Virus record (IMG/VR): IMGVR_UViG_3300022205_000003
Location: 1-40,965 of that record
Source: a virus
DNA length: 40,965 bases
Reading direction: 5' to 3' (one strand)
Below the pieces are notes generated by a model that was not told the DNA's origin, searched no databases, and worked only from the letters and a program-made list of their open reading frames with translations. A program made the position numbers and the translations under genes. Positions 1 to 40,965 of this stretch are shown here, piece by piece (the first letter of the stretch is position 1; every line of letters begins with the position of its first letter).

Positions 1-127
1 TTCAGTCTTTCCAACTTCTTCTTCAACCGTCTCGTCAACCGTTTCTTCTTCTATTGTGTCACCGCTATTAAAAAGGTCTGCGGCAATACTTTCCTGTGCT
101 TCGTTCATGTCGAATTCGCTGTCAGCG
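1..127. repeat. Terminal direct repeat, left copy (circular assembly overlap)
   Basis: Bases 1-127 are identical to 40839-40965. The scaffold gene reads through this segment from both ends, so the two copies represent the same locus and the molecule closes into a circle of 40838 bp. The length of 127 equals a common assembler k-mer size, so it is most likely an assembly overlap and not a physical terminal repeat. Confidence 0.95.
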
Positions 128-135
128 TCATCCAT
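1..135 (-). CDS. Scaffold protein, N-terminal fragment (continues at 40965)
   Basis: Reverse-strand reading starts at an ATG at 135 (Met-Asp-Asp-Ala-Asp) and stays open to base 1, continuing in frame into the scaffold reading frame at the right end of the window. It adds nine residues before the next in-frame Met at 40946, giving a protein of about 316 residues. The start overlaps the stop of the FmdB-like gene in the 8-base junction ATGGATGA, so translation is probably coupled. Confidence 0.8.
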   Translation of the reverse strand, partial: MDDADSEFDMNEAQESIAADLFNSGDTIEEETVDETVEEEVGKTE

Positions 136-556
136 TTGATATTCCTCTTGTGTACTCTAAGTCAACTCCTGTGGAGAGTTCCCGTTCTAACATTTCCTTC
201 TTTTTAGAAGGCATAGATTCAAAAATAGAGTCAACGGTTTGATCGAGCTGTTTGTCTAACTTTAACTCCTCTTCTCGTTGGCGCTTTTTGAAATCATTCT
301 TTAAAGAAGGTTCATAATCTACGCAGCCACTACGCTTCATGTCTTCCTTACGTTGTTTTTTTGAAGATATGTACTCACCTGTTGCTGGAGAGACATAGGA
401 ATCCCAACTTGCAATATCTGGGGAAATCATAGTTGGGACAGTTCTTCGTTTAGCAAGAACGCCGCATTCGCACATTTGGGGGTCGTTGTATTGAGAAACA
501 GGGAGTATTTTGTCAAAACGATGCCCTTTTTCACATACGAATACATATACAGGCAT
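128..556 (-). CDS. FmdB-like zinc-ribbon protein
   Basis: 142 residues. The N-terminus (Pro-Val-Tyr-Val-Phe-Val-Cys then Gly-His-x-Phe at about residues 2-14) and a later Cys-x-Cys at about 29-31 match the single zinc ribbon of the FmdB regulatory family, and the rest is charged and helical. It lies between portal and scaffold; its start overlaps the portal stop, and its stop overlaps the scaffold start. Small FmdB-like proteins occur at this place in some short-tailed phage head operons, but their role is not established. A structural or assembly cofactor is as likely as a regulator. Confidence 0.75.
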   Translation of the reverse strand: MPVYVFVCEKGHRFDKILPVSQYNDPQMCECGVLAKRRTVPTMISPDIASWDSYVSPATGEYISSKKQRKEDMKRSGCVDYEPSLKNDFKKRQREEELKLDKQLDQTVDSIFESMPSKKKEMLERELSTGVDLEYTRGISNG

Positions 557-2586
557 CAGGAAACCTTTTTGTAGGTTTGTTCGATGCGTGAGATGGACTT
601 ATCGACCAAAGATTGTAGTTTTTGCTGCTCTTTTTGCATAATAGATTCAATTTCGGTCACAATAGTTGTCTTTTCCATCTCATCCTTCATTTTCATAAGG
701 TCTTCTCGGTGTTTTTGTTCAAGCTTTGCCATTTCCCGTTCAAATTTGAGTTGTTGTTTTTCCACTTCCAGTTTTTGCTCTTCCTGACGAATTTTTTCCT
801 GCTCTTTCTGGATTTGTTGCTGCCCTTGTTCGATTTGTTTTTGTTGCTGTTGGATCTGCTGTTGAATTTGAGGGGGAATTTGAGGCTGCTGCTGTTTCAT
901 TGACTTTAATTCGTCTTCAACCTCCCTTCCGAATCTAAAGCGTTTCATCACTGCTAAAATAATGGATTTTTTCGCCTCAAACGGTATATCCGGGGAGTTT
1001 GAAAGCCCAGCCATGACCTGGCCTAACGCATTCATAAACTCGCCTACCATTTGTTTATCTTCGGTAGCCTCTACATCAAGAGTAGAGTTGGTCTCAATGT
1101 CTAACCGATAGCTTCTTTGAAAGTCGTCCTGCAAAACATCGATAATTTCCGCCCATGATGGGCTTTGTGCGGCCTGAACAAGCTCTTGAGGCGGCTCAAA
1201 TGGCTCCGGCTGCATTCCCTGTTGTTGTGCGGTCATCACTTGCTGTTGATGCTGCTCTTGCATGGCTTTTAGCTGACCTTGCGCCTTTTCCTTTTCCTTT
1301 TTTGTCGGATAGGGGAGCATGGTCATTTTCTTCCATGTCTCTTCAGAGAACTTTGTAGAAGCAACCTCTAACATTAACTTCATAACATCTAACGCATAGC
1401 GTTGGACTTCTTTTTGAAGTCTTTTTAACCGCATTGTCCCCCATGATTCCTTGATTTTCTGGGCTCCAAGGGTTTCAGAAGCAACGCTTTGACCTCTAAC
1501 AATATCGGATATGCCGGTGATTTCGTAAATAACGGATTTACATGACTCACGTGCCTGATAGAGCTGCTGGAGGACGATGATTAATTTATCGACCGGCCAG
1601 AACCAGATGGATTTATCCAGCCCTCCATCCATCAGAGATCCGGTATCGTCGGTAGGCACGAAGGCATTGTCTGCTTCTGCAAACATGTTCTCCAGTTCTT
1701 CACCAAGGTTTCCTGCGTAAATTCCCCTGGCTTTGATCGCGTCTACCATTTTGTTGATCCGACCCTGGATTTTATTAAGTTCTTCGGCCTGATTCTCGTA
1801 TAAGGTATAGAGGGCAGTTGGTACGAGATCTGACGGCTTCTTAACAAACTGGACTGGTTTTGGGCAGTTGAAAAAACCTGTTAGACTTAAAGGGTCTTCA
1901 TCTTCCTTCAATACCCCTTCTTTATACTGAGGGGAGATATACTTGATAGTGCGGTCTTTTTTTACCCATATTTGATAAATAAGGGCTGTTTTTTTCTTCC
2001 CTTTCTTTTCTTCCCTTTTTTCGTCCTCCTCCTCTTCGCCCTCCATAAAGACAAGGTCTCCTACCTTCTCAGGGAAAAGGTCTTTACACTCGTCCTCGTC
2101 AAGGTATTCTTCATAGGCTACCCACGGGACACGAGACCATTTCTTTGCGTAACCGTAGTAAACCCGCTTCCAGTCTCTTACGTCTGGACAGACGGTTTCC
2201 CATGTAACGTCATCGTCTGATTCATACTTAACAGAACAGTTCCCTCTTCCTGGAAGGAGGCCGTCTAAAGTAACGTCTTCCATTGCATCCGAGAAAGAGT
2301 CGTATTCGTCAATATCCGTATCTAAAAGGTACTCTAGACAGCGTGTACCGGCCTCTGCCGCGATCTTGCCTAAAGGGTCGTCATCTTTAAACCGTCTAGT
2401 TATGACGGGTTTTGGGAGGTCTGAGAAAAGCGCAGGAAGGAGGGTTTCGGTGTTCGAGTAGAGGATGTTAAAAGGCGTCTTTTCTCCTTGATACGTTTTG
2501 AGAATCTTATCCCCATTCTTACGAAAGTCTTTCTCCCTCTTTTTTGCTTCTTTTATCTCATCTAACCAGTAACGGACTTCATCCAT
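556..2586 (-). CDS. Portal protein
   Basis: 676 residues, the usual size for P22-like portals. The portal forms the dodecameric ring at the packaging vertex, binds terminase during DNA loading and later holds the tail. Evidence is position directly after terL, length, an alpha/beta body with acidic and aromatic patches, and a C-terminal third (from about residue 560) made of Gln-rich and then Lys/Glu-rich coiled coil, as in portals with a long barrel. The ATG overlaps the terL stop by 8 bases in the junction ATGGATGA, the same junction as between FmdB and scaffold. The assignment rests on context and fold type, not on a single signature motif. Confidence 0.85.
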   Translation of the reverse strand: MDEVRYWLDEIKEAKKREKDFRKNGDKILKTYQGEKTPFNILYSNTETLLPALFSDLPKPVITRRFKDDDPLGKIAAEAGTRCLEYLLDTDIDEYDSFSDAMEDVTLDGLLPGRGNCSVKYESDDDVTWETVCPDVRDWKRVYYGYAKKWSRVPWVAYEEYLDEDECKDLFPEKVGDLVFMEGEEEEDEKREEKKGKKKTALIYQIWVKKDRTIKYISPQYKEGVLKEDEDPLSLTGFFNCPKPVQFVKKPSDLVPTALYTLYENQAEELNKIQGRINKMVDAIKARGIYAGNLGEELENMFAEADNAFVPTDDTGSLMDGGLDKSIWFWPVDKLIIVLQQLYQARESCKSVIYEITGISDIVRGQSVASETLGAQKIKESWGTMRLKRLQKEVQRYALDVMKLMLEVASTKFSEETWKKMTMLPYPTKKEKEKAQGQLKAMQEQHQQQVMTAQQQGMQPEPFEPPQELVQAAQSPSWAEIIDVLQDDFQRSYRLDIETNSTLDVEATEDKQMVGEFMNALGQVMAGLSNSPDIPFEAKKSIILAVMKRFRFGREVEDELKSMKQQQPQIPPQIQQQIQQQQKQIEQGQQQIQKEQEKIRQEEQKLEVEKQQLKFEREMAKLEQKHREDLMKMKDEMEKTTIVTEIESIMQKEQQKLQSLVDKSISRIEQTYKKVS

Positions 2587-3967
2587 AGCGTTCTCTTCGT
2601 TTCTTCTTTAGGTGGGCTTTCTTTAGATCGCCGAAACTGACGTTAACGACGTTTCCAGCGGAGAATTTCTCATTTTGACTCATTGGCGTAGACTGAGGAA
2701 CGCTTTGCCTCCATGAGAGAGACAGGTATCTAAAAGCATCTGCCGGATGAGAATGCTCATCATGGACCGGCTCATCAGAAAACTTCCTAGCCGCTTCGTC
2801 GTATTTTCGATGGTAAGACTTTAAATGCTCAAGACCAATACCGCATTTCTCGCTATCAAAAAAACACCTTGGGAAGGTAGCTCTAGCCGCCTGAATGCCT
2901 TTATCTCGACCCATATTGGGAACAAGAGCAAATTGCCCTACATCTTCCGCTATAAGCTGCTGAAGGATTGACTTACCCCCCATACCCAGCCTTTTTGGTT
3001 TCGCGTCGTGAGGAAGCCAATGAGTCTTATAGGTGTATTTTTTATCCCTTAATACTTGGGCGTAAAAAGGGATTTCTTTGAAATTATCCTGATAAAAGTC
3101 AATAATTCTTAATTCGTTTGCAATAATCTGGTAAAACCAGATAGATGTTGCGTCATCTCTACCTAAATCCCATGCGGTAAATACGGGATAGGTATTATCA
3201 TAAGGGACGCTGGTGACTTGGCCTCTTTGAACGATTTTTGCAATGTCTTCGCCCCAGACAGACCCAGGAATAGCCGCCTCAAAAGAGCAATAGTATTCCT
3301 GTAGCCAGATGGCTTTACCAAAGACCTCTCCATGCTGAGCCTGAAGCCTTTTCAGCTCACCCAAAAGCTGTTCTTGAGTAAAAACCCCTGTTTGGTCTAC
3401 GGTGAGGATTTCACCAAACCAGTCTTTTTCTGAAATGGCGTCATCAACAATAGCTTTAAAATGATTCTTGCCTCTGGGGGTGCCATTGAAAATGGCCCAT
3501 CCGTTGTTTTCTAAAAGAATGGGGCTTAGAAAACCCCATGAGTTGGGATTCGATAGAGAGTACTCAGAGTAAGTTATTCCGTATGGAGTTGACCCTACCA
3601 ATGCGTTATAATTATCAGACCCCATTAATTGGAAAGTAGACCCATTTATGGTCTCAATCTTCATTTCCTGGTTTAGCTTATTCTTTATAATCTCAGACGG
3701 GAATGCCTCGTCAATCCTCTTCACCCCTGTATGGGGATTGACCGCATCCCACACCGCCTTCCGGCACTGGTTGTACTCAGGAAGCATGTACCAGTAGTTC
3801 CCAACATGCTCAAATAACGCGCAAGCATTATGGTTCAACATTACCGCGTCTTTCCCAGAGCGACGATGCCAACAGGCTACCGCTCTCTTGCCTCCGTCCC
3901 CTAAGTAGTTCCAGAGAGGCTTCTGATAGTCACGGGGAGACCAATTGTTTGGAAGGGAGATATTCAA
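2579..3967 (-). CDS. terL: Terminase large subunit (TTG start)
   Basis: 462 residues. This ATP-driven motor and nuclease packages DNA through the portal. The N-terminus WSPRDYQKPLW is followed by the variant Walker A HRRSGKD at about residues 34-40. A Walker B-like ITYSEY lies near residue 132. The RNase H-fold nuclease is suggested by FTAWDLGRDD near 265, WLPHDAK near 318 and DEHSHPADAF near 418. The only suitable start is TTG at 3967, preceded by GGGGAT; the next ATG would remove the Walker A motif. The start lies 38 bases inside the GIY-YIG gene, so expression is probably tied to it. Confidence 0.95.
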   Translation of the reverse strand: MNISLPNNWSPRDYQKPLWNYLGDGGKRAVACWHRRSGKDAVMLNHNACALFEHVGNYWYMLPEYNQCRKAVWDAVNPHTGVKRIDEAFPSEIIKNKLNQEMKIETINGSTFQLMGSDNYNALVGSTPYGITYSEYSLSNPNSWGFLSPILLENNGWAIFNGTPRGKNHFKAIVDDAISEKDWFGEILTVDQTGVFTQEQLLGELKRLQAQHGEVFGKAIWLQEYYCSFEAAIPGSVWGEDIAKIVQRGQVTSVPYDNTYPVFTAWDLGRDDATSIWFYQIIANELRIIDFYQDNFKEIPFYAQVLRDKKYTYKTHWLPHDAKPKRLGMGGKSILQQLIAEDVGQFALVPNMGRDKGIQAARATFPRCFFDSEKCGIGLEHLKSYHRKYDEAARKFSDEPVHDEHSHPADAFRYLSLSWRQSVPQSTPMSQNEKFSAGNVVNVSFGDLKKAHLKKKRRERYG

Positions 3968-4250
3968 GAGTTAAATCCCCGTCCTTTGGGAGCCAATAAA
4001 AATGAGTGGCGTTTTGTTCAATATAATCCGCCAATTTAGAGGAATACCAAAACCATTCTCCATGGGTTCTATATAAATCAAAAATGCCATGAATTTCTTT
4101 TTCTCTTTTTGAGCTGCCAGAATGGGTAGCAAGGATTATCAATTTTACCGGGCAACCAATTTGAAAAGCCGCCAATCGACTCTCGGCAGAGTATCGAGTA
4201 TACCCTATCTTTATCGGCCCACCATCCTTAGCCTGAATATAGTAAATCAT
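3930..4250 (-). CDS. GIY-YIG family (T5orf172/MUG113-like) nuclease-domain protein
   Basis: 106 residues. MIYYIQAKDGGPIKIGYT at the N-terminus reproduces the two-strand GIY-YIG signature (YYI ... IGYT). Arg at about 25, a Glu-Ile-His at about 52 and a terminal aromatic segment fit the small T5orf172-type domain. Free-standing copies in phages are often selfish or of unknown role. Its stop region covers the terL start, and its ATG overlaps the stop of the small HTH gene. Being locked between packaging genes, it may be a mobile insertion that became part of the operon. Confidence 0.75.
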   Translation of the reverse strand: MIYYIQAKDGGPIKIGYTRYSAESRLAAFQIGCPVKLIILATHSGSSKREKEIHGIFDLYRTHGEWFWYSSKLADYIEQNATHFYWLPKDGDLTLEYLPSKQLVSP

Positions 4251-4408
4251 GGCCGCACCCGGTTGTATTCAACCAGAAGCTCTAAATACGCTATGGCGTA
4301 CTGAGGAGCGACTCCATTCCATTTCGAGACAGCATTGGGGGTTATTCCTAATCTTCGGGAAAGTTCGGCTTTGGTGATTCCGGCCCGTTTAAGTAGTAAA
4401 TCTAGCAT
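4247..4408 (-). CDS. Small XRE/Cro-like helix-turn-helix protein
   Basis: 53 residues, beginning MLDLLLKRAGITKAELS, then RRLGITPNAVSKWNG, the classic layout of a Cro/C1-type helix-turn-helix (Ala-Glu-Leu-Ser, Gly-Ile-Thr, Val-Ser-Lys-Trp). GGAGG lies 4 bases before the ATG. Its TGA overlaps the ATG of the GIY-YIG gene. It could be a DNA-binding regulator of the head operon or act with terminase at the packaging site. It is the only obvious Cro-like repressor in the genome. Confidence 0.8.
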   Translation of the reverse strand: MLDLLLKRAGITKAELSRRLGITPNAVSKWNGVAPQYAIAYLELLVEYNRVRP

Positions 4409-4755
4409 ACATCCTCCGAGAGAGTTACATCAACAGTGGATATAGTTGCATATTGCTACTACTTAATCAAGTTATGGCTTGAGATTATTCCTTAAAATCG
4501 TGTGAGGTGTGAATGTGGCATATGACACCCATCCATCATCACCCCCGCCTGCCGACAACCACCCCCCCCTAACTACCTCACTAGACGCTCTCAGACCTCG
4601 CTAGAAGCCCTTATTAGGCGCTAACTCTTTGAAGTAATGGGGTAGGTAGGGGTAGATGGAGATCGTGGTTTAGAGAGCGTTACAGGCAGCTCTGGCTCTG
4701 AATGGACATGCTTAGCATGTCTCCGCCATACTTGCGTCGCACCTTCCAGAGCAGG
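4409..4755. other. Non-coding gap in the packaging cluster; packaging-site candidate
   Basis: About 350 bases between terS and the small HTH gene with no credible reading frame. The plus strand has a C-rich tract (4545-4570) and a G-rich partner. CCCCTAACTACC (4566-4577) can pair with GGTAGGTAGGGG (4641-4652) apart from one position. A perfect hairpin, GACATGC-TTA-GCATGTC, lies at 4705-4721. Packaging initiation sites are commonly in or beside terS, so this is a reasonable pac/cos candidate; a structured mRNA segment is the alternative. Confidence 0.4.
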
Positions 4756-5178
4756 TTAGTCATTATCAATTGTGAGCTTGTTGTCATTGACTTCTATCTC
4801 TGTACTACCACGATTAATGGTGACATTGACGCTAACTCCTTGTTTATCTTGGGAATCTGTCCACCTGGAGCGTTGCCTATTCATGAGCCAGAACTGAATT
4901 GCTTTGGTGTCTGCTTTCATAGAATCACCATCTCCTGTGGCTTTCTTGTACAAACTAGTGACAACTTCAGTGTCTGCTAACTCTTTACCTTGATAAACGG
5001 ACTCCATTAATTCTGGGTAAGTTTGTTTCCATAAATTAAATGTGGATACAGCAATGCCTAGTGTCTTGCATATCTCTTTATCTGTCATACCTAGTAAGCA
5101 TAGTCCTTTGACCCTTTCCGGGATATCGGGAGTATATAGTGTGGGCCTTCCAGCGCCTTCAGTTAGTGCTTGTCCCAT
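4756..5178 (-). CDS. terS: Terminase small subunit
   Basis: 140 residues. It would recognise the packaging site and load the large subunit. The N-terminal half contains a homeodomain-like HTH (GMTDKEICKTLGIAVSTFNL, about residues 31-50) typical of small terminases, then KKATGDG and a Trp-rich stretch (FWLMNRQRSRW) seen in this family, and a C-terminal beta-rich tail. AGGTGAACC precedes the ATG. It opens the minus-strand packaging/head operon, 350 bases upstream of the next gene. Confidence 0.8.
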   Translation of the reverse strand: MGQALTEGAGRPTLYTPDIPERVKGLCLLGMTDKEICKTLGIAVSTFNLWKQTYPELMESVYQGKELADTEVVTSLYKKATGDGDSMKADTKAIQFWLMNRQRSRWTDSQDKQGVSVNVTINRGSTEIEVNDNKLTIDND

Positions 5179-5282
5179 GGTTCACCTGTATTAGTTTCTT
5201 TTATCCTCGTCATTAAATCTTTTCATTGGATATTTATCTAGTTGTGCCCGATAATTCATTTAACGAAACGGAGGAAATATTT

Positions 5283-5453
5283 ATGAATTGCTATCGTGTT
5301 TATTTCGCTTTCGGTGACGATCAAGAAACTGACTGTCGTTGCAAGCTTGTCGATGCCGAATCAGTGCAAGATGCCGTTAATCAGGTTGCGTCTAGCCTTG
5401 CCGATAACCCAGAAGGTTTCATTATTGGTAATATTGAATGTTTATCTAGTTAG
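5283..5453 (+). CDS. Small hypothetical protein
   Basis: 56 residues starting MNCYRVYFAF, acidic, single-domain size. The ATG at 5283 is chosen because GGAGGAAAT sits just before it; an earlier in-frame ATG at 5226 has no ribosome site. It is the first gene of the plus-strand cluster of tiny genes and diverges from terS. The pattern of a short beta strand, then DAESVQDAVNQV, resembles small phage accessory proteins, but I do not recognise it. Confidence 0.7.
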   Translation: MNCYRVYFAFGDDQETDCRCKLVDAESVQDAVNQVASSLADNPEGFIIGNIECLSS

Positions 5454-5487
5454 GGACAATACTTTAGTTAACCAAGGAGATATTAAA

Positions 5488-5700
5488 ATGATTAAATTTG
5501 CTGACAAAGTGCACACTCCAAAACAAAGGGCTCAGGCTGATATATTAGCGTCCCTTGGGTCTGCTTGGGCGTCTGTCGAGAATGATGACGATATGACAGA
5601 CAGGGAGAAAGCGCTTGTTCTTGAGCAGCTTGACAAGCAGATGTCACGCATTGAAAAGATGTTCGGTTACGTTCCCGGCTCTTGGATGCGCGGATATTAA
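5488..5700 (+). CDS. Small hypothetical helical protein
   Basis: 70 residues, mostly helical (KQRAQADILASLGSAW, then REKALVLEQLDKQMSRIEKM). The start at 5488 follows AAGGAG within the leader TTAACCAAGGAGATATTAAA, which recurs before other genes of this cluster. Function unknown. Confidence 0.7.
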   Translation: MIKFADKVHTPKQRAQADILASLGSAWASVENDDDMTDREKALVLEQLDKQMSRIEKMFGYVPGSWMRGY

Positions 5701-5721
5701 TACTTAACCAAGGAGGTAATT

Positions 5722-5931
5722 ATGCAAGCACACAACTTATCTAATAATGATTATCTGGAGTTTGATCCCGGCACTACCCCTGAATATGCGGTCGCTTATG
5801 GTTATTTCGCAAGCAATAACATGACTTCGCAATTCTTTGCAATGAACCAAGATGGTGACACATCATGGAAAAGCAAGTTGATTTATGGCGAAAAATCAGT
5901 CTCTATGGGTGATTGGGCCGCTATTATTTAG
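5722..5931 (+). CDS. Small hypothetical protein
   Basis: 69 residues, acidic and aromatic, no known motif. The start is set by AAGGAGGTAATT directly before the ATG, in the same repeated leader as the preceding gene. Followed by a 7-bp hairpin before the next gene. Confidence 0.7.
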   Translation: MQAHNLSNNDYLEFDPGTTPEYAVAYGYFASNNMTSQFFAMNQDGDTSWKSKLIYGEKSVSMGDWAAII

Positions 5932-5942
5932 CCTATCCACTG

Positions 5943-5962
5943 TAGCGCCTTGCGGGGCGTTA
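5943..5962 (+). terminator. Hairpin between two small genes (weak terminator or processing site)
   Basis: TAGCGCC pairs with GGCGTTA (one G-U pair) around a 6-base loop. There is no run of T after it, so intrinsic termination would be weak. An mRNA-stabilising or processing role is equally possible. Confidence 0.35.
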
Positions 5963-6000
5963 TAGGGAAAAAGTTAATACTTAACTAAAGGGGATATATT

Positions 6001-6213
6001 ATGAAAATCACCAATACATACAAAGGATATACAGGGGCTGAATTACTGGCTATGACTCACGACGACAACCCAATGGTCGATGTTGACGGGACTATATTAC
6101 AGGTTCTGCCCGGCACCCTCCCTTTTGTTAATCGCTGGGAGATTAGCTCGGTTGACGACGCTACCCATGTCAGCGTTAAAAGCCGATTTGACACTGTCAT
6201 TGTCCGCATATAA
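6001..6213 (+). CDS. Small hypothetical protein
   Basis: 70 residues (starts MKITNTYKGYTGAELLAMTH). Compact alpha/beta, no recognised motif. The leader ACTTAACTAAAGGGGATATATT before the ATG is another copy of the cluster's repeated leader. Confidence 0.7.
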   Translation: MKITNTYKGYTGAELLAMTHDDNPMVDVDGTILQVLPGTLPFVNRWEISSVDDATHVSVKSRFDTVIVRI

Positions 6214-6232
6214 CTATATAGGGGTATTTATT

Positions 6233-6403
6233 ATGGATATTAAAACAAATATGCAACATATGGACAGGTACGACGCAAAAAAAATATCTGTCGCGGAAAG
6301 TATTAAAAGCTCTCATAAATTAAGTATTGCCAGTCAAGTTAAAGGCAATATTAATTATATACTCAACCGGCCATCCCAAGTCAAAAAGGATACTATTTTA
6401 TAA
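6233..6403 (+). CDS. Small basic hypothetical protein
   Basis: 56 residues, Lys/Ser-rich and basic (MDIKTNMQHMDRYDAKKISV at the start). GGGG lies about 8 bases before the ATG at 6233. Basic charge would allow nucleic-acid binding, but no motif is seen. Confidence 0.6.
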   Translation: MDIKTNMQHMDRYDAKKISVAESIKSSHKLSIASQVKGNINYILNRPSQVKKDTIL

Positions 6404-6409
6404 TCAATC

Positions 6410-6434
6410 TATACCCATTCTATGAGTGGGTATA
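6410..6434 (+). terminator. 8-bp intergenic hairpin
   Basis: TATACCCA pairs perfectly with TGGGTATA around a 9-base loop, just after the stop at 6403. There is no T run, so it may be an attenuator, a processing site or a weak terminator. Confidence 0.4.
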
Positions 6435-6479
6435 TGTGGATTCCCATAGACCTATTAACTAACTAAAGGATATATGATT

Positions 6480-6590
6480 ATGAATAAAAGAACTATCAAA
6501 CGCTTATGGCTGATGTGGAAAAAAAGTCAGGATTCAACCATATTTTATATTGTTAGTCTTGAGCTTATCCAGTATCAAAAAAATCAATAA
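6480..6590 (+). CDS. Tiny hypothetical protein
   Basis: 36 residues (MNKRTIKRLWLMWKKSQDST...), basic N-terminus then a short hydrophobic stretch. Preceded by CTAACTAAAGGATATATGATT, matching the leader type of its neighbours, which is the main reason to accept it. It may be membrane-associated. Confidence 0.5.
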   Translation: MNKRTIKRLWLMWKKSQDSTIFYIVSLELIQYQKNQ

Positions 6591-6611
6591 AATGTATCAA
6601 TTTTACCCAAT

Positions 6612-6638
6612 TATGATACACAAGATTATTTGTCTATC
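6612..6638 (+). promoter_or_regulatory. 27-bp repeated palindromic element, copy 1
   Basis: Identical to 6842-6868. It contains a near-palindrome, GATAcACAAgattaTTTGTcTATC. Upstream TGTATCA at 6593 can also pair with TGATACA at 6614. It lies just before the gene at 6655. Probably an operator or promoter-associated site. Confidence 0.6.
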
Positions 6639-6654
6639 TAAAGGAGATATGATT

Positions 6655-6822
6655 ATGAAAAATAGGTATTTATTTGTTTTCCTTGTTCGCGAAAATGGCG
6701 AATTGCTAGAAAAATATCACGAAACTAAAGAATTATTAAGTAAAACCATTGCAAGTAACCAAGGGAAACAAATCGCCAAAAATAATGGCTGGAGACTATT
6801 CTCTGTCAGGCCCGTTATTTAG
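6655..6822 (+). CDS. Small hypothetical basic protein
   Basis: 55 residues (MKNRYLFVFLVRENGELLEK...). The start at 6655 gives proper spacing from AAGGAG at 6641; an ATG at 6649 is too close to that site. The fold may be a short beta-beta-alpha unit. It is flanked by the two copies of the 27-bp element. Confidence 0.65.
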   Translation: MKNRYLFVFLVRENGELLEKYHETKELLSKTIASNQGKQIAKNNGWRLFSVRPVI

Positions 6823-6841
6823 CGTATCACTTTTGCTTAAA

Positions 6842-6868
6842 TATGATACACAAGATTATTTGTCTATC
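6842..6868 (+). promoter_or_regulatory. 27-bp repeated palindromic element, copy 2
   Basis: Exact second copy of the 6612-6638 element, 230 bp downstream, again just upstream of a gene (6902). GTATCA at 6824 is again positioned to pair with TGATAC inside the element. Conservation of both the core and the flanking partner supports a regulatory role. Confidence 0.6.
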
Positions 6869-6901
6869 ACTTTAATCTATTAACCTATGGAGGGTTATAT
6901 A

Positions 6902-7312
6902 ATGAATACACTAAACTTAATGTCTAAATTTGTTGCTCAGCGTCCCGGCCTGTCTTTTGCCGACTATGGGGATTCTAAATACTATAATCAGGACTATCGC
7001 AAAATCTTACAGGCTAAGCATGACTTTGAGCGTATGTCGCGTCATATTGTTATGACTACAAGTATTATCGATGCAGACCTTGTAAAGGCCTCTCAGAGCG
7101 CATTTAGTGGTCGTTTAACCATTAGCGGGGACACTATCGAGTATTGCGCTGGGCAGTATTTCCCTACTGAATACCGTGCCGCTGCCTGTGCGGTCTTGGC
7201 TTATGCTCTCTGGCAGTATTGGCGGTCTTGCGGGCATCAGACCTATGAAGATATCCAGAAAAAGGCTCGTCAAGCCCTTGGTCGTGGCCTCGCTTCACGC
7301 TGGTTTAGTTGA
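6902..7312 (+). CDS. Hypothetical protein, largest of the plus-strand small-gene cluster
   Basis: 136 residues. Start at 6902 after GGAGGGTTATATA. The N-terminal part is polar with several Tyr; the C-terminal half (AAACAVLAYALWQYWRSCG, then KARQALGRGLASRW) is helical and amphipathic. No family recognised. Its TGA overlaps the ATG of the next gene. It sits downstream of the second palindromic element. Confidence 0.75.
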   Translation: MNTLNLMSKFVAQRPGLSFADYGDSKYYNQDYRKILQAKHDFERMSRHIVMTTSIIDADLVKASQSAFSGRLTISGDTIEYCAGQYFPTEYRAAACAVLAYALWQYWRSCGHQTYEDIQKKARQALGRGLASRWFS

Positions 7313-7476
7313 TGTATACCTCAGTTAAACAAATAAGACATGCTTTCTGGCTTTCCAGAGAGTGGAAAGGGTTCGTACATTGGGACTTCCATGATTATTC
7401 TTCCGAGATTGTGGGAGCCTTTCATTCTTTCCTTGGCAATCCGCCAGGGATTATTGTTAAACATATAACCTTATAG
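7312..7476 (+). CDS. Small hypothetical protein
   Basis: 54 residues (MYTSVKQIRHAFWLSREWKG...), rich in Trp, Phe and His. The ATG overlaps the previous stop (TGATG), indicating translational coupling. Function unknown. Confidence 0.6.
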   Translation: MYTSVKQIRHAFWLSREWKGFVHWDFHDYSSEIVGAFHSFLGNPPGIIVKHITL

Positions 7477-7483
7477 GTGGTTT

Positions 7484-7591
7484 ATGAATACAGACTCAAT
7501 GATTGTCTTATGCTTAACAATTATGTTTATTTTAACCATTGGCGAACCTGATTTGCTAGATGCCATAATTAAACTGGTAATAAATGACTGA
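7484..7591 (+). CDS. Tiny membrane protein
   Basis: 35 residues with one hydrophobic segment (MIVLCLTIMFILTIG) after a short polar N-terminus, then an acidic stretch and an amphipathic end. AGGTGG lies just before the ATG. A single-pass inner-membrane peptide is the simplest reading. Confidence 0.55.
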   Translation: MNTDSMIVLCLTIMFILTIGEPDLLDAIIKLVIND

Positions 7592-7718
7592 CTTAGACAT
7601 CACACACTATGCAATATCCCACATTAAGGTATGGGGATTCTATGCAGCCTGTCGATATTGTTTTAATCGAGGTATACGGGCTGAGTTTTTAATTAGTACG
7701 ATGAGGACTATAAAATGA
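7584..7718 (+). CDS. Small hypothetical protein
   Basis: 44 residues (MTDLDITHYAISHIKVWGFY...), with Cys-Arg-Tyr-Cys in the middle. Starts 8 bases before the previous stop and ends in an ATGA overlap with the next gene. Its place in a coupled chain is the main support. Confidence 0.5.
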   Translation: MTDLDITHYAISHIKVWGFYAACRYCFNRGIRAEFLISTMRTIK

Positions 7719-7834
7719 AATATTTTTTTCTTATTCTTGCTGCCGTCAATGCTTGTTTTTTTGCGTACAACCCCGAGTGGTGGTGGAATATTGCAGCGGC
7801 GATTGCTTGCTTTGGCGTTGCTTTAGATGACTAA
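7715..7834 (+). CDS. Tiny membrane protein
   Basis: 39 residues with two short hydrophobic segments separated by NPEWWW (FFLILAAVNACFFAY and IAAAIACFGVAL). Overlaps both neighbours by 4-8 bases. It looks like a small membrane peptide or hairpin. Confidence 0.55.
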   Translation: MKYFFLILAAVNACFFAYNPEWWWNIAAAIACFGVALDD

Positions 7835-7961
7835 ACGTGACGCTATCCGAGAATTTAAGGAAACAGGGCTTTCAAAAGATGAATGGTCCCGGTTTACTTA
7901 TAACCTGGCCCTATGTCGTTGGATTACTTGGGATCAATATGCCCACTGGAGAAATATATAA
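7827..7961 (+). CDS. Small hypothetical protein
   Basis: 44 residues (MTKRDAIREFKETGLSKDEW...), a helix-turn-helix-like N-terminal half and a Trp-rich end. Overlaps the preceding stop, and its TAA shares a base with the next ATG (TAATG). Unknown function. Confidence 0.55.
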   Translation: MTKRDAIREFKETGLSKDEWSRFTYNLALCRWITWDQYAHWRNI

Positions 7962-8140
7962 TGTTTTGTAAACATAAATGGTCTGTACTATCTGAGACCT
8001 ATACTAAATCAGCCTTTGACCAGATAACTAGATTGAAATCAATGAAGCTCGAGAATAATGAGATTTTTGCCCGAAAGTTCATCCAAATCATTCAATGTAA
8101 TAAATGTGGCGCTATTAAGCGCTTTGTCGAGCAATTATGA
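7961..8140 (+). CDS. Small zinc-ribbon protein
   Basis: 59 residues. CKHKW at the N-terminus and CNKCGAIKRF at the C-terminus form a split Cys-x-His / Cys-x-x-Cys set likely to bind one zinc. Overlaps the next gene's ATG by 4 bases. Confidence 0.65.
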   Translation: MFCKHKWSVLSETYTKSAFDQITRLKSMKLENNEIFARKFIQIIQCNKCGAIKRFVEQL

Positions 8141-8349
8141 ACAAACAAGCGCAATTAAGAGCTATATTAGCCGAGATCCAGACCTCCCGTGGCTTATCTT
8201 GGCTAGAGTCTAAACACTATGTCTGTGGGCTTCTCGTTAAGTCTCCGGTTACGATGGACAAGTGGTTAAGTTCGGGTAAGTATGCTCAGGATATCCCGGA
8301 TAATGAGCTTGAAAGACTTACCTTGAAGTGGTCAGCAGATAAGCCATAG
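8137..8349 (+). CDS. Small hypothetical helical protein
   Basis: 70 residues (starts MNKQAQLRAILAEIQTSRGL), helical, with MDKWLSSGKYAQDIPDNELERL in the second half, reminiscent of small HTH-like regulators. Last gene of the plus cluster; it ends 33 bases from the convergent coiled-coil gene. Confidence 0.6.
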   Translation: MNKQAQLRAILAEIQTSRGLSWLESKHYVCGLLVKSPVTMDKWLSSGKYAQDIPDNELERLTLKWSADKP

Positions 8350-8381
8350 GCAGGATATACCTGATTTAGAATTATTAAGGC

Positions 8382-8882
8382 TTAAATGGTTAACTGAGAA
8401 AGTATAGTTTTATTTCGCTCTATCTCAGATTGCCGCCTATTTAATTCTTCTTCGCGCTTCTGTTGGGCTTGGTTTGCGTTATCAAGCTGTGACTGTAAGG
8501 TTTTAAGCTCTTTCTGGAGATCTTCGATATCCTTTTCCCGCTGAGTAGCCGCTCTGTTAATTTCCTCGGCGTGTGAAAGCATTTCTGACGAAGTTTCTTT
8601 TGCCTGAGCAGTGAGGTATTCCGCTTTCTCTTTTGCAGATGAAATCAGCTCTACCGCCCTCTCGTTGGCTTTTTTTAATGCTTCCTCGGCCTCTTTGCTG
8701 GCCTTTAAAGCCTTTTCGTGTAGGGCATTAATATTCTTAGCCTTAGTGATAGACTTTAATACGCTATCGTTTTTATTAAATAAATCCTGTAGAGACTTTA
8801 CCTGTTTTTGATATTCTTCATGGTTTTTGATTAAGTCTATTAAATTATTTAATTGGCTTACGTTCTGTTGGTTGATAATCAT
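8382..8882 (-). CDS. Coiled-coil protein at the end of the fibre cluster
   Basis: 166 residues, almost entirely heptad-like helix, rich in Ala, Glu, Lys and Gln from residue 35 to 160. It begins with an ATGA overlap with the gene upstream. Long coiled coils beside fibre genes may act as oligomerisation stalks or chaperones, but no domain identifies it. Confidence 0.7.
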   Translation of the reverse strand: MIINQQNVSQLNNLIDLIKNHEEYQKQVKSLQDLFNKNDSVLKSITKAKNINALHEKALKASKEAEEALKKANERAVELISSAKEKAEYLTAQAKETSSEMLSHAEEINRAATQREKDIEDLQKELKTLQSQLDNANQAQQKREEELNRRQSEIERNKTILSQLTI

Positions 8883-9181
8883 GCGAAAGTTCCATCGTCA
8901 AAGTAGATTGTAGCCCCAGGCTTAATACCAATAGTCAACATTACGCCTGAGTTGACTTTAGTTGAAGATCCTGAAGTAGCAGCAGTCCCCACCCGATAAT
9001 AAATGTCAGCGTCCGGATTGATCATTAAGTATCGGGTTTTTCCGGTTACAGTTAAATTTCCAGCGGTGTTTACTGTTACGTCTGAAGCAGTTTCATTTCC
9101 GTCGTGCATTCCAGCTTGCCCCAGTTTCCCGCCTTGGTCTCCTGCTAAATATTGGTATTGTGTGACATTTACTGTTGCCAT
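8879..9181 (-). CDS. Small beta-rich virion-associated protein
   Basis: 100 residues, Gly/Thr/Val-rich with many short strands (TASDVTVNTAGNLTVTGKTR). Composition matches phage decoration or fibre-accessory proteins. It shares its first bases with the stop of the preceding 46-residue gene (TAATG). Confidence 0.6.
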   Translation of the reverse strand: MATVNVTQYQYLAGDQGGKLGQAGMHDGNETASDVTVNTAGNLTVTGKTRYLMINPDADIYYRVGTAATSGSSTKVNSGVMLTIGIKPGATIYFDDGTFA

Positions 9182-9321
9182 TATCCTAATCCTATTCGAT
9201 TAATTTTGTTGATATTTATTAGAAACCCACGATATTTGCCTGTAATAACTAGAGCCGTCTTACCTGCAAAACTACCATAAAGTCCTCTCGGACCGCCATA
9301 AAGACCTAGTCGAGTAACCAT
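9181..9321 (-). CDS. Short Gly-rich protein between fibre genes
   Basis: 46 residues: MVTRLGLYGGPRGLYGSFAG, then a hydrophobic/basic end. The ATG lies in a TGATG overlap with the upstream gene and the stop in a TAATG overlap with the next. Short proteins with this LGLYGG-RGLYG opening occur beside phage tail-fibre genes; role unknown. Confidence 0.65.
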   Translation of the reverse strand: MVTRLGLYGGPRGLYGSFAGKTALVITGKYRGFLININKINRIGLG

Positions 9322-10442
9322 CAGACTATTTTAAACGTGTCCCCATTTGCGGGGGCGGTTGTTAATGCGGTGAAGGTTAAAAGACCTGATGCGCTTGCAT
9401 AGTCTGTGATGTCTGTCCCTTCTCCTTCCGCAGCTCCTGAAGTCCATATAATCACTCGACCGATTAATTGATCATCAGTGTAGCCGGTTAGATCGGATGT
9501 CGCTTGTGTCGTAGAAAGCGTACCCGTTGCTGCCGATCCATAGATTATGCCGTCGTTTAAGTCAGATAGTAAATGTGGCGATTCCTCTACAATGTATTCG
9601 CTTGTAGTATCCGGTGTCACTGTCCACGGACTATGAACGGTGGCGACTTTTGTCGTTCCGTTATAGTCATCTATGGTTCTGGTCTGTCCTTCGCCTGTTC
9701 CTGCGTCAATATGGACTACGTTTTTATTATAAAAGTCATCGACTGCGCTTGCAGTTGAATCAAGAGTTATTGTTGTGCTTGTTGCGGCCTGAACTAGTCC
9801 GACTTTAATTGTCGCCCAGCCTGTTTCGCAATGTCCGAGCCCAGGCTCTACCTCGAAATCGCTCGTATTATCCGGGACAGTTATCCACGGCGGAGCAATA
9901 GTAGCCACTTTAGTCGTCCCGTTGTAATCTACTATGATTCTTTCTTGTTCCGTGCCTGTACCTGCCGAAATGATGACTTTTGCGTGGTTATAAAAGTCGT
10001 CATTTGAATTAGCGCCAGCGTCTAGTGTAAGGGTGTTACTCGATGCGGCTTGTGCCGTGCCAGCGTGGAGTACGAAAGCGGCGTCGATCTGTCTTATTCT
10101 CTTGCCTGCGCTTTGTGCGACATTATGGTCTGCTTTGTTAAGTGCTTCGTCCCAAACATCATCAACCAGATTTGCCGTGGTGTATATGTTGACTGTTTGG
10201 CTGATCGCCCCACTAATTGCCATCGTGTACGCAAGATGGTCGCCATTCGTCTCTGCCTGGGTGGGAGCGTAGGACCATTGCCCATTCCCTTCGTGGGTAG
10301 AGGTTCCCGATCCTGTCGCTTGCGTTCCCCCGTCTATCGTGTAGTAAACCGTAGGGGTTCCTGCTGTAACTGCGCTTCCGTCTGTTGCGGAGTTCATCTG
10401 AAAAGCAGTGACTTGGGAGGCTGTGTTTTTTCTAAATGACAT
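9321..10442 (-). CDS. Fibre/adhesion-like beta-repeat protein
   Basis: 373 residues. The N-terminus (FRKNTASQVTAFQMNSATDG) and two internal repeats at roughly residues 120-200 and 205-275 (TLDAGANSNDDFYN...PWITVPDNTSDFEVE versus TLDSTASAVDDFYN...PWTVTPDTTSEYIVE) indicate tandem beta domains, as in virion surface proteins. It overlaps the LamG-like gene by 11 bases. Probably part of the host-contact apparatus; whether it is fibre or accessory is uncertain. Confidence 0.7.
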   Translation of the reverse strand: MSFRKNTASQVTAFQMNSATDGSAVTAGTPTVYYTIDGGTQATGSGTSTHEGNGQWSYAPTQAETNGDHLAYTMAISGAISQTVNIYTTANLVDDVWDEALNKADHNVAQSAGKRIRQIDAAFVLHAGTAQAASSNTLTLDAGANSNDDFYNHAKVIISAGTGTEQERIIVDYNGTTKVATIAPPWITVPDNTSDFEVEPGLGHCETGWATIKVGLVQAATSTTITLDSTASAVDDFYNKNVVHIDAGTGEGQTRTIDDYNGTTKVATVHSPWTVTPDTTSEYIVEESPHLLSDLNDGIIYGSAATGTLSTTQATSDLTGYTDDQLIGRVIIWTSGAAEGEGTDITDYASASGLLTFTALTTAPANGDTFKIV

Positions 10443-11172
10443 GAGTACTGTTCGCTGCCCAAGCTGGCTGAAATCCTACTGCTGTTAAGAAGTTTGCGTT
10501 ATGAATAGGCATAATCAATGGATGATGGGCAGAGACAGTTGCGCCTGTTATTGTCCCTAGAGCACCTGTGATTGGGTCTAAAGCGCCCCTAATGAATCTG
10601 GGTGCCCAGAGTAGATTTTGGGGTTTTACTAGATATGGATCTGTATAATTAGCTAAAGCGGCAAAATCATCACTTGATAAGACCGTATCCCAAAGCGCGC
10701 AACCTCCTATCTCGCCCTCCCAATACCCGCCTCCAGCGGCGCGGCCTACGTCAAAAGTTGCCGTATTGTTAGGAAACGAGCCCATTCCAACTGTCGTAGA
10801 AGGACTGTTAGCGTCTTCAACACCGTTGATGTACATTCTTAGCCCTGTGCTGGAACCTGCGGTCCATGACCATCCGACCGATGTCCATGCTCCCACGGTC
10901 CCCGATCCAGTCGCCGATTCGATCTTGCACGTGACAGGACCGTCATCGATGAAAATCGTGAACACGTCTGTCCGACCCGACACAGACCCAACATCATCAA
11001 ATAAGTAAATAATCCCAGTACCGCTGACGTACTTGCTGAATATGTAAGCATCAGCAGTGATTGCTCCTAGATTGACCCATGAATGACCTGAAATTGACGT
11101 TAAGCCATCTAAAAATGTAACATCACCAAAAGTTATGTATTGGCTTGATGATGCTACGTAATTATAAGCCAT
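10432..11172 (-). CDS. LamG/concanavalin A-like domain protein
   Basis: 246 residues. YVASSSQYITFGDV at the start and WTSVGWSWTAGSSTGLRMYINGVED in the middle are typical of laminin-G_3/ConA-like lectin domains, which bind glycans. Asp-Val-Gly-Arg-Ala and the following WEGEIGGCALW fit the last strands of such a domain (about residues 140-165). The C-terminal 80 residues are Pro/Ile-rich. Likely a carbohydrate-binding virion protein for host adsorption. Confidence 0.75.
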   Translation of the reverse strand: MAYNYVASSSQYITFGDVTFLDGLTSISGHSWVNLGAITADAYIFSKYVSGTGIIYLFDDVGSVSGRTDVFTIFIDDGPVTCKIESATGSGTVGAWTSVGWSWTAGSSTGLRMYINGVEDANSPSTTVGMGSFPNNTATFDVGRAAGGGYWEGEIGGCALWDTVLSSDDFAALANYTDPYLVKPQNLLWAPRFIRGALDPITGALGTITGATVSAHHPLIMPIHNANFLTAVGFQPAWAANSTHVI

Positions 11173-11663
11173 TAAGTGTACTCAACGACCGGAAAGGATA
11201 ATTGTGCGTCTCCCGGACTTGCTGTGCCGCCAGTTGCGTCCCTTGTACCTCTTAAAACAAAATACTCATTAGGCTGGATGCCGTCTGCTTGGGCGTTAGT
11301 GAAATCGCGTGTTGCATAGTCCAATTCCCCTGCTGCGCTGGCTTCTGTGGCTAGTGTTGCTTGGGCGGTTGCAAACGTGAAGGATTCTATCGTATCGGCG
11401 TCATCCGCGATACGATACCATGCCCATTCCCAATCACATGTTTGAGATCCAACAAAGGTAGCAAATTTCCACCCCCACTTCACTGTAATGTTAGATGTTC
11501 CGTCGTAGACCCCAGACATATACCCATAATAATAGATGCTTTCTGTTGTTGTATCGTCAAACTCAGTAACCGGGTACGGGCCTGCTGTGTAATCTGGCGT
11601 AGCCGGATTTGAGCTTGGCACACCTACCGCATAGATCATCGCTATTAAATCACCGCTTGCCAT
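11172..11663 (-). CDS. Beta-rich virion-associated protein
   Basis: 163 residues, Thr/Tyr/Asp-rich (TPDYTAGPYPVTEFDDTTTE; DWEWAWYRIADDADTIESF). Overlaps both neighbours by one base. No family recognised; context suggests a structural protein of the adhesion cluster. Confidence 0.65.
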   Translation of the reverse strand: MASGDLIAMIYAVGVPSSNPATPDYTAGPYPVTEFDDTTTESIYYYGYMSGVYDGTSNITVKWGWKFATFVGSQTCDWEWAWYRIADDADTIESFTFATAQATLATEASAAGELDYATRDFTNAQADGIQPNEYFVLRGTRDATGGTASPGDAQLSFPVVEYT

Positions 11664-12031
11664 TATGTTCCCAACTTATTGCGAATAGCTGTTTTTAGTT
11701 GTGCCAATGTTCTATTTGGTAGGGAGTGCTGAGTTCTGAGGATATTTAATTCGTCAACTAAAACGCTGGCTAACGCTCTTATAATGTCATTAAGGTTATC
11801 TATTTGATTAACAATAGCGTCTTTTGTGGTTTCTAGTTCAGCGGCGTCCAGCGCGTCTCTTGCGGCAGCGCCCATCAGTGTTACTGTATCGCCTGTAATA
11901 ATCCAGTATTTTGACTCAAACCCTGTTACGGCTGACAGGTCTGGATTAATGATCCAGTCTTCTATCGGATAGTCAGGGGTATTTACAGATTGAATGTATT
12001 TTTTGGTTGTTCGATGCAGTACGTTTGCCAT
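11663..12031 (-). CDS. Hypothetical structural protein, first gene of the adhesion cluster
   Basis: 122 residues with a short beta-rich N-terminal half (WIINPDLSAVTGFESKYWII) and a helical C-terminal half rich in Leu, Asn and Ala. It is the first gene after the large non-coding RNA region, whose structured part begins only about 10 bases beyond its ATG. Confidence 0.65.
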   Translation of the reverse strand: MANVLHRTTKKYIQSVNTPDYPIEDWIINPDLSAVTGFESKYWIITGDTVTLMGAAARDALDAAELETTKDAIVNQIDNLNDIIRALASVLVDELNILRTQHSLPNRTLAQLKTAIRNKLGT

Positions 12032-12040
12032 GGATGTCCT

Positions 12041-13085
12041 TAAAAAACCAACACCCGCTAGAGGTGTGGGATTAGCGGGGTTGGTGCTCTATTAGAGCAA
12101 TATACCAAGGAGGAGGTATTAGGTTCCACCGTACTACAGAGATAGCCCGATTCATGCACCACGTTATCGGGTTGCTTGGTGCAAATTGCTTCTCTATCTC
12201 TACGGTGGAGGTATTTGATATTGGCCAATTCTGAACATTGTAGGCTGAGTTCGTGGCTTAGCCTGACTGCTCCCACCTTGCTATGTCCCCACGACGGATA
12301 TAGCATTTCATTCTGGAGGTGCGGCTACTACCAAAATAGTATTTGATATTGACCGCTTGCCGGAACTCGGGATTTCTCCGTCAGGCGTTTATGGTGCGCC
12401 ACACACAATATCAAAACTCCCCTGCTCAACGTTATACAGCCAACAGGGAGGCTGTTATTTGATATTGGCCTTTCTCAAGGCTGTAGGCTGTCATACAACA
12501 GAGGTGCAGTGGCCTAGCAATATCAAAACTTGTCACATATATTATATGTGTATTAATTTAGTCCGGTCGAACTCTCTAAATGCACGAAGTTGATGGCCTC
12601 TAATCATTTAGATCGTGGTGGTAAAGACCGGCATCCCTCACTCCACCGTTGCCCTCAGTCAGGCAGGGTATCAATCTGCTTCACCTGAGTATATTAGTTC
12701 CCCGTATTACCACCAACGGGGTCAGGTGGTTGATGTCAGGATAGTATTTGTAGGAGGAGTCTATATCCTGCCCGACGTGTCCGGCCTCTATTATCCGGGG
12801 GTACGCTATCCCGTGACGTGACTCTCCACATGACATCAAATTGCTTAATTTATATACCGTATTGCACACGGACGGTTTCTGCTTTCGCGTACTTCCAATT
12901 TCCCCAATCTATCCGGCATCACCCCACTAGGGAAGGGTTTACTAGCCAGAATACCCTGTAAGATATCCTAGATGCCTTCTTGTTTCCCTGCGAACTACAG
13001 AGGCAGGGACTCATATTTGATGCCGGGCATGACGAACAGCACCTCCTCACATCAAATTCTTTTTACTAATCTACTAAATTAGTAT
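12041..13085 (+). ncRNA. Candidate ~1-kb ornate structured RNA (GOLLD/ROOL-like in character)
   Basis: No credible gene lies here; reading frames have no ribosome sites and non-protein-like composition. Perfect or near-perfect helices fill the segment: 12048-12060/12073-12084 (12 bp), 12085-12090/12094-12099, 12126-12132/12202-12208, 12138-12145/12194-12201, 12242-12249/12257-12264, 12279-12288/12296-12305, 12342-12351/12406-12415, 12354-12364/12377-12387, 12458-12467/12518-12527, 12730-12738/12831-12839, 12985-12991/13003-13009, 13015-13022/13050-13057 and 13064-13070/13078-13084. Interleaved pairs give three pseudoknots: 12146-12151/12166-12171 with 12155-12161/12177-12183; 12417-12424/12444-12449 with 12436-12441/12450-12455; 12575-12582/12605-12612 with 12583-12587/12613-12617. 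Three long helices contain G-U pairs on the plus strand that would be A-C on the minus strand, favouring plus. The family is not identified. Confidence 0.7.
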
Positions 13086-13143
13086 TTAACAGGGAGAGGA
13101 ATTACAAGTCTACCGTCGATTCTAGGTCTAATCGTACCTTCTG

Positions 13144-13695
13144 TCAAACTTTATAGCCGTTTTTTCTTAATAGTTTTCTAGCCGCTTTCTTTGCTCTATA
13201 TAGCTTTTCGGTAATATACTTAGCTTCCTTGCCCCATTCTTGCACAAAGTTTCCTAGCTCCCATTCATGCTCATATTTGTATATTATAATACGGTAATAT
13301 AGTGGATTCATTTCAGAAAGTATTTTATTTACTTTTGACCAGTATTTATTCCCTCCATAATTAGGGGTTATAGATGTCCTGCTAGTTGATTCTTTCGGGA
13401 CATTTAACTGTGAAATTCTCCACCTCCATTCTCGATATTCCTTCTGGACAGCTTGGTTTAGTTCTTTTGGATCGTAATTCAAGGCGATCAGCGCCTTTCT
13501 AATCTGTTCTTTCTTCTTTCTGTCTATCCTGTTTGTATATGCCTTCTCTGGGCTGTTGTAGCCCTCCAGGGGAGACTTTCTCTTGAGACTAAGGCCATCC
13601 ACTCCCCAGCGGCGATAAGCCCCGTAATCGACTAAGAAGTCCTCTAGAGAGTCCTCCGACTTTTCACGGAATAGATGGGTAGACAATTCGCTCAT
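13144..13695 (-). CDS. Candidate late transcription regulator (position of lambda Q)
   Basis: 183 residues, basic. The C-terminal third (YYRIIIYKYEHEWELGNF, then a helix rich in Lys/Arg/Ala) resembles region-4-like DNA-binding ends of phage late activators such as the ArpU/RinA/Q-type groups. It is the last gene of the leftward early operon, downstream of NinG, the position Q occupies in lambdoid phages. The role is inferred from position and composition; no catalytic motif is visible. Starts in an ATGA overlap. Confidence 0.5.
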   Translation of the reverse strand: MSELSTHLFREKSEDSLEDFLVDYGAYRRWGVDGLSLKRKSPLEGYNSPEKAYTNRIDRKKKEQIRKALIALNYDPKELNQAVQKEYREWRWRISQLNVPKESTSRTSITPNYGGNKYWSKVNKILSEMNPLYYRIIIYKYEHEWELGNFVQEWGKEAKYITEKLYRAKKAARKLLRKNGYKV

Positions 13696-13904
13696 AGCAT
13701 TTCCACAATATTAGTGATTATTGACCTTGTTTTTGGCTTGCTTAATTCGCTTGCTATTTCTAGGGTATTCTTTATCCCCTGCCTAAATTTATAATCCCCA
13801 AACTCTCTTAGCCCGTCTTCAATGGCTTGTCTTGCCCCGGCCTCAGTCATCACCCTTCCCCTTGAGGATTTGATTATCTTAGCTGCAATGGACTCAGGTG
13901 TCAT
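13692..13904 (-). CDS. Small hypothetical protein
   Basis: 70 residues (MTPESIAAKIIKSSRGRVMT...), two helical halves with a basic middle, possibly DNA-binding. Both ends are 4-base overlaps with neighbours, so it is translated as part of the chain. Confidence 0.65.
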   Translation of the reverse strand: MTPESIAAKIIKSSRGRVMTEAGARQAIEDGLREFGDYKFRQGIKNTLEIASELSKPKTRSIITNIVEML

Positions 13905-14206
13905 TATTCCTCCCAGTCTACTGATAGGTTTCTCATGCTTCCTGGTATTGGGGTCTCAAACTTATTCAGTCTTTCTGTTTCTCTCATCCATTTTTTTATT
14001 TCCTCGGGATGAGTGTTGATATTAAACGTCCCTACCATGTCAAACCGTCTGATATGGGTGAACTCTGTGTTTTTATGACTCATGGCCTCGTGTGAGATAT
14101 ACCGTCGTTTATTTCTGTCCCACCATATTGTGACTGGATTGTCTCCGTACTGGAACTTCCATTCAGCTATGAGCTTGTCTAGGTTCGTTTCGTTATGCGT
14201 TGTCAT
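13904..14206 (-). CDS. Hypothetical protein
   Basis: 100 residues starting MTTHNETNLDKLIAEW. The ATG at 14206 overlaps the stop of the small membrane-protein gene (ATGA), which is why I prefer it to an upstream GTG at 14290. Contains IWWDRNKRRYISHEAMSHKN, Trp- and Arg-rich; no known family. Confidence 0.65.
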   Translation of the reverse strand: MTTHNETNLDKLIAEWKFQYGDNPVTIWWDRNKRRYISHEAMSHKNTEFTHIRRFDMVGTFNINTHPEEIKKWMRETERLNKFETPIPGSMRNLSVDWEE

Positions 14207-14331
14207 TTTTGTGGCTTTGTACAGTCTATTTTTATTTTCTCTACCGCTGTGAAGTTTTCTATCCCATAACATGTTGTCAAAGATAGACACATCACTACCA
14301 GCGCAGCGAACATCAAACCATTATCGGTCAT
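14203..14331 (-). CDS. Tiny membrane or lipoprotein-like protein
   Basis: 42 residues. A hydrophobic stretch (LMFAALVVMCLSLTTC) ends in Leu-Thr-Thr-Cys, a poor match to a lipobox, then a polar tail. Start and stop both lie in ATGA overlaps with ninG and the next gene. Could be a small exported lipoprotein or a single-pass membrane peptide. Confidence 0.55.
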   Translation of the reverse strand: MTDNGLMFAALVVMCLSLTTCYGIENFTAVEKIKIDCTKPQK

Positions 14332-14744
14332 AATAATTCCTTCCTCTCTTCAGATAAGATTTTCCACTTTTCTTTCCATTCCTCTAGCCAGTCTTTTGCG
14401 TCAGACATAGAGTATCGGGTAACTTGCATTCTTTGAGACTCTAGCCATTCTGCCATCTCCCTTCCATACATGTCTTCAATATAAAAGGCGTACTTTCTGT
14501 AATTTCCCCCTTGTGGGCCATTACAGTTCCGGCATTGAGGGTGGACGTTCTCTTCCATAAGTTTTGTTGCGATACATCCCCGAGGTATGTAGTGCCCTCC
14601 TTGGAATTCCTTCCAATGACCAACCACCCCACAGGTTACACAGGTACAGTTTCCATTTTCATCCGCTGCCTTTAACCTGACGTATCTCTGAACAATCTTT
14701 GCAGCTTCCTCGACTATCTTGGCTTTGGTTTTCTTTTTGGCCAT
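14328..14744 (-). CDS. ninG: NinG/Rap-like recombination protein
   Basis: 138 residues. CTCVTCG at about 34-40, HWKEFQGGHYIPRG at 43-56, HPQCRNCNGPQGG at 68-80 and a Tyr-rich helix follow the NinG (lambda Rap) layout of an HNH-like zinc-binding nuclease that acts on branched recombination intermediates. AGGAAACAGC precedes the ATG. NinG in the early operon next to a NinB-like gene suggests recombination-dependent DNA metabolism of a lambdoid kind. Confidence 0.85.
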   Translation of the reverse strand: MAKKKTKAKIVEEAAKIVQRYVRLKAADENGNCTCVTCGVVGHWKEFQGGHYIPRGCIATKLMEENVHPQCRNCNGPQGGNYRKYAFYIEDMYGREMAEWLESQRMQVTRYSMSDAKDWLEEWKEKWKILSEERKELL

Positions 14745-14850
14745 GCTGTTTCCTGTATAAGTCTCTAGCTCTCTCGGCGTTCTCTATGGCTATTTCCTGG
14801 CAACGGAGATTGTTTTTCATTTCTTCTATTATTTTATCCCAGCAGTCCAT
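14659..14850 (-). CDS. Small helical protein overlapping ninG
   Basis: 63 residues; the first 37 (MDCWDKIIEEMKNNLRCQEI...) form an amphipathic helix, and the last 26 lie inside ninG in another frame. Its ATG shares a base with the radical SAM stop (TAATG), which supports translation. The 86-base overlap with ninG is unusually long. Confidence 0.5.
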   Translation of the reverse strand: MDCWDKIIEEMKNNLRCQEIAIENAERARDLYRKQHGQKENQSQDSRGSCKDCSEIRQVKGSG

Positions 14851-15851
14851 TATACTGCCTTAATATTAAGTTTGCTTCCGCCGAGTATTGCGTTTCCACA
14901 AGTTACCAATCCATCCTCTTCATCCATTGAAGGAACAAATACCAGTACGTCAAAACCTGCCTTCTTTAAATCTTCTTCTGGTTTTTTGTATGGCAAATAC
15001 GAATCATATCCGCCTATTGTTTTGATATTGTTTTCCCTGCACGCTGTATTATTATGTATTGGCGTTATTTTACACATAAACTTTTCCCGGTCAAACAAGA
15101 TAGATAATAGCTCTGCATCAATAATATAATCCGTAGAATACGCAAAGTTTAAGCAATACTTCCTTCCGATTGGCTCAGGTAAATCATCGGCCAATGCTGC
15201 AAATTCTGTTAACTCCATTTGGTCGCCGCCAAACATTTCTGTCCTTTGTTTTGGGTCTGTTGAGTTTATGCTAAACTGTAGTCCGGCTTGTCCATTATAT
15301 ACATCGTTTTTTATATAACACCATTCCTGTATTCTATCCTCAAGACGATTAAACTTTCTTGGTAATGATGTTGTTAGTACTGGATGCAATGTTTCTATCC
15401 TTAGACCTGTTTCTTTTTGAATTGACCGCTTTTCGTGATAGAGCCATACTGCAAATTTAAATACGTTCTCATTAAATACCGGCTCACCCATTCTGGCGAA
15501 ATGAATATTTAACCTTTCTGTATATTGCTCTTTTGGGAATAATCCAATCGCTGAATATAACTGTTGCTGCAAATCATCAAATGAGGCATTACCACGGAAT
15601 GGCACGTTTGGTACATCGCAAAAATTGCAGCCCATGACGCACCCGTATTGCGTACTTAATGTAATTACCCACTTCTCTGAAAGAGGCATACATTTCGTAT
15701 TAGGCACGCCATTTATTTCTTTTTCATACCCAAGGAAGTCTGCTTTTACATTATGCGCCTTTCCATAATCACCGATTGAAAGTGTCTCCAGCCGTCCTTT
15801 TGAATATTTATCCGTGAATAAATATCCTGTTGGTAATTTATTAATGTTCAT
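14850..15851 (-). CDS. RlmN/Cfr-like radical SAM protein
   Basis: 333 residues. STQYGCVMGCNFCD carries the radical SAM Cys-x3-Cys-x2-Cys (Cys71, 75, 78), in a setting like the SSQVGC...FC of RlmN/Cfr. ARMGEP at about 119-124 matches the GMGEP SAM-binding motif, and LVTCGNAI near the end (Cys318) matches the methyl-carrying Cys of the C-terminal ACGQL motif. RlmN/Cfr methylate adenosine in 23S rRNA (and tRNA). Odd point: the second catalytic Cys, seven residues before the cluster in RlmN, is Thr64 here. Start at 15851 overlaps the preceding stop (ATGA). Target unknown: ribosome, tRNA or phage RNA. Confidence 0.8.
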   Translation of the reverse strand: MNINKLPTGYLFTDKYSKGRLETLSIGDYGKAHNVKADFLGYEKEINGVPNTKCMPLSEKWVITLSTQYGCVMGCNFCDVPNVPFRGNASFDDLQQQLYSAIGLFPKEQYTERLNIHFARMGEPVFNENVFKFAVWLYHEKRSIQKETGLRIETLHPVLTTSLPRKFNRLEDRIQEWCYIKNDVYNGQAGLQFSINSTDPKQRTEMFGGDQMELTEFAALADDLPEPIGRKYCLNFAYSTDYIIDAELLSILFDREKFMCKITPIHNNTACRENNIKTIGGYDSYLPYKKPEEDLKKAGFDVLVFVPSMDEEDGLVTCGNAILGGSKLNIKAV

Positions 15852-16039
15852 CACTCCACCTCACATGCGCCACTGGCGGCTTCTATTTGTTCGTTTCTTA
15901 AATACCTTACCTGTGCTAGGGCTGATTCAAGATGGTACTCAATAAGTGTTAGCTGTCGTTTATCAGTATAGTTAGCCGCCAAGCCGCAGTCTCTTCTAAG
16001 GCTTCTCCACATATCGAGCTTTTCTACGTCAGAGTGCAT
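15851..16039 (-). CDS. Small helical hypothetical protein
   Basis: 62 residues (MHSDVEKLDMWRSLRRDCGL...), helical. The start at 16039 lies inside the end of the DUF551-like gene; earlier in-frame starts would overlap it much more. Ends in ATGA with the radical SAM gene, so coupled to it. Confidence 0.6.
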   Translation of the reverse strand: MHSDVEKLDMWRSLRRDCGLAANYTDKRQLTLIEYHLESALAQVRYLRNEQIEAASGACEVE

Positions 16040-16232
16040 TAGGTGGCTCCGGGAATGACATCCAGTATTGGACTTCGCTTGGTTGATATAAATCATCCAC
16101 CTTATTATCCCAAAAATACTGTCCGTCAGAACATAATATAAATGTCACCGGCCTCATGTGACGCAACCTTTTACTCCAGATAATTACTGTCTGGTTCGCC
16201 TCTGGGAGACCTTTGGTAACTGGAATCCACAT
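16029..16232 (-). CDS. DUF551-like protein
   Basis: 67 residues. MWIPVTKGLPEANQTVIIW at the start and VQYWMSFPEPP at the end reproduce the W-I-P-V...LPE...V.VW and final WMP/LPEPP features of DUF551, a short domain common in phages of Gram-negative bacteria. Function unknown. Start chosen at 16232 (GGGG 8 bases upstream, 4 bases from the previous stop). Confidence 0.75.
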   Translation of the reverse strand: MWIPVTKGLPEANQTVIIWSKRLRHMRPVTFILCSDGQYFWDNKVDDLYQPSEVQYWMSFPEPPNAL

Positions 16233-16233
16233 A

Positions 16234-16323
16234 TCAATACCCCGGATAGCCATGGAAATAGAGAAACAGAATGGCAGCGGCTATTACGAGAACTATTTTA
16301 CCATATTCTTTACTGTAGATCAT
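16234..16323 (-). CDS. 29-residue membrane peptide
   Basis: MIYSKEYGKIVLVIAAAILF then an aromatic end: one basic N-terminus and one transmembrane segment. GGAGGGTGAT precedes the ATG, which overlaps the preceding stop (ATGA). Very short, but the signals are good. Confidence 0.55.
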   Translation of the reverse strand: MIYSKEYGKIVLVIAAAILFLYFHGYPGY

Positions 16324-16463
16324 ATCACCCTCCAGAACCATTTGAGTAGTTTACGTTGTCTGCATTTCATTGCATTCTGGCTATTTGTCAGAGGGTCAGA
16401 CCCGTCATAGATGTCTGTTGTCCACCATTTGATAAACCAGAATTGTACTTTGTAGGTGTTCAT
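16320..16463 (-). CDS. Small basic aromatic protein
   Basis: 47 residues (MNTYKVQFWFIKWWTTDIYD...), Trp- and Lys-rich. ATGA overlaps at both ends. Unknown function. Confidence 0.55.
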   Translation of the reverse strand: MNTYKVQFWFIKWWTTDIYDGSDPLTNSQNAMKCRQRKLLKWFWRVI

Positions 16464-16798
16464 TTTAATTTCTTTAATGCGTACTCAATAGCTTCATCAA
16501 ATCCGCAACCACCATTATAATACTTTACAACAAAGTTTATCGTCCCGTCTTCATTTAAGCTTGCTTCAAATACGTCTTGATACGGGTCTTCTTCGCTGTA
16601 TTCTGCCTTGAATATTTTATCGTTAGCAATAACATATTCCTTGTATCCCATATCCTCTAGCTGCTCAAGACAAGTCTCATAATATGTATCTCTTCCTTTT
16701 GGAAAGTCTTTTTCGATTAACAAGCACGCCGTCTCTTCTAATGTTTCTTTTTTCTCTATTGGCGTTAATTTCCCTACATAAGTTACCGTCTCGCTCAT
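16460..16798 (-). CDS. Acidic hypothetical protein
   Basis: 112 residues, acidic. A helical N-terminal half (ETACLLIEKDFPKGRDTYYE) and a beta-strand region (VFEASLNEDGTINFVVKYYN) ending in a helix. Overlaps the NinB-like stop by 4 bases. No family recognised. Confidence 0.65.
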   Translation of the reverse strand: MSETVTYVGKLTPIEKKETLEETACLLIEKDFPKGRDTYYETCLEQLEDMGYKEYVIANDKIFKAEYSEEDPYQDVFEASLNEDGTINFVVKYYNGGCGFDEAIEYALKKLK

Positions 16799-17121
16799 CT
16801 CTCTTCTCCTGTATATAAACTCTCTTCACTTGGCCATTCTACATGAATCCCGAAATTACTTGAAATATGCCTATCAAGTACATTGTATATCTCTGATGGG
16901 TCTGTCGTACTTAATTCTGTTGTTGATTCTTTTCCCGTCATCGCCTCTTGTAATGGCTTCCAGAGAACGTCTTTTACTCTGTCCTTATTCCATGGTATAT
17001 CTACTTGCTTCACCGCCAGGACGGCCTTCATTTCGTACCCTGCGTCATTCAAAGCCTCTGCCAGCAGTTCGCAGTACTTGTGCAGGGCTTTGTTCTGCTG
17101 GACCGTCCGGGCTTTACTCAT
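16795..17121 (-). CDS. NinB-like or related recombination-region protein
   Basis: 108 residues: RTVQQNKALHKYCELLAEAL, KAVLAVKQVDIPW and WKPLQEAMTGKESTTELST. The WxP(L/I)QxAM...(D/E)ST pattern recalls the NinB/Orf family that helps loading of recombinases, although the N-terminal part differs. Start at 17121 after CAGGAG; it overlaps the previous stop by 8 bases. Presence of NinG nearby supports a recombination link; otherwise the family name is tentative. Confidence 0.5.
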   Translation of the reverse strand: MSKARTVQQNKALHKYCELLAEALNDAGYEMKAVLAVKQVDIPWNKDRVKDVLWKPLQEAMTGKESTTELSTTDPSEIYNVLDRHISSNFGIHVEWPSEESLYTGEER

Positions 17122-17314
17122 CCTCAACTCCTGAATAGATCCAATTATACATTACCCTGCTCGGTAGGGATGGTAGAAAAACTTTATTCTCTGATGCGTA
17201 CGTTCTAAATGAGGAACATGCCATCTTCTTTGTTTTGCATTCCTGCCATCGCTCACACTTGTATTTTTCACAAGGGCTTTCTCCGTATTTGAATAGTCTA
17301 GCTAATGTTGGCAT
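17114..17314 (-). CDS. Small Cys-rich protein
   Basis: 66 residues with CEKYKCERWQECKTKKMAC (about residues 15-33), four Cys spaced for one metal site, then a basic aromatic tail. Its ATG lies inside the end of the upstream gene. A zinc-finger peptide, target unknown. Confidence 0.6.
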   Translation of the reverse strand: MPTLARLFKYGESPCEKYKCERWQECKTKKMACSSFRTYASENKVFLPSLPSRVMYNWIYSGVEDE

Positions 17315-17471
17315 TTAGTCCTACCATCTCCGTTATGATTCTATGCATGTTTCTGGCGTTTATGAATATCTTTTGCTTATCGAGAGCAAGGTCTAGGGCT
17401 TGCCTGTTCTTTCCTAGGCTTCTCCAGATGTGTTTCTTGTATTCCTCAACGTGTTGATTTTGCTCGTTCAT
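17298..17471 (-). CDS. Small helical protein
   Basis: 57 residues (MNEQNQHVEEYKKHIWRSLG...), all helical, basic. Starts in an ATGA overlap with the zinc-ribbon gene; its stop is 17 bases inside the next. Function unknown. Confidence 0.55.
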   Translation of the reverse strand: MNEQNQHVEEYKKHIWRSLGKNRQALDLALDKQKIFINARNMHRIITEMVGLNANIS

Positions 17472-17713
17472 AGATTTTCTTTAATATGCTCTCGCAAGAA
17501 TTTACTATTTCCACACTCTGGGCATACGTATACATGTTCTTCGTTTTCTTCAGTCCAATCTTCCGATTTTACGAGACTCTGTTCTTTATACGTTCCCTTC
17601 CATCTGCAAATCACACAGCTAAATATATCTTTTCCGCTATATCCGGGCATCCATACTTGGCCGTCTTTATCGGGCTCAGGCCATCCTGGCAATTCTGAAA
17701 ATTTACGCTTCAT
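17468..17713 (-). CDS. Zinc-ribbon protein
   Basis: 81 residues. CVICRW at about 33-38 and CPECGNSKFL at about 64-73 form a Cys4 ribbon. AGGAGGATTAG lies before the ATG. The 80 bases upstream hold only this leader. Confidence 0.7.
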   Translation of the reverse strand: MKRKFSELPGWPEPDKDGQVWMPGYSGKDIFSCVICRWKGTYKEQSLVKSEDWTEENEEHVYVCPECGNSKFLREHIKENL

Positions 17714-17796
17714 ACCTAATCCTCCTGAGCCTTGATATTAAGTTACCCTTTCTTACTTGTCTAATAGAATGTTTTTATTACCTGCCAAGAGCCAGT

Positions 17797-18459
17797 TTAT
17801 GCCAATCCATGCTTAACGATTATGTATTTTTTTACATGGCAGTCATGTAAAATTACTGGTTTACTTGCAGCCAACCTTAGACGGTCTTTCATAAACTTTA
17901 CACTCTGCTCCCTTGTATAATTTTTTATTTCTTTGTGTCCAGCATAGAATATCCTTAGTTGCTGCACTGGCGAAGCAGAATAACATGGCACATTCATGCC
18001 TGAACTATCTACCCTCATTCCTAAATAATATTTCAATTTCCCGTTCTCAAAAGACATGCAGGTTTGGCATTCTGTGAACTTTGGGCCGTGAGTAGGTTCG
18101 CCGCATTTACAGAGGATTAATCTACTTTCTTCCATCTCCTCTTCTCTGCCAACATCAAGCCCGTTATTCCATCTCTGTTCCCCAGTATGGACTTTTATGC
18201 CTACGGGAAAAGGCACAAACGCACCGCCCGCCCTTCTGGCTTTTCTTTCTCTCGCTTCAGCATAATAGTATTGTTCTACTAATTGAACTGTTACAGGCTT
18301 TCCGTCTACAGTCTTCAACGTCCTGGCTCTCTTCCATTCATTAAAGAATTTTGGCCAAGCATCCCGACAGACAGGGAAATCACTATGTCGCCATTTCCCA
18401 TTCTTGTCTTTTACAACAGCAAGCCCCCAGAGATATTTTGCTTCCTCTTCAGCGGTCAT
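17797..18459 (-). CDS. Hypothetical zinc-binding protein, one of the largest early proteins
   Basis: 220 residues. The N-terminal 80 are basic and aromatic (KDKNGKWRHSDFPVCRDAWP; EARERKARRAGGAF). A central CKCGEPTHGPKFTECQTC (about 117-134) gives a Cys4/His metal site. The C-terminal part is basic, with IFYAGHKEI and HDCHVKKYII. It may bind nucleic acid. Not recognised as any polymerase or nuclease. Confidence 0.7.
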   Translation of the reverse strand: MTAEEEAKYLWGLAVVKDKNGKWRHSDFPVCRDAWPKFFNEWKRARTLKTVDGKPVTVQLVEQYYYAEARERKARRAGGAFVPFPVGIKVHTGEQRWNNGLDVGREEEMEESRLILCKCGEPTHGPKFTECQTCMSFENGKLKYYLGMRVDSSGMNVPCYSASPVQQLRIFYAGHKEIKNYTREQSVKFMKDRLRLAASKPVILHDCHVKKYIIVKHGLA

Positions 18460-18467
18460 ACCTTCTC

Positions 18468-18692
18468 CTATTTCTTTAGGTCTTCAAACATAGCGGCTAT
18501 GGTTTGCGCGTCCGATTTATTTCTGCAAAGACAGATTGGCCTGTTATCTTCTTTGCGATAAACCCCATAACTATATGCGGCCTTCCCTGTTTCCAGTAAA
18601 ATTGTATCTTGCTGAGAACTGCAAACTACATAGTTTGTGTCACACAGCTTAACCCATGCATCTATTCCAATATTCTCTATACTGTTATCCAC
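18468..18692 (-). CDS. Small hypothetical protein
   Basis: 74 residues (starts MDNSIENIGIDAWVKLCDTN), beta-rich middle (YVVCSSQQDTILLETG) and a helical end (SDAQTIAAMFEDLKK). Resembles other short phage early proteins; no name. Confidence 0.65.
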   Translation of the reverse strand: MDNSIENIGIDAWVKLCDTNYVVCSSQQDTILLETGKAAYSYGVYRKEDNRPICLCRNKSDAQTIAAMFEDLKK

Positions 18693-18715
18693 GTTATTCT
18701 CCTATTAGTGTTTAC

Positions 18716-18985
18716 TTATATTCTGTACAGGCTGCGAGCTTCTTCTACTGATTTCTTTATTTGCTCCTGAATATAGCCGATTGCCTCATCTATCTGTTCA
18801 AGTGCTTTTCCCTGCTCTGGTGTGAAATTATATGTTCTTTCTACGCCTTCTGAACGAATAATAATTACTGGAATAGTAAGATTATATATATCTGTTTTCA
18901 TTTTAACATAAGGTCGAATATTTCTATAATATTCTTGCTCCAAAGAAAATACTCTATCTATGAATAATTTTTCTCTATCATCCAT
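18716..18985 (-). CDS. Small hypothetical protein
   Basis: 89 residues; helix, strand pair (IYNLTIPVIIIRSEGVERTY) and a long C-terminal helix (ALEQIDEAIGYIQEQIKKSV). AT-rich codons. Function unknown. Confidence 0.65.
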   Translation of the reverse strand: MDDREKLFIDRVFSLEQEYYRNIRPYVKMKTDIYNLTIPVIIIRSEGVERTYNFTPEQGKALEQIDEAIGYIQEQIKKSVEEARSLYRI

Positions 18986-19001
18986 ATCTCACCTCATAAT
19001 A

Positions 19002-19253
19002 TTATGATTCAAGTTCTTTTAGTCTTGCAGCAAATCTAGCATGGTTATCTTTAGTCATCTCCCCTAGCTCTTCCGTGACTATTTTGAATGCTTTTTCTCT
19101 TGTCATTACCGATGAACCACAGGTACATTTTCGCCTTGTCACCAAATACCTTCCTCTATGCACGCGCATACAATTACATAAGCTTGAATGGCCGTAGGCG
19201 TCCCTAATTCTTTTTTCTGCCTCATTGCATTTATCCATATAGCTGCTCATCAT
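19002..19253 (-). CDS. Small Cys-rich protein
   Basis: 83 residues. SSLCNCMRVHRGRYLVTRRK then CTCGSS: four Cys around a basic segment (about 26-46), a probable zinc site that could contact nucleic acid. Starts where the previous gene stops (TGATG). Confidence 0.65.
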   Translation of the reverse strand: MMSSYMDKCNEAEKRIRDAYGHSSLCNCMRVHRGRYLVTRRKCTCGSSVMTREKAFKIVTEELGEMTKDNHARFAARLKELES

Positions 19254-19387
19254 CTCTCTCCTCTAAAATACTTAGGATCAAATCCTTTGTCTTTAATAAA
19301 ACGATCTGCCTCCTCTTCCGAGTCGGACGAATCATAATATATCCAACACTCTGCTCCGTGACTCCATGAGTATAATTTATATTTCAT
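19250..19387 (-). CDS. Small acidic hypothetical protein
   Basis: 45 residues (MKYKLYSWSHGAECWIYYDS...), Tyr/Trp-rich then acidic, ending KYFRGER. The stop overlaps the next ATG, so coupled. Confidence 0.55.
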   Translation of the reverse strand: MKYKLYSWSHGAECWIYYDSSDSEEEADRFIKDKGFDPKYFRGER

Positions 19388-19408
19388 CATCTCTCTCCTA
19401 GATATAGT

Positions 19409-19621
19409 TTACCTTGTTCTACTTCTGAAAGTTCGTTTGATATATTTCCTAATTCTCCACCACTTATTGCCCTCAAGATAAACAGGGTATACGGGTTCTA
19501 TTCTTGGAGCGAAATATAGCGTTCCGTCTTCATAGTGGTTGTAGGCTACCGTCTTCGGTCTTTCGAGAAGCCTTGGTCTCCAGTTCAGATAATCCAGCCT
19601 ACCCTCTATTCTGTTTAGCAT
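19409..19621 (-). CDS. Small basic hypothetical protein
   Basis: 70 residues, Arg/Tyr/Trp-rich and strongly basic, especially the end (WWRIRKYIKRTFRSRTR). Likely nucleic-acid or membrane-surface binding by charge. Unnamed. Confidence 0.6.
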   Translation of the reverse strand: MLNRIEGRLDYLNWRPRLLERPKTVAYNHYEDGTLYFAPRIEPVYPVYLEGNKWWRIRKYIKRTFRSRTR

Positions 19622-19650
19622 CTTACTCTCCTTTAAAGTCTACCCTTTAA

Positions 19651-19860
19651 TTATTCGTTGTCCTTTTCCTTGTTTAGCTCTCTGAGCTTTTCCCCAAGCT
19701 CTATTAATTCTGTTGCACAATACTTGTATCCTTCTTTTGTTACAAAATCCCAGTAGCCTTCGTGGTCTTTTTCAAACCTTCCTATATCATCTTCATGTCC
19801 TACATTATAAGCAATAATTGCAAAATCTACCATTTTCCATTCTTTCTTCTCTTCGGTCAT
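19651..19860 (-). CDS. Small hypothetical protein
   Basis: 69 residues (MTEEKKEWKMVDFAIIAYNV...), with a charged C-terminal helix of Glu/Lys repeats. Good GGAGAG upstream of the ATG. Function unknown. Confidence 0.6.
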   Translation of the reverse strand: MTEEKKEWKMVDFAIIAYNVGHEDDIGRFEKDHEGYWDFVTKEGYKYCATELIELGEKLRELNKEKDNE

Positions 19861-19871
19861 GCCTGCTCTCC

Positions 19872-20144
19872 TTAAATGAATTTTGTTAGTGAATTAATAT
19901 ACTTTTTGTGAAGCTCGCTTTTCCGCTCTTTGTGTTTTTTCCATTTCTCTACATTCTTCATTATTTTAGACTTATTCTGCGGATAGTCTTTCTTATATCT
20001 TGGCAATAAAGCTTCTCGTCTTACGCTTTCAAATAATGACTTGTACTCGTATTCGGGTATATTTAATTCAAATTGAGCGTATTTTGCCTCACAGCCTAGA
20101 CAGGCCAACTCCACAATTTTAACCTGTTTATCAATTCTGTTCAT
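19872..20144 (-). CDS. Basic helical protein
   Basis: 90 residues, strongly basic (RREALLPRYKKDYPQNKSKI; NVEKWKKHKERKSELHKKYI). Two Cys at the N-terminus (ACLGCEAKY). Likely nucleic-acid binding; no family identified. ATGA overlap with the upstream gene. Confidence 0.6.
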   Translation of the reverse strand: MNRIDKQVKIVELACLGCEAKYAQFELNIPEYEYKSLFESVRREALLPRYKKDYPQNKSKIMKNVEKWKKHKERKSELHKKYINSLTKFI

Positions 20145-20428
20145 AGTTTACTCTTTAACTTGTTATCAGTTACGAATACATTCTCACAATCCCAGCATTC
20201 GTGAAACCATCCTCCGTCTAATCCCTTGGCCCAATTATGGCCTCCGGGGTTTTGACTTCCGCAATGAGGGCAGGAATTTAATTCTAGGTTAAGTTCTTTT
20301 TTCCAAGTTCGTTTGTCTTCAGTGCGAGTAATCGGTTGGGTTTGGATCTCCCGTGATGGTTCACAGGTACTCCCATGTTTCGGTACTCGACATCTTCCGA
20401 ACTTCTTAATTCTCCTCAACATCTTCAT
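20141..20428 (-). CDS. Zinc-ribbon protein
   Basis: 95 residues. SCPHCGSQNPGGHNWAKGLD followed by HECWDCENVFV forms a Cys4 ribbon at about 52-82; the N-terminal third is basic. Start at 20428 (AGGAG upstream, ATGA overlap with the preceding stop). Confidence 0.7.
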   Translation of the reverse strand: MKMLRRIKKFGRCRVPKHGSTCEPSREIQTQPITRTEDKRTWKKELNLELNSCPHCGSQNPGGHNWAKGLDGGWFHECWDCENVFVTDNKLKSKL

Positions 20429-20616
20429 AACCAATCTCCTGTAGACGGGTTTTGAGGCTCGGTGTTGGGCCCGGTTAGACTTTCCCCGTCTTTTAGGGGT
20501 GATTTATCACTTTCGAAGAATTCACAGGTTTTTGCCTGCGATAAACTGAATACGTATTTTGCGCGCCAGCATTTGACGCTAACGCCGTTATACCAAAAAC
20601 AGCTATAACAGTTCAT
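20425..20616 (-). CDS. Small Cys-rich protein with shared tail
   Basis: 63 residues (MNCYSCFWYNGVSVKCWRAK...): Cys-x2-Cys plus Cys at 16 and 31 suggest a metal site. It ends in a Ser-Asp-Lys-Ser/Pro-rich tail related to the tails of the two upstream genes. Its ribosome site is part of a 24-base repeat (20613-20636 = 20911-20934). Confidence 0.6.
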   Translation of the reverse strand: MNCYSCFWYNGVSVKCWRAKYVFSLSQAKTCEFFESDKSPLKDGESLTGPNTEPQNPSTGDWL

Positions 20617-20914
20617 CTTTCTTCTCCAGTGATTTATCACTGAGAGCGCTTATTTCATCATAAAATGGGCAGTCCCTCGGGTATTCTTCTACCTCGTAAG
20701 ATTGACCAATTTTTTTACATGATTTGCAAGGATAGAGACCAAACTCTGTATCGAAATCCCATTCAATAAAGAATTCACAATTTTTTGATCGACAAAATTG
20801 CGAATAATCGACTACCTTTGAATTTGTTTTGTGCAGAACTGCGTTACACCTTTCACATCTGCATTCATGGTCAAGTGAAGTTAAGTTATTCAGTCCGCAT
20901 TTCTCACAAATCAT
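20603..20914 (-). CDS. Multi-zinc-ribbon protein
   Basis: 103 residues. MICEKCGLNN, CRCERCN, CRSKNCEF and YPCKSCKK give eight or more Cys in pairs, i.e. two or more zinc ribbons (about 3-70). The C-terminus SDKSLEKKDELL repeats the end of the upstream gene. Start at 20914 after GGAGAAGAAAG. Possibly protein- or nucleic-acid-binding. Confidence 0.65.
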   Translation of the reverse strand: MICEKCGLNNLTSLDHECRCERCNAVLHKTNSKVVDYSQFCRSKNCEFFIEWDFDTEFGLYPCKSCKKIGQSYEVEEYPRDCPFYDEISALSDKSLEKKDELL

Positions 20915-21113
20915 CTTTCTTCTCCAGTGATTTACTCTTGTCTTGAGTGCCTTGGAGGAATTGCTTTGTGGCCTCTTGCATTTCTGCATATATTTCAGGC
21001 GAACAGGCAAGAATTCCGCAGTCTGGCTCTGCATCTGCGATTTCTTTCCATTTCTTACTGTTCAGAACACGTTTTAACGTTTTCCGAAAGCTTTCGAGTT
21101 GTTCTTCTGTCAT
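20904..21113 (-). CDS. Small helical protein with repeated C-terminal tail
   Basis: 69 residues (MTEEQLESFRKTLKRVLNSK...). Ends FLQGTQDKSKSLEKKDDL: the first part recurs in the protein at 21772-22140 (YLQGTQDKD), the second in the protein at 20603-20914. This shows local duplication and tail swapping. AGGAGG upstream. Confidence 0.6.
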   Translation of the reverse strand: MTEEQLESFRKTLKRVLNSKKWKEIADAEPDCGILACSPEIYAEMQEATKQFLQGTQDKSKSLEKKDDL

Positions 21114-21136
21114 ATAAACCTCCTTTTAGTTAAAGT

Positions 21137-21286
21137 CTACCCTATAAACCTTGATCCGCTTTTATCTTTAACCCACATTTTTAAATACCACGCGAAAAAT
21201 TTCTTTTCCTGTTCGCCAGATGGGTATCTCCATTCGTACCATGGTTTGCCAAACATAAACCAGCAGGTTGTTCTTAATGCGTTCAT
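21137..21286 (-). CDS. Small aromatic basic protein
   Basis: 49 residues (MNALRTTCWFMFGKPWYEWR...), rich in Trp, Phe and Lys. The ATG overlaps the stop of the upstream gene (ATGA). Unknown function. Confidence 0.55.
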   Translation of the reverse strand: MNALRTTCWFMFGKPWYEWRYPSGEQEKKFFAWYLKMWVKDKSGSRFIG

Positions 21287-21468
21287 TGTTCCGTTATCGA
21301 GAATCCAAGCTCGTCTTCGATGCTTTTCTTTAATACGGCTAATAGGTCTTTTCTTAGCTCGTCGTTGTTCTCAATCTGCTCCATGGTAAAACCAAGTTTA
21401 GCAAGGCCGCTTGCCGTTTCTTCTGGCGTTGGCATTCGGTATAAAAAATCAAATTCTTTCTCGTCCAT
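21283..21468 (-). CDS. Small acidic helical protein
   Basis: 61 residues with EETASGLAKLGFTMEQIENN, a motif pattern shared loosely with the next upstream protein (LAQLGFTEDEIAKI). The pair probably derives from a common short UBA-like helical unit. Confidence 0.6.
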   Translation of the reverse strand: MDEKEFDFLYRMPTPEETASGLAKLGFTMEQIENNDELRKDLLAVLKKSIEDELGFSITEQ

Positions 21469-21613
21469 AATGTCCTCTCAATGCTTTCCTAAGTATACCA
21501 AGAATTGTTGTTTTATTCATTACAGCCAGCGTTACTATTTTTGCTATTTCGTCTTCAGTAAACCCGAGTTGAGCAAGATTTCCCTTATCTAAATCATGTA
21601 AAAATTCATTCAT
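21449..21613 (-). CDS. Small helical protein, partner of the neighbouring gene
   Basis: 54 residues (MNEFLHDLDKGNLAQLGFTE...). LGFTEDEIAKIV resembles LGFTMEQIEN in the downstream gene. Its last 20 bases overlap that gene. No named family. Confidence 0.5.
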   Translation of the reverse strand: MNEFLHDLDKGNLAQLGFTEDEIAKIVTLAVMNKTTILGILRKALRGHYGRERI

Positions 21614-21782
21614 CTCTCATCTCGCTATATTTTGCCCCAAAGTAATATTCTATATCTTCTAAAAGCTCAGATACTTCTGCTACCCACGACTCCTGCCCAT
21701 AACAATCCCCAACCAACAAAGCATAAGCCCTATCAATTAAGACAGCAGACACGGCTAATCTTTGAAATAATTCATCGCTCAT
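21606..21782 (-). CDS. Small acidic helical protein
   Basis: 58 residues (MSDELFQRLAVSAVLIDRAY...), acidic and helical with YGQESWVAEVSELLED. Starts and ends inside neighbours by 8-11 bases, as expected for a coupled chain. Confidence 0.55.
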   Translation of the reverse strand: MSDELFQRLAVSAVLIDRAYALLVGDCYGQESWVAEVSELLEDIEYYFGAKYSEMRDE

Positions 21783-22140
21783 ACGTCCTCCAAGGCTTAA
21801 TCCAATATTTTTTGTTCACTTCCTTTATTTTTGCAGAAATCTCATTTAATTCGTCTTCACATTTTGACATAAATTCTTCCGACTCTTTTGCTGCCTTATC
21901 TCCAGCAGCCTCTATATCTTTGTCTTGAGTGCCTTGGAGGTAGTTTATAATTTCTTCTGCCGCTAATTGATGAAATTTCGCACCGTTAGCACAAATAATC
22001 CGGACATCTAAGCCTTCATCTTCACCATATCCGGTTCCAATGTAAGCTTTGCGTTCTCCGGTAATTTCATCCTCGCCATAGACGATACCAATACACTGAC
22101 CACCCAATTCGGTAAACCATATTGCATTTTGTATTCTCAT
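21772..22140 (-). CDS. Hypothetical protein with helical tail
   Basis: 122 residues. A beta-rich N-terminal half (IWFTELGGQCIGIVYGEDEI, then ERKAYIGTGYGEDEG) and an acidic/Lys-rich coiled C-terminal half. Contains LQGTQDKD, shared with the protein at 20904-21113. Function unknown. Confidence 0.65.
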   Translation of the reverse strand: MRIQNAIWFTELGGQCIGIVYGEDEITGERKAYIGTGYGEDEGLDVRIICANGAKFHQLAAEEIINYLQGTQDKDIEAAGDKAAKESEEFMSKCEDELNEISAKIKEVNKKYWIKPWRTYER

Positions 22141-22151
22141 ATAAACCTCCT

Positions 22152-22376
22152 TTAAACTAATGGCATAGCTTTGGGCATATCCTTACATTTATGGGTTGAT
22201 CCATTTAATGTTAAGAATTTATGTTCCGTGGTAAACCGGTAGACCTGAGCATTACAATAAGGACAAAACCCGTCTTCAAGTAAGTTATCAGCTTTTAAGT
22301 TGTGTATCCGGATCTTCCGAGTTCCTCGGTTTAAACAACTTCTGTCGTATTTATCTGGTTTCCAAAGATTATCCAT
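22152..22376 (-). CDS. Zinc-ribbon protein
   Basis: 74 residues. GFCPYCNAQVYRFTTEHKFL and a later HKC suggest a Cys-x2-Cys / His-Cys metal site. The ATG at 22376 (Met-Asp-Asn-Leu-Trp) has GAGG upstream; an earlier in-frame start at 22427 would run into the structured RNA region and lacks a ribosome site. Confidence 0.65.
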   Translation of the reverse strand: MDNLWKPDKYDRSCLNRGTRKIRIHNLKADNLLEDGFCPYCNAQVYRFTTEHKFLTLNGSTHKCKDMPKAMPLV

Positions 22377-22399
22377 CTTGTAGACCTCTTTTTTAAGGT

Positions 22400-22760
22400 G
22401 ATAAAAACCCAACCCGTTTTTTACCAATTATCGGGGTTAGGTGCCTTTTCCAGTGGGCTTCCTGCCCTGTGGCTTCCTACTTGGTGCCGTTTATGACTCG
22501 ATTTTTATGACGTTGGCCAAGTACCAATTTCTGTCGGGGCGGGTTGCTAGGGCCAATCTTTCTCAAGGCCATCACCCCCGGCTAGTCCTTCCGGGACTTT
22601 TTCTGGCGACCAACTTGTAATGGATGCCCGGCTGGGCTAAGATATGAACAGCTTTGCAAGAGTGTCCATTTCAGTTGGTCGCACAACTAGGATAGCAAAT
22701 CCTTCATAAATTGCAAGAAATATCTCCCTCCAAGTCCTCCAGCGCAAGCTGGAGGCATCC
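22400..22760 (+). ncRNA. Second structured RNA candidate (~360 nt)
   Basis: No gene is visible from 22377 to 22759. Helices: 22478-22484/22517-22523 (7 bp), 22533-22539/22576-22582 (7 bp with one U-G pair on the plus strand), 22584-22588/22594-22598 followed by T5, 22606-22615/22673-22682 (10 bp perfect) enclosing 22619-22624/22665-22670 and 22626-22629/22634-22637, 22689-22693/22699-22703, and 22736-22743/22748-22755 (8 bp capped by a GCAA tetraloop). The GNRA loop and the U-G pair favour the plus strand, convergent with the AP2-domain gene. It is not a recognisable tRNA, tmRNA or RNase P. A group I intron or HEARO-type element was considered but does not fit the strand. Confidence 0.6.
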
Positions 22761-23125
22761 TATTTTCCATGGTTTGGATGATATCCATATTTTTTATTTG
22801 CTTTTATCCTGGCTGCCGCAGCATCAAATATAGTTTCGTAATTACCCAATACAGTTAATTTTTTATTTGCCCAAATAGTTGCTCTCCATTTCTTATCTCT
22901 TTTATGCCAGCAAACACCGATGATGCCGCTTTTATTTCTTTTTGGCAGAGAATTGATTCTGACAGTAGACAAAGGGGTTCTTTCTGGCCCGACAAAATAA
23001 ATATCATATTCGCCATCTATTTGTTCTATCTCGCCATACTTCCCGATTATCCGAGTAACTCCGTCAACTACCTTAAAAGCCGACTTACTTACATGGTCTT
23101 TAAACTGTTCTCTTATGTTATCCAC
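22760..23125 (-). CDS. AP2-domain DNA-binding protein (homing-endonuclease remnant?)
   Basis: 121 residues. The C-terminal half (KSGIIGVCWHKRDKKWRATI, then GNYETIFDAAAARIKANKKY) is an AP2 DNA-binding domain as found in phage HNH-AP2 homing endonucleases. The N-terminal half (about 1-60) is short and shows no clear HNH residues, so catalytic function may be lost. It sits directly beside the second structured RNA candidate and overlaps the upstream gene by 8 bases. Confidence 0.75.
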   Translation of the reverse strand: MDNIREQFKDHVSKSAFKVVDGVTRIIGKYGEIEQIDGEYDIYFVGPERTPLSTVRINSLPKRNKSGIIGVCWHKRDKKWRATIWANKKLTVLGNYETIFDAAAARIKANKKYGYHPNHGK

Positions 23126-23354
23126 GGCGTCTTAGCTCCTCTTCAAACTGTCTCCGATCTTCATCTTCGATACGGAGTCTCATTTCATGGACCCTTCTAT
23201 CGGAGTCGTGTTTTGCTAGTTTTCTTCGGATCTTGTCTTCATCTGTCGGTTCTTTTGAGGACCACAAAGGGATGGCTCCAGGATAATCGTATTCCACCTC
23301 TTCATCGTTATAGACGTATTTCGTGATACTCCAGACTCTTGCGGGAAATTCCAT
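23118..23354 (-). CDS. Small charged hypothetical protein
   Basis: 78 residues: an aromatic N-terminal half (RVWSITKYVYNDEEVEYDYP) and a strongly charged helix (Arg/Glu/Asp-rich, about 40-78). AGGTG precedes the ATG. Function unknown. Confidence 0.6.
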   Translation of the reverse strand: MEFPARVWSITKYVYNDEEVEYDYPGAIPLWSSKEPTDEDKIRRKLAKHDSDRRVHEMRLRIEDEDRRQFEEELRRRG

Positions 23355-23357
23355 GAT

Positions 23358-23600
23358 TCACCTCATTTTAGAATTTTCGATAACATCTAATGGCGCGGCT
23401 TCAAACAGGTCTTTTTGTTTGGTCTTATAGACTTTCCTTTTCCTGAAGCCTTCGTCGTGTTCGTCTACCAGTTCACCAAAGGCGAGATGCTTAAGAAGCT
23501 GGGCGACTGTAGATCTCTGGATTCCTAGATAATCAAGATCTTCTGGCCTATAGAAACACCCATCCTTCATGGCTTGCAGGATTCTACTTGTATGGCTCAT
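23358..23600 (-). CDS. Winged-helix DNA-binding protein
   Basis: 80 residues. SRILQAMKDGCFYRPEDLDYL, then QRSTVAQLLKHLAFGELVDE and a basic wing (GFRKRKVYKTK) match a winged-helix fold. GAGGAGGTAAT lies before the ATG, which overlaps the previous stop (ATGA). Early, promoter-proximal position suggests a regulator of the phage early operons. Confidence 0.7.
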   Translation of the reverse strand: MSHTSRILQAMKDGCFYRPEDLDYLGIQRSTVAQLLKHLAFGELVDEHDEGFRKRKVYKTKQKDLFEAAPLDVIENSKMR

Positions 23601-23728
23601 ATTACCTCCTCAAATAATTCATAAAGCTCTAGGTTGGTCAGATCATCACAATCACAAAGGATATGCTCTAACCACCTAATTAGTAGTTCGTTTATAGATT
23701 TGCCTGACTCTTTCTGCTGTAATTCCAT
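23597..23728 (-). CDS. Small acidic protein between two DNA-binding proteins
   Basis: 43 residues (MELQQKESGKSINELLIRWL...), with CDCDD in the middle and an acidic end. It begins 53 bases inside the upstream HTH gene in another frame and ends in an ATGA overlap. Could be a small partner or antagonist of either neighbour; the overlap lowers confidence. Confidence 0.45.
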   Translation of the reverse strand: MELQQKESGKSINELLIRWLEHILCDCDDLTNLELYELFEEVI

Positions 23729-23834
23729 ACTTTTTACCTATCTCCGCAAGACTGTATTCATTGGAGTTATAGAGCTTGACTATTTCCTCTGCCCTTTCCC
23801 GCCATCCTTTCATCTTCTCGTCATGCTTGGACAT
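23676..23834 (-). CDS. Sigma70 region-4-like HTH protein
   Basis: 52 residues. YSLAEIGKKYGITAERVRQI followed by Tyr-Lys-Arg (about 27-49) is the region-4 type helix-turn-helix that reads -35 boxes. It has no region 2, so it cannot act as a full sigma factor. It is the first gene of the leftward operon, 27 bases from its predicted start site, next to the shared -35 palindrome. A regulator of these promoters is the natural guess. AAGGA lies before the ATG. Confidence 0.8.
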   Translation of the reverse strand: MSKHDEKMKGWRERAEEIVKLYNSNEYSLAEIGKKYGITAERVRQIYKRTTN

Positions 23835-23868
23835 ATTTTATCCTTGTTTAATTATTTACGTTAAAAGT

Positions 23869-23897
23869 ATTGTAGGGGGTTGACAAGGGGTTGTCAA
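23869..23897 (-). promoter_or_regulatory. Leftward early promoter
   Basis: On the minus strand, TTGACA (23897-23892) and TACAAT (23874-23869) are separated by exactly 17 bases: a perfect -35 and a 5/6 -10 for host sigma70. The start site would be near 23861, giving a leader of about 27 bases before the HTH gene at 23834. It should drive the long early operon down to about 13144. Confidence 0.85.
23880..23897. promoter_or_regulatory. Palindromic operator shared by the divergent promoters
   Basis: TTGACAAGGGGTTGTCAA: perfect 7-bp inverted repeat around GGGG. Each arm is the -35 box of one of the two face-to-face promoters, so one bound protein would affect both. The region-4-like HTH at 23676-23834 and the small HTH at 4247-4408 are candidate binders. 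Confidence 0.75.
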
Positions 23898-23908
23898 TAC
23901 TCTAAAGT
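23880..23908 (+). promoter_or_regulatory. Rightward early promoter
   Basis: TTGACA at 23880-23885 and TAAAGT at 23903-23908, 17 bases apart. The -10 is weaker (4/6) than that of the leftward promoter. The expected start site (about 23914-23916) falls on the ATG of the HNH gene. Confidence 0.75.
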
Positions 23909-23914
23909 TATCCC

Positions 23915-24238
23915 ATGAGCAAAATCAATAAAACATCAAAACAAAGATTTGAGGAAAAGTTTATTCCTGTCCCTGAGTCCGGCTGTTGGTTATGGACTGC
24001 TGGACTAAATAAGAGCGGGTATGGGTTGTTTTATTTGAATTGGGCCATGACAGCGCATAGAGCTTCATATGCTCTATACAAAGGTGAGATTCCAGATGGT
24101 CTGTATGTTCTTCATAAGTGCGACGTTAAATGTTGTGTCAATCCAGATCATTTATTTATTGGTACGCATAGCGACAACATGAAGGATTATGCCGACAAGA
24201 GAAGGGTGAGACTGGCCATCACCTTCCACACTAAATAA
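23915..24238 (+). CDS. HNH homing endonuclease, probably leaderless
   Basis: 107 residues. CWLWTAGLNKSGYGLFYLNW, AHRASYALYKGEIPDGLYVL and HKCDVKCCVNPDHLFIGTHS follow the HNH_3 layout (His-Arg, His-Lys-Cys-Asp, Cys-x-Asn-Pro-x-His). These are usually selfish nucleases. The C-terminus (VRLAITFHTK) is shorter than in typical relatives, which carry a further DNA-binding helix. There is no ribosome site before the ATG, which lies at the predicted transcription start. It is the first gene of the rightward operon. Confidence 0.85.
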   Translation: MSKINKTSKQRFEEKFIPVPESGCWLWTAGLNKSGYGLFYLNWAMTAHRASYALYKGEIPDGLYVLHKCDVKCCVNPDHLFIGTHSDNMKDYADKRRVRLAITFHTK

Positions 24239-24279
24239 AGCTGGGCATTGGTAGGTGGCCACCAAAAGAGGCGCAGAGT

Positions 24280-24342
24280 ACTGGCAAATCTGAAATTCTG
24301 TCATTTGGGGGCTTCGGTTCGACTCCGAAGACAGAAGCCAGT
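24280..24342 (+). ncRNA. tRNA T-arm/acceptor-like minihelix
   Basis: TTCGG-TTCGACT-CCGAA (24313-24329) is a canonical T arm with a TTCGA loop. It is followed at once by GACAGAA-G-CCA (24330-24340), as in the 3' end of a tRNA. The matching acceptor strand TTCTGTC is present at 24296-24302, but only 10 bases separate it from the T arm, so there is no D or anticodon arm. ACTGGC (24280-24285) pairs with GCCAGT (24337-24342) to continue the helix. It lies in the 5' leader of the next gene. It may be a tRNA mimic, a processing site or a tRNA-derived attachment remnant. Confidence 0.6.
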
Positions 24343-24376
24343 GTCTAGCATTTATTAAGTTTATAGGAGGGAAGAG

Positions 24377-24661
24377 ATGGAACCTAATTTTGATGATGCC
24401 TACGAACAAGACCTTAAAGATATTGCTTATACTAAGGCAGTAGAGGCTCTTATCCCGGTAGTGAAAGAGGACTATACCGTTTTTGATAATACCATGAGAG
24501 ACCACTTTGAGGATTTCTACAACGATGCCCGAGAGCAACAGTTAAGGGACTTACACAAGGCATATATAGCAATGCCTCATCATATAGCGTTAGTGGATAT
24601 AAAGTACGTTAAATGGCTGGAATATGTTGAGAGAGAAGCAAAACGGAGGGTAGATGGTTAA
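24377..24661 (+). CDS. Acidic hypothetical protein
   Basis: 94 residues (MEPNFDDAYEQDLKDIAYTK...), helical, acidic in the first half, Arg/Lys-rich at the end. AGGAGGGAAGAG directly before the ATG is one of the best ribosome sites in the operon. Function unknown. Confidence 0.7.
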   Translation: MEPNFDDAYEQDLKDIAYTKAVEALIPVVKEDYTVFDNTMRDHFEDFYNDAREQQLRDLHKAYIAMPHHIALVDIKYVKWLEYVEREAKRRVDG

Positions 24662-24893
24662 TATAGATAAAGATATCCCTATTCCCGACAATCTAAACGG
24701 AGGGGCCAGAAGAGGCGCTACATGGAAAAAGTATCCATGGACAAAGTTAGAAGTTGGAGACAGTTTTGTAATTAAAGAAAGGTCGCTAAAAAGCGTCGGT
24801 CATTCAGTAACAAAAATGAACAGAATAAAAGACCCGATGAAGTTTGTCTGTCGAGAAGACATCGAAGGAGTAAGGATATGGAGGATAAAATGA
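24654..24893 (+). CDS. Small basic hypothetical protein
   Basis: 79 residues. LNGGARRGATWKKYPWTKLE and VGDSFVIKERSLKSVGHSVT are typical of short phage proteins with a beta-barrel-like, DNA-binding look (the K-Y-P-W-x-x-L-x-V-G-D-S-F pattern is common in phage early regions). Overlaps the previous stop by 8 bases. Function not known. Confidence 0.65.
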   Translation: MVNIDKDIPIPDNLNGGARRGATWKKYPWTKLEVGDSFVIKERSLKSVGHSVTKMNRIKDPMKFVCREDIEGVRIWRIK

Positions 24894-25054
24894 TCAGTGA
24901 ATGCTGTGGAGCAGAGGATAGAGGAGATTTATCTTTCGATAGTCTGGGTATATGTCCTTTATGTAAAGAGCTTTGTGTGTTTGTGTCTGAAGATATGTTT
25001 GGAAATGAATACGCTAAGAGTCAAGAGATTGATGCATTAACAGGAGATGAGTGA
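24890..25054 (+). CDS. Small zinc-ribbon protein
   Basis: 54 residues. SECCGA at the start and GICPLCKELC at about 23-32 make one Cys4 site; the remainder is acidic. GGAGG precedes the ATG; start and stop overlap the neighbours (ATGA, TGATG). Confidence 0.65.
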   Translation: MISECCGAEDRGDLSFDSLGICPLCKELCVFVSEDMFGNEYAKSQEIDALTGDE

Positions 25055-25326
25055 TGAAAGGCTATGAAGTAGGGCAGGTGTTTAAAGTAGTAAACGCGGA
25101 CTATTTCGATTCTTCGGTAAAAGAAGGTGATCTCCTCCAGTTAGAAACGAAAAGAGGGGAGTTTAGAGTGATATCAGGTGACGGATTCGGCATGATTCAG
25201 TTGGACTCTAGCTTTGATGAGGTTGAGCGAGTTTGGCCACCTGGAAACGATAAAGTCTTAATTACCTGTGAAGGTAAGACAGTAGAGATTAGTCGTGAAT
25301 CTGCTAAAGCCCTTAATCTGATATGA
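25054..25326 (+). CDS. Small beta-barrel-like hypothetical protein
   Basis: 90 residues. YEVGQVFKVVNADYFDSSVK, EGDLLQLETKRGEFRV and VLITCEGKTVEISRESAKAL read as a small SH3/beta-barrel-like fold, frequent in phage early genes. Starts in the previous stop codon overlap. No specific function. Confidence 0.65.
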   Translation: MKGYEVGQVFKVVNADYFDSSVKEGDLLQLETKRGEFRVISGDGFGMIQLDSSFDEVERVWPPGNDKVLITCEGKTVEISRESAKALNLI

Positions 25327-25463
25327 ATGAAAGACTTCAAATAGAACTATATCAACTCTTTCGAGAATACTCGGGGATTGATATTAGTTATAATGATTTT
25401 CTTCCTTTATTGGAGGAATTTACACTCAAACTTAAACAGGAGCAAAAATATGAAAATCGGTGA
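25323..25463 (+). CDS. Small helical protein
   Basis: 46 residues (MNERLQIELYQLFREYSGID...), helical and acidic. Starts in an ATGA overlap, ends 14 bases inside the next gene. Function unknown. Confidence 0.55.
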   Translation: MNERLQIELYQLFREYSGIDISYNDFLPLLEEFTLKLKQEQKYENR

Positions 25464-25854
25464 AATGAAAACTAGCAAGTACCTGAAAAAAGAAGATGTC
25501 GGGAACGGGACTAAAGCCACTATCATGAACATTAACCAGCAAGACGTATCGATGGAAAACGAGCCTTCTGATATGAAGTACGTACTTTATTTCAAGGAAA
25601 ATCTGGCTAATGGTGAGAATAAAGGGATGGTCATGAATTGGACGAATATCCAGTTGTGTGCGAGGGCGTGTGGGTCTGATGAGACTCAGGATTGGATTGG
25701 AAAACAGATTGAATTGTATGACGATCCAAACGTGTCTTTTGGCGGGAAGCTGACTGGCGGGATTCGTATTCGAGCCGTAAGCACCCAAGCCAGTGGGCCC
25801 GCTGATTTTAACGATCCTATTCCGGGCTTTGATAGCCAAGACCCTGGCTTCTAA
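25450..25854 (+). CDS. Conserved-type phage early protein (ssDNA/recombination-associated?)
   Basis: 134 residues. MKTSKYLKKEDVGNGTKATI, VLYFKENLANGENKGMVMNW and WIGKQIELYDDPNVSFGGKL match a protein type I have seen in many phage early operons, often near replication or recombination genes: an OB-like beta barrel with an acidic, Phe-ending tail (DSQDPGF). The acidic C-terminal tip recalls single-strand DNA-binding proteins, but this is inference. Start at 25450 after AGGAG. Confidence 0.6.
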   Translation: MKIGEMKTSKYLKKEDVGNGTKATIMNINQQDVSMENEPSDMKYVLYFKENLANGENKGMVMNWTNIQLCARACGSDETQDWIGKQIELYDDPNVSFGGKLTGGIRIRAVSTQASGPADFNDPIPGFDSQDPGF

Positions 25855-25862
25855 GAGCCCTA

Positions 25863-26087
25863 ATGGGTCTAAACAAAGACATATGGGGGACTCATTACTC
25901 TACTAGAAACGAGTTTCAGGAGTTTTATTGTAAAATAGTGGACTTGTGGATAGTAGAGGACTGGGAAGGGATACAGAATGTCATGGATGACATGACCCCT
26001 GCCCAACAACATGATATATGGAGACATCTTTCAAGTACGACAAGAAAGGGATTGAAAGACCATCATATTAGACTAGAAGTACCATAG
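25863..26087 (+). CDS. Small hypothetical protein
   Basis: 74 residues (MGLNKDIWGTHYSTRNEFQE...), helical, with WIVEDWEGIQNVMDDMTPAQ in the middle. Function unknown. Confidence 0.65.
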   Translation: MGLNKDIWGTHYSTRNEFQEFYCKIVDLWIVEDWEGIQNVMDDMTPAQQHDIWRHLSSTTRKGLKDHHIRLEVP

Positions 26088-26097
26088 GAGGTGAAGG

Positions 26098-26229
26098 ATG
26101 GATAAATGTATAGCTACATTTTTTACTATACTTCTCCTTATTCCTGTGTTTATAGGGCTATGGAAAGGGATTTATTGGATTTATGAGAGATGGGAATGGA
26201 AGAGGATTAAACGAGGATTGAGGAATTAG
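26098..26229 (+). CDS. Small membrane protein
   Basis: 43 residues: one transmembrane segment (IATFFTILLLIPVFIGLW) then a basic Trp/Arg-rich tail. AGGAGGTGAAGG precedes the ATG. The charge distribution predicts the tail in the cytoplasm. Confidence 0.65.
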   Translation: MDKCIATFFTILLLIPVFIGLWKGIYWIYERWEWKRIKRGLRN

Positions 26230-26231
26230 AT

Positions 26232-26399
26232 ATGAGGACATTAAAAATAATTAGAGTAGCCTCAATGTACTGGATTCATGTTTATGAATCTTGTGCACAG
26301 TGTGAAACTGAGGAATTGTTATATGAGGAGAATACGATTAGTGAATTAGACCTTGCTAAATACGTTAAAGAAGCAATGGTTATATTAAAAAATAACTAA
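26232..26399 (+). CDS. Small hypothetical protein
   Basis: 55 residues (MRTLKIIRVASMYWIHVYES...), with CAQC in the middle and an acidic helical end. Two bases after the previous stop. Unknown. Confidence 0.55.
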   Translation: MRTLKIIRVASMYWIHVYESCAQCETEELLYEENTISELDLAKYVKEAMVILKNN

Positions 26400-26420
26400 C
26401 ATATACGATAAGGGGAATAG

Positions 26421-26720
26421 ATGATGGGTAGAGAGGCTATATTAATCGAAAATTTAAAGTCTTGCGTTAGCGATTGGGATGCTTTTGATATCGACGTGGA
26501 ACAGGAAGAAGGCCATAACGATTGGTTTTACTTTGCTGTCATTATTACTCACGACACGCTTAATGTGGCTCACGACTTTACTGCTCGGGTAGATAGCAAA
26601 GGTAATTGTGAAATGGATTATTCAGAGGGATGCTGGAGCGATATCAATATGGGTAACTTATTCGCGTGGATGTGGTTCGATTCAGTATTAACACACCATA
26701 GGGGGATAGATGATATTTAG
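26421..26720 (+). CDS. Acidic hypothetical protein
   Basis: 99 residues, Asp/Trp/His-rich (DAFDIDVEQEEGHNDWFYFA...). Starts Met-Met after AGGGGAATAG; either ATG may be used. Beta-rich core, no known family. Confidence 0.65.
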   Translation: MMGREAILIENLKSCVSDWDAFDIDVEQEEGHNDWFYFAVIITHDTLNVAHDFTARVDSKGNCEMDYSEGCWSDINMGNLFAWMWFDSVLTHHRGIDDI

Positions 26721-26898
26721 ATTTTTAGACAGGACGATTAATTCTTGTGAATGGACGCTTGATCGTCGCGAGCATAACGAATACAGAACTGGATGCAACC
26801 GCAGGCTTTGTCTTAACGAGGGATCGCCGGTAGAAAATAATTTTAGATATTGTTGTTATTGCGGGAAACAACTGGTTGAACCTAATAGGGGTAGATAA
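26710..26898 (+). CDS. Small Cys-rich protein
   Basis: 62 residues. Cys at 13, 29 and 34 plus YCCYCGKQLVE at about 47-57 suggest a zinc site of the zinc-ribbon kind. Overlaps the previous gene by 11 bases and the next ATG by one. Confidence 0.6.
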   Translation: MIFRFLDRTINSCEWTLDRREHNEYRTGCNRRLCLNEGSPVENNFRYCCYCGKQLVEPNRGR

Positions 26899-27254
26899 TG
26901 ACTTTAGAAGATAAATGTTTACCAGGAAGGGTTGTATGTAACCCAAAGCCTGAAAGGTTGCAAAAACAAATATCCCACCTCCAAACAGAAATAGAATCGC
27001 TGAGGGGTGAGAGGGATAGATATAAATCTGTTATTGAAAGACTAGAGAAACAAGACGTGTATCTAGGCGTTCTTTATACAGAGGAAGCGGTTAAGAGAAA
27101 GCTACAGGAACAAAAAGAGAAGGATTTGGAGGAGTTCAAGCTAGATTTATTCGGGATAGTCACTAAGATAAGGTATGGGACTCGTCATGGTAGAGAAGGA
27201 TTATTGTTCCCTGATTTATCAAAAGAATTAAATAAATACGATCTTGACGATTAG
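26898..27254 (+). CDS. Coiled-coil protein, last gene of the rightward operon
   Basis: 118 residues. A coiled coil at about 18-50 (RLQKQISHLQTEIESLRGER) and a second charged helix (KRKLQEQKEKDLEEFKLDLF). Its stop overlaps the stop of the convergent holin-like gene, with no visible terminator between. Confidence 0.65.
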   Translation: MTLEDKCLPGRVVCNPKPERLQKQISHLQTEIESLRGERDRYKSVIERLEKQDVYLGVLYTEEAVKRKLQEQKEKDLEEFKLDLFGIVTKIRYGTRHGREGLLFPDLSKELNKYDLDD

Positions 27255-27517
27255 GGAGTCTTCTTGAAATGGGTATCCCTGGTAAAGGTAGCGTAAGCAG
27301 CATAAACAATAATTACGTTACCGATAATCCTGTCTACCCAATCAGGGTCACCAGATAATAGGGTGACGGCATAACCGAAAACTAGTGTTGAGAACCCGTT
27401 GGTCTTGGAAGTTAAGGCTTCCCCAAGGTTCTGATTGAAACCAATGACTTTCTTCTGGCCGATAGGTGAATCTTTAAAGGCAGAGATAGCAGCAGTAATT
27501 ACGGGTATGAAGTTCAT
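27251..27517 (-). CDS. Holin-like membrane protein
   Basis: 88 residues. Two hydrophobic segments (STLVFGYAVTLLSG and IIGNVIIVYAAYATF) after an amphipathic N-terminus and a basic C-terminus (RDTHFKKTP), next to the endolysin: features of a small holin that would open the inner membrane. Start at 27517 after GGGAGATATAAT; it lies 2 bases after the endolysin stop. Confidence 0.6.
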   Translation of the reverse strand: MNFIPVITAAISAFKDSPIGQKKVIGFNQNLGEALTSKTNGFSTLVFGYAVTLLSGDPDWVDRIIGNVIIVYAAYATFTRDTHFKKTP

Positions 27518-27518
27518 A

Positions 27519-27881
27519 TTATATCTCCCAGTGAGGGGCGTCGAGAAAATCTTTAAATTCGCCACCCCATTTAACGCTAATGTTTAATTGTGAGGCAACA
27601 CCTTGTACAAAACCGGCAAACTGATAGAACCTGTTGATATCCTCCCAGTCTATTGGGTAGGGAGCAACGTCAACAGCTTTAGAGGGGTAGGAGTTGTGTT
27701 TAGACCGAGGGTATCTTGCTTTAGACTTTCCTTCTTGAAAGGCTTTATTTTGCCTCCCTTCATCCCTGTGACCGTCGAGGATAGTGCAGTCTACATGCTT
27801 GATAACTTCATTGAAAAGGTCTTGAAGGTCTTTCTCGCAAGTGACCAGTCTATTTCTGGATTTATCAGAGAATTGAGGCAT
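27519..27881 (-). CDS. Endolysin, VanY/M15 L-Ala-D-Glu-type peptidase
   Basis: 120 residues. RYPRSKHNSYPSKAVDVAPY holds the M15 zinc ligands (His in SKH, Asp in AVDV), and DAPHWEI at the end gives the last His plus the Trp. It cleaves peptidoglycan peptide stems. The size and layout match T5-type and other Gram-negative phage M15 endolysins without a cell-wall-binding domain. No signal peptide, so release needs the neighbouring membrane proteins. Confidence 0.9.
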   Translation of the reverse strand: MPQFSDKSRNRLVTCEKDLQDLFNEVIKHVDCTILDGHRDEGRQNKAFQEGKSKARYPRSKHNSYPSKAVDVAPYPIDWEDINRFYQFAGFVQGVASQLNISVKWGGEFKDFLDAPHWEI

Positions 27882-27890
27882 TTCTGGACC

Positions 27891-28166
27891 TTATTTGTTG
27901 TATTTGGTTATAACCGTGTTTCTTATATCCCTAACATCTTTTTTGATGTCTCCGAGATATAGATTAGTATTAGCAATATGTTCAGCAAATCGTTGATCCT
28001 GGAAGGCGTCGTGCTTCTCTCCTTGGTCAATACGTTTATCAAGATCGAAATAAGCTGTGAGGGCTGCGAATATGACCATTAACATCGTGAGTATATGTCC
28101 AATCTGGATCTCTTTTCTGAGATGCCATCTATTGTCTGGCTTTCTTCTATCCATTTTTTTTTCCAT
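27891..28166 (-). CDS. Lysis-cassette membrane protein (spanin- or holin-like)
   Basis: 91 residues: basic N-terminus, one transmembrane segment (IGHILTMLMVIFAALTAYF) and a polar, helical C-terminal half. This N-in, C-out design fits an inner-membrane spanin or an accessory holin. Start at 28166 after AGGAGAAGTT. Its 5' end overlaps the PagL-like gene on the other strand. Confidence 0.55.
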   Translation of the reverse strand: MEKKMDRRKPDNRWHLRKEIQIGHILTMLMVIFAALTAYFDLDKRIDQGEKHDAFQDQRFAEHIANTNLYLGDIKKDVRDIRNTVITKYNK

Positions 28167-28587
28167 AACTTCTCCTGCGGGGGGTACAGAAATTGGGTTA
28201 GAGCAAGGACAGGCTAATTCGTTTTTAGCCAATCCCAAGTACTTTACTGAGTCTAAATATAGTGCTGTTACCGTCCGTTATCGGTTCTTAGAGGTGATTC
28301 AGGGCGGGTGGGTAGGTGAGTCCTCTGGACGGTTTATTGGGCTCTCAGGGGCTTACAGGAGCCCTCAAAAGACGTTCTTTGATGGGACTTTCGGGGTGGT
28401 CAGACTGTTAAACTATCAAGGCCGTCAATTAGATGGAAATAAACAATTTAACTTCTCTCTGGGAATTGGGAGGAAGTTTGGTGATTTAAGTGTAATGGTT
28501 AAATTCCGTCATTTTAGTAATGGCAATTCCAAAGGGACTAATTGGGGTCAGGACTTTATTTTACTTAATGGAATAATAAAATTTTAA
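28072..28587 (+). CDS. PagL-like lipid A deacylase (outer membrane)
   Basis: About 171 residues with an N-terminal hydrophobic signal (SGFLLSIFFSITSPAGG) and a beta-barrel body (SAVTVRYRFLEVIQGGW; FIGLSGAY; FNFSLGIGRKFG). The C-terminal motif FRHFSNGNSKGTNWGQDF matches PagL: His147 and Ser149, with Asp161 at the place of the catalytic Glu (12 residues after Ser), ending in Phe as outer-membrane barrels do. It would remove a 3-O acyl chain from lipid A. The start is uncertain: ATG 28072 has GAGGG upstream; a TTG at 28132 is possible. The 5' end is antisense to the lysis membrane gene. Confidence 0.75.
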   Translation: MTINIVSICPIWISFLRCHLLSGFLLSIFFSITSPAGGTEIGLEQGQANSFLANPKYFTESKYSAVTVRYRFLEVIQGGWVGESSGRFIGLSGAYRSPQKTFFDGTFGVVRLLNYQGRQLDGNKQFNFSLGIGRKFGDLSVMVKFRHFSNGNSKGTNWGQDFILLNGIIKF

Positions 28588-29783
28588 GCGATAATCTCCA
28601 TTGCAAAATATGTTTTATGACCAATCCCGCTATTCACGACGTTTAAAGCGCCGCCACTGTTTTGAAATACAGCCAAAGTGAAATAATCATTAGCGGCAAC
28701 AGTAATAGGGGGCGTTGATATATTATGAGAAACCCCGCCGCTGCTTGTTGCCTCTTCGCGGACTTCCGCTAAACCAACAACCCCTGTTGGTGTTGTCGTT
28801 TCATCGTTTTTCGACATTCTAACTTCACGATACCCAGTAGCATTAGCTGCCCATAACACTTGTGCGTGTAATTTTATCTTTGTTACACCAGAAGGAACCG
28901 TTAATCTTTGGTTGTTGGTAACTGTATCATGGATACTGTCCGTATCTTCGTCTTCAGTATCAAAAGCCAGATGAACATATGTTGAAGTAGCGATTGATTG
29001 GTTTGCACTATGATATACCAATGCGCCCTTTGAAGTAGGGCCAACAGAATCATTTTGATAATTAGTACAAAGCCAATTACCACTTCCAAGACTGATAAAT
29101 TCCGCTACGTCTCCAGCTTGGGTGACAATATCTACATTCCCGGGAAGGATAAGAGATGTTGCATTATAGGTAAGCGTAAGAGATCCATCGAACTGAACAG
29201 TTCTTTTTGTCCCGGCTTTTACCGTTCCAAGACCTGTAATCGTAGTCGTGCCAGTGATATCTACGAAGTTCCCCGTTGCTGCGCCGATATCTGTCGTGGT
29301 TGCAGAGGCAATGTCTGCGCCTTTCGCCTCATCAATAGAGCCTGATAATATATCTATCCCGGTAGCATTTAAGCCGGACACGGTAATAGATGGATTATTC
29401 CCTGTGGCGGCATTGGCGATAGTTAAATCATTAACCGCACTAGCAGTGGTCGTGAATTGAAGGATTTCATTCTTATTGGCGTCAAGAATCCCAGTTGAAT
29501 TCAATGAAAGGATATCTGCTCCACCAATACGGAAGTCTATTCGATCATCCGTATCTGCGGTTATCGTAGTATCTCCGTCAGTATCAAGGATTAACTGGTT
29601 TCCGTCGAAGTCAATATCACCCGTTATTATCGTTTGTCCGTCTTTTGAGATAGACTGAGTGAGGGCGTCTACAATGTCCTGCATGGTAGTGTTGAAGTCT
29701 GCTGACTCGATTAGAGTTCCTGAGACCGCTGGTGCTACCGAAGTAGCTGTGAGGGACATCGTCCCGCTCCCGTTTCTCGGCAT
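28584..29783 (-). CDS. Tail fibre protein
   Basis: 399 residues. N-terminal LIESADFNTTMQDIVDALTQ with Ser-Lys-Asp-Gly-Gln is a common virion-attachment start of phage fibres. The middle has repeated beta segments (GDIDFDGNQLILDTDGDTTI; TTDIGAATGNFVDITGTTTI), and the C-terminal 130 residues form a separate beta-sandwich-like tip (VPSGVTKIKLHAQVLWAANA; YFTLAVFQNSGGALNV). It would carry receptor specificity. Its stop overlaps the stop of the convergent PagL-like gene. Confidence 0.8.
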   Translation of the reverse strand: MPRNGSGTMSLTATSVAPAVSGTLIESADFNTTMQDIVDALTQSISKDGQTIITGDIDFDGNQLILDTDGDTTITADTDDRIDFRIGGADILSLNSTGILDANKNEILQFTTTASAVNDLTIANAATGNNPSITVSGLNATGIDILSGSIDEAKGADIASATTTDIGAATGNFVDITGTTTITGLGTVKAGTKRTVQFDGSLTLTYNATSLILPGNVDIVTQAGDVAEFISLGSGNWLCTNYQNDSVGPTSKGALVYHSANQSIATSTYVHLAFDTEDEDTDSIHDTVTNNQRLTVPSGVTKIKLHAQVLWAANATGYREVRMSKNDETTTPTGVVGLAEVREEATSSGGVSHNISTPPITVAANDYFTLAVFQNSGGALNVVNSGIGHKTYFAMEIIA

Positions 29784-31504
29784 TACTGTACCTCTCTTGC
29801 TGCTGGCTGTGCTGATGCGGCTGCGCTGGCCTCTCTTAATAGTTCAAGAGCGACTCGACCCTTTTCATTGGTCGCGGGAAGCTTGAGGGCTGCTTCTAAT
29901 TTCTTTGGATCTTCCATCATTTCGCTTACCATTTCCTTAATTTTTGGAGTGACGTCTCGATTTAGTAATTTAAGCCCTGCGTTGGCAATTACGATAGGTC
30001 TTGAGAGAATGTGTGGTAAAGAGAAAGACATTTCCTGAGTTAATTCGTCCATTACTGACTTCACGCCACCGGCTATGTCTTTGTATTTAGCTTGCTCTGC
30101 GAGTTCTCTTGCTACCCGATCTACGGCAGACACTTCTTCAGGCTTAAGAACTTCCTCTAGCTTCTTGTACCTTGGGAATCCTGTGGCCCTTTTTAATGTT
30201 CTAGGGGCTTCTTGTCTTGCAGCAGCAAACACACCAGGGCGTTCTTTTTCTAAGGGACTCATTAACGCTTTAGCAAGTTCTTTGCCTGTTTCCATCCGAT
30301 TGATTGGCGAAGACATTTTCTGATACGCACCCTGAGCGGCGGAATACATCTTTACGGCTTCTCCAATTTGTTTATCTAAAAGACCTTTGACTTCATCCAA
30401 AACTTGGACGTTATAAACTTTCTTACCATCGGTTGTCTTGCCCATCATTTTACTAATGGCTTTAGATAAAGATGAAAGCTCTTTAGGTTTGACACCTTTA
30501 GCGATGTCTCGCTTAATACGGTTCAATGGAGCGGTGATGTCTATTTCGCGAGGGCTCCCTGCAATCAATTCATCTATCTTGCTTACTACAGGTCGAATGT
30601 CCACATCACTGGTAGACTCCTTAACCATTTTATACATAGGCTGAGTAATCTCCTTTCTTGTAGAAAGGGCTTTTGTCATGTCCTCATCCGTTCCAGCGAT
30701 AGCATTGATAAGCTTCTCGCGAGTAGCTTGCTGACGGTTAAATATTCCTCTAAGTCTTCCGCCTGACAAAGGCTCTTTGGAAAGCTCTTTTTCAAGATTG
30801 ACAAACTGACGACCCAGCTCCTCTGGGCCTGCCTCACGAGCTAAAACCTGTCCCGCAGTCCCTTTTCCCCCGCGCGCTAAAGTTTGTGCAATCTGCTCTC
30901 TTTCTGGGCCAGCAACTTTTCTTACGACGTCCCCAGCAACACCTCTCATTCCTTTCTCAGAGAGTGGCGAGACAATCTCTCTGGCCCACTTCCCTGCTGC
31001 CTTGCCTGCCATTCCAGCGGCGGGGAGAACAGGGCCAAGAGCGGCCCCTACGCCTGCCTGACCGGCCTTCTGCTTCCAGAAGTCACCTTCTTCAGTAATA
31101 GGTATGGTTGTCCCGTACAACGCACCTGTACCTGCTGCTGTGCCCAGTTTTCCTAAAGCGGTGGCAGGAGCAGCCATTCTCGCCGCACCAACACCTGGAA
31201 CTACCGCTCCAGCAACACCGCCAGCGAGACGAGCCCAGTCAAACCCTGGATCTCTACCGGCTTGGTATTTTTGCTCTTGTTGACGCAAAAGTTCAGAAAA
31301 CCCTTCTTCTGGGATTTCCTCTAAAAGCCCTGTTTTTTCAGCAATCCAGTTATTAAAGGCATCAACATCTTTACGGACTTTCTCAGGAACAGCTTCGTAG
31401 AGCATCTGAGAAAGAGCGTCTACAGGATCTCTAAGACCTTTAATAAATCCAGAGAATTGTTCTTTTGTCTCTGATTGATCAAATTGATCGAAAGCATTAC
31501 TCAT
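29783..31504 (-). CDS. Internal virion / DNA-ejection protein
   Basis: 573 residues. Amphipathic N-terminus, then a Gly/Ala-rich hydrophobic region at about 95-175 (LAGGVAGAVVPGVGAARMAA; AGVGAALGPVLPAAGMAG), then a long Lys/Glu-rich helical part. This is the style of podovirus ejection proteins, which leave the head and line the envelope during DNA entry. Overlaps both neighbours by 1-8 bases. No transglycosylase motif visible. Confidence 0.7.
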   Translation of the reverse strand: MSNAFDQFDQSETKEQFSGFIKGLRDPVDALSQMLYEAVPEKVRKDVDAFNNWIAEKTGLLEEIPEEGFSELLRQQEQKYQAGRDPGFDWARLAGGVAGAVVPGVGAARMAAPATALGKLGTAAGTGALYGTTIPITEEGDFWKQKAGQAGVGAALGPVLPAAGMAGKAAGKWAREIVSPLSEKGMRGVAGDVVRKVAGPEREQIAQTLARGGKGTAGQVLAREAGPEELGRQFVNLEKELSKEPLSGGRLRGIFNRQQATREKLINAIAGTDEDMTKALSTRKEITQPMYKMVKESTSDVDIRPVVSKIDELIAGSPREIDITAPLNRIKRDIAKGVKPKELSSLSKAISKMMGKTTDGKKVYNVQVLDEVKGLLDKQIGEAVKMYSAAQGAYQKMSSPINRMETGKELAKALMSPLEKERPGVFAAARQEAPRTLKRATGFPRYKKLEEVLKPEEVSAVDRVARELAEQAKYKDIAGGVKSVMDELTQEMSFSLPHILSRPIVIANAGLKLLNRDVTPKIKEMVSEMMEDPKKLEAALKLPATNEKGRVALELLREASAAASAQPAAREVQ

Positions 31505-32624
31505 CAGGTAAATACCCGTACTTTTCTTTAAATTGAGATCTTATTTCTGGCGTGTTGTTTTGCATTAAAAAATCTACGGCTTGAGGCGGAGCAACCTTTT
31601 TAGCGGCCTCTTTAGGTGTTGCTTTTTCTTTAGCGTTTAAATGCTCATATTTGCGCCATATTTTTTCCATTGACTCTAATGCGGCCAACCTTTCCTCTTT
31701 AGGAACGCTCCTATCTCCGACTTTAGCAGCCATTTGCTCATACATCAGCCGATCAAAATCAGATTGTGGGCCTTCCATGCGTGGCATCTTAGCCGTCAAG
31801 GCTCCGCCTATTGCTTCCAGTTGAGCAGCCTGTTTAGCACTTTCAGTTGACACACCTACCTGCCTTGCCGCCCAGTCTACGGCTTTCCCAATACCGCTTT
31901 CAGTAGGCTCACCAGTTTTAAGAATCTTTTTAGCCTCATCAATAGTTTCGCCAATTCCAGTCATGCCAAAGGAGCGTTTTGCTTCAAATTCAGCAGTCTT
32001 TTTAGCTCCTGAAACCGCTGCTTGAGTTTTTGGATCGTATTTCGGCGATAGCATTCCTTGAGACTCGTCTAGCTGCCATTTTCCTTTTCTGTGATCAAAC
32101 ACCATAGGAACAGTTTTCCCATCAATCACTACGTCTTTTGGCGTAAAGTAACCGCCTCTATCGCCTTTTTGTGATAATCCTATATATTTAGCCATCTCTG
32201 CTGTTTCAGGACTTGAGGCAGCTTGCAACATCGCTTTTTGAGGATCTCCCGGTACGGCAGGGACAGCCTCTTGCATTACCCGCTGACCTTCTGGGAACTC
32301 GGGTGGCCCCATTAAGGGTTCTGTAACAGCAGGGGCTCCGGGCGTCCCCATCGCTGTCTTCATAACTGCCTCGCTAAGCCGCTTTCTCTTCTCTTCCTGT
32401 TTGTCGATAGCGTCCTGGATTTTCTTCTCGCTCTCTTTCATTCCTTGTCTTGCAAGCAAGGCTTGGCCAATACTTGTAAGCCCCTGAAGGGGAGAATAAG
32501 GGACAGCCTGGGAGTATTGGCCTCCAGTGTATTGGGTTCCTTGAGGGGTTACTGCTTGCTGCATGAGGGCTTCCTGAAGCCTTCTGCGGCGCATTTCCTG
32601 ATTATAAATACTTTCTGCTTCCAT
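31497..32624 (-). CDS. Virion DNA-ejection-type protein
   Basis: 375 residues. Gln-rich N-terminus (MRRRRLQEALMQQAVTPQGT), Pro/Ala-rich middle (PGAPAVTEPLMGPPEFPEGQ) and a C-terminal helical part ending EKYGYLPDE. Low-complexity, soluble and helical like T7/P22 ejection proteins. The ATG at 32624 shares a base with the previous stop (TGATG). Confidence 0.65.
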   Translation of the reverse strand: MEAESIYNQEMRRRRLQEALMQQAVTPQGTQYTGGQYSQAVPYSPLQGLTSIGQALLARQGMKESEKKIQDAIDKQEEKRKRLSEAVMKTAMGTPGAPAVTEPLMGPPEFPEGQRVMQEAVPAVPGDPQKAMLQAASSPETAEMAKYIGLSQKGDRGGYFTPKDVVIDGKTVPMVFDHRKGKWQLDESQGMLSPKYDPKTQAAVSGAKKTAEFEAKRSFGMTGIGETIDEAKKILKTGEPTESGIGKAVDWAARQVGVSTESAKQAAQLEAIGGALTAKMPRMEGPQSDFDRLMYEQMAAKVGDRSVPKEERLAALESMEKIWRKYEHLNAKEKATPKEAAKKVAPPQAVDFLMQNNTPEIRSQFKEKYGYLPDE

Positions 32625-33646
32625 CACAGCATCCCGTAATTAACTGCGTAATACCCGTTAGGCATGGTAATGACGGCTTCTGGTCTAACTTCTAAGACCT
32701 CCTGAGCCATATGACCTACAGACCAATCCTCGCTCCATAGGTATTTAAAGAGGTAAATAGGAAGGCCAATGGCAGACTCACCTATTTTAATAATGTTTTT
32801 CTTAAGCCTTTGGTCAGAGAGCATGGGAATTGCTGCCGCACCAAGCGAAAATAACCCCTGCATCATTGCGTTCTTTTGGGCTTGCTGGGCGTTATAGCCG
32901 CTCATATCCCATTGGCCTTGCTGTTGGGCTGCACCCATGTAGTCAGCGCCAGGAATGGCTTGTTGGTTATAGAATTGATTAAAGGAGGGACTCTGAGGAG
33001 AAAACATACCTAAAGCGCCTAACTGCTGTCCTCTTCCTGCGAGTTCGGCACCATATTCCGTTCCTGCCTGTTGAGTAGCTGATATTTCGGCCTGTTGACG
33101 GGCGTCCGTTTCTCTTCGATCTAGCTGCTCCATTTCACGATTATAGGCTTCTGAACCTACCGGAATGCCTTGAGCAACTAATTGAGACCTTTTTGACTCC
33201 CTCGCTCTGCCGATATCCGTTCCAACCCTCCCCATCATAGCTTCCATAACTCGCTCTCGGTTAGCGCCAAATTCAGGAGCAGCCTGGCCTAGCATGGATG
33301 CCTTTCCGGCTTGGGTTATGTCGAATAGCTGCTGTTGTCCGGGAGAAAAAGAGACATTTTGAGACCACTGCCCGTCTGGGCCTTGCTGCCAAACGCTCGA
33401 CCCAAAAGGATTGTACTGAGAGGCTCTGTTAGCCGAGGTTGCGGCTTCCGCGCCTGCCAAGTTGCCTGCTGCCGTGGCCTCTGCTGCGCCCGTAAAGTCC
33501 GGCGCGGGGGGAGGGCTTCCACCACCAAAAAGACTTGAAAGGGGATTAAGCCCCACCCCTTCTAAGCCGCCAAGTACTGAGCCAACCCCTCCGCCTAAGA
33601 ATTGCCCCGCCGCTGAGCCTGTGAGTGGATTATCAAACATTCCCAT
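32624..33646 (-). CDS. Virion protein with intramolecular chaperone (peptidase S74-like) end
   Basis: 340 residues. Gly/Ser-rich N-terminus (SVLGGLEGVGLNPLSSLFGG), Gln/Ala-rich middle, and a C-terminal domain starting SDQRLKKNIIKIG with GHMAQEVLEVRPEAV and YAVNYGML: the S74/endosialidase-type chaperone seen at the end of phage spikes and also of ejection-type proteins. The full domain is usually longer; here about 65 residues remain, so self-cleavage is uncertain. Confidence 0.75.
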   Translation of the reverse strand: MGMFDNPLTGSAAGQFLGGGVGSVLGGLEGVGLNPLSSLFGGGSPPPAPDFTGAAEATAAGNLAGAEAATSANRASQYNPFGSSVWQQGPDGQWSQNVSFSPGQQQLFDITQAGKASMLGQAAPEFGANRERVMEAMMGRVGTDIGRARESKRSQLVAQGIPVGSEAYNREMEQLDRRETDARQQAEISATQQAGTEYGAELAGRGQQLGALGMFSPQSPSFNQFYNQQAIPGADYMGAAQQQGQWDMSGYNAQQAQKNAMMQGLFSLGAAAIPMLSDQRLKKNIIKIGESAIGLPIYLFKYLWSEDWSVGHMAQEVLEVRPEAVITMPNGYYAVNYGML

Positions 33647-35199
33647 TATAAAACTCCGCCTTGTTCATATACATAATCATTTGCTACCCATCTGACCTTT
33701 AGGTCAGCCGTGTTAATTTTTAAGCCACCTGAGACTGAGTACCCTACATTGTCCTTTGGTGAAGCCCATTGACGAACCACCTCAAGCCCTGCTGCCCAAT
33801 AGGTTTCATCCCAGTTAGCCGCGCCCCATGTTGCCCCAGAGAAAACAGAGTAAGATGATGTCCCAGTTATCGGGTTGTCGGAAAAGTCGATATCAAACCC
33901 TGTCAGAAACGAAATACCACCATTTACTCTTAAAAGTGGCCTGTATAAAGTAAACCGTTTTTGCTGTGAGGTATTACCAAAGTAATTAAACGCCGTTTTC
34001 CCAATAGCAATTATCTCATCGCCATTATCGTTCGTTCCTGTCCATGCTTTCTGGACTACTGTTGAAGCACCAAAATAAAGCTCTCCGTTAAATTCAGCAA
34101 AACACTCCCCGTCCCATGAATCGAATTTGCACCATGCGCCAGTGATGGTGTTCATCACAAACTGAAAATGTTCTCCACCCTCAATATGTGGAATATTGAA
34201 GATAAGAGCGGTTTTTAAAGGAAGGTAGGTTATATCCCACCCGAATTTTGAGGAATATGATTGCGCCTCATCGTTGAATGCGTTGTTGATTTTGTCAGTA
34301 AGGGCAGATCGAGAATCCTGGGATTGAAGGGCGATAGATAGCGGGTAAATCCCTGCTTCGGTGACAACGATAAGATCGCCTTCATACTTAATATAAGACC
34401 GCCTGCCTATCGGCTTTGCTATTCGATAAACTCCCGCTATAACCCAGTTCGCCGCTACTGATGGGTCCGTTCCTCGGTAGACAAGAACCTCTCCTTCGGA
34501 GGTCATAAAAACCGCCGCATCGTCAGGACCGTCCCCAGAATCAAAAGACCATGTAGCCATCCACATTAAGTAACCGCCTCTAGTGCAAAAAGAGGATAGG
34601 TCGAATTCAGTTAAAGCACCACCTGCGGCACCTGCGGAAAGATACCAGAATGAAAGAGAGGCTTTTTCAATAAAGAAAAGTCGGCCTTTGTATTCATTTA
34701 CATGGATGATCGAAGTCGTTGTCAAACCTGTTAATGCGGGGCTTGATACGCCTGTTATCGAGGTCCACGTACTGCCATTATAATAAAGTGGAGAGTCAAC
34801 GCCATTAACAAGTATAAGCCAATTATTCGTACCATCGCCGAAATTAAGATGTTGACACTTTCCGTCAGTAATTGTGACACTTTGGGCACTAGCTGCTCCT
34901 GAACTTGATACGTCGTATACATCGGTATCTGACGCAGCAAACAATTTGTTTGTGCCGGACATTTGGTTATAAACCGCCAAAGTCTCAACCGTTCCCGTGA
35001 TCGTGGTCGCGTGTGCGGCAAACCCGCCCCTTAATTCGCATTCTGTAGTACGAGGAAAGAAGTTAACTAATTCTCTTGCATCAGTCGGTGCCATTTCCGC
35101 AAGGGCGTCTCTTGCATTCCATCCTCCCGTAGGCGCTTGAATGCTGAAAACGGTAGATTTTTGCCCTCGGTCTGTTTTTACCCTTCTAGGTATTCTCAT
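33646..35199 (-). CDS. Tail stabilisation / nozzle protein (P22 gp10-like)
   Basis: 517 residues. QAPTGGWNARDALAEMAPTD, then ARELVNFFPRTTECELRGGF, is the typical start of podovirus gp10-like proteins that plug and extend the short tail. The rest is a beta-propeller-like repeat of Trp/Tyr strands (SGTNKLFAASDTDVYDV; GEVLVYRGTDPSVAANW; IMVTEAG-type strands). Start at 35199 in an ATGA overlap with the adaptor gene; an earlier TTG is less likely. Confidence 0.8.
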   Translation of the reverse strand: MRIPRRVKTDRGQKSTVFSIQAPTGGWNARDALAEMAPTDARELVNFFPRTTECELRGGFAAHATTITGTVETLAVYNQMSGTNKLFAASDTDVYDVSSSGAASAQSVTITDGKCQHLNFGDGTNNWLILVNGVDSPLYYNGSTWTSITGVSSPALTGLTTTSIIHVNEYKGRLFFIEKASLSFWYLSAGAAGGALTEFDLSSFCTRGGYLMWMATWSFDSGDGPDDAAVFMTSEGEVLVYRGTDPSVAANWVIAGVYRIAKPIGRRSYIKYEGDLIVVTEAGIYPLSIALQSQDSRSALTDKINNAFNDEAQSYSSKFGWDITYLPLKTALIFNIPHIEGGEHFQFVMNTITGAWCKFDSWDGECFAEFNGELYFGASTVVQKAWTGTNDNGDEIIAIGKTAFNYFGNTSQQKRFTLYRPLLRVNGGISFLTGFDIDFSDNPITGTSSYSVFSGATWGAANWDETYWAAGLEVVRQWASPKDNVGYSVSGGLKINTADLKVRWVANDYVYEQGGVL

Positions 35200-35966
35200 A
35201 GACTCCAAGATCCCTGAGAAACCACTATTCCGGGAATAGATTCTTTTTCCATCGTATCGGCTCGAAGCGTTCTTTTTATCCCCTGTCTTCCGAGTTCGTT
35301 TTGAATCATCTTTTCGTAGGTTACAAAATCCTCAGCATAATCGAAGCCTTTTTCTTTCTTCCACCTCCATCTTAAACCCATCAAAACAATAGGCTCAGGG
35401 AAAAGAATTTCGTCCGTATCAGCGTTGAAATATTGATAGGTGATGGTTCCGGCTGAGTTTATGATCCAATTCCATGAGACGTATTCAAAAGCCCACGTAT
35501 TACCCGCCGGAGGGGTTGGAGTGACATATAATTTTCTTTCCCTGACTCGCACACGATAACGAGGAGACGTAGAGGCAAACCCTTTTTCTGCTTGCCACCC
35601 AGGCCCATCAATGACTTGGACGGGAAGGTTTTCTGTTCTATCCCAAAAGGTGTTGTGTTTTATATATCTAAACTTGGCGTTTCTTGTCGGTTTCTGTGCG
35701 GTAGCAACAGTCTCAATATACCCCTGACTTTCCGTAGCTACGGTGGTATGAATAGCCTCAAAGGTAAGTGCTTGCCAATCCCCTCTCCCTGACAGGTCGC
35801 TTCCTTCTTCTTCTAAAAGAGCGAGGATCTGAAGGACTTGTTCGTCGGTAGACCCTAAAACAGATGTTGGGACCGTTCCAATGTTTGTCCTTCGATAGAA
35901 CTTTTGAATAATGCTTAAAAGGGATAATGCTGAGGACGAAGCTGCTGGATTAACTACTACTGCCAT
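35196..35966 (-). CDS. Head-tail adaptor (P22 gp4 / T7 gp11-type)
   Basis: 256 residues. LLSIIQKFYRRTNIGTVPTS, LALLEEEGSDLSGRGDWQAL and FEYVSWNWI fit the helical adaptor that binds beneath the portal and anchors the tail. FPEPIVLMGLRWRWKKEKGF followed by YAEDFVTYEKMIQNEL is characteristic of this family in environmental podoviruses. It lies just upstream of the gp10-like gene, the usual order. Confidence 0.75.
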   Translation of the reverse strand: MAVVVNPAASSSALSLLSIIQKFYRRTNIGTVPTSVLGSTDEQVLQILALLEEEGSDLSGRGDWQALTFEAIHTTVATESQGYIETVATAQKPTRNAKFRYIKHNTFWDRTENLPVQVIDGPGWQAEKGFASTSPRYRVRVRERKLYVTPTPPAGNTWAFEYVSWNWIINSAGTITYQYFNADTDEILFPEPIVLMGLRWRWKKEKGFDYAEDFVTYEKMIQNELGRQGIKRTLRADTMEKESIPGIVVSQGSWSL

Positions 35967-36093
35967 TTTCCAATTCCTTTATCTTATCTTGCGCTTCTTT
36001 AAGTTCTTTCTGAAGGTCTTCTATTTGCTGAAGGTTTTTCAAATGTTGAAGATATAATTTACCAAGAGCTTCTTCTACTTTTTGATCTATCAT
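35950..36093 (-). CDS. Small coiled-coil protein
   Basis: 47 residues (MIDQKVEEALGKLYLQHLKN...), one continuous coiled coil. Starts in an ATGA overlap with the fibre-like gene and overlaps the adaptor gene start by 17 bases. Could be a fibre-assembly helper; size makes any function a guess. Confidence 0.6.
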   Translation of the reverse strand: MIDQKVEEALGKLYLQHLKNLQQIEDLQKELKEAQDKIKELENGSSS

Positions 36094-36944
36094 GCAATAG
36101 TCCCTACAGGAATATATCTCGTTAAAGCTCCCGGCAAAGTGACTTTAATAAAATGGGTGGTTGTTAAAGTTTTTGCTCCTATTGCCTCTATGGCATTACC
36201 AGTACCGATAGTGGTATTGAATTCTATCATTTCCTCTGAGATATCGGCCTGATCGAGATATAGAACAGGTATTGCGGCGGTTGTAGAGCTTTGATCTATA
36301 TGTGTTTTAGCCGCAATAGATGAAGCAATACCTATTCCTATGTTTTGAGAGGAGTCTACTGTTAGGGCTGTGGTGCTGTTGGTTGATAAAGTTACTGATC
36401 CAGCATCAAGCGCACTTATCTCTAACTCACCAGTTCCTCTATGCAGGAGCTGCGTATTTGTATTTGCGCCGCCCGCCCTTCTTAATGACCATGCGTAGTT
36501 TGTATAGCTCGCGTCAGTTATAGCGTCTATTCCAGCAAATCCGTCTCCAGTTCTTCCTGTGCCTATCTCTATGCTTGCTGCTTCAGTCGAAAGCCCTTTA
36601 CCTACTTGTAATTGATTAGCAGAAACATCTAAGAATAAAGCAGGAGAGGCAGAGGGGCCGATCTTAATATCGGTTGTTGATCCACCACGGATAGGGTCAA
36701 ATAAGGTCACTTCATAACTTTCTGTATCCCCACCATAAGCAATAGAGATGTCATATTGGCCATCTGCTGCCCAGAATTCAAACTCACCATCGTCCGTGGT
36801 TGCTATGGGTTGAGTAATGACCGTAGAACCGTTGTCAGAGTAGATCGTGGCCTCGACTGCCGTCCCTCCATCGTAAACGTAAACAGAAGCTCCAGCGACA
36901 ACTTCCCCACCTCTGGTTAAAAGGGTGTTTTTATGCGACTGCAT
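36090..36944 (-). CDS. Fibre-like virion protein
   Basis: 284 residues. KNTLLTRGGEVVAGASVYVY then EATIYSDNGSTVITQPIATT is the N-terminal beta-sandwich (about 5-80) found at the start of many phage fibres and baseplate-type proteins. It is followed by FLDVSANQLQVGKGLSTEAA repeats and a C-terminal segment ending VTLPGALTRYIPV. A second fibre, separate from the one at 28584, and oddly placed before the adaptor gene. Confidence 0.7.
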   Translation of the reverse strand: MQSHKNTLLTRGGEVVAGASVYVYDGGTAVEATIYSDNGSTVITQPIATTDDGEFEFWAADGQYDISIAYGGDTESYEVTLFDPIRGGSTTDIKIGPSASPALFLDVSANQLQVGKGLSTEAASIEIGTGRTGDGFAGIDAITDASYTNYAWSLRRAGGANTNTQLLHRGTGELEISALDAGSVTLSTNSTTALTVDSSQNIGIGIASSIAAKTHIDQSSTTAAIPVLYLDQADISEEMIEFNTTIGTGNAIEAIGAKTLTTTHFIKVTLPGALTRYIPVGTIA

Positions 36945-37776
36945 CTTCTAATTTCCTACGAATGGTGGCTTCTTTCATTAGGTGGTGGGGCTTTTTACCG
37001 AATTTCTCGATATATTGTTCTTCGAGAGACTTTTCCTGCAAGACGACTGTTTTTTCTTCCTTGAAAGAAAATTTCGTTTCCTTAGGAGAAGATTCTGGGA
37101 TTTCCTCTTTATCCCATTCAATCTTTAAATCCTCTCCGGTAATTTCATCATTGTTAATAGTGACTTCCGTGAGCGGCTGAGACTGCATGGAGCCTAGCCT
37201 TTGAGTCAATATTTCCAATTTGTCGGTAAGGTTGGAGATTGTGGCGTTCTGCTGGGCGATAGTCTTTTTAAGTGAGGCGTTCTCCATCACTAATGGCCCG
37301 GTGTCTTTTGTAGCCTGCACGTATGCCTTGGCTTTGTTTTTAAGCTCCAGCCCGCCCATTCCTAGCCTGCGTAAGCCTTGATCGTTCACAAGAGCCAGGT
37401 CTTCAATGGTTAGAATATTCGCCGCCAGGAGGGTTTTACATTGCGCCTGAGAGATGGCTGACCAATTCTTGACCGAAGTACCGTTTAACGGCATTTCTTC
37501 TCCCTGCTTCCATTTTTTATATCCTTCTTGCCAGAGATCGAGCCATTGCTGAGGAGTCCTGCCATTTCTGACATTCACCTGAACCTGACTAAACCACTTT
37601 TCAACTTTCTGTTCGTAGCAATCCTTGGAATAAGGTGGGGTCACTAAAACCCAGTCAACGTCTTTGTAAATAATTTGTCCGGCTTCCCTTGAAGCTGCTT
37701 TGTCTTCAATAGCCCGTTTTTCAAACCTGACTAAAGGGGGTCGCTCTTCTCGATCTAGTACATCACCTACTGCCAT
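36931..37776 (-). CDS. Virion-region protein with helix-hairpin-helix-like centre
   Basis: 281 residues. The N-terminal part (YKDVDWVLVTPPYSKDCYEQ; WLDLWQEGYKKWKQGEEMPL) is aromatic. LLAANILTIEDLALVNDQGL followed by LGMGGLELKNKAKAY (about 117-150) resembles a helix-hairpin-helix DNA-binding element. A coiled coil and an acidic tail follow. Similar proteins lie next to coat genes in environmental podoviruses; role unknown. AGGAGGATTT precedes the ATG, just after the terminator. Confidence 0.6.
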   Translation of the reverse strand: MAVGDVLDREERPPLVRFEKRAIEDKAASREAGQIIYKDVDWVLVTPPYSKDCYEQKVEKWFSQVQVNVRNGRTPQQWLDLWQEGYKKWKQGEEMPLNGTSVKNWSAISQAQCKTLLAANILTIEDLALVNDQGLRRLGMGGLELKNKAKAYVQATKDTGPLVMENASLKKTIAQQNATISNLTDKLEILTQRLGSMQSQPLTEVTINNDEITGEDLKIEWDKEEIPESSPKETKFSFKEEKTVVLQEKSLEEQYIEKFGKKPHHLMKEATIRRKLEDAVA

Positions 37777-37783
37777 AAATCCT

Positions 37784-37810
37784 CCTAAAAAGAAGGGGGC
37801 CGAAGCCCCC
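37784..37810 (-). terminator. Intrinsic terminator after the head genes
   Basis: On the minus strand, GGGGGC-TTCG-GCCCCC (37810-37795) is followed by TTCTTTTT. A 6-bp GC stem with a stable UUCG loop and a T-rich tail, between the decoration-like gene and the next. It would lower tail-gene transcription relative to coat. Confidence 0.9.
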
Positions 37811-37815
37811 TAATG

Positions 37816-38307
37816 TTATGCGGCTACTGCATCATCCATAAATGGACGGTCAATTTCAAATTCTGCTTGACCAGCAGCAGGCGTTCCAATAGCGGAAGCA
37901 CCTTTAGCGCGTTTTACTCGATCACCCGCTACAACGGCATCATCAATGGTGCCTGCTGTGGCAGTTGCGTAGACGTTGCCATTATCGGCAAAGCCAGTTG
38001 CACAAAGACCTACAGCCTTACCCTGGATCTGGTACCAGCCATATTCACTTGCTACACAAGCGGACATAGCAACAGCAACAGGCCCAATGGCGTTAGCTGC
38101 CAACAGGGTTGTCGAGTAGTCATCTGCGTTATAAGTTACCCACTCACCTACGACGGTGGATGCGAGACCCTGAAGATAGATAAACTCGCCTTCTCCGTAT
38201 GAAGGATCATACGCAGTAACGATTTTACCTAGCGGGTGATTCTGGGTGGTGGAGTTAGTGGCAATCGCCTGAGCGCCTGCCAATGGGGTAGTGATATGAT
38301 AAGCCAT
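37816..38307 (-). CDS. Decoration-like / head-surface protein
   Basis: 163 residues, Ala/Gly/Thr/Val-rich beta protein (LGKIVTAYDPSYGEGEFIYL; VGEWVTYNADDYSTTLLAAN; GYWYQIQG-type strand; AGTIDDAVVAGDRVKRAKGA). Proteins of this composition near the coat gene are usually head decoration proteins or a conserved unknown of podovirus heads. It lies between the inserted AP2/HNH-type gene and the terminator, so it originally followed coat directly. Confidence 0.7.
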   Translation of the reverse strand: MAYHITTPLAGAQAIATNSTTQNHPLGKIVTAYDPSYGEGEFIYLQGLASTVVGEWVTYNADDYSTTLLAANAIGPVAVAMSACVASEYGWYQIQGKAVGLCATGFADNGNVYATATAGTIDDAVVAGDRVKRAKGASAIGTPAAGQAEFEIDRPFMDDAVAA

Positions 38308-38316
38308 TTGTTTCTC

Positions 38317-38970
38317 CTATATAGACTTATTGCGTGTATTTGGTGTTGTTAGAGTCTTTTCTACTGACCATCCACGGCTTAATCTTCTTCTAATACAAGC
38401 AGCAGACAAGCCAGTGTAGTCGGCCCATTGAGATGATGTCTTTTTCTTTCCGTTGAAAGTAATAACAAGATTTGTTCGCCTATTATTACCCTGCTCTTTC
38501 CTTGTGGCCCATCGACAATTCTCTTTTGAATATCCGAGCGAGTTGTTTATCCTATCAAGCGTCTTGGATGGTGGACGATTACCCATGTCTTCGTAAAAGT
38601 TGCTGAAATCCAGCCATCTCTTACAGACTGTAATTCCTCGTCCACCATAGCTATGGTAAGCCGTATTATTTGGATTTGTGCATCTTTGAATCATTGTTGC
38701 CCAAGTCCTATAAATTTTCGACTCACATAAGCCATGTTTAACAGGTTTTATCTTTGTTAAACACCCGCATGATCTGGTTCCGCCCTTACCCTTTAAAGCC
38801 TTACTTAAAGAATGGCTAGAAACGATAATTTTGTTACCACAATCACATTTACACAGCCAACAAGCCCTTTTCACACTTCCTTCGACTTTATTGGCTACTC
38901 GCTCGATTACTACTAATTTACCCACTCTTTGACCGATTCGGTCAATTACAGTTAATCCTCTTGGCTTCAT
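38317..38970 (-). CDS. Zinc-finger/HNH-type homing endonuclease-like protein
   Basis: 217 residues. An N-terminal zinc segment (CWLCKCDCGNKIIVSS, then RSCGCL at about 43-75), a central HNH-related block (TWATMIQRCTNPNNTAYHSY; ITVCKRWLDFSNFYEDMG; LDRINNSLGYSKENCRWATR) and a C-terminal HTH-like repeat (SQWADYTGLSAACIRRRLSR). This arrangement is common in free-standing selfish phage endonucleases. Start at 38970 after GGAG. It is inserted between coat and decoration genes and appears to have its own promoter. Confidence 0.85.
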   Translation of the reverse strand: MKPRGLTVIDRIGQRVGKLVVIERVANKVEGSVKRACWLCKCDCGNKIIVSSHSLSKALKGKGGTRSCGCLTKIKPVKHGLCESKIYRTWATMIQRCTNPNNTAYHSYGGRGITVCKRWLDFSNFYEDMGNRPPSKTLDRINNSLGYSKENCRWATRKEQGNNRRTNLVITFNGKKKTSSQWADYTGLSAACIRRRLSRGWSVEKTLTTPNTRNKSI

Positions 38971-39001
38971 GATATACTCCAATACAAATAATGTACTGTT
39001 T

Positions 39002-39010
39002 AGTATATCA
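39002..39010 (-). promoter_or_regulatory. Possible extended -10 promoter for the inserted endonuclease
   Basis: On the minus strand, TGATATACT matches an extended -10 (TGn plus TATACT), 32 bases before the ATG at 38970. No good -35 is visible. Position between the coat stop and the inserted gene suggests the insertion carries its own promoter. Confidence 0.35.
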
Positions 39011-39046
39011 CTTTACCCACCTAATATCACGTTAAGTTATTGATAT

Positions 39047-40009
39047 TTATTCTACTATGACGCTTTGCTGCGAACGATTGCTACACGTCATGTTACCCAT
39101 CCAGATCAACGGAACCACAACACCATCCTGGTTGATAGGACGCTGTTCGTCCATTACTTCCAGATCGGCGTCACGATGCACACACAGACCCAAATACTGC
39201 GTATTCAAAAGGTATGCGTGTGAAGCAGGGATACCAGAACCACCGTCGTACAGAACATCAGCGTTCTTATACTTCAGGGTAATGAAACCCGCGCTTGCGG
39301 AGTCTTCCTTCATGTACCGTTTAATCGAGGTCTGAGAGTTCTCAAAATACTGGTAGTATACTGAGTCCATTACGATTAAATCCGGTTGGTCAGACGGGCC
39401 GCGATCTACTTCCAACCATGCTGGTAAAAGCATATTGTTTTCTATCGTGGTCGAGCTTGACGTTACTGACTCGACAGAACAATCAAAGAAATTGTTCCCC
39501 CAGAATGTGTAAACAGATGAATCAATACCGCCTACCGTTCCTGCGCCTGCGTCAGCCACGAGAGCCTGAAGACCGTTTATCTGATTGGTTGCGGTTCCGT
39601 CTGAATACATATCAGAAGAAAAGTTATTCGCAAATGTCCTCAGAGCATTCTTCATCTTTCCTTTCGCAAGAGAGGTGATTTTTGACTGGCCAGAGTTAAT
39701 GCGAAGTTCGCGACCACTTGAAACCACGTTCAATGCAATCTGACGCCACTGGTATTCAGCAGCACTGATGACATCTGAAGCCTGGATATTCAAGGTGTCC
39801 CAATCGGAGTAACGCTGGTATGTACCATTTTCTGCGTAATCCAACGGGGTCACGATAGTTAGTCCACCATCGTCTTTCGTGTAATTGCCTTGCTTTACAA
39901 TATACTTATAAAGCGCGTTACGATTGCTTACGTTATCAGCAATCTCTTTTCGGTGTTTACGGAACGTAGTGGACACCAGCTCCGTAAAGGTACTGTTTGG
40001 TGATGCCAT
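39047..40009 (-). CDS. Major capsid (coat) protein
   Basis: 320 residues. STFTELVSTTFRKHRKEIAD and GLTIVTPLDYAENGTYQRYS at the N-terminus, SDMYSDGTATNQINGLQALV in the middle, and RYMKEDSASAGFITLKYKNA near the end match the HK97-fold coat proteins of environmental podoviruses, in which the FxSDxYSDGT segment is characteristic. GGAGG precedes the ATG. It directly follows scaffold, as expected. Confidence 0.9.
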   Translation of the reverse strand: MASPNSTFTELVSTTFRKHRKEIADNVSNRNALYKYIVKQGNYTKDDGGLTIVTPLDYAENGTYQRYSDWDTLNIQASDVISAAEYQWRQIALNVVSSGRELRINSGQSKITSLAKGKMKNALRTFANNFSSDMYSDGTATNQINGLQALVADAGAGTVGGIDSSVYTFWGNNFFDCSVESVTSSSTTIENNMLLPAWLEVDRGPSDQPDLIVMDSVYYQYFENSQTSIKRYMKEDSASAGFITLKYKNADVLYDGGSGIPASHAYLLNTQYLGLCVHRDADLEVMDEQRPINQDGVVVPLIWMGNMTCSNRSQQSVIVE

Positions 40010-40022
40010 TATGGCCTCCTAT

Positions 40023-40965
40023 TTAACGGGATTGAATCTCTTCATAAAGAGAATTTAGTTCGTCATCGTCAAACATTTTTCCTTTAGACCCTGTAGGAGC
40101 CTTATTGGTGTTACTTTTGACATTCGTGGATTTGGCTTTCTTGGCTTTTTCGACTTTTTCCTGTTTCTCTTTTTCGAGTTTCTCTTGCTTGTCTTTTTCA
40201 ATACGAGCAAGTTCTTTCTCGCGAGTCACCGGGTTGGCCCAAATAGCCTTCTCATAAGCTTCTTGTAACGTCAGTCCTGTATTAATAAACGGAACAATAT
40301 CATCTGCGACATCATCAAAAAACTCATGATCGGAAGCAAAAGCCTCTACTTCCTTCATTGCCTTAGCCTGCTTTTCCTGTAAGGATTCTTGCTGACTTTG
40401 GCTTACAACTTGTTTTAACTGGTTAATTTCGTTTTGTAACTGTGTTACCTGTTCGGTTGGTTTCGCTCCATCTAAGCTGACACCATAAGACTGTGCCAAC
40501 TGATTGATCATATCTACTTTGTCTTGATCGGTTTGTGCGGTGGATAATTTGTAATGGGCGTTCATTAAATATTGAACTGCTGTCTTTTGATCAACCCCCT
40601 GCGATTGTAAAAGTTGATCAAAAGGCGTTAATACGTCCCTTAAATCCCTGCCTAATGTAGCATCTTCTTTTGCGACATCGATACCTTCTCGCATCTGTTG
40701 TTCACGTAGTTCAATATATTCCTGTGCTTCTTTTGGAAGAGCAGACCATGTTTCGTGCATCTCCTTCTTCCATGATTGAGGAGCAGATTTTACTTCTTCT
40801 GGTTTTACTTCTTCTGTTTTTTCTTCAGAATCTACCTCTTCAGTCTTTCCAACTTCTTCTTCAACCGTCTCGTCAACCGTTTCTTCTTCTATTGTGTCAC
40901 CGCTATTAAAAAGGTCTGCGGCAATACTTTCCTGTGCTTCGTTCATGTCGAATTCGCTGTCAGCG
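40023..40965 (-). CDS. Scaffold protein (start lies across the circular join)
   Basis: 307 residues from the internal Met at 40946; about 316 if the true start at base 135 of the left end is used. Strongly acidic N-terminus (Glu/Val/Thr-rich, about 15-55), central helix, then coiled coil (VTQLQNEINQLKQVVSQSQQ) and a Lys/Glu-rich basic end with a final DDDELNSLYEEIQ: a typical scaffold, with a C-terminal coat-binding helix. It lies just before coat. The reading frame stays open to the right edge of the window. Confidence 0.85.
   Translation of the reverse strand, partial: ADSEFDMNEAQESIAADLFNSGDTIEEETVDETVEEEVGKTEEVDSEEKTEEVKPEEVKSAPQSWKKEMHETWSALPKEAQEYIELREQQMREGIDVAKEDATLGRDLRDVLTPFDQLLQSQGVDQKTAVQYLMNAHYKLSTAQTDQDKVDMINQLAQSYGVSLDGAKPTEQVTQLQNEINQLKQVVSQSQQESLQEKQAKAMKEVEAFASDHEFFDDVADDIVPFINTGLTLQEAYEKAIWANPVTREKELARIEKDKQEKLEKEKQEKVEKAKKAKSTNVKSNTNKAPTGSKGKMFDDDELNSLYEEIQSR
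40839..40965. repeat. Terminal direct repeat, right copy
   Basis: Identical to bases 1-127; see the left copy. It covers codons of the scaffold N-terminus. Confidence 0.95.

Follow-up and report, generated by a model that had tools for sequence, protein, structure and literature searches.

In the late leader of lambdoid phages, Q loads at a promoter-proximal pause and the polymerase then passes terminators (PMC7171158), and StxS, which derives from the stretch between PR′ and tR′, is a functional late leader that acts in trans (PMC7873438). GOLLD and ROOL are phage-borne RNAs that often lie close to tRNA islands and form cages, and in GOLLD the 3′ region is conserved and the 5′ region less so (PMC12286853). 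Phage ICP1, which has no tRNAs, carries an ORF-less non-coding RNA of about 800 nt beside its lysis cluster (gp139) (PMC7567579). Here, we describe a segment that resembles both the late leader and the ornate RNAs and, by the tests done, belongs to neither.

Phage setting and non-coding status

The segment fills a slot of about 1.1 kb between two minus-strand genes, one ending at 13144 and the other starting at 12031, in an IMG/VR virus record of 40,965 bases (“the window,” meaning the whole stretch analyzed). By its portal, terminase, and major head proteins, the window groups with 40-kb phages that have distant kin such as Myxococcus phage Mx8; among annotated phages, the closest to it is an uncultured one from Manatee Spring (MW202489; 62% for the head protein), and we gathered 80 related loci via the major head protein. 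The operon downstream of the RNA holds lectin- and tail-like genes and no lysis genes. Two other genes of the window deserve mention: an HNH endonuclease of atypical codon usage beside a virion structural gene (38317-38982), which is likely a homing insertion, and a radical-SAM-like protein (phrog_24834; 14850-15854) that is 72% identical in locus L003 and 53% identical in Bacteroides phage Versailles, with only weak resemblance to RlmN/Cfr-type enzymes.

An earlier note on this DNA had described the segment as a large modular structured RNA without protein-coding capacity, and this description is supported by the statistics below and by one syntenic homologue. Open reading frames within the segment score negative in codon usage, whereas all neighboring genes tested score positive, which bears out the absence of coding capacity. 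With pairing partners sought within 250 nt, the segment contains 13 perfect Watson-Crick helices of at least 8 bp (2.6 ± 1.5 in dinucleotide shuffles) and nine of at least 9 bp (0.4 ± 0.6), about half of these nine being combinations of one duplicated stem and four being distinct (P1alt, M2, P2-loop, and P4). As a control, 11 other stretches of the same window hold 0 to 2 perfect helices of at least 9 bp each. The three H-type pseudoknots that had been noted are also there: exactly three with both stems of at least 6 bp, against 0.53 per shuffle. For the whole segment, the minimum free energy z-score is −4.8 on the minus strand and −4.0 on the plus strand; since 240-nt local windows are only moderately stable (mean z of −1.9), the signal is carried by the long perfect helices more than by local energy. 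The segment is thus confirmed as a real, non-coding, and structured element.

Strand and transcription signals

Because the flanking genes, the terminator, and the promoter all face the same way, the RNA most likely lies on the minus strand and runs from about 13112 to 12042 (Table 1). This leaves the segment of the earlier note in place and reverses the order of its elements, all directional signals being minus: what had been taken for the first helix (12041-12085) would be the 3′ terminator, and the AT-rich hairpin described as final would belong to the 5′ leader. The limits of 12041-13085 likewise hold for the segment, with the start probably a bit further out, near 13112.

Table 1. Features of the window RNA and its flanking genes, in the order of minus-strand reading
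Feature	Position	Strand	Details
Putative Q-like / sigma-region-4-like regulator gene, 183 aa	13144..13695	−	Immediately upstream of the RNA; homologue in G001 syntenic and 46% identical
Sigma70-like promoter	13119..13147	−	TTGACA-17-TAGAAT; 11/12 consensus match; overlaps stop codon of the 183-aa gene
Structured non-coding RNA, ~1.07 kb	12042..13112	−	Limits from inferred start to terminator
Hairpin P1	13015..13057	−	AUUUGAUGU/GCAUCAAAU; stem longer in both arms in G001: UUGAUGUUGAC/GUCAACAUCAA
P1 apical part	13023..13048	−	GAGGAGGUGCUGUUCGUCAUGCCCGG; 26/26 identical in G001
P1alt, alternative long-range helix	12913..13026	−	CCGGCAUCA (13026-13018) / UGAUGCCGG (12921-12913); mutually exclusive with P1
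Module M2	12730..12839	−	Closing stem UUGAUGUCA/UGACAUCAA
P2	12616..12728	−	CACCUGA/UCAGGUG and CCCCGU/ACGGGG hairpin; hairpin kept in G001
Module A	12458..12527	−	Three-way junction; closing stem UUUGAUAUUG/CAAUAUCAAA
Module B	12342..12415	−	Three-way junction; closing stem as in module A; paralogue of A and of G001 P3
Third CAAUAUCAAA 3′ half, without partner	12214..12223	−	Precedes P4; overlaps palindrome AUUGGCCAAU
P4	12125..12209	−	UCCACCGUA/UACGGUGGA; UGUAG bulge conserved
Intrinsic terminator	12042..12085	−	ACCAAC.CCCGCUA/UAGCGGG.GUUGGU + UUUUU; fold z −5.06
122-aa gene, first of downstream operon	11663..12031	−	Start codon ~10 nt past U-tract; AAGGA ribosome site ~12036-12040

The promoter-like site between the 183-aa gene and the leader recurs at the same position in a related phage, G001 (IMGVR_UViG_3300022306_000006; described below), as TTGAAA-17-TATTCT (positions 14104-14132 of its locus L105; 9/12 consensus match). 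At the other end of the window leader lies a predicted intrinsic terminator, strong and of textbook form, beyond which the minus strand reads AAGGA and then the start codon of the 122-aa gene. The end signal is less clear in G001, where the clearest U-rich terminator-like hairpin (14162-14222) precedes the RNA, so that the logic of termination may differ there.

We consider it very unlikely that the transcript comes from the plus strand, antisense to the operon, as the orientation of the earlier note would have it. That strand folds well and a signal scan found three short terminator-like sites on it, but the same scan returned no promoter-like site there, and the minus strand folds better and carries both neighboring genes as well as the best promoter and terminator, with the same orientation in G001.

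Modular architecture

The predicted folds consist of modules that are either closed hairpins or three-way junctions (Table 1). The loop of the P2 hairpin, UGGUGGUAA (12715-12707), is complementary to UUACCACCA (12624-12616) and could pair with it. In the interior of P4, the window RNA has an H-type pseudoknot (UGCACCA/UGGUGCA and CCCGAU/AUCGGG), whereas G001 has a different hairpin within the same outer helix. Both RNAs also contain ACCUCCUC (window 12117-12110), an 8-nt complement of the P1 loop that is possibly there by chance. Antisense targets of the P1 loop longer than 10 nt were not found in either phage genome. A leader peptide starting from the AUG in the P1-loop stretch AGGAGGUG...AUG was considered and rejected, the frames diverging straight after the loop (MPGIKYESLPL versus MPGQHQA).

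A shorter homologue in a related phage

Homologous gaps in relatives, which the earlier note had proposed to align, yielded one syntenic homologue with conserved blocks: in a DNA search of 49 records (larger relatives and three others), only G001, whose head protein matches that of the window at 86%, has related sequence, in colinear pieces. The G001 RNA lies 3′ of the homologue of the 183-aa gene and 5′ of the next operon, in the same orientation as in the window. At about 340 nt it is about three times shorter, and its predicted fold is a clean chain of closed modules. Common to both RNAs are P1, the CCCCG/CGGGG hairpin of P2, the UUUGAUAUUG/CAAUAUCAAA module (P3 in G001), and the 3′ helix P4. 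Relative to the window, P1 of G001 has gained 4 nt in each arm, giving an 11-bp stem. The window RNA is longer through added modules, A and B having the closing stem of P3 and folding as three-way junctions too, and the unpartnered CAAUAUCAAA copy is, by context, orthologous to the 3′ arm of P3. An equivalent of P1alt was not found in G001.

To what extent do these stems covary? Among the five distinct closing stems compared (P1, M2, A/B, and P3), three of the ten pairs differ on both sides, and 94% of cells are paired in register versus 27 to 60% when the stems are slid; the covariation score is, however, reached by 24 of 500 shuffles, in a set that is small and partly paralogous. We take this covariation of paralogous closing stems to support the helices without proving them.

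The most conserved part of the RNA between the window and G001 is formed by the apical loops, not the stems. The conserved ends (P1 loop, P3 closing stem, and P4) look selected, with closed modules coming and going in the middle; because the ends are conserved around a variable, module-built middle, the comparison suggests that selection acts on the RNA as a folded object. This bears on the possibility that the inverted repeats merely resemble RNA helices and belong to a DNA-level element, such as a packaging site, an origin, or a recombination hot spot. Inverted repeats are the same on both strands, and the plus-strand fold is indeed nearly as good (z of −4.0), but the helices are nested in closed modules, promoter and terminator point in a single direction, the minus strand shows a U-G wobble in P1 and a G-U wobble in P3 of G001, and conservation peaks in the apical loops instead of the stems. 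We judge a DNA-level element improbable.

The window and G001 share further short stretches elsewhere. Runs of 26 and 23 nt within window positions 17744-17778 recur unchanged at two different places in G001 (8298-8323 and 8958-8980), possibly as a shared regulatory site, and the short stretches 5928-6003 and 6872-6906, outside structural genes, are 80 to 97% identical to G001.

Searches for further members

The covariance-model search that had been proposed with GOLLD, ROOL, OLE, HEARO, and raiA was run against all 4227 families of Rfam 15, OLE, HEARO, and raiA included, and matched the window RNA to no family. The GOLLD and ROOL models gave no match at the gathering threshold or at E ≤ 10 in either the window or G001, and the sub-threshold matches to other families are far below gathering scores (e.g., Ref84, E = 3; c-di-GMP riboswitch model, E = 1.5). 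The earlier suggestion of a GOLLD/ROOL-style family is thus not supported as membership, with no credible Rfam match up to an E value of 10 in either RNA. A divergent GOLLD or ROOL that Rfam misses would fit the length, the phage location, and the ornate style, but it seems most improbable given two members without a match up to E = 10 and a window without tRNA genes; G001 has one tRNA, about 5.4 kb upstream of its RNA.

In BLAST searches, the window RNA (queried against phages) and the short homologue (queried against phages and plasmids) gave chance matches or none. An exact-motif scan of viral contigs with the P1 loop and the P4 arm found only G001; the P1 loop also matched at four other sites, none of them in the setting of such an RNA, and these appear to be chance matches. 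Scans at the protein level with the 183-aa gene found only G001, a P4 covariance model run against the relatives’ loci and records hit only the window and G001, and neither the genome contigs scanned nor a scan with the 163-aa tail gene added a member. We read the segment as one of two known members of a new family of large phage RNAs with late-leader-like behavior.

Some relatives carry other folded non-coding elements. A second, strongly folding element whose sequence is unrelated to the window RNA occurs in G008 (L168, 19056-19903), G011 (L126, 7480-8000), and G009 (2650-3017). It follows a resolvase-like gene in all three and is also preceded by a CCCCGG terminator-like hairpin in G008 and G011, between which it shares long near-identical blocks with modules swapped or absent; it has no Rfam match (G008/G011) and no phage match. 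In L128 (G012 31545-32087), a stretch of 543 nt with a longest ORF of 33 aa folds very stably (mean z of −4.1).

The upstream gene and a candidate mechanism

The 183-aa protein of G001 matches PHROG 79 (phrog_79), “antitermination protein Q-like,” over residues 122-181 (E = 1.4e-4), and it resembles Sigma70_r4_2 under the Pfam cut-off (E = 6.6e-4) and the NCBIfam sigma70-ECF family (E = 0.0013). The window protein on its own gave no clear match, the Pfam Q family did not match the 183-aa protein, and AlphaFold modeling with two sequences was poor (pLDDT of 46), with no hit in a fold search. From its homologue’s matches, the gene is likely, but not certainly, a Q-type antiterminator or a similar late regulator.

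Taken together, the Q-like gene, promoter, and terminator ahead of an operon have the layout of a lambdoid late leader. The best reading of the locus, to which we give about an even chance, is a folded leader RNA of a Q-controlled phage operon that also has a role in trans. From the promoter at the end of the Q-like gene, host RNA polymerase would transcribe the modular RNA, about 1.07 kb long in the window and about 340 nt in its relative. It would stop at the intrinsic terminator that precedes the 122-aa gene, except when the Q-like protein has loaded on it and allows it to read on as far as the lectin and tail-type genes. Once terminated, the RNA would be more than a by-product and may act in trans as a folded molecule, resembling GOLLD/ROOL or StxS in style. 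That the RNA is transcribed and terminated, that the Q-like protein controls it, and that it works in trans are all deduced from sequence features. In favor of this reading are the helix excess, the syntenic homologue with its conserved blocks, the two-arm gain in P1, the covarying paralogous closing stems, the folding into closed modules, the promoter-like sites, the terminator, the Q-like match, the lack of a coding signal, and the precedent of StxS; against it count the small number of members (two), a Q-like call that depends on one homologue’s weak matches, the G001 hairpin that precedes the RNA, and downstream genes that are lectin/tail-like, the terminase-portal genes lying past an oppositely oriented stretch.

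Next in rank comes a purely cis role, in which the fold of a long 5′ leader governs either read-through at the terminator or how the 122-aa gene is translated, acting as an attenuator or as an RNA antiterminator like HK022 put. Because only about 10 nt separate the terminator from the next start codon, the operon hardly has its own promoter and is presumably reached by read-through, and P1 and P1alt, being mutually exclusive, could form a switch. Yet 1 kb of RNA with many independent modules far exceeds what a cis antiterminator needs, its size varies threefold, no counterpart of P1alt was found in G001, and there the U-rich terminator-like hairpin comes before the RNA. We therefore regard a role in cis alone as possible but rather doubtful.

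Beyond the leader with a trans role, it is tempting to speculate, though only tentatively, that the two RNAs represent a new class in phages, in which the 5′ hairpin and the 3′ domain stay fixed and whole closed modules come and go between them, with a size that tripled between related phages and a place in the late-leader slot of a Q-type switch, as a large folded and possibly multimeric RNA. If so, molecules could pair with one another through the palindrome AUUGGCCAAU and the third stem half that lacks a partner. Ornate large RNAs would then be tied to late-leader transcripts, at least one of which is already known to work in trans.

Comparison with known systems

To our knowledge, no function is known for large phage RNAs like GOLLD and ROOL, and an unrelated large RNA in a defined regulatory slot, together with a natural relative of 340 nt, offers a compact and testable starting point. 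Like GOLLD, the window RNA is phage-borne, about 0.8 to 1 kb long, and ornate, and it combines a conserved with a variable part; unlike GOLLD, it is conserved at both ends and variable in the middle, has no sequence or model match, and has no tRNA in the window. With ROOL it shares the phage location, the large size, and the pseudoknots, but neither a model match nor a tRNA island. The ICP1 RNA, another large transcript without an ORF, is a similar unexplained case, likened here by description only. The same holds for HK022 put and other processive antitermination RNAs, which also lie ahead of a terminator that needs read-through; the put sites are shorter than 100 nt. The lambdoid late leader (Q gene, pR′, 6S/late leader RNA, tR′) agrees with the locus in its succession of regulator gene, promoter at the gene’s end, non-coding leader, intrinsic terminator, and operon, and, through the G001 protein, in the Q-like match of the regulator. 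It differs in that the window RNA is about 1 kb long and ornate, that of G001 being three times shorter, and in that the genes downstream are lectin/tail-like.
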